A stretch of 34,700 nt of DNA from Acidobacteriota bacterium (lineage in GTDB: Bacteria > Acidobacteriota > Terriglobia > Terriglobales > Acidobacteriaceae), in contig JAJXWS010000035.1 of assembly GCA_021781495.1 (NCBI GenBank), positions 1 through 34,700 of the forward strand. Reading direction: 5' to 3'. Each line of letters starts with the position of its first letter. The stretch's first letter is position 1. The position numbers and the translations under genes were made by a program. The notes below the pieces were generated by a model. It was not told where the DNA came from. It saw only the letters and a list, made by a program, of their open reading frames with translations, and ran no database searches. Shown piece after piece: positions 1 to 34,700 of the stretch.

Positions 1-1241
1 TGCCCAACGGCCTGACCGTTCTGACCGAGCGCATGGAGCATCTGCGATCCGTAGCCATGGGGGTCTGGATCAAGTCCGGCTCCCGCTGCGAGCCAGCCGA
101 GACGAACGGCATCTCTCATTTTGTGGAGCACATGCTCTTCAAGGGCACGCGGTCGCGCTCGGCGCAGCATATCGCCCGCGAGATGGACTCGATCGGCGGC
201 AACCTGGACGCTTTTACCGGCAAGGAGACGATCTGCTTCAACGTGAAGTCGCTGGCGGACCACGTGCCCATCGCGCTGGACGTGCTGGCCGACCTGGTGC
301 TGAACCCGGTCTTCGCCACCAAGGACATTGAGCGCGAGCGGGGCGTGATTCTGGAGGAGATCAAGATCGACGAGGACAACCCGGACGTGCTGGTCCACGA
401 GATCTTCACGCAGAACTTCTGGAAGGATCACCCGTTGGGCAAGCCGATCCTGGGCACCTCTGCCACAGTGGCGCGGCTGGACCAGCAGCAGTTGTTCGAC
501 TATCACGGCGGGCGGTTCCTGGGCGGCAACATGGTCTTTTCCGCGGCGGGCAACCTGGAGCACGACCAGTTTGTGGATGCCGTGGCAAAGAAGTTTGCCC
601 CGCTGGCGGCGGGCAATGCCGTGCGGGAAGAACAGGCTCCGGAGGCCAGCGCGCGCATTATGCTACGCAACAAGAAGGCGCTGGAGCAGGTGCAGATCTG
701 CCTGGGCGTGCCTGCGCCGCCCATTACGGACGACAATCGCTACGCCACGCTCATCCTGAACACGGTGCTGGGCGGCGGCATGAGTTCGCGCCTGTTCCAG
801 ACGATCCGCGAAGAGCGGGGCATGGCGTACTCCATCTACTCTGACCTGAACCCGTATCGCGATGCGGGGACGCTGTGCATCTACGCGGGCACCTCGGCGG
901 GCAAGACGCTGGAGACCATTGACCTGATTCTGGCCGAGTTCCGCAAGCTGAAGCAGACCCCGCTGACGGCCGAAGAGCTGACCCGCGCCAAGGACCAGTT
1001 GAAGGGCAACATCCTGATGGGGCTGGAGAGCAGCAACTCCCGCATGGCCAACCTGGCGCGGCAGGAGATCTACTTCCAGCAGTTCTTCACGGCAGAGGAG
1101 GTCATTGCCCGCATTGACGTGGTGACTGCGGAGCAGGTGCAGGCCATGGCGCAGCGGCTGTTTGACCCCGACCGCATTGCCGTAACGCTGCTGGGCCGGT
1201 TGGACGGCGTGAAGCTGAACCGCTCGCGGCTGGTGTGCTGA
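1..1241 (+). CDS. M16 family zinc peptidase (insulinase/pitrilysin-like), 5' truncated
   Basis: The frame is open from the first base (…PNGLTVLTERM…), so the true start lies upstream and only a few N-terminal residues are missing. The inverted zinc motif HFVEH (HxxEH) lies about 40 residues in, and the third zinc ligand is expected about 75 residues later, in the ERGVILEEI stretch. The C-terminal half carries the family's NTVLGGGMSSRLFQ segment and an R-E-RGMAYS-type loop. At over 410 residues it matches single-domain processing-peptidase-like M16 proteins (MPP-beta/YmxG type), which act on peptides or unfolded proteins as dimers. No signal peptide is visible, but the N-terminus is incomplete. 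It runs co-directionally into a prepilin gene about 90 bp later. The family call is secure; the substrate is unknown. Confidence 0.93.
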   Translation, partial: PNGLTVLTERMEHLRSVAMGVWIKSGSRCEPAETNGISHFVEHMLFKGTRSRSAQHIAREMDSIGGNLDAFTGKETICFNVKSLADHVPIALDVLADLVLNPVFATKDIERERGVILEEIKIDEDNPDVLVHEIFTQNFWKDHPLGKPILGTSATVARLDQQQLFDYHGGRFLGGNMVFSAAGNLEHDQFVDAVAKKFAPLAAGNAVREEQAPEASARIMLRNKKALEQVQICLGVPAPPITDDNRYATLILNTVLGGGMSSRLFQTIREERGMAYSIYSDLNPYRDAGTLCIYAGTSAGKTLETIDLILAEFRKLKQTPLTAEELTRAKDQLKGNILMGLESSNSRMANLARQEIYFQQFFTAEEVIARIDVVTAEQVQAMAQRLFDPDRIAVTLLGRLDGVKLNRSRLVC

Positions 1242-1331
1242 GCGGTGCATTTCCCTTCTGCGTCTGTAAGTTGTAGCATCAACTCGGATGGGCCGGATGG
1301 GTCGGCCTGCACTACGAGGCACAGAAAATCC

Positions 1332-1898
1332 ATGAATCGCACGTTTTCCTTCGATCGCAACCGGCGCGGCACACGGCAGCCAATCGCGGCCCTGGCGGGC
1401 AACTCCGCTGCGGAGCGGCAGAACGGCTTTACGCTGATGGAACTGCTGATCGTTATCGCCATCATTCTTATCCTGATGCTGGTGGCGATTCCCACGGCCG
1501 GGACCATTCGCAAGCACGCCAACGAGCTTTCCGCACAGAAGTCACTGCAGACCATCCAGCAGGCCGAGTCGATGTACGAGTCGAACTATCCCACGCAGGG
1601 CTATGCCTGCACCCTGCAGTCCCTTGGCGGCGAGCCGAGCTCTGGCCCGCCGAGCGCGACGGCGGCGCAGGTGATCAACGGAGAGCTGGCCACGGGCATC
1701 AAGTCCGGCTACATCTTCAACATCACCAACTGCACCAAGGTGACGGTGAACAACTCCGAGCGCGTGACGAGCTACACGGCCACGGCGGTTCCGGCAACGC
1801 CGGGCAAGACGGGCGACCGCGGCTTCTGCCTTGAGTCAGGCGGAGCCATGAAGGCCGACCCCGCGGGCGGCACCAACTGCACCCAGATGGTGCAATGA
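1332..1898 (+). CDS. Type IV prepilin / type II secretion pseudopilin-like protein
   Basis: I chose the ATG at 1332 (188 aa) over an in-frame alternative at 1245 because the earlier start only adds an unconvincing 29-residue leader. Residues 31-54 form a class III signal: NGFTLMELL, with predicted PilD cleavage between Gly32 and Phe33 and the conserved Glu at mature position 5, followed by a hydrophobic alpha-1 helix. The 32-residue leader is long for a pilin. The C-terminal domain has four cysteines (in CTLQ, NCTK, FCLE, NCTQ) that could form disulfides. No pilus or type II secretion assembly genes are in the window, so it is either an orphan minor pilin or serves a machine encoded elsewhere. 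The stop codon overlaps the next start (ATGA), suggesting translational coupling to the LolA-like gene. Confidence 0.85.
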   Translation: MNRTFSFDRNRRGTRQPIAALAGNSAAERQNGFTLMELLIVIAIILILMLVAIPTAGTIRKHANELSAQKSLQTIQQAESMYESNYPTQGYACTLQSLGGEPSSGPPSATAAQVINGELATGIKSGYIFNITNCTKVTVNNSERVTSYTATAVPATPGKTGDRGFCLESGGAMKADPAGGTNCTQMVQ

Positions 1899-2626
1899 CG
1901 TTCCTGTTGACCCCAGATTCGCGTGGTTCGTTCCGGATATCCCGGGTTTCGCGTATGCGGCCGGGGTATCTGTGCGTGTGGCTTGTGGTTTGCATGCTCG
2001 TTGTGCCGGGACTGCGCGCGCAGAAGCCGCCGCAGGCAAGGCCGCTGACGGTGCACGATGTGGCGCAGCGCGTGGACAGGCACTATAACCAGTTGCGCTC
2101 ACTGAAAGCGGGCTTTCTGGAGAGCTATGAGGGGCTGGGCATGCGGCGCACCGAGAGCGGCACGCTGCTACTGCTGAAGCCCGGACGCATGCGCTGGGAT
2201 TACTCCGCGCCCGCGGGCAAGCTCTTTTTGCTGGATGGCAAATACGCGTGGTCCTACACGCGCGGCGATGCGCAGGTGCAGCGCATTGCGGCCAGGGAGT
2301 TGGATGACCTGCGGTCGCCGCTGCGCTTTCTGCTGGGCCACACGCAACTGGAGAAGGAACTCAGCAACCTGCGGCTGAGCCCCGCGGCAGGAGGCCGGTT
2401 CACGCTGAGCGGCCAGCCCAGGGGACAGGAGAAGCGCATCGCGCGGCTGACGCTTACGGTGACAGCCGAGGGCGCCATCACTGCAATCGAGATGGAGGAG
2501 GTGGACGGCGCGCTGACGCGCTTCACCTTTACCGCCGAGCAGACCAACGCGCCCGTGCCTGCCGGCGCATTCCGATTTACGCCGCCGCCCGGCGTTCCCG
2601 TGGTTGACGCGCTGCCGCCGGTGTAG
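1895..2626 (+). CDS. lolA: LolA-like outer-membrane lipoprotein carrier protein
   Basis: LolA proteins accept lipoproteins from LolCDE and ferry them through the periplasm to the outer membrane. The 243-aa frame has an N-terminal hydrophobic segment (about residues 24-42) ending LRAQ, consistent with a signal peptide. It is followed by the LolA core: RVDRHYNQLRSLKAGF, then the strands GTLLLLKPGRMRWDY, GKLFLLDGKYAWSY and RSPLRFLLG. The ATG overlaps the prepilin stop codon (ATGA). An internal ATG at 1955 would give a more typical signal peptide with a short n-region and is a credible alternative; neither has a good Shine-Dalgarno. No lolB or lolCDE lies nearby. The assignment rests on recognisable LolA strand motifs; a LolA-related protein of other function is possible. 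Confidence 0.85.
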   Translation: MTFLLTPDSRGSFRISRVSRMRPGYLCVWLVVCMLVVPGLRAQKPPQARPLTVHDVAQRVDRHYNQLRSLKAGFLESYEGLGMRRTESGTLLLLKPGRMRWDYSAPAGKLFLLDGKYAWSYTRGDAQVQRIAARELDDLRSPLRFLLGHTQLEKELSNLRLSPAAGGRFTLSGQPRGQEKRIARLTLTVTAEGAITAIEMEEVDGALTRFTFTAEQTNAPVPAGAFRFTPPPGVPVVDALPPV

Positions 2627-2660
2627 GCAATTACAGCGGTGATTTGACCCTCCCTTTGCG

Positions 2661-2669
2661 TGCTAGACT
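2661..2669 (+). promoter_or_regulatory. Putative extended -10 promoter element (TGCTAGACT)
   Basis: The sequence is TG-C-TAGACT, about 105 bp before the Gfo/Idh/MocA start. A TTGACC hexamer at 2644-2649 precedes it at only 14 bp, too short for a standard spacer, so the extended TG would be the main determinant. Similar TGNTA elements precede eno, gapA and hpf. Confidence 0.35.
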
Positions 2670-2774
2670 TCCCGTGCATTGCTTGCCGCTGCTCTGCGTG
2701 TTCTGAATCTCTTCAGATGGCGCAGGGCATGCGTCTCTTCACCGCGGCGAGCAGCCCACGGAGATTGCCTGCCC

Positions 2775-4196
2775 ATGATCGAGTCTGCTGCCAGCCTGTC
2801 TGCATCCGTTACCCGTCGCCGTTTTCTTCAGTCCGCAGCCGCCGCTGCCGTGGTGGCCACAGGGCCCTATGCCCGCGCGCGCCGCGTAGCTGCGTCAGAC
2901 CGCATCACCCTGGGCGTGATTGGCTGGGGCATGATGGGGCCGAGCAACACCAAGTCGTTCCTGTCGTATGACGACTGCCAGGTGGTGGCCGCATGCGACA
3001 TTCACAAGGGGCACCTGCAGGCCGCGGTGGATACGGTGAACAGCCACTACGGCAACCAGGACTGCCGCGCGTATCACGATTATCGCGAGCTGCTGGCCCG
3101 CGACGATATCGACGCCGTGATGATTGCCATTCCCGACCACTGGCATGCCGTTGTGGCCACGGAAGCGGCCGCGCGCAAGAAGGACATCTACGGCGAGAAG
3201 CCCCTGGCACGGACCATCGCCGAGCAGCAGGCCATTGTGCGCGCCGTGGAGAAGAACAAGATAATCTGGCAGACCGGCTCGTGGCAGCGCTCGGTGGCGC
3301 CGTTCCGCAAGGCAGCGGAGATTGTGCGCAACGGATTGATTGGGAATGTGACCCACGTGGAGGTGGGCCTGCCGGGCGGCCATCACGACTTTCCCGGCAC
3401 GGTGCCCGCGCTGATGAAGCGGCTGGCGACTCTGCCGGACAAGATCACCAGCCCGGCGCAGATTGTGCCCGGCACCGCCGCATGGGACCTGGCCGTGACC
3501 GCGCCGCCGCCGGAGCTGGACTACGAGACGTGGATTGGGCCTTCGCGCATGGAGCCGTACATTGAGCAGCGCGTGTACCAGAACTGGCGATGGAACTACA
3601 ACACCGGCGGCGGACAGCTGCTGGACTGGATTGGCCATCACGGCGACATTGCGCACTGGGGCCTTGGCTTTGATGCTACCGGCCCATCCGAGGTGGAGGG
3701 CTTTGGCGAGTTCCCTGCCTCGAACGCAGTGTGGAACACCGCCACCAAGTACACCATTGCCTGCACGTATCGGAAGGAAGTGACCGGCTACGCCAGCGAC
3801 GTGCATATGACCATCGCGGGCGGATCCCCGGCCATCGCCATGGGCACCAAGTGGATTGGCACGGAGGGCTGGGTGTGGGTGGATCGCAGCGGCTTTGACG
3901 CCTCGAATCCGGAGTGGGCGAAAGAGGGCGCGCTGCCGGACAACCTGCGCAAAGTGCAGCTCTACGAGTCAAAGGAGCATCGCCGCAACTTCCTCGACTG
4001 CGTGCGTTCGCGCAAGCCCACCATCACGCCGGTGGAGACGGCGCACCACTCCACGATTCCGGGACACCTGGGGCTTATCTCCATGCTCACGGGCCGCAAG
4101 CTGCACTGGGATGTTGCGAAGGAGACACTGGTGAACGATGCGGCAGCCAGCGAGATGCTTACGCGGCCGTATCGCGCGCCTTATAAGCTGGCATAA
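2775..4196 (+). CDS. Tat-exported Gfo/Idh/MocA family oxidoreductase
   Basis: This is an NAD(P)-dependent sugar or inositol dehydrogenase-like protein (473 aa from the ATG at 2775; GGAGA lies about 11 nt upstream). A twin-arginine signal (TRRRFLQS, residues 13-20, then an Ala-rich stretch) predicts export as a folded, cofactor-loaded enzyme. The Rossmann nucleotide-binding motif GVIGWGMMG is at residues 47-55, and the family's EKP motif appears in IYGEKPLA, where the lysine is the usual catalytic candidate. The C-terminal region carries GGGQLLDWIGHHGDIAHW, matching the family's conserved histidine helix. Exported members of this family are abundant in Acidobacteriota and Bacteroidota and are usually tied to glycan or polyol turnover. 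No sugar transporter or glycosidase is adjacent, so the substrate cannot be inferred. An upstream TTG at 2679 is in frame but would bury the Tat signal. Confidence 0.92.
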   Translation: MIESAASLSASVTRRRFLQSAAAAAVVATGPYARARRVAASDRITLGVIGWGMMGPSNTKSFLSYDDCQVVAACDIHKGHLQAAVDTVNSHYGNQDCRAYHDYRELLARDDIDAVMIAIPDHWHAVVATEAAARKKDIYGEKPLARTIAEQQAIVRAVEKNKIIWQTGSWQRSVAPFRKAAEIVRNGLIGNVTHVEVGLPGGHHDFPGTVPALMKRLATLPDKITSPAQIVPGTAAWDLAVTAPPPELDYETWIGPSRMEPYIEQRVYQNWRWNYNTGGGQLLDWIGHHGDIAHWGLGFDATGPSEVEGFGEFPASNAVWNTATKYTIACTYRKEVTGYASDVHMTIAGGSPAIAMGTKWIGTEGWVWVDRSGFDASNPEWAKEGALPDNLRKVQLYESKEHRRNFLDCVRSRKPTITPVETAHHSTIPGHLGLISMLTGRKLHWDVAKETLVNDAAASEMLTRPYRAPYKLA

Positions 4197-4230
4197 AGGC
4201 AAATCTGCCTGGGAGGAGGTTACGCGCCGC

Positions 4231-4473
4231 ATGCTGTTGCTGCTTGGAATTGCCGCCCTTGCCTGGTCAGGCTTCAGCCTGATGACCGGCAAGGGCTACT
4301 ATCGGGGCTGCCCTCCGGGCGGCTATGACCGCAGGGAGAATCCGTTCAACTACTGGCTACCCACGATCATGATTGCGCTGCTGGGCACGTGGCTGGTGCT
4401 GGGGTCGTTCGGCATGCTTCCGCGGGTGGCGGGCGTGAACCTGAACACCTGCCCGCCGTCCCGCACGCAGTAG
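4231..4473 (+). CDS. Small two-helix membrane protein of unknown function
   Basis: The protein has 80 aa, starting at the ATG at 4231. A strong Shine-Dalgarno, GGAGGAGGT, lies at 4212-4220 with about 10 nt spacing, which decides this start over the open frame from 4138 that overlaps the preceding gene. Two hydrophobic segments are visible, about residues 1-19 and about residues 43-65 (YWLPTIMIALLG…). A short polar loop between them contains GCPPGGYDRREN. I do not recognise the family. It lies 34 bp after the oxidoreductase, probably on the same transcript, and converges on the permease genes. Confidence 0.72.
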   Translation: MLLLLGIAALAWSGFSLMTGKGYYRGCPPGGYDRRENPFNYWLPTIMIALLGTWLVLGSFGMLPRVAGVNLNTCPPSRTQ

Positions 4474-4506
4474 CATGCGGCAAAGCATGCATCGAGTGAC
4501 GCATGC
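4473..4506. repeat. Three GCATGC palindromes in a convergent intergenic gap
   Basis: GCATGC occurs at 4473-4478, 4485-4490 and 4501-4506 between two convergent genes. The first two can pair as a 6-bp stem with a 6-nt loop. There is no T-tract, so a terminator role is uncertain. Confidence 0.3.
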
Positions 4507-4512
4507 CCGGCG

Positions 4513-5757
4513 CTATTCGTAGCGCAGCGCCTCAATGGGGTCCAGGTTGGCGGCGCGAATTGCGGGGATCATGCCGCTGACCAGCCCGGTCACGGCCAGG
4601 ATGCCCGTGGCGACCACGATGGATAGCGGCGAGATCTTCAGGTAGATATCCGCGGCTTCGGCATTCAGCGCAATCTGGCTGTAGAACGGAATGCGCCCGA
4701 CGAGCACGGAGACGAGATAGGCCAGCGCGATGCCGCTGGCGCCGCCCACGCCGGTGATGACGAACGCCTCCGCCAGAAACTGCAGCAGGATGTGACGCCG
4801 TCGCGCGCCCAGCGCTTTCTCCACGCCGATTTCGCGCGTGCGCTGCTGCACCGCCACCAGCATGATGTTCATGAGGCCGATGCCCGCAATGCCCAGCGTT
4901 AACGCGCCCACCAGCGACAGCAGCACCTGAAGCGCGATGGTGAGAATCTGGAACTGGTGCAGCTGCGTCATCAGGTTGGCAACGTAGATGGCGTTGTGAT
5001 CGGCGGGGCGGAAGTGATGCGCGGCCGCGAGCGTCTCGCGCATGTCTTTCTCCACGAGCTGATAGTTGCCGCGATAGTTGAGCCAGATGCCGTCAAGGTA
5101 CTTGGTGTCCTTCAGGTCGCTCATGGTGCTGAAGGGGATGTAGATCTGGCGGTTGCGGTCGTTGTTCTCGCCGCCCTCCTGCATCTTGGGGCTGAGCACG
5201 CCCACGATGGTGAAGAGCACGCCGTTGAGCCGGATGGTCTGGCCCACGGCCCATCCGCCGGAGAAGAGCTTGGCCTTCGACTCAGAGCCGATGACGCAGA
5301 CGTGCGCGCGCTGCTCGTCCTCGGCGCCGTTGAAGAAGCGGCCCTGCCCTACACCCAGGCTCCATATCTCGTTGAAGTAGGAACGGACGCCATGCACGGT
5401 CCACGTGTAGCTATGCAGATCGTTCTGCACGGTCACGTCCTTCATCACGTCCGGCGAGACGTGCATGACGCCGGGTATGGTGTTGGCGAGCCGGTCCACA
5501 TCGTCCTGCGTGAAGCGCACCTGCACACCGGATTTTTCTCCGCCGGCCTGCTGGCTGGTGCGTCCCGGAAAGGTGCCGATGATGTTGGTACCCCACTCGG
5601 CAAAGATGGCCTCAATGGCGCGGCTGAAGCCTGCTCCGTAGGCCAGCAGCAGCACGACGGTGGCGATGCCCCAGGCCATGCCGCCCATGGTGATGGCTGT
5701 GCGGCGGCGGTTGTAGATCATCGCCTCCCATGCCTGGCCCCAGATGTCTTTGAACAT
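4513..5757 (-). CDS. MacB/FtsX-type ABC transporter permease (second of pair)
   Basis: The protein has 414 aa, starting at the ATG at 5757; AAAGGA sits about 6 nt upstream on the coding strand, and the open frame upstream to 5799 is not needed. The layout is that of MacB-type permeases: an N-terminal TM helix (about residues 20-42), a periplasmic MacB_PCD domain of about 220 residues, then three C-terminal TM helices forming the FtsX domain. The cytosolic coupling segment QQRTREIGVEKALGARRRHIL and the terminal LDPIEALRYE are family signatures. Such proteins use ATP-driven movements in the periplasm to export or extract substrates (macrolides, lipoproteins, toxins). It follows a paralogous permease by 54 bp, and no ATPase or membrane-fusion gene is adjacent. 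The substrate is unknown. Confidence 0.92.
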   Translation of the reverse strand: MFKDIWGQAWEAMIYNRRRTAITMGGMAWGIATVVLLLAYGAGFSRAIEAIFAEWGTNIIGTFPGRTSQQAGGEKSGVQVRFTQDDVDRLANTIPGVMHVSPDVMKDVTVQNDLHSYTWTVHGVRSYFNEIWSLGVGQGRFFNGAEDEQRAHVCVIGSESKAKLFSGGWAVGQTIRLNGVLFTIVGVLSPKMQEGGENNDRNRQIYIPFSTMSDLKDTKYLDGIWLNYRGNYQLVEKDMRETLAAAHHFRPADHNAIYVANLMTQLHQFQILTIALQVLLSLVGALTLGIAGIGLMNIMLVAVQQRTREIGVEKALGARRRHILLQFLAEAFVITGVGGASGIALAYLVSVLVGRIPFYSQIALNAEAADIYLKISPLSIVVATGILAVTGLVSGMIPAIRAANLDPIEALRYE

Positions 5758-5811
5758 GGCCGATCCTTTCGCTTCCGCTGTTCCGTTTCCGCCGTGCACG
5801 GCTCCTAAAAA

Positions 5812-7065
5812 CTACTCGCGGCGCAGCGCCTCAATGGGGTCAAGGGCCGCGGCTTTGCTGGCCGGATACAGGCCCGCCGCGATTCCGCTGAGCACCAGTG
5901 AGCCCAGCGCCAGCGCGGCCGACCACGGCACCAGCCGCGGCGGATCCCAGCCGGGCATCTTGCCTGTGAGGGCCTCCTGCAGCAGCGCCATGAATCCGGC
6001 GGAGAGCGCGATTCCGATGATTCCGCTGAGGCCGGTGAGCAGCAGGCCCTCCCAGAAGAACTGCGACAGGATGGAGCGGCGGGTGGCGCCCAGAGCCTTC
6101 AGCAGGCCGATCTCGCTGGTGCGCTCTGTGACAGCTACCAGCATGATGTTGATGATGCCCACCGCGCCCAGCCCGAGCGTGACAATACCCACGCCGCCGA
6201 GGAAGATATCCATCGCTGTAAAGATGGCACCGATCATCTTCTCTTCCTGGATGGTGTCCCACTCGTTGAAGGCATCTTTCATGGCGGGGTCAAAGCCGTG
6301 GCGGCTGGCGATGACGCGATGCACCGCCGCCAGGGCGGCGTCGATCTCGCCCTTGGTGGCGGGCTGATACTGGATGGAGGTCAGCGCGTCCTGAGCGATG
6401 TTGTCGCCCTTGAGCGGGAACAGGCGCTGCATGGTCGTGACGGGAACGTAGACCTTCTGGTCGTCATAGTCGTTGTTGCCGCGGCTGATTTTGCCCACGG
6501 AGCCGACCACGGTGAAAGCCGTGCCGTTGATGGTGATGGTTTCGCCCAGCATGGGCCGGCCGTTGAACAAGAGCGTTGAGGCTTTGAAGCCAAGCACGGC
6601 AACCCGCCGCTCGTTGGCAACGTCCGCATCGTCAATAAAGCGGCCGGAGGCCATGGGGATAAAGCGCACGGCGGTGTAGTTGGGCTCCACGCCAGTGACG
6701 TGGCTCGACGTATTGGCCCACTGGCTGACTTCATACAGGTCTGACCGGCCGAGCTCGACCGTGACCGCGCGCAGCTCGCGCAACTGGCGCATGGCGTTGG
6801 CATCGCCCATGGTGAGCTGATACGGACGCATGCCGGTGTGCTGGTTGGCCACGGCGGGAATGGTGCCGTTGAACATCATCACCAGATCATTGCCCAGGGT
6901 GGCCAGCTGCCGGTGCTGGCCGCTGCGGAAGCCCTCGCCGAGCCCCACCAGCACCAGCAGCGAGCCTACCCCCCAGGCAATCCCGAACATGGTAAGAAAA
7001 CTGCGCAGCTTGTTTGCGGCGATGGCGCGAAATACCTGACCGAGCGTGTCTGTGAAGGTTTGCAT
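5812..7065 (-). CDS. MacB/FtsX-type ABC transporter permease (first of pair)
   Basis: The protein has 417 aa from the ATG at 7065 (…MQTFTDTLGQVF…). The frame stays open upstream to 7305, but that part overlaps the dehydrogenase gene in another frame and has no permease character. A GGAG lies 13 nt before the ATG. The N-terminal TM (about residues 20-45, FLTMFGIAWGVGSLLVLVG) is followed by a periplasmic domain and three C-terminal TMs. The coupling segment TERTSEIGLLKALGATRRSIL and terminal LDPIEALRRE match the downstream paralogue. Together they could form a heterodimeric permease. No ABC ATPase lies beside the pair: upstream is a 3-hydroxyacyl-CoA dehydrogenase and downstream is a convergent gene. 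The ATPase must come from elsewhere in the genome. Confidence 0.92.
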   Translation of the reverse strand: MQTFTDTLGQVFRAIAANKLRSFLTMFGIAWGVGSLLVLVGLGEGFRSGQHRQLATLGNDLVMMFNGTIPAVANQHTGMRPYQLTMGDANAMRQLRELRAVTVELGRSDLYEVSQWANTSSHVTGVEPNYTAVRFIPMASGRFIDDADVANERRVAVLGFKASTLLFNGRPMLGETITINGTAFTVVGSVGKISRGNNDYDDQKVYVPVTTMQRLFPLKGDNIAQDALTSIQYQPATKGEIDAALAAVHRVIASRHGFDPAMKDAFNEWDTIQEEKMIGAIFTAMDIFLGGVGIVTLGLGAVGIINIMLVAVTERTSEIGLLKALGATRRSILSQFFWEGLLLTGLSGIIGIALSAGFMALLQEALTGKMPGWDPPRLVPWSAALALGSLVLSGIAAGLYPASKAAALDPIEALRRE

Positions 7066-7162
7066 GGCCGTTTCGCGCTCCACCGCGCTTGCAAACCAGT
7101 ACGCAGATGCGCCGGCCCCGGTTCCCCGGGGCGGCGGCGAATCGAAAGAGCGCGCTCCGCCG

Positions 7163-8020
7163 CTACTGCGGATAGGTGTAGAAGCCGCGGCCGGACTTGC
7201 GGCCCAGCCAGCCGGCATCCACCATGCGCACCAGCAGCGGGCAGGGGCGATACTTGGGATCGCCGTAGCCCTCCTGCAGCACGCGCAGGATATCCATGCA
7301 CACATCCAGCCCGATGAAGTCCGCCAGCGTGAGCGGGCCCATGGGATGCGCCATGCCCAGCTTGAAGACCTGATCGACAGCCTCCGGCGCGGCCACTCCC
7401 TCCATCACGGCAAAGGCCGCCTCATTGATGAGCGGCATCAGCACGCGGTTTGAGACGAAGCCCGGAGCGTCATGCACCTCCACGGGCGTCTTGCCCAGGG
7501 GCGCGGCCAGCGCATGCGTGGCGGCAAAGGTGGCGTCGCTGGTGGCCAGCCCGCGCACCACCTCCACCAGCGCCATCACCGGCACGGGATTGAAGAAGTG
7601 CATGCCGATGACCTGCGCGGGCCGCTGCGTCTGCGCGGCCAGCCTGGTGATGGAGATGGAGGATGTGTTGGAGGCAAGGATGGCGTCGCGCGGAAGAATA
7701 CGGTCCAGCGAGCGAAAGATCTCGGTCTTCAACTCAAACCGCTCAGGAGCGGCCTCCACCGCGAACTCCGCCTCAGCCAGCGCCTCGCGGTCCACGGTGG
7801 GGGTAATGCGCGCCAGCGCCAGTTCAATCTCCGCCTCGGGCAGCTTGCCTTTGGCGGCCTCACGGCCCAGGTTGGTGCGGATCTGCGCCAGTGCGCGGTC
7901 CAGAAAGCGCTGCTCCACATCGCACAGCAGCACGCGCAGCCCACTGCGCGCAAACACATGGGCGATGCCGGAACCCATGGTTCCGGCACCCACTACGCCA
8001 ACTACCGAAATATCAGCCAT
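7163..8020 (-). CDS. 3-hydroxyacyl-CoA (3-hydroxybutyryl-CoA) dehydrogenase
   Basis: This NAD-dependent enzyme interconverts 3-hydroxyacyl-CoA and 3-ketoacyl-CoA in fatty-acid oxidation or butyrate/PHB-type metabolism. At 285 aa it is the stand-alone (Hbd/PaaH) size, not a FadB fusion. The dinucleotide motif GVVGAGTMGSG is at residues 8-18, ASNTSS at about 116-121, the catalytic histidine in GMHFFNPVPVM (His141), a matching Glu near 153 (LVEVV), and PGFVSNRV at about 187-193. GGGGAG is placed 7-8 nt before the ATG. It is about 97 bp upstream of the permease pair and probably co-transcribed, with no functional link I can see. No thiolase or crotonase gene is adjacent, so acyl-chain preference cannot be told. 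Confidence 0.94.
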   Translation of the reverse strand: MADISVVGVVGAGTMGSGIAHVFARSGLRVLLCDVEQRFLDRALAQIRTNLGREAAKGKLPEAEIELALARITPTVDREALAEAEFAVEAAPERFELKTEIFRSLDRILPRDAILASNTSSISITRLAAQTQRPAQVIGMHFFNPVPVMALVEVVRGLATSDATFAATHALAAPLGKTPVEVHDAPGFVSNRVLMPLINEAAFAVMEGVAAPEAVDQVFKLGMAHPMGPLTLADFIGLDVCMDILRVLQEGYGDPKYRPCPLLVRMVDAGWLGRKSGRGFYTYPQ

Positions 8021-8065
8021 GCATCACTCCCCGTTCAAAAAACGCCAGAGGGAGTGTAACAGGAG

Positions 8066-9043
8066 TTACTTGCCGCCGGGGTTGTTGCCGGCAGCGGCGG
8101 GGTCATCGAGGCGCATGTTCTGCGTCAGGGTCAGGATGAGCACATCGCCGGTGGCCAGATGCGCCTGTGCATGGCTCACCAGCAGGTGCGTGGTGACCAG
8201 GCCCGCGCCTATCAGGCCGCCCGCCAGTGCTCCGGCAGGACCGCCCAGATACGCGCCGGCAACCGCACCCGCGCCCATCGCGCCGCCATACTCGATGCTG
8301 CCGCGCTTGATGCGCGCGTCGGGAGCGATGACGCCCTCGGACTCGACGTGCGTGTTGGACATCGGCGTGTCCGTCACGCTGGCGTGCAGCCGGAAGCTGC
8401 GGCCGTTGGGCAGGATCACCGTCTCCGGCCGCAGCATGAGAGAGCCATGCCCGGCGAAGTGGCCCGAAGAGACATCCACCACCTTGCCGTCAATCTCAGA
8501 GCCAGCGGGAATCACGACATCGTTGCCCGCGAGCACATCCGAAGCCACGCGGCTGTGGAAGACCTCGCCCTGCTCGGAGAGCGTGCTGGAGAGATCGTTC
8601 AGCAGACGCACGCGGATGTTTGTGCCCTCGGCGAGTTCCCCGGGAGGAAGCGGCGCGGGATGCACGATATCGCTGTCCGGGTCAGGCGCTGCGGCGCGAT
8701 GCTCCAGCACGGGCTGGGCTGCGTCCGGCGTGGAGGCTGGCGCGGGCTGCGCCACCTCAACAATGCCGCCGTCCGTGCCGTCGCGGTAGCCGGATGGCGC
8801 CTCAGCCTGAACCACGGGCGCGGACTGCCGCACAGGCGCTGCCTTCTGCGGAGCGGGCGCTGCCTGCGTGGCCATGGGATGCCCCGCCGGAGGCTTGGGC
8901 GGCGTATCCACCGAGGTTTCGATCGTGTCATTGGCAGGGGGCCGCGACACTCCCTGGTATGGGCCGGACTGGCTGGCCTGCTGCGCCATGAGCGTGGCCG
9001 TGGACGCTGCCAGAAATGCAAAGGTCAACCATTGCCGATTCAT
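8066..9043 (-). CDS. Secreted protein with Pro-rich linker, VirB10/TrbI-like core and glycine zipper
   Basis: The protein has 325 aa. The ATG at 9043 is set by AAGGAG about 7 nt upstream and by a signal peptide (residues 1-20, ending LMAQQ). Next comes a Pro/Ala-rich low-complexity region (about 22-135). A beta-rich domain (about 140-245) reads GTNIRVRLLND…VIPAGSEIDGKVVDV, resembling the C-terminal beta-barrel segment of TrbI/VirB10-like proteins. A glycine-zipper helix (about 260-295, GAMGAGAVAGAYLGGPAG) ends the fold. No conjugation or type IV secretion genes are nearby, so this is probably a stand-alone envelope protein of an acidobacterial family and not a transfer component. A TTCTC/GAGAA inverted repeat overlaps its Shine-Dalgarno. 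The function is unknown; the domain resemblance is by eye only. Confidence 0.75.
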   Translation of the reverse strand: MNRQWLTFAFLAASTATLMAQQASQSGPYQGVSRPPANDTIETSVDTPPKPPAGHPMATQAAPAPQKAAPVRQSAPVVQAEAPSGYRDGTDGGIVEVAQPAPASTPDAAQPVLEHRAAAPDPDSDIVHPAPLPPGELAEGTNIRVRLLNDLSSTLSEQGEVFHSRVASDVLAGNDVVIPAGSEIDGKVVDVSSGHFAGHGSLMLRPETVILPNGRSFRLHASVTDTPMSNTHVESEGVIAPDARIKRGSIEYGGAMGAGAVAGAYLGGPAGALAGGLIGAGLVTTHLLVSHAQAHLATGDVLILTLTQNMRLDDPAAAGNNPGGK

Positions 9044-9162
9044 GCAAATCTCCTTCTCACAAACGAGAATCCCCTGCGTGTTTAGACCCCACCTGCGGAG
9101 AAAAGTTCCAAGCGAAGGGAGTGCGAAACTGGATACGCGCTCTTCGCCCAATGTAATGCTAG

Positions 9163-10761
<1,599 letters not shown>

Positions 10762-10773
10762 ACGCGCCTCATG

Positions 10774-10813
10774 GGCAGTGGTCCGGGTTGGATGCAAGAC
10801 CCGGACCGCTGCC
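10774..10813 (+). terminator. Strong intergenic hairpin between eno and gpmI (no T-tract)
   Basis: The outer arms GGCAG/CTGCC and inner arms GGTCCGGGT/ACCCGGACC pair through one T-G wobble into a 15-bp stem with a 10-nt loop. No run of T follows, so it is more likely a processing or stability element, or a weak attenuator, than a simple Rho-independent terminator. Confidence 0.5.
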
Positions 10814-10886
10814 AGGCGCCACCCGCATCCGTTCCCGAGATCCACTCCTCCCCGCGACACATCGACCTAACACAAGGAAATCACCC

Positions 10887-12494
10887 GTGCCCAAGAAACC
10901 TCTCGTTCTCACCATCCTCGACGGATGGGGTTATCGCGCCGAAACCCAAAACAATGCCATTGCCCTGGCGCGCAAGCCGTCGTATGACAAGCTGCTGCGC
11001 GAGTTTCCGAATACGCTGATTCGCGCCTCTGAGCATTTCGTCGGCCTGCCGGACGGCCAGATGGGCAACAGCGAAGTGGGCCACCTGAACATTGGCGCGG
11101 GCCGCATTGTGCAGATGGACATTACGCGCATTGACGCGCAGATTGCAGCGGGCGAGTTCCAGAAGAATCCCACCATCGTGAAGGCGATGGAGCGCGCGCG
11201 CGAGGGCGGACGCCAGCTGCATCTCTTCGGTCTGGTGTCAGACGGCGGCGTGCACTCGCACCAGGAGCACCTGTATGCGCTGCTGCGCACGGCGCGCGAG
11301 CACGGCGTGGAGCGGGTCTTCGTGCATGCGTTCATGGACGGCCGCGACACCCTGCCCACCTCCGGCGCGGGTTACATTGCGGCGCTGGAACAGAAGATGC
11401 GCGAGTATGGCGTGGGCAAGGTGGCCAGCGTGAGCGGCCGCTACTACGCCATGGACCGCGACAAGCGCTGGGAGCGCGAGCGCAAGGCCTTTGACGCCAT
11501 GGTGCACGGCAAGGCCGAAGGCGGCTCGTACACCAACGCCGTGGAGCGCATCAAGGAGAGCTACAACGGCGGCACCACGGACGAGTTCCTGATTCCTTTC
11601 GTGCTCGTGGATGGCGCGGACCGGCCGGTGGGCGTAATTCGCGATGAGGATGTCTGCATCAACTTCAACTTCCGCGCCGACCGCGCACGCCAGATTACGC
11701 GGGTGCTTGCACGTGAGAGCGGCCTGAACAAGAACGGCGGCCGCGACCTGGAAGGCTGGGAGGCGCTGGACCAGACCATTCCGCGCAACGAGATTCCCAA
11801 GGGCCTGCACTATGTGTGCATGACGCAGTACGACAAGCTCTATGAGCTGCCGCTCGTCATCCTGCCGGAGTCGATGGACAACATCCTCGCCAACATTCTT
11901 TCGCAGAACCACCTGCGCAACCTGCGCGTGGCAGAGACGGAAAAGTTTGCGCACGTCACCTACTTCTTTAACGGCGGCATTGAGACGCCCTTCCCGGGCG
12001 AAGATCGCGTGCTGGTGCCATCGCTGAAGGTGGCCACCTACGACCTGGCTCCGGAGATGAAGGCGGAAGCCATTGGTGACGCCATTGTGAACGCGGTCAA
12101 CGACACGGCCTTTGACCTGGTGGTGGCCAACTTTGCGAATGCCGACATGGTGGGCCACTCCGGCAAGCTGGAGCCGACCATCAAGGCGATTGAGGCCGTG
12201 GATGCTCAGCTTGGCCGCATCTACAAGGCCATCAAGGAACGGAATGGGAACTGGCTCATCACCGCCGACCACGGCAACGCCGAGATGATGGTGGACCCGG
12301 TTTCCGGCGGCCCGCACACCGCGCACACCACCAACCCGGTGCCGCTGATCTACGTGAGCGAAGACGCGGATCGCTTCCGCCTGCGACCCGATGGCTCCCT
12401 GCGCGACATCTCTCCCACGCTGCTGAACCTGCTGCAACTGGGCCTGCCCAAGGAGATGACCGGCGGCGACCTGCGCGTGCCGGTCACGAAGTAG
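10887..12494 (+). CDS. gpmI: 2,3-bisphosphoglycerate-independent phosphoglycerate mutase
   Basis: It interconverts 3- and 2-phosphoglycerate using two Mn ions and a phosphoserine intermediate, feeding enolase encoded just upstream. I place the start at the GTG at 10887 (AAGGAAA about 8 nt before it), giving 535 aa and the standard N-terminus [16 protein letters not shown]; the open frame back to 10788 runs through the hairpin. Metal ligand Asp12 sits in the LDGWG motif and the phospho-acceptor Ser62 in [10 protein letters not shown]. Later motifs are [33 protein letters not shown] and [11 protein letters not shown], all typical of the alkaline-phosphatase-fold catalytic domain. The protein is slightly longer than the usual 510-515 aa. 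A perfect terminator hairpin follows. Confidence 0.97.
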
Positions 12495-12509
12495 TCTCGC
12501 ACTCACGGA

Positions 12510-12552
12510 AGACACCCATACGACGCGCAAGCCGCATCGCGTGGGTGTCTTT
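12510..12552 (+). terminator. Rho-independent terminator after gpmI
   Basis: AGACACCCA at 12510-12518 pairs perfectly with TGGGTGTCT at 12542-12550, followed by a short TTT run. It lies 16 bp after the gpmI stop and closes the eno-gpmI unit. Confidence 0.7.
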
Positions 12553-12824
12553 ACCACGGATCTGGCCAGTACAAGTCAACGAACATACAAGCTCGCATTG
12601 GCTTCCCACCGGCGCGCACCTGCGTTAAACACATCCTTCCATCCTGCGAATAGAATTTCTGCTGCCCATGCACATCGGCGTGCAATACTAATCGTCGTAT
12701 TTTGCCGAGCAAGACCCGCCATCCTTCAACTGCGACCGCACCCTGCTGCAATGCGTGTCTTTTCCTGTCGCCTGGACCGCTTGCGATTTGTACCCGGGGG
12801 ATGCGCTTTGCCCGAGAGAGCACA
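12553..12824 (+). other. Intergenic leader upstream of the spermidine-synthase-like gene
   Basis: Lower in GC than its surroundings. A TAGAAT hexamer at 12651-12656, with TTAAAC at 12625-12630 (20-bp spacing), is a weak promoter candidate. The downstream frame is open from 12702, but the TTG there has no ribosome-binding site and the predicted peptide is Pro/Cys-rich and unlike a protein N-terminus. I see no RNA gene. Confidence 0.3.
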
Positions 12825-15092
12825 ATGACGATGCTGCTGAATCCTGAGACCTCCGCGCCCGACAGACTTCGCGAATCGCTGCCCGGTATGCGGTGGTACT
12901 TCGTCTTCTTTATCCTGTCTGGCTTTTGCGGCCTGTTCTATGAAGTCATCTGGATGCGACTGGCGATGGCCAGCTTTGGCGTAACCACGGCTCTTGCATC
13001 CATCGTGATTTCGATGTTCATGGCAGGTCTGGGCTTTGGCTCGTGGGTCACCGGCAAGATTTGCCGAAGGCATGCGACCCGGAATGGTTCTACCTTTCTG
13101 CGGCTGTATTCCCTGGCGGAATTGCTGATCGGCGTCTCCTCAATTGCAGTGCCTTACCAGCTCAGGCTAGGGCGACTTCTGCTGCAGCATGCGCGCACCT
13201 TCAGCGCATGGCAAAGCTCAAGCTACTACGTTCTGGCTGGAGTCTGGATAGCGATTACGCTCATTCCCTGGTGTACCTGCATGGGAGCGACGTTTCCGCT
13301 GCTGATGGCCGTGATACGCAAGACGGCGCGGCCCGCGTCAGAGCGCTCCTTCAGCTACCTCTACATCGCCAACGTGCTCGGAGCGTTGCTTGGCACGCTC
13401 ACCTCGGCGCTCATCTTGATTGAGTTGCTTGGATTCCAGAAGAGCCTGTTTGTAGCCGGCGGTTTGAATGCTGTGCTGGCAATCCTGGCATTCCGGCTCA
13501 GCAATCGGGTTGATTCGCAGCATGCAGCGGAGATGTCCGCTCCCGCCCGGCCGTTGCAGCCAAAGCTGTACGGACTACCGGGCAAGTCGATACTGGCGTT
13601 CCTCTTCCTTAGCGGACTTGTAAGCATGGGGCTTGAAGTGGTTTGGATTCGCCAGTTCACCCCGTTTCTCGGCAACGTTGTGTACGCCTTTGCCGCGATT
13701 CTAGCGGTGTATCTTTTTGCTACGGTCGTTGGCTCGCAGGATTATCATTCTCACTTTCAGGAGAGCAATCCAGACAAGACCGCCTCTGCCTGGGCCATTC
13801 TTGCCGTGTCGTCCCTACTGCCCGTGTTCGCGGCGGACCCACTGCAACCGCTTTTCGGCAATCTGGAGCTCAGCTTTGTGAGGCTTTCTTCCATTGCGTT
13901 CTTCTGTGCCTTAACCGGCTTTCTTACCCCGATGCTGGTCAATACATGGTCGGCAGGGGATCCGGAACGCGCTGGCACCGCATACGCAGTGAACGTGGTG
14001 GGATCGATTCTCGGACCACTCATAGCAGGCTTCTGGCTCTTACCACAGTTCGGAGAGCGGGGTGCAAGCGGATGCCTTGCCTTGCTCCTCTTTATCCTTG
14101 CGGCTGCGGCCATCTTTCGTCGCACGCCACAGACGAAAACCCGGTTCCTCGCCGATCCGAGACTCAAATTCGCTCTCGCAGTGGTCGCCGCCATCGTGCT
14201 GTTCCGCGCGAGTCGCGACTACGAGACTATCTTTCCGACCCGCGAGGTAAAACGCGATTACACTGCCACCGTGATTGCAACGGGCACGGGATTTCAGCGA
14301 AAGCTTTTCGTCAATGGTGTTGGAATGACCTTCCTTACTCCCATCACCAAGTACATTGCCGATCTTCCGCTGGCGTTCCTCTCCAGGCCGCCTCAGAATG
14401 GCCTTGTCATTTGCTTTGGCATGGGGACCACGTTTCGTTCGATGCTGACGTGGGGTATTCCAACAACCGCAGTCGATCTGGTTCCGAGCGTGCCCAAGAT
14501 GTTCGGCTATTTTCACTCGGACGCGGCCAATGTACTGGCTTCTCCGTTTGCACACGTCGTCGTCGACGATGGGCGACGCTTTCTCGATGGCTCCAATCAG
14601 ATGTATGACGTCATCGTTGTTGATCCGCCGCCGCCACCGGCTGCCGCAGGCTCCAGTCTGCTTTATTCCGAAGAGTTCTACAGCGTGGTCAAAGCGCACT
14701 TGCGGCAGGGCGGAATCTTTCAGACCTGGTATCCCAACGATCAGGATCCAGCGACGACGGTGGCAATTACCAAGGCGCTGGTGAACTCGTTTCCGTACGT
14801 GCGCGCCTTTGAGTCCTTTGACCGCTACGGAATTCATTTTCTCGCCAGCATGCAACCGATTCCGGAGACATCCGCAGCAACCCTGGCTGGGCGCATGCCT
14901 CCTGCCGCCGCACGGGACTTTGTCGAGTGGGGACCGCAAACGGATCCACAACGCCAGTTCCAGGAGGTGCTGTCGCATGAAATCCCCATCGGAAAACTCA
15001 TCGCAAAGAGCCCTCTTACGCCCTCTCTGCGAGATGACCGTCCTGTCAACGAGTACTATTTTCTGCGGAAAATGTTCGGCATCTCGCGTTAA
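12825..15092 (+). CDS. Polytopic membrane protein fused to a spermidine-synthase-like domain
   Basis: The protein has 755 aa. I chose the ATG at 12825; the one at 12831 and upstream in-frame codons are alternatives, and the ribosome-binding site is weak. About 13 hydrophobic segments fill residues 20-480. The motif SGFCGLFYEVIWMR in the first TM recurs as SGLVSMGLEVVWIR near the seventh, pointing to a duplicated six-helix unit. The C-terminal domain has an AdoMet/dcAdoMet-type Rossmann core: ICFGMGTT at about residue 525, AVDLVPS, VVDDGRRFL, then VVDPPPPPAAAG and SEEFYSVV. In true SpeE the last loop reads D-x-x-D-P; here the second Asp is Pro, so aminopropyl transfer is doubtful. Base use looks less GC-rich than neighbouring genes. 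Monocistronic between two terminators. The function is unknown. Confidence 0.85.
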   Translation: MTMLLNPETSAPDRLRESLPGMRWYFVFFILSGFCGLFYEVIWMRLAMASFGVTTALASIVISMFMAGLGFGSWVTGKICRRHATRNGSTFLRLYSLAELLIGVSSIAVPYQLRLGRLLLQHARTFSAWQSSSYYVLAGVWIAITLIPWCTCMGATFPLLMAVIRKTARPASERSFSYLYIANVLGALLGTLTSALILIELLGFQKSLFVAGGLNAVLAILAFRLSNRVDSQHAAEMSAPARPLQPKLYGLPGKSILAFLFLSGLVSMGLEVVWIRQFTPFLGNVVYAFAAILAVYLFATVVGSQDYHSHFQESNPDKTASAWAILAVSSLLPVFAADPLQPLFGNLELSFVRLSSIAFFCALTGFLTPMLVNTWSAGDPERAGTAYAVNVVGSILGPLIAGFWLLPQFGERGASGCLALLLFILAAAAIFRRTPQTKTRFLADPRLKFALAVVAAIVLFRASRDYETIFPTREVKRDYTATVIATGTGFQRKLFVNGVGMTFLTPITKYIADLPLAFLSRPPQNGLVICFGMGTTFRSMLTWGIPTTAVDLVPSVPKMFGYFHSDAANVLASPFAHVVVDDGRRFLDGSNQMYDVIVVDPPPPPAAAGSSLLYSEEFYSVVKAHLRQGGIFQTWYPNDQDPATTVAITKALVNSFPYVRAFESFDRYGIHFLASMQPIPETSAATLAGRMPPAAARDFVEWGPQTDPQRQFQEVLSHEIPIGKLIAKSPLTPSLRDDRPVNEYYFLRKMFGISR

Positions 15093-15182
15093 GACGGTTC
15101 CGGCATCGGCGTACGGCTCTGATGTCTGCACGATCGCCGACTCCACTTTACGGTTGCTCCGACCTGAGGTTATCGGCAACGC

Positions 15183-15210
15183 AAAAGGCCTCCCGCGCGG
15201 GAGGCCTTTT
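15183..15210. terminator. Perfect bidirectional Rho-independent terminator
   Basis: AAAAGGCCTCCCGC at 15183-15196 and GCGGGAGGCCTTTT at 15197-15210 are exact inverted repeats, with T- and A-runs on the outer edges. It ends the spermidine-synthase-like gene (+) and can serve the convergent zinc-finger gene (-). Confidence 0.9.
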
Positions 15211-15231
15211 GTTTTGAAGGTTGAATAAGAA

Positions 15232-15693
15232 TTATCGCGGGCGCAGGGACTTGATCGAATCCGGCAGGCGCTTCTCCAGCAGCTTGGCGCGCTCGGCCGC
15301 TATGCCGCCGATATAGGTTGGCGCGGGGGTTGCCGTAATCACCAGCAGGAACGCAATCAGCGAGAAGACCAGGCCAGCCACGCCGGCAGACATCAGCATG
15401 TGATACATGTCAGAGATGTCCAGCCCGAGCGTCTTGAAGGCCACGTGCTCCAGCGGCCGGATGTGATACAGCACCGCCAGCGCGAAAAGAAAGAACAGCA
15501 CCGCCAGCGAAGTAAGCACCGCCAGGGTTGCATCCAGGCTGCGATGAAACTTCTGCCGGCCACTGCAGTGGCTGCATTCGGCCAGGTGGCTTTCGTAGTC
15601 CTTGCGCATCTCGGGGTAAAGCCCGGAGATGTCATAACGCCAGCTCGCCAGGATAGCGCCTACCACTCGGTCAGTACAGGGTGTTCTTGCCAT
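15232..15693 (-). CDS. Membrane protein with N-terminal zf-HC2-like zinc finger
   Basis: The protein has 153 aa from the ATG at 15693 (MARTPC…); a start at 15729 is in frame but gives an unusual leader. Near residue 38 is HLAECSHC (H-x3-C-x2-C), the zinc-binding signature of anti-sigma/zf-HC2 domains, after an N-terminal helix. Two TM segments follow (about residues 56-75 and about 99-120). The C-terminal tail is basic and short. Anti-sigma factors of this type usually neighbour an ECF sigma gene, but none is adjacent, so a regulatory role is only a possibility. It converges on the spermidine-synthase-like gene. Confidence 0.7.
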   Translation of the reverse strand: MARTPCTDRVVGAILASWRYDISGLYPEMRKDYESHLAECSHCSGRQKFHRSLDATLAVLTSLAVLFFLFALAVLYHIRPLEHVAFKTLGLDISDMYHMLMSAGVAGLVFSLIAFLLVITATPAPTYIGGIAAERAKLLEKRLPDSIKSLRPR

Positions 15694-15910
15694 AACGGTT
15701 AGACTCACTTTGCATAAGGACGTATTCATCCGCAGCGTTACAGCGCGGCTCTTGCGGCAATGGGATCGTTCTTTGGATGTTCCGCTGGCCGTGCATGATG
15801 CAGCGGAACTTCGCTCAACTTCAGCCTGCTCCGGGACCGGTGCCCGGCATCGCCCATGCCAACCTTACACGGTACTGAGTGAAGCCTCTTACCATTGTAA
15901 CCGAGGTTAC

Positions 15911-16858
15911 CTAAAAATTAATAGGTGACAGCGGCTGATGTTGCTCTGCAAGCAACAGTTTGTTGGCCAGCAGGCTGGCCCGGCCGCTCAGCGCGCGCTC
16001 TGCCGTCACCCGGGCCAAGTCCGGAAGATTATTGCTTTCTGACAGATGCGCCAGGATGACGTAGGCCGCCTGCCCGTCGTACTCCGTCTCAAGAAACTCC
16101 GCCGCCGCATCATTGGAGAGATGCCCCACGCGCGAAAGCACCCGCTGCTTGACCGACCACGGATACGGCCCGTCGCGCAGCATCTCCAGATCGTGGTTGG
16201 ACTCCAGCAGCAGCAGGTCCAGTCCCTGGAGCTGCGCCTTCACATTGGGCGGCATGTAGCCCAGGTCAGTGGCCACGGCCAGCCGTACCCCTTCAGCCTG
16301 AAACACAAACCCCACCGGGTCCGCCGCGTCGTGGGGAATGGTGAACGGGCTGACGGCGATATCGCCAATCTGGAAGGCCTCGCCAGCACAGAAGTACTCC
16401 ACCCCCGGCAGCCATGTCGGGTCCTTCTGCGGGATGGCCTCTGCGGGCTGGGGAGAGGCCTGTGCCGGTCCCGGGGCGTCCGGCTCCGGGGCGTTTGCCG
16501 CGGATTCCGCCTCTGCCTGCCGCGCTGCGGCCTGCTGGCGGCACTGCTCCAGCCACTGGGCGTAGGTCATCTGGCGGCGGGGCGTCAGCCAGCGCATCCA
16601 GGCCCGATGCGTGCCCTCCGTAAAGTACACGGGGATGCCCAGCTTGCGCGCCGTAACGGCCAGGCCGTTGATGTGATCCTGATGCTCGTGGGTGACGAGA
16701 ATGGCGTCGAGCGTCTCCGGATCCTCGTCCGCCAGCCGCATCCGCCGGAACAGCTCGCGGCAGCTTAGCCCGGCATCGACCAGGATGCGGGTACGGCCCC
16801 CGGTGATGACCGAGCTGTTGCCCTTGGAGCCGGATGCCAGTACCGTGAAACGCACCAT
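15911..16858 (-). CDS. YycJ/WalJ-type metallo-beta-lactamase-fold hydrolase
   Basis: The protein has 315 aa. The start MVRFTVLASGSKGNSSVI is the classic N-terminus of the YycJ/WalJ family (MBL-fold exonuclease-like proteins linked to DNA repair and cell-wall signalling in Firmicutes). The dinuclear metal motif is THEHQDH (residues 56-62); further ligands are likely in IPHDAADP (His176), the Asp of ATDLGY (198) and the HL near 246. About residues 100-150 form an Ala/Pro/Glu-rich stretch inserted in the fold, absent from typical 260-aa members. No walRK genes are adjacent. A GTAACC/GGTTAC inverted repeat directly follows the stop codon on the coding strand (15897-15910). Confidence 0.9.
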   Translation of the reverse strand: MVRFTVLASGSKGNSSVITGGRTRILVDAGLSCRELFRRMRLADEDPETLDAILVTHEHQDHINGLAVTARKLGIPVYFTEGTHRAWMRWLTPRRQMTYAQWLEQCRQQAAARQAEAESAANAPEPDAPGPAQASPQPAEAIPQKDPTWLPGVEYFCAGEAFQIGDIAVSPFTIPHDAADPVGFVFQAEGVRLAVATDLGYMPPNVKAQLQGLDLLLLESNHDLEMLRDGPYPWSVKQRVLSRVGHLSNDAAAEFLETEYDGQAAYVILAHLSESNNLPDLARVTAERALSGRASLLANKLLLAEQHQPLSPINF

Positions 16859-16928
16859 TCTGTGAGGATACAGCGGTTGCGTGTGAATTTCCGAACCGCC
16901 CCCGTAACCGGCGTGGAACCGGGTGCGG

Positions 16929-18227
16929 TCAGCCGGACCGCGTTACATCCGCCGGAATCTCGATCGAGACGAGAGTTCCCCGCCCGGGGCTGCTGACCAC
17001 GTTGAATAGCGCCTGCTGCCCGTAGAGCACCTCCAGCCGCTCCTGCACGTTCTTCATGCCGATTCCCGCGCCCGTGGGCCGCAGAGCCGTGGCCGGCCGG
17101 TTGCTGATGCCAACGCCGTCGTCGGCCACCTCAATGCGCACGCGGTCGCCGTTCAGCTGGCTGCGCAGGGTAACGGTGCCGCCATGGATGCGCGGCTCCA
17201 GCCCGTGCTTGATGCTGTTTTCAATCAGCGGCTGCAACAGGATGCTGGGCACCAGCACATCCAGCGTGCGCGGATCGATCTCCTTTTCCACGCGCAGCTT
17301 GTCGGCACCAAAGCGCACCACCTCAATGTCGAGGTAATCGTCGGTAAATTCAAGCTCGGTGCGCAGCGGGACGAAGGTATCGTGATCCTTGAGCAGCGCG
17401 CGCAGAATGTTCGCCAGCTTGACGGTCATCTGGCGCGCCAGCTCCGGCCGGACGCGCACCAGCGACGCAATCGAATTGAGCGTGTTGAACAGGAAGTGCG
17501 GATTGATCTGCCGCTGCAGGGCATCCAGTCGCGCCTCCAGCAGCAGGCGGTTCTGCTCCTCCAGCTTGATCTCGATGCGCAGCGCGTTCCACACCTTGAT
17601 GGCGATGCCCACCACGATGGGCGCGCTGAGCCACACCAGAACCTGCAGCCAGGCCTGGTCGGCCAGCAGAGCGAACAGCCGGCGCGGAAAGGCATGCGCC
17701 AGCCAGTCGCGACAGACCTCCGCCGCCACAATCAGAAAGAGCATCAGGAACTGGCGATCGACGCGCGGCTGCCTGAGATTGCGGCGCACCCAGCGGTAGA
17801 GGCTCAGGTCAATGAACGGCGTAAACGACCAGATCTCCTCCGGCTCCACGAACCGGCCCAGCAGACCCGCCGCCAGCCCCACCGCCGCATTGAAGGGCAG
17901 CGAAAGATACTCGTGATGCAGCATGGCCGGAGCGGAAAGCACTACGCCGCCCAGGGCTGCCCACGTGGGCCCGACGAGCAGGCCGAGCAGAATCACCGTC
18001 TCAAAGGAGATGTCGGCGGCCAGAAAGTTTGGCACCGTGGTGCGCACCCACACGCCCAGCGTAAGCGGCACCAGGAAGAAGGCCAGCAGCGCCAGCGTCT
18101 GGCGGCGGCGGCGATGCTCCGCGAAGAACAGCCGCCTGAAGCTGCTGGCGCGCGCCAGCGCACTGGCCACAGAGGCCACCACGCCCAGCTTTACCAGCAG
18201 CGTAATCAGGATCAGCTTGTCGGTCAC
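16929..18227 (-). CDS. LytS/YehU-type membrane sensor histidine kinase
   Basis: The protein has 432 aa from a GTG at 18227. Several N-terminal hydrophobic segments (about residues 5-25, 45-65, 76-100, 110-125, 160-175 and 195-212) form a 5TM-type sensor region. The cytoplasmic His_kinase domain (PF06580 type) has the phospho-acceptor His244 in [12 protein letters not shown]. The HATPase domain has the N-box [11 protein letters not shown] (about residues 335-345), VADDGVGI (367-374) and a [14 protein letters not shown]-box. LytS kinases normally pair with a LytTR response regulator, but none is beside it: upstream is divergent ribA and downstream the YycJ-like gene (70 bp). A -10-like TACAGT ends 6 nt before the GTG, suggesting a leaderless mRNA. 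Confidence 0.92.
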
Positions 18228-18233
18228 ACCAAC

Positions 18234-18239
18234 ACTGTA
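18234..18239 (-). promoter_or_regulatory. Candidate -10 element for lytS-like gene (TACAGT)
   Basis: On the minus strand TACAGT lies 6 nt before the GTG start, with no Shine-Dalgarno between them. The -35 region is poor. If real, the transcript would begin at or next to the start codon. Confidence 0.3.
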
Positions 18240-18299
18240 AACGAACGCTGCAGGCCGGCGCTGGTTTGCGCGGCTGTCTCATCGGCTGTGACGCCCGCA

Positions 18300-18328
18300 C
18301 TGGCATCCAATCGGGCACAACGTACAAT
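18300..18328 (+). promoter_or_regulatory. Candidate ribA promoter giving a leaderless transcript
   Basis: CTGGCA at 18300-18305 (4/6 to TTGACA), a 17-bp spacer and TACAAT at 18323-18328 (5/6 to TATAAT). The expected transcription start, about 7 nt downstream, coincides with the ATG at 18335, and no Shine-Dalgarno is present. Confidence 0.55.
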
Positions 18329-18334
18329 GAGTCC

Positions 18335-18997
18335 ATGGGATTTGAGAGCGTAAAGAAGGTCGCCGAGGCCGACTTCCCCAGCCGCTGGGGCCACTTCCGC
18401 ATCCTCGGCTTTGAGGGTACGCTGCCCGCGCCCCGCCCCTGCGATCAGGGCGCAACGGGCGATTCCGCAAAGCCCCTCGTGGAGGGACTCGTCGCCGTCG
18501 TCATGGGAGACATCCACTCCGCGCCGCCGCTGGTGCGCATTCACTCGCAGTGCCTTACCGGCGATGTGTTTGGCTCGCTGCGCTGCGACTGCCGCCTGCA
18601 GCTGGAGATGGCGCTGGCCCGCATTGCGCAGGAGGGAGCGGGCATCCTGCTCTACGAGCAGCAGGAGGGCCGCGGCATCGGCCTGATGGCCAAGCTGAAG
18701 GCCTATGAGCTGCAGGATCAGGGACTGGATACCGTGGAGGCCAACGTCGAGCTTGGCTTTGCCGCCGATTGCCGCGAGTACGAGCTGCCGTCCGAGGTGC
18801 TCAAGCTGATGGGCGTCCGGCAGCTTCGCCTGATGACGAATAATCCGGACAAGGTGGCCGCGCTGGAGTCAGCCGGAGTGACCGTGACCGAGCGCGTCTC
18901 CGCCGAGGTGGAGCCGCAGGAGACCTTCGAGCGCTATCTGCGCACCAAGCAGGAAAAGATGGGCCACATCCTCGACACGCTGGACACCGAGGAGTAG
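18335..18997 (+). CDS. ribA: GTP cyclohydrolase II
   Basis: It opens GTP and releases formate and pyrophosphate in the first step of riboflavin synthesis. The protein has 220 aa from the ATG at 18335. The three zinc cysteines fit SQCLTGDVFGSLRCDCR (Cys73, Cys84, Cys86; C-x10-C-x-C). The catalytic region EGRGIGLMAKLKAYELQDQ and DTVEANVELGF follow, then GVRQLRLMTNNPDK. It is stand-alone, not fused to a DHBP synthase (RibB) domain, and no other riboflavin gene is nearby. The N-terminal 30 residues add a segment (FPSRWGHFRILGFEG) found in several stand-alone bacterial RibA proteins. No FMN riboswitch is visible upstream; a promoter directly abuts the start codon. Confidence 0.95.
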   Translation: MGFESVKKVAEADFPSRWGHFRILGFEGTLPAPRPCDQGATGDSAKPLVEGLVAVVMGDIHSAPPLVRIHSQCLTGDVFGSLRCDCRLQLEMALARIAQEGAGILLYEQQEGRGIGLMAKLKAYELQDQGLDTVEANVELGFAADCREYELPSEVLKLMGVRQLRLMTNNPDKVAALESAGVTVTERVSAEVEPQETFERYLRTKQEKMGHILDTLDTEE

Positions 18998-19002
18998 CGG
19001 CG

Positions 19003-19020
19003 GGCTCGCAGCCGCGAGCC
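19003..19020. terminator. Hairpin between convergent ribA and DinB genes
   Basis: GGCTCGC pairs with GCGAGCC around an AGCC loop, 6 bp after the ribA stop and 11 bp before the end of the convergent gene. There is no T-tract on either side, so efficiency is doubtful. Confidence 0.45.
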
Positions 19021-19030
19021 TATGCCCCGC

Positions 19031-19567
19031 TCAGCCGCGCAGCGCCCGCAGCAACTTGGCCGTGGTCACCACCTGCCCCACGTGCCGCTGCGTGTGGTCG
19101 GCCACATGGATGAGCGCGCCGCCGATGGAGGTGGGCAACTGCTTGCGCCCCACTCCGCGAAAGGTATTCAGGTCCGCCGTAGCCAGCACGCGAATGCGCT
19201 CGGCCGCATTGCTGAACGCCACTTCTACCTCGGCCAGCAACTCGGCCAGCGACTCTTCCCCGCTCTGCTCGGCCTTCAGCGCGTCGAGCTGCTCGCGCGT
19301 CAACTGCCCGCCCTCGGCGTAGGTCAGGATGCGGTCAGTGGAGCGCGCAATGTGGCGCAGGTGAAAGGCCACTGCGGTCAGTCCGTGCGGCTGGGAATGA
19401 ATCTCGGCGTCGGTCAGCCCGGCGGTCCACTTTGTCAGGTCGTCGATTGCCAGATCGAGCGCGTGCAAGACGGCGCGTCCGGCCGCAGGCACATCTGCAT
19501 GCGTGCCGCGCAGCCACGGCTCCACGTACGGAGCGGGACTTGAAGCAGGAGCAGGGGAAGTACTCAT
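19031..19567 (-). CDS. DinB-family (four-helix, metal-binding) protein
   Basis: The protein has 178 aa, and AAGGAGA lies about 8 nt before the ATG. DinB-like proteins are four-helix bundles that bind one divalent metal with three histidines and act as thiol transferases or related enzymes. Candidate ligands are in AFHLRHIARS (His69/His72) and in the last helix, HVADHTQRHVGQ (His154, His158, His162). The first 15 residues are a Pro/Ser/Ala-rich tail. It is the second gene of a minus-strand pair, 29 bp after the P-loop kinase-like gene. The substrate is unknown; these proteins are abundant paralogues in Acidobacteriota. Confidence 0.88.
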   Translation of the reverse strand: MSTSPAPASSPAPYVEPWLRGTHADVPAAGRAVLHALDLAIDDLTKWTAGLTDAEIHSQPHGLTAVAFHLRHIARSTDRILTYAEGGQLTREQLDALKAEQSGEESLAELLAEVEVAFSNAAERIRVLATADLNTFRGVGRKQLPTSIGGALIHVADHTQRHVGQVVTTAKLLRALRG

Positions 19568-19596
19568 GCTGATTTCTCCTTTTTCTGAATGCCAGC

Positions 19597-20334
19597 CTAG
19601 CCCGCGCTCTTCACGCGCACCACGGTGATCTTGGCAAAGCCCTCTTCAAAGACCGGCGGCTTCAGTTTCTCGGCCATCTTGCGCATCACCTCTTCGGCCA
19701 CCATGCGGTCGCGCGAGCGGTTGCGCTCCAGGCACACCTCCAGCGGCACATCGAAGAAGACCGCCTGCACCTCATAGCCAAAGCTCTTGGCCATCTTGAT
19801 CCACTGCCGCCGCTCGTGGACCGACAGGTTGGTGGCGTCCACGTAGTTCCACGGCATGCGCGCAATGAGCCTGGCGCGCAGCAGCGAGCGCAGCGTGGAG
19901 AAGACCAGCCCCTGGTAGCGCTGCTCCTCCACATCGTCAAAGAGGATGTTGCGCAGCAGATCGCTGGAGAGCGGCGTGACACCGCGGCGCCGGAACCAGG
20001 TGGTCTTGCCCGATCCGGGCAGGCCGATGGCCAGCACCACGTATCCCTTGGGCGCCTGCGCCGAGCGCTCGGCGGCCTGCGGCTCCGCGGGGGGAAGAGA
20101 CGGCGACTCGGGTTGCGTCTCCATCTCCAGCCGGCCTGCGCCGGCGGGCTGGGACCACTCCGCCTCAGGAGCGGGCTGGCGCGGGGGCGCCGGATGCGCA
20201 GGCGGCCTGGCGGCCACTCCTGCCTCGTCCGGGTACACCGGAACCAGCGGTCGGGGTTGATTCGATGGAATTTCCTGGCCTATCTTGCCTGTCGACTCCG
20301 AAGTATTCGGGGCGCGTTTGGAACGTCTTCTCAT
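19597..20334 (-). CDS. P-loop ATPase/kinase-like protein (AAA_33, polynucleotide-kinase type) with disordered N-terminus
   Basis: The protein has 245 aa. Residues 1-95 are rich in Pro, Ala, Glu and Ser and probably disordered. The kinase-like domain begins with KGYVVLAIGLPGSGKTTW, with the Walker A motif at residues 104-112. SSDLLRNILFDD follows, in the position where PNK/zeta-toxin-type kinases have their catalytic Asp region. YVDATNLSVHERRQW and a lid-like ERNRSRDRMVAEEVMRKM segment complete the fold. Such proteins phosphorylate nucleic-acid 5' ends or small metabolites; no antitoxin or RNA-ligase partner is present, so the substrate is open. AAGGCGG is a close but usable ribosome-binding site. 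Confidence 0.82.
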   Translation of the reverse strand: MRRRSKRAPNTSESTGKIGQEIPSNQPRPLVPVYPDEAGVAARPPAHPAPPRQPAPEAEWSQPAGAGRLEMETQPESPSLPPAEPQAAERSAQAPKGYVVLAIGLPGSGKTTWFRRRGVTPLSSDLLRNILFDDVEEQRYQGLVFSTLRSLLRARLIARMPWNYVDATNLSVHERRQWIKMAKSFGYEVQAVFFDVPLEVCLERNRSRDRMVAEEVMRKMAEKLKPPVFEEGFAKITVVRVKSAG

Positions 20335-20693
20335 GCCGCCTTCAACACCTGCGATTTGTTAACGGGATACCATACTTCCGTGCAGCGCTGCAAATGCTGT
20401 GAATTTCATCACATACCATCCTGTGAATGGCCCTGCACAATGGAGTAGCCACAAGCTCGCCCGAAAGCAGCGAAACGCGAGCAATTCACTTCGGCTTCGC
20501 TGCGGGAAATGCTAAGATTAAGGGTTTGGTGCAATTGCCTGCCGAACTCTTCGCCGGTCCTTCTCCGTCGTCCCCGCTGGCCACTCTCGTGGCCGTAAGG
20601 CATGGGCGGCGCGCGGAAAGACAGCGGGGTTTGGCCGCCGAACGCCGCAACCCCATTAAACCTCAGTTCGATTGAATACGAAGGAGAACACAC
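20335..20693. other. 359-bp divergent intergenic region with structured gapA leader
   Basis: It lies between the P-loop kinase-like gene (-) and gapA (+). A TGCTAAGAT element at 20510-20518 is the best gapA promoter candidate and leaves a leader of about 165 nt. The leader contains a perfect GGCCAC-TCTC-GTGGCC hairpin (20579-20594) and a GGGGTT/AACCCC stem (20626-20631 with 20649-20654) enclosing GGC/GCC. An 82-codon open frame at 20427-20675 has no protein-like features and is not called a gene. Confidence 0.5.
20510..20518 (+). promoter_or_regulatory. Putative extended -10 promoter of gapA
   Basis: TG-C-TAAGAT, with TTCGGC exactly 17 bp upstream as a weak -35. It matches the TGNTA pattern seen before eno and hpf. 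Confidence 0.4.
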
Positions 20694-21698
20694 ATGGCAG
20701 TAAAGGTTGGCATCAACGGCTTCGGCCGAATTGGCCGCAACGTTCTGCGCGCCGCGCTTGGCAATCCCGAGATTGAATTTGTTGCCGTCAACGACTTGAC
20801 CAGCCCGGCGACCCTCGCCCACCTGCTCAAGTACGACTCGATCCTGGGCAATCTGCCCAACGAGATCGTAGCCGGCGCTGACTTCATCTCCGTCGACGGC
20901 AAGAAGATCAAGGTCTATGCCGAGAAGGATCCCGCCAAGCTTCCCTGGGCGGAAGTGGGCGCGCAGGTTGTGGTCGAGTCGACCGGCCGCTTTACCGATG
21001 CGACCGTCGCCAAGGCGCACCTGGGTGAGACCGTGAAGAAGGTCATCATCTCGGCCCCGGCCACCAACGAAGACCTCACCATCGTGCTGGGCGTCAACCA
21101 GGACAAGTACGATCCGGCCAAGCACAACGTCATCTCCAACGCCAGCTGCACCACCAACTGCCTGGCGCCGGTCGTCAAGGTGCTCATCAAGGAATTCGGC
21201 ATCGTCAGCGGCATCATGACCACCATCCACAGCTACACCAACGACCAGGTCATCCTCGACTTCCCGCACAAGGACCTGCGCCGCGCCCGCGCTGCCGCGC
21301 TGAACATGATCCCCAGCTCCACCGGCGCCGCCAAGGCCCTCAAGCTGGTCATCCCCGAGGTTGCCGGCAAGCTGGACGGCTTCGCCATCCGCGTCCCAAC
21401 CCCCAACGTATCCATCGTTGACCTGACCTTCATCAGCGAGAAGGCCACCGACGCCAAGGCCGTGAACGCCGCGCTGAAGGCCGCCTCCGAAGGCGAGCTG
21501 AAGGGCATCCTCGGCTACGACGAGAACCAGCTTGTCAGCTCCGACTTCAAGGGCGACAAGCGCAGCTCCATCGTTGATGCTCCGCTGACCAAGGTGGTGG
21601 GCAACAGCGTGAAGGTGCTGAGCTGGTATGACAACGAGTGGGGCTACTCCAATCGCGTTGTCGATCTCATCGGCTTCCTGGCCCAGAAGGGCCTGTAA
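20694..21698 (+). CDS. gapA: Glyceraldehyde-3-phosphate dehydrogenase, type I
   Basis: It oxidises and phosphorylates glyceraldehyde-3-phosphate to 1,3-bisphosphoglycerate. The protein has 334 aa, and AAGGAG lies 8 nt before the ATG. The N-terminal Rossmann motif is INGFGRIGRN (residues 8-17). Asp34 in AVNDL is the residue that favours NAD over NADP. The catalytic Cys152 sits in SNASCTTNCLAP, with the partner His near 179 (TTIHSYTNDQ). The C-terminal region has SWYDNEWGYSNRVVDL. First gene of the gapA-ridA-like-pgk-tpiA run, with a hairpin directly after the stop. It is probably the main glycolytic GAPDH. Confidence 0.98.
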   Translation: MAVKVGINGFGRIGRNVLRAALGNPEIEFVAVNDLTSPATLAHLLKYDSILGNLPNEIVAGADFISVDGKKIKVYAEKDPAKLPWAEVGAQVVVESTGRFTDATVAKAHLGETVKKVIISAPATNEDLTIVLGVNQDKYDPAKHNVISNASCTTNCLAPVVKVLIKEFGIVSGIMTTIHSYTNDQVILDFPHKDLRRARAAALNMIPSSTGAAKALKLVIPEVAGKLDGFAIRVPTPNVSIVDLTFISEKATDAKAVNAALKAASEGELKGILGYDENQLVSSDFKGDKRSSIVDAPLTKVVGNSVKVLSWYDNEWGYSNRVVDLIGFLAQKGL

Positions 21699-21713
21699 AC
21701 AACCCTCTCAACT

Positions 21714-21750
21714 GGCGCGCCGGGGTTGATCAACCCTGGCGCGCCTCTTC
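21714..21750 (+). terminator. Strong hairpin after gapA
   Basis: GGCGCGCC (21714-21721) plus GGGGTTGA pairs with TCAACCCT plus GGCGCGCC (21730-21745): 16 complementary positions with a single G-U wobble; the central few bases would form the loop. It is followed by TCTTCT, a weak U-tract. Probably a partial terminator or mRNA end-protecting element between gapA and the next gene. Confidence 0.65.
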
Positions 21751-21760
21751 TGAAGACACC

Positions 21761-22147
21761 ATGCGACAAAATATCACCGGCGGATCTCCGTACGAGCCCA
21801 TCCTCGGGTTCTCGCGCGCTGTCCGCATCGGCAACGTTGTGCACCTCTCCGGCACGGGCCCCGTCGGCGCCGACCACGAAGACGCCGCCGGCCAGACGCG
21901 TCGCATTTTCGCCATCGCCGCCGAGGCTCTCGCCAAGGCAGGAACCTCCTTTGAACACGTGGTCCGCACCCGCCTCTACCTCACGCATGTTGAGGATTGG
22001 GAGGCCATCGGCCGCGTCCACGGAGAGTTCTTTTCGCAGATTCGCCCCGCCAGCACCATGGTGGTCGTAGCCAGGCTGCTCAACCCGGCATGGCGCATTG
22101 AGATCGAGATGGAAGCTGTCATTCCCGACTCGACGACCGGCAACTAA
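21761..22147 (+). CDS. RidA/YjgF-family protein lacking the catalytic arginine
   Basis: The protein has 128 aa from the ATG at 21761; the frame is open further upstream inside gapA, but the hairpin lies in between. RidA proteins hydrolyse reactive imines/enamines (2-aminoacrylate). The fold signatures are present: FSRAVRIGNVVHLSGTGPV (residues 18-36), TRRIFAIAAEALAKAGTSFEHVVRTRLYL and RPASTMVVVARL…IEIEMEAV. Where RidA has the substrate-binding Arg (PARS), this protein has Pro-Ala-Ser-Thr (Ser98), as in Rid subfamilies that lack deaminase activity. Its place between gapA and pgk suggests a role tied to glycolytic intermediates or their damage products, but this is inference. The ribosome-binding site is weak (GAAGA). 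Confidence 0.88.
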   Translation: MRQNITGGSPYEPILGFSRAVRIGNVVHLSGTGPVGADHEDAAGQTRRIFAIAAEALAKAGTSFEHVVRTRLYLTHVEDWEAIGRVHGEFFSQIRPASTMVVVARLLNPAWRIEIEMEAVIPDSTTGN

Positions 22148-22172
22148 TCCAGCCCAAGGAAGGCACAGTCCC

Positions 22173-23387
22173 ATGTCCAAGCTCTCCATTCGCGACATCG
22201 ATTTGACCAACAAGCGCGTCTTCATTCGCGTCGACTTCAACGTGCCGCTGACGGAAGACGGCTCGACCATCACCGACGACACCCGCATCGTGGCCACGCT
22301 GCCCACCATCGAGTACGCCCTGCGCCACAAGGCGAAGGTCATCCTCGCCTCGCACCTCGGCCGCCCCAAGGGCAAGCCGAATCCGAAGTACTCCCTGCGC
22401 CCGGTGGTGGACCGCCTCCGCGCCCTGCTCGACAAGCAGCTGAGCGAGAGCGTGAACGTGGCCTTTGCGCCCGACTGCGTGGGCGACGTGGCGGAAGAGC
22501 TTGCCCGCCAGCTTGAGTCCGGCCAGGTGCTGCTGCTGGAGAACCTGCGCTACCACGCCGAAGAGGAAGCCAACGACCCCGCCTTCTCCAAGGCTCTGGC
22601 CTCGCTGGCCGAGGTCTACGTAAACGACGCCTTCGGCTCCGCGCACCGCGCCCATGCCTCCACGGAGGGCATCACGCACTACCTCAAGCCCGCCGTTGCC
22701 GGCCTGCTGATGGAGAAGGAGATTACCTACCTCGGCAAGGCGCTGGAATCGCCTGAGAAGCCGTTTGTCGCCATCATCGGCGGCTCCAAGATCTCCGGCA
22801 AGATCGACGTGATCAACAACCTGCTCGACAAGGTGGACACGCTGGTCATCGTCGGCGGCATGGCCTACACCTTCCAGCGCGCGCTCGGTATCACGACCGG
22901 CAAGTCGCTGGTGGAAGAGGACAAGATCGAGATCGCGAAGGAAGCGCTGACCAAGGCCAAGGCCAAGGGCGTCAACCTGCTGCTGCCGGTGGATAACGTC
23001 CTTGCCGACAGCTTTGCGCCCGACGCCAAGACCCAGCCCTGGGATACTGACAAGGACTTCCCGGCCGACTGGCAGGGCCTGGACATCGGCCCCAAGTCTG
23101 TCGCGGCCATTGAGGAGGTCGTCTCCACTGCGAAGACCATCGTGTGGAACGGCCCCGCCGGCGTCTTCGAGTTTCCCCGCTTTGCCGTTGGCACCAACGC
23201 CATCGCACGCGCCGTCGCGGCCAACAAGGCTGCCACGTCGATTATCGGCGGCGGCGACTCCGTGAGCGCCATCAACCAGGCCGGCGTTGCCGACCAGATT
23301 ACCCACATCTCCACCGGCGGCGGAGCCAGCCTCGAATTCCTCGAAGGCAAAAAACTCCCCGGCGTAGAAGCCCTTACTGACAAGTAA
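22173..23387 (+). CDS. pgk: Phosphoglycerate kinase
   Basis: It transfers the acyl phosphate of 1,3-bisphosphoglycerate to ADP. The protein has 404 aa from the ATG at 22173; AAGGAAGG lies about 10 nt upstream. The N-domain substrate motifs are RVDFNVPL (residues 19-26) and SHLGRPKGK (60-68), then LLENLRYHAEEE and NDAFGSAHRAHAST. The nucleotide-binding C-domain has GGSKISGKIDVI, WNGPAGVFE and GGGDSVSAI, with a GGGASLEFLEGK end. It is 25 bp after the RidA-like gene and likely co-translated with it. Two hairpins lie in the gap before tpiA. Confidence 0.98.
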   Translation: MSKLSIRDIDLTNKRVFIRVDFNVPLTEDGSTITDDTRIVATLPTIEYALRHKAKVILASHLGRPKGKPNPKYSLRPVVDRLRALLDKQLSESVNVAFAPDCVGDVAEELARQLESGQVLLLENLRYHAEEEANDPAFSKALASLAEVYVNDAFGSAHRAHASTEGITHYLKPAVAGLLMEKEITYLGKALESPEKPFVAIIGGSKISGKIDVINNLLDKVDTLVIVGGMAYTFQRALGITTGKSLVEEDKIEIAKEALTKAKAKGVNLLLPVDNVLADSFAPDAKTQPWDTDKDFPADWQGLDIGPKSVAAIEEVVSTAKTIVWNGPAGVFEFPRFAVGTNAIARAVAANKAATSIIGGGDSVSAINQAGVADQITHISTGGGASLEFLEGKKLPGVEALTDK

Positions 23388-23390
23388 ACC

Positions 23391-23433
23391 TCCGCGGCGC
23401 GCCGGGTGTGATCCACATCGAGCCCGCCGCGGA
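23391..23433 (+). terminator. First hairpin after pgk
   Basis: TCCGCGGCG (23391-23399) pairs perfectly with CGCCGCGGA (23425-23433) around a 25-nt loop, starting 4 bp after the pgk stop. No T-tract follows. Confidence 0.4.
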
Positions 23434-23439
23434 ATATCG

Positions 23440-23474
23440 GCGCTCCGGGTCCCGCATGCGGGACCCGGGAGCGC
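23440..23474 (+). terminator. Second, long hairpin after pgk
   Basis: GCGCTCC plus GGGTCCCGCA pairs with TGCGGGACCC plus GGAGCGC, a 17-bp stem with one bulged G at 23467. The fully base-paired arms leave almost no loop, so the central bases must open. No U-tract follows, so it may be a stability or partial-termination element. Confidence 0.5.
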
Positions 23475-23526
23475 ACGAACTCTTCCACTCCAGAAAAACT
23501 CTTCGCCGCACGCTGCTGCCTGCATC

Positions 23527-23582
23527 GCTGACCAGCTGACTTGCTAACTCGCTGACTTGCTGACTCGCTGACTTGCTAACTC
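23527..23582. repeat. Tandem 8-bp repeat between pgk and tpiA (seven copies)
   Basis: Consecutive octamers read GCTGACCA, GCTGACTT, GCTAACTC, GCTGACTT, GCTGACTC, GCTGACTT, GCTAACTC: unit GCTRACTY. From the second copy they also form a 16-bp period. The array starts about 140 bp after pgk and ends about 90 bp before the tpiA start, in a non-coding gap. Confidence 0.85.
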
Positions 23583-23669
23583 GTCCGCTCACCAGCCTGT
23601 TCCACGTGCTCCCCATCACGCTGCGGCCAATTCCCATCCGATAAAATCAAAGTGAGGAATTCCAAACAC

Positions 23670-24422
23670 ATGTCCCGTACAAAGCTCATCGCCGCCAACT
23701 GGAAGATGTACAAGACGCCCGCGGAAGCCAAGGCGTTTGTTGAAGCCTTTCTGCCGCTCGTCGCCGGCCACACCCGCGACGAGATCGCGCTCTTCCCGTC
23801 GCCCGTTCTGCTGCCCACCGTCGTTGAAGCCGCCAAGGGCTCGAACGTGGCCGTCGGCTGCCAGAACATCCACTTCGCCGAGGAGGGCGCCTACACCGGC
23901 GAGACCTCCGTGGGCCAGCTCAAGGCCGTCGGCGGCACGCACACGCTCATCGGCCACTCTGAGCGCCGCCAGTACTTCGCCGAGACCGACGAGATCGTCA
24001 ACAAGAAGCTTCACACCGCGCTCAAGCACGGCCTCATCCCCGTTGTCTGCATCGGCGAGGTGCTGGCCGAGCGCGAGGCCGGCAAGACCGCCGAAGTGCT
24101 CAAGACGCAGGTCGCCGGCGCCTTTGCGGGCATCACGCCAGAGGCTGCCGCGCCCATCGTCATCGCCTATGAGCCCGTGTGGGCCATCGGCACCGGCAAG
24201 ACCGCCACGCCGGAGATGGCCGTGGAGGCCCACCAGATCATCCGCGCTGAAGTGGCCAAGCTGCTCGGCGCATCCGTCGCGGACGGCATGCGCATCCTGT
24301 ACGGTGGCAGCGTGAAGCCGGACAACGCCACCGCCCTGTGCGGCCAGGAAGAGATTGACGGCGCGCTCGTGGGCGGAGCCAGCCTCAAGCCGGACTCCTT
24401 CACCGCCATCGTCAAGTACTAA
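23670..24422 (+). CDS. tpiA: Triosephosphate isomerase
   Basis: It interconverts dihydroxyacetone phosphate and glyceraldehyde-3-phosphate. The protein has 250 aa from the ATG at 23670; a GTG at 23652 is in frame, but GAGGA at 23654-23658 fits the ATG as its ribosome-binding site. Catalytic residues are visible: Asn10 and Lys12 in AANWKMYK, His96 in GHSERR, and Glu168 in AYEPVWAIGTGK, whose second half is the start of loop 6. The phosphate-binding LYGGSVKPDN and GALVGGASL complete the barrel. It is fourth in the gapA run, but separated from pgk by 282 bp holding two hairpins and a tandem repeat. TAAAAT at 23642-23647 could be its own -10. Confidence 0.98.
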   Translation: MSRTKLIAANWKMYKTPAEAKAFVEAFLPLVAGHTRDEIALFPSPVLLPTVVEAAKGSNVAVGCQNIHFAEEGAYTGETSVGQLKAVGGTHTLIGHSERRQYFAETDEIVNKKLHTALKHGLIPVVCIGEVLAEREAGKTAEVLKTQVAGAFAGITPEAAAPIVIAYEPVWAIGTGKTATPEMAVEAHQIIRAEVAKLLGASVADGMRILYGGSVKPDNATALCGQEEIDGALVGGASLKPDSFTAIVKY

Positions 24423-24433
24423 GCCGCACCCCC

Positions 24434-24478
24434 AAAAGCCAGCGGCCGCGAGTCATGCACTCGCGGCCGTTGCTTTTT
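24434..24478. terminator. Rho-independent terminator after tpiA
   Basis: GGCCGCGAGT (24444-24453) pairs with ACTCGCGGCC (24459-24468) around a CATGC loop; flanking AAAAGC and GCTTTTTT complete a strong, nearly bidirectional terminator. It separates tpiA (+) from convergent rapZ (-). Confidence 0.9.
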
Positions 24479-24554
24479 TCGGCGCATGCGCCGTGCGCTG
24501 TCCTTCGCGTCCTATCTGCTCTAACTCATGCGAGTTATCGCCTGAGTTATCCGT

Positions 24555-25484
24555 TTATCGTGGCATGTCGCGATGCAGCGCCTTTACCTTGTAACCGGCC
24601 TTGCGCAGTCGCTTGCTCATCTCCTCGGCCATCATCACGCTGCGGTGCTGCCCGCCGGTGCATCCAAAGGCCACGGTCAGATAACTCTTGCCTTCTTCCA
24701 CATAGTGCGGCAGTAAGTACAGCATAAGTTCCGTCACTTTCCCAAGAAACTCTTCCGTCTGCGGAAAGCCGCGCACATAGGCGGCAACCTTGGGATCCTT
24801 GCCGGTCTTCCTGCGAAACTCCGGCACAAAGTGCGGATTGGGCAGGAAGCGCACGTCGAACACCAGGTCCGCATCCAGCGGCACGCCGTTCTTGAAGCCG
24901 AAGCTGAGGCAGGAGACCAGCAGACGTTGCTGCTTCTTCTCCTGCCCAAAGCGCGACTGGATATGCGCGCGCAACTCGTGCACGTTGAAGTTGGAGGTAT
25001 CGACCAGCGTGTCGGCCACATTGCGAATCGGGTCCAGCAACTGGCGCTCTTCCACAATGGAGCGCTCCACCGTCTCCGATCGCCGCAGCGGGTGCGGACG
25101 GCGCGTCTCAGAGTAGCGCCGCACCAGCACCGCATCCTGCGCGTCCAGAAAGACCACCCGCGTGGGCAGCAGTTGCTTTACGCGCTTCAGGATGTCCGGC
25201 AGGCGGTCCAGCGTCTGCCCTTCGCGAATGTCCACCACGATGGCCGCGCGCTGAATCTCGCGCGACTTGCCCACCAGAGTTGCGAACTCCGTCAGCAACT
25301 CCAGCGGCAGATTATCGACGGCGTGATAACCAAGGTCTTCAAAGGCCTTCAGCGCGGAAGCTTTTCCCGCACCTGAGATGCCGGTTACAATCACCAGCTC
25401 TTTCGCTGGCTCACTTGTCTCTTTGTTCACAGCGGCGGCCGATCGCCGGGAGGCCGTTCGGGGCGCCGGTCTTGGGGGCGTCAT
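24555..25484 (-). CDS. rapZ: RNase adapter RapZ / YvcJ-family nucleotide-binding protein
   Basis: In E. coli RapZ guides RNase E to the sRNA GlmZ and so controls glucosamine-6-phosphate synthesis for the envelope. The protein has 309 aa from the ATG at 25484; the first 28 residues are a non-conserved basic/Ser-rich tail. The N-domain P-loop is GISGAGKAS (residues 35-43): the usual Ser/Thr right after Lys41 is Ala, with Ser next. DLGYHAVDNLP follows. The C-domain has SCLSFGFKNGVP, DVRFLPNPHFVPE, FGCTGGQHRSV and a terminal HRDMPR, all diagnostic. It is the last gene of the rpoN-hpf block, but a terminator lies between hpf and it, so it may have its own promoter. Confidence 0.95.
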   Translation of the reverse strand: MTPPRPAPRTASRRSAAAVNKETSEPAKELVIVTGISGAGKASALKAFEDLGYHAVDNLPLELLTEFATLVGKSREIQRAAIVVDIREGQTLDRLPDILKRVKQLLPTRVVFLDAQDAVLVRRYSETRRPHPLRRSETVERSIVEERQLLDPIRNVADTLVDTSNFNVHELRAHIQSRFGQEKKQQRLLVSCLSFGFKNGVPLDADLVFDVRFLPNPHFVPEFRRKTGKDPKVAAYVRGFPQTEEFLGKVTELMLYLLPHYVEEGKSYLTVAFGCTGGQHRSVMMAEEMSKRLRKAGYKVKALHRDMPR

Positions 25485-25581
25485 GCGCCCATCGTACACT
25501 GTCGCGCCATCTCTGGGGAAAGCGGTGGCGCGTGCAGGCCCCGGCGCATGGCAACAAAGCACCCGGCGCGGCCACGCACGC

Positions 25582-25619
25582 AAAAAACTGAGGGCACGGC
25601 TGTGCGCCGTACCCTCAGT
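25582..25619 (-). terminator. Rho-independent terminator after hpf
   Basis: On the minus strand ACTGAGGG-t-ACGGC pairs with GCCGT-g-CCCTCAGT around a five-base loop, followed directly by TTTTTT. It begins about 20 bp after the hpf stop. Confidence 0.9.
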
Positions 25620-25639
25620 GCATTGCAGCAACGCAGTTG

Positions 25640-26269
25640 CTAGGGAACTTCAACAAGCTCCATCTGGCCGTCGCGCCGGCGATGGAGGACATACAGGTTG
25701 CCCGCCTGGTTGCGGAAGACCAGCAGGTCGCGGTCGCGGAACTCGGTATCCTTCACGGCCTGCTCGATGGTCATGGGAGCCATGGCTATGGCTTCGCCGC
25801 TCTTCAGGATATGCGGCTCCACAATGGCCGGTTCCGCCGGGAAGGTGTGAGCCGGAATTGCGGTCTTGACCTTTCCCCGGGTAAGCCGTCCATTGCCGGC
25901 TGCCTCCTGCGGCTCCGCGGCGCGCGCCTTGGGCCGGGAGACAGGCGGCGCGGTCAGAACTTTTTCCGCCTTGGGCAGGCGCTTGCGCTCGTAGTTGCGG
26001 TCGCGGTAGCGCTGTGCCTGGTGCTCAGCATGGGCGACAGCCTGACGCAGTGCGGCTTCCAGACTGTCGGCCTCGCCTGCTGCTACAAACGTCTGGTGAC
26101 GCGCCTTTATGGTAAGCTCTGCAATCTGCAAATGCCTCTGCGCTCGAAAGATAATGCTGGCGCGGGCAGTTTTGCCCAGAATACGGGCGATGCGTTCCAT
26201 TCCCTCTTCGGCCTGCTCTCGCAGCGATTTCGGGACTCTTACTTTCCTGGCGGTGAACTCCACTTCCAT
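25640..26269 (-). CDS. hpf: Long-form ribosome hibernation promoting factor (HPF)
   Basis: HPF binds the 30S subunit and makes inactive 100S dimers in slow growth. The protein has 209 aa from the ATG at 26269, set by GGAGG 7 nt upstream. The N-domain (residues 1-100) has the S30AE pattern EFTARKVRVPKSLREQAEEGMERI…AELTIK. A linker of about 60 residues rich in Pro, Ala and Lys follows. The C-domain (about 163-207) reads MTIEQAVKDTEF…LLVFRNQAGNLYVLHRRRDGQMELVEV, matching the dimerising tail of long HPF. The E. coli protein at this genomic place is the short form without this tail. Its own promoter candidate (TGCTATAGA) lies about 60 bp upstream. Confidence 0.92.
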   Translation of the reverse strand: MEVEFTARKVRVPKSLREQAEEGMERIARILGKTARASIIFRAQRHLQIAELTIKARHQTFVAAGEADSLEAALRQAVAHAEHQAQRYRDRNYERKRLPKAEKVLTAPPVSRPKARAAEPQEAAGNGRLTRGKVKTAIPAHTFPAEPAIVEPHILKSGEAIAMAPMTIEQAVKDTEFRDRDLLVFRNQAGNLYVLHRRRDGQMELVEVP

Positions 26270-26326
26270 GGTCAGCCTCCGCACTACGTGTTTGCAACGC
26301 GGCTTCCCAGCCGTTGGACTCTGGAT

Positions 26327-26335
26327 TCTATAGCA
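26327..26335 (-). promoter_or_regulatory. Putative extended -10 promoter of hpf
   Basis: On the minus strand TG-C-TATAGA, about 60 bp before the hpf ATG and after the rpoN stop. The -35 region is poor. It would allow hpf to be expressed apart from rpoN. Confidence 0.4.
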
Positions 26336-26413
26336 TTTCCTCGCCGAGCGTAAGTGAATCTGCGCCGGCGAAATGGATTAGACGCTTGAAACCGGATTCT
26401 GTCCTTTTGCTGC

Positions 26414-28012
26414 CTAGCGCTTCCGCCGCTGATGGGTGGACGGGATGTTCATGTCCTCGCGATACTTGGCCACCGTGCGCCGCGTAATCTGGATCCCCTG
26501 GGTCTGCAGCATCGCGGCCAGGTGGTCGTCGGTCAGGGGACGGCGTGGGTCCTCGTCCTCGATCAGCTTGCGGACCTTGCGCTTCAGCACCAGCAGCGGG
26601 GTATCTGCACCCTCCGGCCCGGCGGCACCCTCTGAGAAGAAGAACCGCAGCTCGATTACGCCCTGCGGGGTATGCGCATACTTGTTGGCCACCGCGCGGC
26701 TCACCGTGGAGGGGTGCACGCCGATCTCCTCGGCCACCTCCTTGATCATCATGGGATGCAGCGCCTCAATGCCAAGCTCCAGAAAGTCCTGCTGGCGGCG
26801 CACAATCACTTCGCACGTGCGCAGAATCGTGCTCTTGCGCTGGGCGATGTTGCGCATGAGCTGAAGCGCCGACCGGAACCGCTCCTTGACGTACTCCTTG
26901 ACCTCTTTGTCCGTGCCCTCTGAGACGAGCATCCGCCGGTAGCGCTGGCTGAGCCGCAGGCTCGGCAGGTCCTCTTCGTTCATGCTCACAACCCACTCGC
27001 CGCCGCGCTTGGTGAACACCACGTCCGGCTCAATCAGCCTTGTCTGCTCGCGGTTGTAGAGGCGTCCCGGGCGCGGGTCCAGCGTGCGGATGAACTCGAC
27101 GCCCGCCTCCGCCTCCGCCGGCGTCACCTGCACGGCCCGGGCCAGATCCTTGGCGTCGCGCTTCAGCAGCAGGGGCAGGTGGTGGTCCACGATATGCGCC
27201 GCCACTTCCATGCTGCGGCGCCGCTGGTCCAGCTGAACCTCCGCCTCAGCGTGGAGGACGGAATGCGAGCCATCGGCCGTCTTCCCGGAAGTATGGCGCG
27301 CATCCAGCTGCGCCAGTTCGTGCTGCTGGGCGGCAATCTGGATCAGCAGGCACTCGCGCAGATCGCGCGCGCCCACCCCGGCCGGGTCCAGGTGCTGCAC
27401 CAGGTCAATGCCCCTTCGCACCAGGAGCAGCGCAGCGTCCTTGTCCAGTCCGCTGTTCTCTGAAAACTGCTGGAACACCTCCGCCAGTTCCTCATCGCTG
27501 GCCGCCAGGTAACCATCTTCGTTCAGGTTGCCGATGACGAACTCTGCCGCCTGCGACAGGGATTCATCCAGCGTCAGAGCTCCCAGCTGCCACGCCAGAT
27601 GATCGGACAGCGTTGTGGGCTGCGAGAGAAAGTTCTCAAACGAGGGCCTTTCGTTCTCCTCATACTCGGGCTGTGTGCGATATCCGGGGTCCAGGTACTC
27701 CTGAAAGTAGGAACCAAAGTCGATCTCGTTGAACGGATCCTTGGGGAGAGCCGCTGGTTCTTCCGCTCCACCCTCCAGATGCTCCAGCCGCTCTTCGCGC
27801 TCTTGCCGCTCCTGACGGCCGGCCACCTCATCCAGCATCGGAACCGATTCGTCAATCTCTTCCAGGACGGGGTTTTCCACCATCTCGGCATCGATCATCT
27901 CCTTCAGTTCGACCTTGTTGAGCGCAAGCACGCTCACCATCTGCATCAGGCCCGGTGTAAGGACCTGGCGTTGCGCGACCTTCAGGTTCAGTTTTGGTTG
28001 CAGCAGCGCCAT
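26414..28012 (-). CDS. rpoN: RNA polymerase sigma-54 factor
   Basis: Sigma-54 directs polymerase to -24/-12 promoters and needs AAA+ enhancer-binding activators. The protein has 532 aa. Region I (residues 1-50) begins MALLQPKLNLKVAQRQVLTPGLM and is Gln/Leu-rich; an acidic region II follows (about 55-115). The core-binding domain includes LAWQLGALTLDE and GVGARDLRECLLIQI. The DNA-binding part has EVAEEIGVHPSTVSRAVANKY, and the RpoN box is TRRTVAKYRE (about 510-519), differing from the usual ARRTVAKYRE only in its first residue. It ends in a basic tail. It lies between lptB and hpf as in Proteobacteria. The ATG at 28012 lacks a clear Shine-Dalgarno. Confidence 0.97.
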   Translation of the reverse strand: MALLQPKLNLKVAQRQVLTPGLMQMVSVLALNKVELKEMIDAEMVENPVLEEIDESVPMLDEVAGRQERQEREERLEHLEGGAEEPAALPKDPFNEIDFGSYFQEYLDPGYRTQPEYEENERPSFENFLSQPTTLSDHLAWQLGALTLDESLSQAAEFVIGNLNEDGYLAASDEELAEVFQQFSENSGLDKDAALLLVRRGIDLVQHLDPAGVGARDLRECLLIQIAAQQHELAQLDARHTSGKTADGSHSVLHAEAEVQLDQRRRSMEVAAHIVDHHLPLLLKRDAKDLARAVQVTPAEAEAGVEFIRTLDPRPGRLYNREQTRLIEPDVVFTKRGGEWVVSMNEEDLPSLRLSQRYRRMLVSEGTDKEVKEYVKERFRSALQLMRNIAQRKSTILRTCEVIVRRQQDFLELGIEALHPMMIKEVAEEIGVHPSTVSRAVANKYAHTPQGVIELRFFFSEGAAGPEGADTPLLVLKRKVRKLIEDEDPRRPLTDDHLAAMLQTQGIQITRRTVAKYREDMNIPSTHQRRKR

Positions 28013-28235
28013 ACAATCAGAGCTCGATTTCTAAAAAGTCCGAATTCAATATCGATCCAGAAGAATCGTCCGGAAGCGGCGACTCCACCCCTGAAGCTCT
28101 ATTGTTTCGGATGGGACCTAGAGTTTTCCAGATGTTCCGCTGTGAATATTCTGCGATCGTATGCCCTTTCCAGGGCATTGACACGACACAGAATCGGTTG
28201 TCATGCAAGGGCTGGCATTCCGTCAGGAGCGCGCA

Positions 28236-28964
28236 CTAGCCAAGCGAAAATCCTTCTCCCAGATAGACTCGGCGAACCTCCACGTCGTTACCGAGCTCGT
28301 GCGGCGTTCCGGTGCGAAAAATACGGCCTTCCGCAATGATATACGCCCGGTCCGTTACGCTCAGCGTCTCGCGGACGTTATGGTCCGTGATCAGGATGCC
28401 GATACCGCTGGCCTTCAGGTCAAAGATAATCTTCTGCAGCTCCAGCACGGCAATGGGGTCAATGCCGCTGAAGGGCTCGTCGAGCAGGATGAAGTTGGGC
28501 TGAATGCACAGGCTGCGGGCAATCTCCACGCGACGCCGCTCGCCGCCGGAGAGCGCGTACCCGCGCGTGGTGCGGATGTGCGCCAGGTTCAGCTGGTTAA
28601 TCAGCTTCTCAGCGCGCGCGCGCCGCTCGCGCAGGCCCAGCGGCTGCGCCTCCAGCACGGCCAGAATATTTTCTTCCACCGTGAGCTTGCGAAACACCGA
28701 GGGCTCCTGCGGCAGATAGCTGATGCCGAAGTTGCGCGCCCGCAGATACATGGGCACCCGCGTAATGTCGGTGTCGTCCACCATCACGCGGCCCGTCTCA
28801 GGAGCCACCAGGCCCACAATCATGTAGAAGCTCGTGGTCTTGCCCGCGCCATTCGGCCCCAGCAGCCCTACAACCTCTCCACGCGAAATCCGCAGGCTCA
28901 CTCCGCGGACCACCTGCCGCCCCTTGTATGTCTTGCCGATTCCTTCGGCGATCAATGTTTCCAT
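28236..28964 (-). CDS. lptB: LPS export ABC transporter ATPase LptB
   Basis: LptB powers extraction of LPS from the inner membrane through LptFG. The protein has 242 aa from the ATG at 28964, with GGAG 6 nt before it. Walker A is GPNGAGKTT (residues 36-44), the Q-loop is in [18 protein letters not shown], the signature is LSGGERRR (138-145), Walker B is [13 protein letters not shown] (158-170) and the switch histidine is in [10 protein letters not shown] (His195). The [15 protein letters not shown] string is characteristic of LptB rather than other ABC ATPases. It starts 23 bp after the lptC-lptA fusion, so they are surely co-transcribed. lptF and lptG are not in the window. Confidence 0.97.
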
Positions 28965-28987
28965 CAAGCTCTCCGGCGCTCTCGCGG

Positions 28988-31468
28988 TTACCGTGGCGCC
29001 GTTGTTTCCGTTACGGTCTTCCTGCCGTCACCTTCGACTCTGACGCTATCATCGTGGCTATTGAAAATCAAAGCCTGCCCCGTCACCGTGCCCTTGGCGG
29101 GATCAATCAACCGGGGCGGCGCGGCGGCTGTTCCGGTCAGCACAAACTCTCCGGAATCATTTGAGTAGACAAGCTTCTCTCCGGTGCCGCGCCGGCCCTG
29201 CGACGACACCTGCACGTGTCCGCTGGCGGTCATGGTGTCCACCTCCGCCGCGGCTCCGTTCCGGCCCGCGTGGTTGCCGGGGGGCAGCAGCGTCAGCTCC
29301 ACCTGGTTGGAAACCGTCGTGGAATCCGTGGTTTCCGCGGTCACGCCGCCCGTTACGCCGGCTCGCATCACGGCCTTGCGCTCCGCAGCCGAGTACTTCA
29401 GCTCCCCGCCATGCATGCGCACCACAGACGGCACCTCGGGCCTGCCCGGCCGCTGCGGCGCGGGAGCCGTCGCGCTCACCAGCACCACCCGCACCGGGTC
29501 CGCCGCGCTGGCCGTGCTCGCCACCAGCGTTTGCCGGGGCCGGTTCAGAACAATCACCGGAGCGGCAATCGAATTGGCCTGCTGCCACAGCCGCGCCTGC
29601 CCCTGGAAGATCACTTCGCCGCTGGACTGCCTCAGCTCCGCCTGGGCTGCAATGGCATGCGCGGGCCCCTGCCCGCCAAGGTCCGCCATGTGCTCGGAGG
29701 CGGGCGTGCTCCTGCGCGGCGCCTCATTCCCGTTCTGCTCGCCGAGCCAGGTCGCCTTCACATTGCCCCGGGCAAACGCATCGCCGGAAGCCTGCGAGAC
29801 GTCCACCTTGTCTGCCGCCAGTTGCAGGCCGCCGTCCTCCACCCGCGGATTGCCGATCAGGTGCAGCCACACTCCCGCGCCCTCGTAGTCGGCGCGCTGC
29901 GCCGTGGCGTGCATGGCCGCCGGAGCCGGCTGGCCCGCCCGCGCTGCCGGCTGCTGCACCAGCACCACGTTGCCCTGCACCATTGCCGACTGAATCTGCG
30001 CGGAGCCCTCCGCTCCTTTGGGCCTGCTGCCGGTGGGCTTGCTGCCGGCTGTCCGGCCCGCCGCCGGTGCAAAGTTGGCCACCAGCCGGTCGCCACTCAT
30101 GGTCTGGCGGCTGCCCGCGGACGTCGTCTCCTCCATGCTGGCGTGCCCGGTGCCTGTAATCGCAGTCAACTCGGAGCCCGCGCCGAACGTCCCCGTCACC
30201 TCGTCGGCCGACATCCGCGACGGCATCACCGGCCCGTTGCCGCGACGGCTCTCGCCCGTCACCACCACGCCGCCCGTGCCGTGGATGCTCGCCAGTTCCA
30301 CATGCCCACGCCCGGCGCTGCGAAACTCCAAATCCGCCAGCGGAGACTGCCACGTCCTGCGCGCCCAGGTTTGCACGCCGCCTGCCGTGCCCTGTTCCTC
30401 GCTGCTGATCTGCACGCCGCGCTCCAGATGCGCCTGGCGCAGCACGCCGTCGCTGCTGAACTGCAGTTGCATGGTGGGAGCCGCGCCGTGCAGCTTCTGG
30501 CCGTTGGCGTCGGAGTCCATCGTCACGCCGCCGCTCAGCAGTCCCTTCTGCGGCTGGTTGTGGACATCAAACGCAAGTGTGCCCTCCGGGGCCGTCATCC
30601 TGCCGCCCGCCGCCGTCTGCAGTTGAATGCCGTTCGTGGCGTCCAGCTGCTGCGCGGAGCCATCGTCGCGAAACAGAATCGTCGCCTCCTGCGCCTGCGC
30701 CGTACCGCCCGGATAACTGGCCCTGGCCGCGGACAGGCGGCAGATCTGGTCGCCGCGCTCAAACACCGCATGCTCGGCCAGCAACTCCATCGGCTGCCCG
30801 CCGCGCTGCATCTTCAGCTGCACAGCCCGGTTCAGCACCAGGTGGCCTTCCTCGGCTTTGTACAAGGCGCCCACCGCGCTGCCGCTGCCCTGCGCCAGGC
30901 GAAACTCCACCCGCTCGTCGGTCGTCGCCACGCCGCTGTTCTGGTTAAACACCAGGCCGCTGGTCTCCACATGCACCTCGCCGCTCGCGGCTGTCCGCGC
31001 CGCCGCAGCCAGCGGATGCTGCTTGTCCTCCAGCGCATGGCTGGGCGTTGCCTTGGGTGCAATGGCGGGAGCCACTCCGGGGCGCGTCAGCGTGATCTCC
31101 ACCGGCCCCGCAGCCCTGGCGATGCCCGCCTTGGTGTCGTACTCAAACTCACTGCCTTCAATACGATCCACGCGGCTGCCGTCTTCGCCGTACAGCTCAA
31201 TCTGCACATCGTGCAGCAGCGCCTTGCCTTCCTTCAGCTGCACCACCTTGGAGGCGTGAATCTTGAACAGCGTATGCCCGCCGTGCGCCTGCGTATACGT
31301 CAGCCCGCTGAAGTCCTGCTGGATATTCCCCGCCAGCCTGCTGGGCAGATCCTTGCGGCTGAACGGGCTCTTCCACTTGCCAATGGCCAGGAACACGGCA
31401 ATCGCCACCACCAGCAGCACGCCTGCCGCCAGAATCAGTGTTCGCAGCCGTTCAATGGTGAGTCGCAC
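28988..31468 (-). CDS. LptC-LptA (OstA) fusion protein of the LPS export bridge
   Basis: The protein has 826 aa from a GTG at 31468. One N-terminal TM helix (about residues 8-30, [20 protein letters not shown]) anchors it. The LptC-like part (about 40-220) has [24 protein letters not shown] and [21 protein letters not shown]. The rest is periplasmic beta-rich sequence with LptA/OstA repeat features: [41 protein letters not shown] and, at the C-terminus, [10 protein letters not shown]…[17 protein letters not shown]…[15 protein letters not shown]. coli uses separate LptC (191 aa) and LptA (185 aa); here both roles appear on one chain with extra repeats, which could build much of the bridge. lptB follows by 23 bp; an unknown gene precedes by 3 bp. 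Fused forms are probably widespread in this phylum. Confidence 0.88.
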
Positions 31469-31471
31469 GCG

Positions 31472-32083
31472 TCAGTTCCCCAGGCCGAGCCGTGCCGTCA
31501 GCCGTTGCGCCAGGCTCTCGCCCATCTCGCTCCACAGCAGGCGCGCCGTCGCGCCGGAACCCTTCTCGATCGCAGCCGTCAGTTCCACCAGTTGCCGCAC
31601 ATTCTCTTCCACGTGCCGGGCGGCGGTGGCGTCCAGTTCCATCTCTTCGTCGAGAAACGCCGCGTCCGTGCCGAACTCCACGCGGATGTGCCCGTCCTGT
31701 TCGTAGGCGCCCTCGTCAAACAGCGGGCCAAAGCCGATGACGCGCACCAGCCGCGGCTCGCGCGCCCAGCGCGGGTCCAGATTCGGCGCCGTCTCCAGCT
31801 CCCACAGGCTCCATCCAATCTGGAACTCGTAGGCGTAGTCCTCGTGCAGCAGCTCCAGCGCGTCTTCCACGGCCTGCCGCGGCTCCGCACCGCGCTCGCC
31901 CCGGCCATACACGCGCTGAAACACCGGCGACTCGCTCCAGTTAACGGGCCACACCGTGGCGGCATACACGCGAGCATCGCCACCATGCACGGCAAACGCT
32001 CCCAGCACGGCGGTCAGCTTGTCGGCCAGTCCCGCCAGCCGCAGATTCGGATACCAAAGACTCAGATACAGTGCGTCAGACAT
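31472..32083 (-). CDS. Conserved-looking protein of unknown function, first gene of the lpt-rpoN block
   Basis: The protein has 203 aa starting MSDALYLSLWYPNLRLAGLAD. I do not recognise a family. It is acidic and probably soluble: no signal peptide and no TM. Visible features are an aromatic-rich stretch near residues 85-95 (EFQIGWSLWELE), RVIGFGPLFDEGAYEQDGHIRVEFG around 115-140, and an amphipathic helical C-terminus (VRQLVELTAAIEKGSGATARLLWSEMG). It ends 3 bp before the lptC-lptA GTG, so the two are very likely translated from one mRNA, which argues for a role near LPS export or for regulation of it. TACAAT 8 nt before the ATG and no real Shine-Dalgarno suggest a leaderless transcript. Confidence 0.8.
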   Translation of the reverse strand: MSDALYLSLWYPNLRLAGLADKLTAVLGAFAVHGGDARVYAATVWPVNWSESPVFQRVYGRGERGAEPRQAVEDALELLHEDYAYEFQIGWSLWELETAPNLDPRWAREPRLVRVIGFGPLFDEGAYEQDGHIRVEFGTDAAFLDEEMELDATAARHVEENVRQLVELTAAIEKGSGATARLLWSEMGESLAQRLTARLGLGN

Positions 32084-32091
32084 CTCTCTTG

Positions 32092-32097
32092 ATTGTA
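32092..32097 (-). promoter_or_regulatory. Candidate -10 element heading the lptCA-lptB-rpoN block (TACAAT)
   Basis: On the minus strand TACAAT lies 8 nt before the ATG at 32083. The -35 match 17 bp upstream is weak (TCTGCA). If used, the mRNA would start at or within two bases of the ATG. Confidence 0.4.
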
Positions 32098-32141
32098 GAC
32101 GCGCGCGCCTCGGTTGCAGATGCGTTCCGCCTTAAGCCGTG

Positions 32142-32147
32142 TACACT
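32142..32147 (+). promoter_or_regulatory. Candidate -10 element for the MetX-like gene (TACACT)
   Basis: TACACT ends 7 nt before the ATG at 32155. The TTGCAG at 32114-32119 is 22 bp away, too far for a normal -35. It is divergent from the TACAAT at 32092-32097 in a 71-bp gap. Confidence 0.35.
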
Positions 32148-32154
32148 CTTTGCC

Positions 32155-33216
32155 ATGCAGAAAACAGGCTACCGATTCCTTGCCGCGGCTTTCCTCGTGC
32201 TCCTGTTCCTTGGCGGCAGCTTTCTTGTCAGCCGCGCCACGCCGCCTGCCCCCGGCGCGCAGCAGTTCGCTGACCTGGGCATCTGCGCGCTCGCCAACGG
32301 CCAGCAGATTACGGGCTGTCGCCTCGGTTACCGCACCTGGGGCACGCTCAACGCCGACCGCTCCAACGCCGTGCTGTTCCCCACCTGGTTCTCCGGCAAC
32401 AGCTCGGACATCGCGGGCCTGGTCGGCGCCAGCGGCCTCGTCGATCCCAGCCGCTACTTCGTCATCGCCGTGGACGCGCTGGGCGACGGCGTCTCCAGTT
32501 CGCCCTCCAACTCTGCCACGCAGCCCGGCCCGCTCTTTCCCGCCTTCACCACGCGCGACATGGTCAACGCCGAGTACCGCCTGGCCACCGAAACCCTGCA
32601 CCTGAAGCACCTGCACGCCGTGATGGGCATCTCCATGGGCGGCATGCAGACCTTTGAGTGGATGGTGAACTACCCCGCCTTCCTGGACGAGGCCATTCCC
32701 ATCGTCGGCTCCACGCGGCTCACCGGCTACGACCTGCTGCTGTGGCACTCCGAGGAGGACGCCCTGCGCGCCGATCCCGCCTGGCGAGCTGGCCACTACG
32801 CCCAGTCGCCGCCCCTTGGCGCCGTGCAGATACTGCACCAGATGAACCTGACCACACCCGCCAACTACGCGCGGACTCACCCGCCGGAAAAGTTCGCAGC
32901 CGACTATGCCGGATACTTCTCCAAAGGCATTCAGCCCTTTGATGCCAACGACTGGCTGGCGCAACTGGAGGCCATGATTCACCACGACGCCGCCCACGGC
33001 GGCTCGCTGGACGATGCAGCCAGGCAGGTGAAGGCGCGCGTCTTGGTCGTCGTTGCCGCGCAGGACCACATGGTCAACCCCAAACCCGCGCTGGACTTTG
33101 CCGCGCAGATCGGCGCAAAGACGCTGGTGCTTCAGTCCGACTGCGGCCACCTCTCGCCCGGCTGCGAAGCCGACAAGCTCGACCCCGCTGTCCGCGCATT
33201 TCTCGACGGCAAATAA
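32155..33216 (+). CDS. Secreted/anchored alpha/beta hydrolase, homoserine O-acetyltransferase (MetX)-like
   Basis: The protein has 353 aa from the ATG at 32155. Residues 6-27 are a hydrophobic signal peptide or anchor (FLAAAFLVLLFLGG). The rest follows the MetX fold: GYRTWGTLNADRSNAVLFPTW, the nucleophile elbow GISMGGMQTFEWM (Ser160), QDHMVNP with the likely acid Asp near 300, and DCGHLSPGCE with the catalytic His near 333. True MetX is cytosolic and has GGSMGGMQ; the export signal and absence of methionine genes nearby make homoserine acetylation unlikely, and an esterase or acyltransferase acting in the periplasm is a better guess. Single gene: divergent from the lpt block and followed by a strong hairpin shared with convergent glyS. 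Confidence 0.88.
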   Translation: MQKTGYRFLAAAFLVLLFLGGSFLVSRATPPAPGAQQFADLGICALANGQQITGCRLGYRTWGTLNADRSNAVLFPTWFSGNSSDIAGLVGASGLVDPSRYFVIAVDALGDGVSSSPSNSATQPGPLFPAFTTRDMVNAEYRLATETLHLKHLHAVMGISMGGMQTFEWMVNYPAFLDEAIPIVGSTRLTGYDLLLWHSEEDALRADPAWRAGHYAQSPPLGAVQILHQMNLTTPANYARTHPPEKFAADYAGYFSKGIQPFDANDWLAQLEAMIHHDAAHGGSLDDAARQVKARVLVVVAAQDHMVNPKPALDFAAQIGAKTLVLQSDCGHLSPGCEADKLDPAVRAFLDGK

Positions 33217-33230
33217 TCCGCAACCCACCC

Positions 33231-33268
33231 AAACGCATCGGGGACCGGCCATGCCGGTCCCCGCGTTT
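33231..33268. terminator. Bidirectional terminator between MetX-like gene and glyS
   Basis: GGGGACCGGC (33240-33249) pairs with GCCGGTCCCC (33253-33262) around CAT, and AAACGC (33231-33236) pairs with GCGTTT (33263-33268). The short A and T runs on the two sides let it act in both directions. Confidence 0.75.
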
Positions 33269-33287
33269 GCTTCCGCCTGCGCTGCGA

Positions 33288-34700
33288 TTATCCCGTTACG
33301 ATCTCGCTGAAATCGGCAATGCTCGAAAAGTCCTTCAGCACGCCGTCAATCAGCGCCAGGTTCGCGCCGCGCACGGCAGCATCCGGGTCCAGCACCATCA
33401 CCTTGTCAAAGAAGGCATCCACCACCGGGCGCAGCGTAGCGATAAGCACCAGCGCTTCGCCGTAGGCACGCTTCTGCCGCTGCTCGGCCACCTGCGGAGC
33501 CAGCGCCGCCGCTGCATCGGCCAGGCGCTGCGCCTCGGCTGCCAGCGTTACGCCGGCCGCAGGGCCAACGGCAAACTTCTTCTCCTCGGCCTGCCGCAGG
33601 ATGTTCTTGATGCGCTTGAAGGCCGCCGAGATGGCCGCAAAGTCCTCAGAGCCGCGCACCGCCGTCAGCGCCTCGGCACGCGCAATGGCGTCGCGGACGT
33701 CATCGTCGCCCGCGGCCAGCACGGCATTCACCACGTCATACGCAAAGCCGCGCACATCCTTCAGGTAGAAGTGCAGGCGCTCGCGCAAGAACGCCGCCAC
33801 CTGCTCCCGATTCGCGCCATCGGCTCCGCTGGCGGCCAGCACACCTGAGAGCGTCAGCGGCAGTTCCGACTCAGCCAGAATCTTCACAATCGCGTTGGCC
33901 GCGCGGCGCAGCGCAAAGGGATCCTTCGATCCCGTAGGCGCATTGCCAATGCCAAACATCGCCGTAATCGTCTGGATGCGGTCCGCCAGGCCCAGCAACT
34001 GCCCTTCCACTGAGACGGGAATGTTGTCCTCAGTGGAAGCCGGCGTGTACTGCTCATAGATGGCCAGCGCCACGCGCTCGCCCAGCCCCTGTGCCCGCGC
34101 ATACAGGCCGCCGATAATGCCCTGCAGTTCGGTGAACTCCTTCACCAATTCTGCCGTCAGGTCCGTCTTGGCCAGCTCCACGGCCTTCAGCAGCGCAGTC
34201 TCGTCCATTGCCACGCCGGCGCTCTTCGCGGCCGCGGCCAGCGCCCGCGCAATGCGCAGGTTCTGCTCTGTCTTCCAGTGGTAGCTGCCCAGCTCCTTCT
34301 GGAACGTGACATGCTTCAGGCTCTCAACACGCTCGGTCAGCGGAGCCTTCTGGTCAAAGTCCCAGAAAAACTGCGCATCCTTGAAGCGCGCCCGCAGCAC
34401 GCGCGCGTTGCCGTGCCGGATGATCGCCGCACCTTCCTCGTCGGCCTCGGTGTTCAGCACCGCCAGAAAGTGCGGCGCCAGCCTGCTGTCCGCGCCCTCC
34501 ACGGCAAAGTACTTCTGGTGATCGCGCATCACGGTCACCAGCACCTCTTCCGGCAGCGCCAGGTACTCGGCCTCAAAGCCGCCCAGGATCACCGTGGGCC
34601 ACTCGGTCAGGTGAACAACGGTCTCCACCAGCGGTTCATCCTCGCGCCACAGAGCGCCCGGCACGGTGCGCGTCGCCTTGTCCAGCGCCTTTCGGATACT
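33288..34700 (-). CDS. glyS: Glycine-tRNA ligase beta subunit, N-terminal part beyond window
   Basis: GlyS pairs with GlyQ in the alpha2-beta2 bacterial glycyl-tRNA synthetase and supplies most tRNA-binding contacts. The frame runs off the right edge (first visible codons read SIRKALDKATRT), so about 470 of the usual 690 or so residues are present, that is, the C-terminal two thirds. Recognisable segments are FEAEYLALPEEVLVTVMRDHQKYF, DAQFFWDFD, ELQGIIGGLYA and GSKDPFALRRAANAIVKIL, the last being highly characteristic, then a helical anticodon-binding-like end with FFDKVMVLDPDAAVRGANLALI. It converges on the MetX-like gene. glyQ would be expected upstream, outside the window. Confidence 0.96.
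   Translation of the reverse strand, partial: SIRKALDKATRTVPGALWREDEPLVETVVHLTEWPTVILGGFEAEYLALPEEVLVTVMRDHQKYFAVEGADSRLAPHFLAVLNTEADEEGAAIIRHGNARVLRARFKDAQFFWDFDQKAPLTERVESLKHVTFQKELGSYHWKTEQNLRIARALAAAAKSAGVAMDETALLKAVELAKTDLTAELVKEFTELQGIIGGLYARAQGLGERVALAIYEQYTPASTEDNIPVSVEGQLLGLADRIQTITAMFGIGNAPTGSKDPFALRRAANAIVKILAESELPLTLSGVLAASGADGANREQVAAFLRERLHFYLKDVRGFAYDVVNAVLAAGDDDVRDAIARAEALTAVRGSEDFAAISAAFKRIKNILRQAEEKKFAVGPAAGVTLAAEAQRLADAAAALAPQVAEQRQKRAYGEALVLIATLRPVVDAFFDKVMVLDPDAAVRGANLALIDGVLKDFSSIADFSEIVTG

Follow-up and report, generated by a model that had tools for sequence, protein, structure and literature searches.

Soluble spermidine synthases of the SpeE type need decarboxylated SAM (dcSAM) and carry both Asp residues of the D-x-x-D loop together with the acid of the GGG(D/E)G motif. 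The accessible part of PMC11107197 describes GGG(D/E)G as strongly conserved and as containing a residue that binds dcAdoMet. The domain also occurs joined to membrane helices. Proteins of the NF002956 subfamily (PRK03612, 7TM-fused polyamine aminopropyltransferase) have one six-helix unit and an extra helix ahead of it, and the available portion of PMC11237479 describes operons that combine PspA and DUF350 with a spermidine-synthase-like domain carrying a 7TM domain at its N-terminus. According to the accessible text of PMC12803844, which cites Li et al. 2019, the only non-fungal homologues of a fungal membrane-APT fusion are bacterial and were found experimentally to have no part in spermidine/spermine synthesis. 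The fungal protein NHMT (AN4663, Aspergillus nidulans) is annotated as a spermidine synthase and has seven helices followed by a spermidine-synthase-like domain; in the accessible sections of PMC10349129 it methylates the N-terminal histidine of secreted LPMOs, as determined by gene knock-out. The same sections use loss of the GxG(D/E)G acid to tell NHMT from spermidine synthases, and discuss limited ER SAM as a possible limit for NHMT in a heterologous host, which we read as implying that its active site is in the lumen, although these sections themselves name no topology. No tested activity of a bacterial MFS fusion was found in the literature searched, which included little subscription literature.

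The gene studied here lies in a 34,700-nucleotide stretch, referred to below as the window, of the draft genome of a soil bacterium of the Acidobacteriota. It occupies positions 12825-15092 of the forward strand (ATG at 12825, stop codon at 15090-15092) and encodes 755 aa, exactly as the first-pass annotation had placed it. An alternative upstream TTG start at 12702 would give 796 aa.

Architecture and predicted topology

The window protein scored 88.4 bits against the NCBIfam model NF037959 ('fused MFS/spermidine synthase'; curated cut-off 40) and has the MFS plus spermidine-synthase architecture of that subfamily; all nine members of set A1 also matched the model at E <= 0.001. Since the protein falls in this existing subfamily, its architecture is not new. 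Its PF01564 score was 31.3 bits (cut-off 22.9), whereas scores against the SpeE model TIGR00417 (35.5 bits, curated cut-off 249.55) and against NF002956 (119.1 bits, cut-off 472) were below threshold. An AlphaFold2 model, ligand-free like the others in this work, was obtained with a pLDDT of 91.4 and a pTM of 0.90 from a 68-row alignment. The top Foldseek matches of the model were aminopropyltransferases (1uir_B, E 3.9e-10, TMt 0.67), and VIA-align matched the C-terminal domain (residues 473-755; 14241-15089, +) to thermospermine synthase 6bq2_B (Z 25.6, rmsd 3.2, 260 residues aligned). Together with PF01564, these matches show the spermidine-synthase fold.

The membrane part has the fold of an MFS carrier. 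Residues 16-433 aligned with SLC37A4 (Z 30.1, rmsd 3.4, 364 aligned), and VMAT2 and NorA were also among the MFS matches, while a Pfam search of the protein sequence matched no MFS model. A duplicated six-helix unit had been proposed from the repeat of an SG..YEVIW.R motif, and both were confirmed. Unit 1 (residues 20-240; 12882-13544, +) contains SGFCGLFYEVIWMR at residues 32-45, and unit 2 (residues 250-437; 13572-14135, +) contains SGLVSMGLEVVWIR at residues 263-276. Profile-profile comparison by hhalign related the units with a probability of 95.5 and an E of 1.6e-8 over 172 columns, so that units 1 and 2 make up one MFS fold of twelve helices in two related halves. The transporter suggested by the first-pass annotation thus stands as a modelled fold, but not as an activity. 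NF002956 aligned with residues 256-633 of the window protein and its predicted topology is alike; the profile of its membrane part also matched unit 1 (i-E 8.7e-7) and, weakly, unit 2 (i-E 0.0096). The window protein therefore looks like the 7-helix core with one more six-helix unit, completing the MFS fold in one chain. Conceivably, 7-helix proteins pair to the same end.

Thirteen helices were counted by hydropathy. The thirteenth, likely transmembrane and missed by the first-pass annotation, corresponds to an AlphaFold2 helix at residues 445-462 (14157-14210, +), so that the protein consists of a 12-helix MFS-type fold of two related units, a likely 13th helix and the C-terminal spermidine-synthase fold. 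In 85 of 86 orthologs a hydrophobic peak was present at this place, and the loop ahead of it was net positive in 80 of the 85. When the helix borders of the window protein were mapped onto the 86 orthologs, the mean K+R count was 19.0 for even loops compared to 7.3 for odd loops, and even exceeded odd in every ortholog. Helix count and the positive-inside rule thus predict that the catalytic domain is outside the cytoplasm. This prediction has its weakest case in the window protein itself, where the 13th helix is short. The stretch free of D, E, K and R, from K448 to R461, comprises 12 residues, the shortest of the 86 (median 17; at least 15 residues in 82 of 86), and two arginines, R461 and R464, are found where the helix ends on the outer side. 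Two of the protein's twelve MFS helices measured alike gave 14 and 16 residues. A 13th helix placed in the interface would leave the domain in the cytoplasm.

The peaks of helices 12 and 13 were present in all 11 distant members of set A2. Simple hydropathy gave totals of 13 to 15 helices for these; the five with 13 helices all had more charge on even loops, while three of the other six (L014, L019 and L031) had more on odd loops, against the rule, and may be cases of miscounted helices. A paralogue in the same genome, L002, and 19 relatives from the genus have a different order, with seven helices, the domain and then 1 + 6 helices (L002 model pLDDT 81.7, pTM 0.84; two weak hydropathy peaks, 108-126 and 444-462, were not counted as transmembrane). 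Mean loop charges for this type were 3.0 ahead of the seventh helix and 3.3 past the eighth, and the alternating charge again places the domain outside, in agreement with the prediction for the window protein. The two extra flanking helices make sense with a domain outside, because insertion into the cytoplasmic central MFS loop needs none. For NF002956, the mean charges of the loops before the domain were 1.8, 0.0, 3.6, 0.3, 3.9, 1.0 and 1.8 (25 sequences), a pattern that likewise predicts an outside domain.

Donor site and the source of dcSAM

The first-pass annotation described the active-site loop as altered, with loss of the second catalytic Asp. In the window protein, D600-PPPPP aligns with the SpeE D-x-x-D-P loop (D600 to P604; 14622-14636, +), with P603 at the position of the second Asp. 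Across 86 distinct complete orthologs, the first Asp was conserved in 86 and the second in none, confirming a clade-wide loss. D600 and P604 were found in 86, P601 in 84 and P602 in 81 orthologs; residue 603 was P in 84, N in one and F in one, never D. This conservation across the clade rules out decay of the loop in a single gene. The loop is altered relative to SpeE, but it is no peculiarity of this protein, since changed loops are usual among the relatives seen: the 20 distant rows have others, for example EPPPP, DSIHP and DIILP. Compared to other NF037959 members, the orthologs of the window gene are marked by D-P-P-P-P with one extra loop residue and by an NEY C-terminus, seen here as DDRPVNEY at residues 737-744 (15033-15056, +; N742 and E743 in 85 of 86, with one gap). 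The family is real, conserved and already named, and the window gene belongs to a distinct branch of it.

A second acidic donor-site residue, unmentioned in the first-pass annotation, is also lost. The loop GMGTT (residues 532-536; 14418-14432, +) has T535 in place of the GGG(D/E)G acid, so neither this acid nor the SpeE-type D-x-x-D loop is present, and T535 was invariant in the 86 orthologs. No Asp or Glu was found in this column in any of the 20 distant rows (L014-L033) or in the paralogue L002. The change therefore concerns the donor and not the acceptor alone. The rest of the site is well kept: D/E551, D582 and R584 in all 86 orthologs, and D581 and W635 in 85, with D581-D582-G583-R584 forming a conserved donor-site motif (14565-14576, +). 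On residue conservation, the frame is maintained while donor and acceptor residues have changed, a combination that speaks for catalysis using a donor of the SAM type. The membrane part is at least as constrained. Of the 28 columns invariant over the 68-row alignment, 21 lie there, including E99, N183, E271, R276 and N390, which suggests that this part is more than an anchor; its simplest role would be transport of donor or product.

To supply dcSAM, a genome needs a source such as the AdoMet decarboxylase speD (PF02675). A search of the draft genome (95.75% complete, 197 contigs), a check called for by the first-pass annotation, did not find PF02675, and 8 of 14 control genomes were positive. 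Within the genus, where orthologs were taken as matches of at least 48% identity and occurred in 14 of 80 genomes, PF02675 was found in 3 of 80 genomes and in one of the 14 with an ortholog (G305), being absent from the other 13. In a sample of 297 genomes from the phylum, ten had an ortholog at E <= 1.2e-140, and two of these (G051 and G063) had PF02675. These ten show little by themselves, because 2/10 is not far from the background of 98/297. Relatives at E <= 1e-20 were found in 92 of the 297 genomes, 26 of them with PF02675, so compared to the overall rate the relatives have no positive link to speD. The contrast with NF002956 is stronger. NF002956 was detected in 52 of the 297 genomes at E <= 1e-90 (51 above its cut-off), 51 of which carried PF02675 (the exception is G016), and GGGDG and D-x-x-D-P were both kept in each of the 25 loci read, out of 53 matches. 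Retention of both acids thus goes with a dcSAM source, and their loss does not. PF01536 had no match in the genome, and the control genomes likewise gave none. Among candidates for another polyamine supply, PF02784 had one match, which could be a diaminopimelate decarboxylase. On four plasmid records with the fusion, no adjacent speD was listed in the incomplete gene tables of the three annotated records or found in the stretch of the fourth. Since the dcSAM determinants and PF02675 are both missing, SAM itself is favoured as the donor.

Candidate functions

Methyl transfer is the commonest use of SAM. The reading we prefer, tentatively and at somewhat short of even confidence, is that the window protein is an inner-membrane enzyme and no spermidine synthase. 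It would be a SAM-dependent transferase working outside the cytoplasm, probably a methyltransferase, and its transporter part may provide the donor. Twelve helices would form an MFS-type carrier in the inner membrane, and the 13th would connect this carrier to a domain of spermidine-synthase fold at the outer side, in the periplasm. That domain would use its retained nucleoside-binding and catalytic frame (GxG, D/E551, D582, R584 and D600). As it has neither of the acids that mark enzymes of dcSAM and polyamines, and the host has no detected PF02675 decarboxylase, it would most likely bind ordinary SAM. It could then methylate an envelope component, such as a protein N-terminus or side chain, a lipid or a glycan, with the MFS moiety bringing SAM out or returning SAH. 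Substrate and donor transport are inferred here, as is methyl transfer, which is suggested by the loss of dcSAM features and by one remote analogue, NHMT. In both proteins a spermidine-synthase-like domain comes after an odd number of helices, and the GxG(D/E)G acid is replaced, by Ile in NHMT and by Thr in the window protein. They differ in that NHMT is fungal with seven helices, compared to 12 + 1 here, and the likeness is one of description in the accessible text of PMC10349129 rather than of sequence alignment. To our knowledge, free SAM in the periplasm has not been established. A literature search on periplasmic methyltransferases, with little subscription literature covered, found nothing; none of the sources covered, which did not include key papers, said anything about an outward topology or a branch that uses SAM.

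The losses at the donor site bear on several other readings. The domain might be an aminopropyltransferase with a substrate other than putrescine, using dcSAM to aminopropylate an envelope component, a role that has been suggested for bacterial membrane fusions associated with AdoMet decarboxylase. The shared fold is consistent with this, as are PF02675 in two of the ten phylum genomes and one of the 14 genus genomes with an ortholog, and the accessible part of PMC11237479 suggests other-substrate aminopropylation for polyamine genes that include 7TM fusions beside PspA and DUF350. A class 2 enzyme could also provide dcSAM, PF01536 being equally absent from genome and controls. We nevertheless consider this reading unlikely, because PF02675 is missing here and in 13 of the 14 genus genomes, and because the acids of the dcSAM and amine sites are gone in 86 of 86 orthologs yet kept in the PF02675-linked NF002956. 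We also disfavour, as very improbable, an ordinary spermidine synthase that is unusually anchored in the membrane and has made good the lost Asp from elsewhere. Although PF01564 is above cut-off and the top Foldseek matches are aminopropyltransferases, the TIGR00417 score is far below threshold, two acids are lost and PF02675 was not found; the bacterial homologues without a role in spermidine/spermine synthesis in the available portion of PMC12803844 also speak against it, and may or may not be of the same subfamily. The first-pass annotation's suggestion that the protein may transfer another group is supported by the loss of both aminopropyltransferase-marking acids and by the lack of PF02675 in the genome, whereas we found no support for its link to polyamine-like ligands.

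Two further readings concern what the domain does. It may be catalytically silent and serve the MFS transporter as a gate or as a sensor of SAM/SAH or nucleosides. The altered catalytic loop and the 21 of 28 invariant columns in the membrane part are in keeping with this. D600, D582, R584, T535 and P604 in all 86 orthologs and W635 in 85 suggest chemistry, and because D582, R584, D600 and P604 are kept throughout, a pure sensor, raised by the first-pass annotation, became less likely; we rank it below the aminopropyltransferase. Lower again, and doubtful, is transfer of a 3-amino-3-carboxypropyl group from SAM to an envelope or metal-binding molecule whose product the MFS part exports. Nicotianamine-synthase-like enzymes transfer this group of SAM, and in metallophore systems they are known to occur with an MFS exporter as neighbour. 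The donor and the loss of dcSAM determinants would be the same, and the transfer would fit the same residues equally. The domain matched aminopropyltransferases instead, no nicotianamine-synthase-like match was seen among the profile matches and the best 50 Foldseek matches listed, and no recurrent metallophore gene partner was noticed in the clustered neighbourhoods.

If the domain is periplasmic and uses SAM, the NCBI family name, which calls these proteins spermidine synthases, misleads, as we think it probably does, and relatives are common (92 of 297 phylum genomes). Methyl transfer outside the cytoplasm would then be directly testable in a bacterium, and would require a SAM export route. 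A wider proposal, which we regard as possible but rather unlikely, takes in the whole superfamily, namely 7-helix NF002956, 12+1-helix NF037959 and proteins of the L002 type, in which the two halves flank the domain. All would be transferases acting outside the cytoplasm, each using its own MFS or half-MFS to move a nucleoside donor across the membrane; the donor would be dcSAM for the branch linked to speD and SAM for that of the window gene. If true, bacteria would have a general way to carry out SAM-type chemistry on the outer side of their inner membranes.

Distribution, neighbourhood and base composition

A scan of GTDB genomes gave 205 stretches encoding a relative, and the best 80 of these were kept. 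Counted by eye, 67 were from Acidobacteriota and 13 from other groups: Elusimicrobia (5), Rokubacteria (4), and Geobacter, Chloroflexi, Planctomycetota and Rudaea (1 each). An ortholog (L105, 63% identity over the best segment) is carried by Acidicapsa dinghuensis strain 4GSKX, whose record has no metagenome-assembly mark.

The fusion gene lies between gpmI (named by eye; 10884-12494, +) and a gene for a 165-aa protein with an HLAECxxC motif and no Pfam match (15232-15729, -). Neighbourhoods were clustered for 85 loci, namely the 80 from the GTDB scan, the window and four genus loci. Near relatives shared gpmI, the 165-aa gene and a beta-lactamase-fold gene; otherwise only small sets recurred. 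A MurJ-like protein (by eye) was found in 5 of the 85 loci, in four of them within 2 kb downstream on the same strand, and a CDP-alcohol phosphatidyltransferase (by eye) in three. As a clue to the substrate, the neighbourhood was set aside, there being too few recurring partners to name one.

In four genus members (L035, L039, L040 and L046), no fusion gene stands after gpmI, where the 165-aa gene and the beta-lactamase-fold gene come next; one of the four, G298, has its ortholog ~2.6 Mb from gpmI in contig coordinates. A base use less GC-rich than that of the neighbours had been noted and was borne out by a GC3 check. The fusion gene has 57.1% GC and a GC3 of 0.66, compared to 0.84-0.86 for eno, gpmI, the kinase gene and ribA, with intermediate values for the 165-aa neighbour (0.75), the gene at 8066-9217 (0.78) and the beta-lactamase-fold gene (0.81). 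The GC difference between gene and flanks was -0.068, the second lowest of 64 loci (mean +0.005), and about -0.06 in L103, L106 and L112. Judged from base composition and gene order, the low difference and the genus members that have no fusion gene at the gpmI locus would fit gain of the gene by the window lineage from a lower-GC source.

A second fusion gene and its loop pattern

The window genome carries a second fusion gene, on the minus strand of locus L002 (1-3996 of that locus; contig C106). Its product has six helices plus one, followed by a spermidine-synthase-like domain and then by one plus six helices. Alignment of 20 L002 relatives revealed that the second loop position is acidic (PDP or PEP) in most of them, while the first is variable. 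This is the opposite of the pattern in the window gene, which keeps the first Asp (D600) and has P603 in place of the second.

A plasmid-borne relative and a split ortholog

A relative was found on the Comamonadaceae plasmid CP099604.1 (4597-7206 of locus L205, 1-10192). It lies within a gene row: a TonB-dependent receptor is encoded on its upstream side, and the genes downstream of it encode a peptidylprolyl isomerase, a HupE/UreJ protein, a 2OG-Fe(II) oxygenase and a PCu(A)C copper chaperone. This row is possibly a metal-linked operon. Two entries in the plasmid similarity search, H20 and H21, are labelled as Neisseria gonorrhoeae plasmids, yet are chromosome-sized (~2.17 Mb each), and were probably misfiled.

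In genome G071, the ortholog is in two parts on two contigs (C54, 29640-31124; C16, 67178-67930), each with one stop codon in its open frame. This is either a broken gene or an assembly fault.

Neighbouring genes

The 165-aa protein encoded downstream of the window gene (window 15232-15729) contains an HLAECxxC motif, and its C-terminal half is hydrophobic; a Pfam search returned no match. Its gene adjoins gpmI in several genus members. At four loci, a MurJ-like flippase, as read by eye, lies 62-170 bp after the ortholog on the same strand (for example, L142, 10273-11958).

Follow-up and report, generated by a model that had tools for sequence, protein, structure and literature searches.

Predicted fusion of LptC with LptA, and of LptF with LptG, in the lipopolysaccharide exporter of Acidobacteriota

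Lipopolysaccharide (LPS) export by the Lpt machinery has been described in bacteria in which LptC and LptA are distinct polypeptides. In E. coli, separate proteins meet by strand pairing, both where LptC contacts LptA and where one LptA contacts the next (PMC5575297). LptC and LptA are also separate in diderm Firmicutes, where each has about 200 aa (PMC5007114), and in Borrelia burgdorferi (PMC10353723). The interaction between LptC and LptA is the target of thanatin in E. coli (PMC7237710). According to a 2022 survey, Acidobacteria are "apparently lacking" lptF and lptG (PMC8871954). No fusion of LptC with LptA or of LptF with LptG was found in the openly licensed PMC papers searched; a description elsewhere is possible.

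In this work, profile searches, structure prediction and comparative genomics were applied to a window of 34,700 nucleotides (positions 1 to 34,700 of contig JAJXWS010000035.1) from an Acidobacteriota metagenome-assembled genome (MAG; 3.6 Mb, 197 contigs, 95.75% complete). The window contains a frame of 826 aa, named here lptCA, whose predicted features are collected in Table 1. Its GTG start lies three bases past the upstream stop codon, and its own stop lies about 20 bases 5' of the lptB start.

Table 1. Features of the lptCA cluster (positions in the window) and examples of fused LptFG chains (positions in the named locus).
Feature	Coordinates	Strand	Basis and remarks
lptCA, 826-aa LptC–LptA bridge protein (predicted)	28988..31468	−	GTG start 31468; stop 28988-28990
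N-terminal transmembrane anchor, residues 5-33	31370..31456	−	AF2 helix; alignment with LptC 6mit_C, TM helix included, begins at residue 11
LptC-type jellyroll, residues about 45-222	30803..31336	−	Pfam LptC 160-217; 3my2 and 6mit_C matches
Jellyroll 2, residues about 223-366	30371..30802	−	4q35 and 4b54 matches to separately folded model
Jellyroll 3, LptA-like, residues about 367-512	29933..30370	−	2r1a_D, 4uu4 and 8gak matches
Jellyroll 4, LptA-like, residues about 513-667	29468..29932	−	Pfam LptD_N 539-646; 2r19
Jellyroll 5 / C-terminal bridge end, residues about 668-821	29006..29467	−	LptD_N match 29054-29356; 2r1a_H
lptB, LPS-exporter ATPase	28236..28967	−	TIGR04406 352.7 bits, cut-off 240; probable ATG start 28964
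rpoN	26414..28012	−	Named from translation; homologue adjoins lptB in most families tested
hpf (ribosome hibernation factor)	25640..26284	−	Named from translation; homologues in cluster
rapZ	24555..25631	−	Named from translation; true start probably inside frame; homologues in cluster
LptFG fused chains, about 760–820 aa	e.g. L150 (244-2583 +); L147, L167, L172, L182, L186, L192		Genomes G028, G118, others

Two Pfam families match the 826-aa chain above their curated cut-offs: the OstA/LptA model LptD_N (48.3 bits, E 1.3e-12, three stretches, the best at residues 539-646) and LptC (27.9 bits, cut-off 21, E 2e-6, residues 160-217). The outer-membrane barrel of LptD (PF04453) was not found in this protein by the Pfam scan. 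The host chain narrowly missed the equivalog cut-offs of the NCBIfam models for LptA (59.9 bits, cut-off 71.7) and LptC (33.1 bits, cut-off 38), and a relative from another Acidobacteriota family exceeded both in a single chain (124.9 bits for LptA and 85.6 bits for LptC). A free LptA would be soluble in the periplasm and carry its own signal peptide; the host instead encodes a single frame with an N-terminal anchor, whose product contains LptA-type units and is not free LptA. In E. coli, LptC and LptA together amount to roughly 376 aa. A sequence-only reading of this DNA had described a transmembrane anchor, an LptC-like region and several OstA/LptA segments in one frame of about twice the summed length of LptC and LptA, immediately upstream of lptB; the Pfam matches, the structure model, the chain length and the TIGR04406 score of the downstream gene all agree with this description.

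An AlphaFold2 (AF2) model of the chain, built from an alignment of 65 homologues, reached a mean pLDDT of 86.3 and a pTM of 0.74, with beta structure extending from residue 49 to 821 behind the N-terminal helix (residues 5–33). In the structure searches, LptC matched residues 11–229, and the jellyrolls of LptA and of the LptD N-terminal domain matched residues 221–771. For the LptC region, 6mit_C gave Z 13.9 with an rmsd of 22 Å over residues 11–229, a value that probably stems from differing placement of the anchor, as the anchor-free 3my2 gave 3.0 Å (Z 11.3, residues 67-222). The middle of the chain, unrecognised by Pfam, was folded alone (residues 215–545, pLDDT 92.8) and matched the periplasmic jellyroll of LptD (4q35, Z 13.1, rmsd 3.8, residues 221-437), LptC (4b54, Z 10.2, rmsd 2.2 Å, residues 254-418), LptA (2r1a_D, Z 11.0, rmsd 2.1 Å, residues 367–545) and LptH (4uu4, Z 11.3, rmsd 2.0). 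On the full model, the region of jellyroll 3 matched 8gak (Z 10.8), and two LptA structures matched further along the chain: 2r19_B (Z 9.0, rmsd 1.9 Å, residues 516–667) and 2r1a_H (Z 13.4, rmsd 1.7 Å, residues 598–756). The rmsd of the LptA and LptH matches was 1.7–2.1 over 124–130 residues. A search of solved structures with the single sequence gave no match, whereas the alignment profile did match, with LptA 2r19 at E 5.8e-8, and a profile self-comparison of the chain revealed significant internal repeats (E 2e-20). As the chain repeats without a break, the match ranges overlap; set one after another, they would in our reading of them correspond to about five jellyrolls, one LptC and four LptA equivalents. 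The expectation from sequence that an LptA-type jellyroll lies within residues 300-826 was thus borne out in the model, with good LptA matches.

Other folds were also matched over residues 170–530. The OspA, Morn1 and porin matches were regarded as generic meander-sheet similarity, mostly poorer than the Lpt matches in both Z and rmsd; the exception was Morn1, with Z 11.6 on the full model, and this match was gone when the middle was folded alone. Because OspA is a single-layer sheet, its matches, although of lower Z, make it uncertain how closed the groove is in mid-chain. TamB or AsmA kinship was absent among the structure-search matches.

Homology and gene context make a role as LPS bridge very likely, and we regard it as highly probable that the lptCA product forms, as a single chain, the Lpt exporter's bridge across the periplasm; membrane topology, LPS carriage, the presence of one chain per bridge and docking on LptD are inferred. 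The N-terminal helix would anchor LptCA in the inner membrane, and LptB with LptFG would lift LPS out of that membrane into the first jellyroll, in the role of LptC. The remaining jellyroll, of about four LptA units, would take the role of LptA, its greased groove leading LPS to the N-terminal domain of LptD. With C and A covalently joined, each bridge would be one anchored strand of fixed size, free of LptC–LptA and LptA–LptA joints, although the fused chain might itself oligomerise, or two chains might share one bridge. In E. coli, an assembly of one LptA with LptC, LptFG and LptDE has an estimated length of 16 nm, whereas the periplasm measures 21 nm (PMC5575297); with its roughly four LptA equivalents, the fused chain would span further, and without joints. 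The contact between LptCA and LptD is probably an ordinary jellyroll-to-jellyroll joint, because in the host LptD the barrel is still preceded by about 130 OstA-like residues, a stretch with weak profile support. The earlier claim that the fusion changes how the bridge meets LptD is weakened by this stretch.

A single-chain bridge could also act as a molecular ruler, in which a fixed number of strands sets the reach from inner to outer membrane without oligomerisation. This reading extends the one-chain explanation and is not an alternative to it; we consider its chances evenly balanced. In the host family, whose members share 28–64% identity, the strands comprise 487.7 ± 8.5 residues (CV 1.7%) and loops vary by 12.5%. 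A bridge of fixed length predicts this pattern, but so does ordinary structural constraint, and since conservation is always higher in strands than in loops, the statistic is a weak one. The length of the single frame, moreover, differs between families and is not one constant across the phylum, with extremes of about 505 and 1350 aa. How many LptA units the E. coli bridge contains is described as unknown (PMC5575297); in the fused system, a coded length would settle this count. That the chain sets the bridge length without oligomerisation, as proposed from the sequence, is plausible and consistent with the constant strand content.

Alternatively, proteolysis of the exported chain might release soluble LptA-like pieces from an anchored LptC, which would restore a conventional working machine. 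Cutting could occur in poorly modelled or irregular loops at about residues 128–151, 467–491 and 575–602, but beta structure in the AF2 model runs on over the boundary between LptC and jellyroll 2 near residue 222 with no linker, and we regard processing of this kind as improbable.

Among the Lpt partners of LptCA, LptB, LptD (contig C43, barrel included) and LptE (contig C149) are present in the host genome. As for stand-alone lptA or lptC genes, which the sequence-only reading had named as the test of a fusion, none were found in the host genome, where OstA and LptC family matches are confined to the 826-aa frame. Since this MAG is fragmented and also lacks lptFG, the absence of separate lptA and lptC rests on relatives too: among the OstA matches listed for host-family genomes, every one compared falls inside the fused frame. 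Neither lptF nor lptG was found in the host MAG, though they occur in 99/100 family genomes, and their absence is most likely an assembly gap.

On the reverse strand, the cluster runs in the order 203-aa ORF, lptCA, lptB, rpoN, hpf, rapZ, so that lptCA occupies the slot held in E. coli by lptC-lptA, before lptB-rpoN-hpf-rapZ. The 203-aa ORF (31472-32083, −), which ends just 5' of lptCA, has no Pfam match; in many of the closest loci, though not in more distant ones, a homologue of it precedes lptCA.

OstA repeats are also found in LptD, and proteins of the AsmA/TamB type are long anchored lipid grooves; the lptCA product could therefore be a general OstA-repeat envelope protein, such as a scaffold or a carrier of another lipid, and not an LPS bridge. 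We consider this very improbable, given that the LptC match is correctly placed with its transmembrane anchor, lptB adjoins in 73/77 host-family loci, the host genome yielded no other LptA or LptC, and the best structural matches are nearly all Lpt proteins. Run-through of the frame, misassembly or a chance open frame in GC-rich DNA has a negligible probability, for although long antisense open frames exist in this DNA, e.g. 29216..32092(+), the protein was recovered from all 150 host-family genomes searched (66 genera), and 79 of 80 named loci carry it in a single frame, which rules out an artefact. The antisense frame just mentioned, 958 aa long and opposite lptCA, was judged a GC-rich shadow frame.

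The fusion of LptC and LptA in one frame is confirmed as general in Acidobacteriota. In the host family, the frames that hold full-length matches are nearly all about 750–920 aa long. The 80 named loci come from a scan of named genomes that returned close relatives only (Terracidiphilus, Edaphobacter, Granulicella, Terriglobus and others), and a few of their frames are clipped by contig ends; the 77 loci counted for lptB are those in which it was found, and the 73 have it within 400 bases downstream. At one locus (L071) the lptCA frame is split in two, probably through a MAG sequence error or as a decayed copy. Phylum-wide, 265 of 297 Acidobacteriota genomes match a profile of the lptCA protein, usually as a single frame that fills the lptC-lptA slot; all 23 members of the phylum-wide alignment carry an OstA match, and 20 of them have LptC in the same chain. 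In regions from other families, lptB stands directly downstream in 18/20, and rpoN and hpf usually come next. Where profile scores are weak, in outlier families, the position directly before lptB is still mostly taken by one anchored frame, about 505–720 aa long. In family f22, one locus (L247) has a BNR/sortilin-type protein of about 1100 aa (3014-6349, −) between an OstA-bearing frame and lptB; this family (L245, L246, L247) has three to four LptF/G matches, which are weak.

A second fusion was recognised in the membrane components. The LptF/LptG family (PF03739) was detected in 99/100 host-family genomes, typically as two matches per frame of about 770–850 aa, and in 148/149 genomes of the phylum, mostly with two matches per frame. 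In a 780-aa chain of a same-genus relative, the N-terminal half scored 372 bits as LptF (cut-off 230) and the C-terminal half 411 bits as LptG (cut-off 240). Seven chains from other Acidobacteriota genomes, with about 11–13 hydrophobic segments, likewise exceeded the NCBIfam equivalog cut-offs of both LptF and LptG; examples of fused chains are given in Table 1. As both cut-offs are exceeded in single chains, LptF and LptG are, by these sequence matches, fused across Acidobacteriota. The absence of lptF and lptG reported earlier (PMC8871954) is contradicted by a fused gene that is nearly universal in the phylum, and surveys expecting separate genes can misread Acidobacteria in this way. The Acidobacteriota Lpt machine comprises five proteins (B, FG, CA, D, E), not seven. 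A broader proposal, to which we give an even chance, is that in this phylum-wide five-protein LPS exporter the covalent links fix both the bridge stoichiometry and the arrangement of F and G, with a gene-encoded, lineage-specific bridge length.

LptCA and LptFG are thus known Lpt machinery in fused form, and the combination of both fusions is the most interesting part. For the E. coli bridge, both the count of LptA units and the need for oligomerisation are unsettled. A natural one-chain bridge of LptC and about four LptA units would fix the stoichiometry, and its length could be altered by genetics, which makes the question testable; bridge length may be encoded in the gene rather than set by the number of stacked copies. 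Thanatin would find no LptC–LptA joint in LptCA.

LptC (E. coli YrbK; 3my2, 6mit_C) shares with LptCA the single N-terminal transmembrane helix and the adjoining jellyroll (Z 11–14); LptC stops after this one jellyroll, whereas LptCA continues for about 600 residues. The jellyroll of LptA (E. coli YhbN; 2r19, 2r1a) and of Pseudomonas LptH (4uu4) is the one repeated in LptCA, but LptA is a separate soluble protein of one jellyroll that stacks head to tail, and LptCA is predicted to hold about four such units, covalently linked and membrane-anchored. The N-terminal periplasmic domain of LptD (4q35) belongs to the same jellyroll family as LptCA residues 221–437 (Z 13); LptD has an outer-membrane barrel and a gene of its own, whereas LptCA has no barrel. 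The systems of diderm Firmicutes (PMC5007114) and Borrelia burgdorferi (PMC10353723) follow the same transport logic with the same protein families as the LptCA system; LptC and LptA are two proteins there and one 826-aa protein here.
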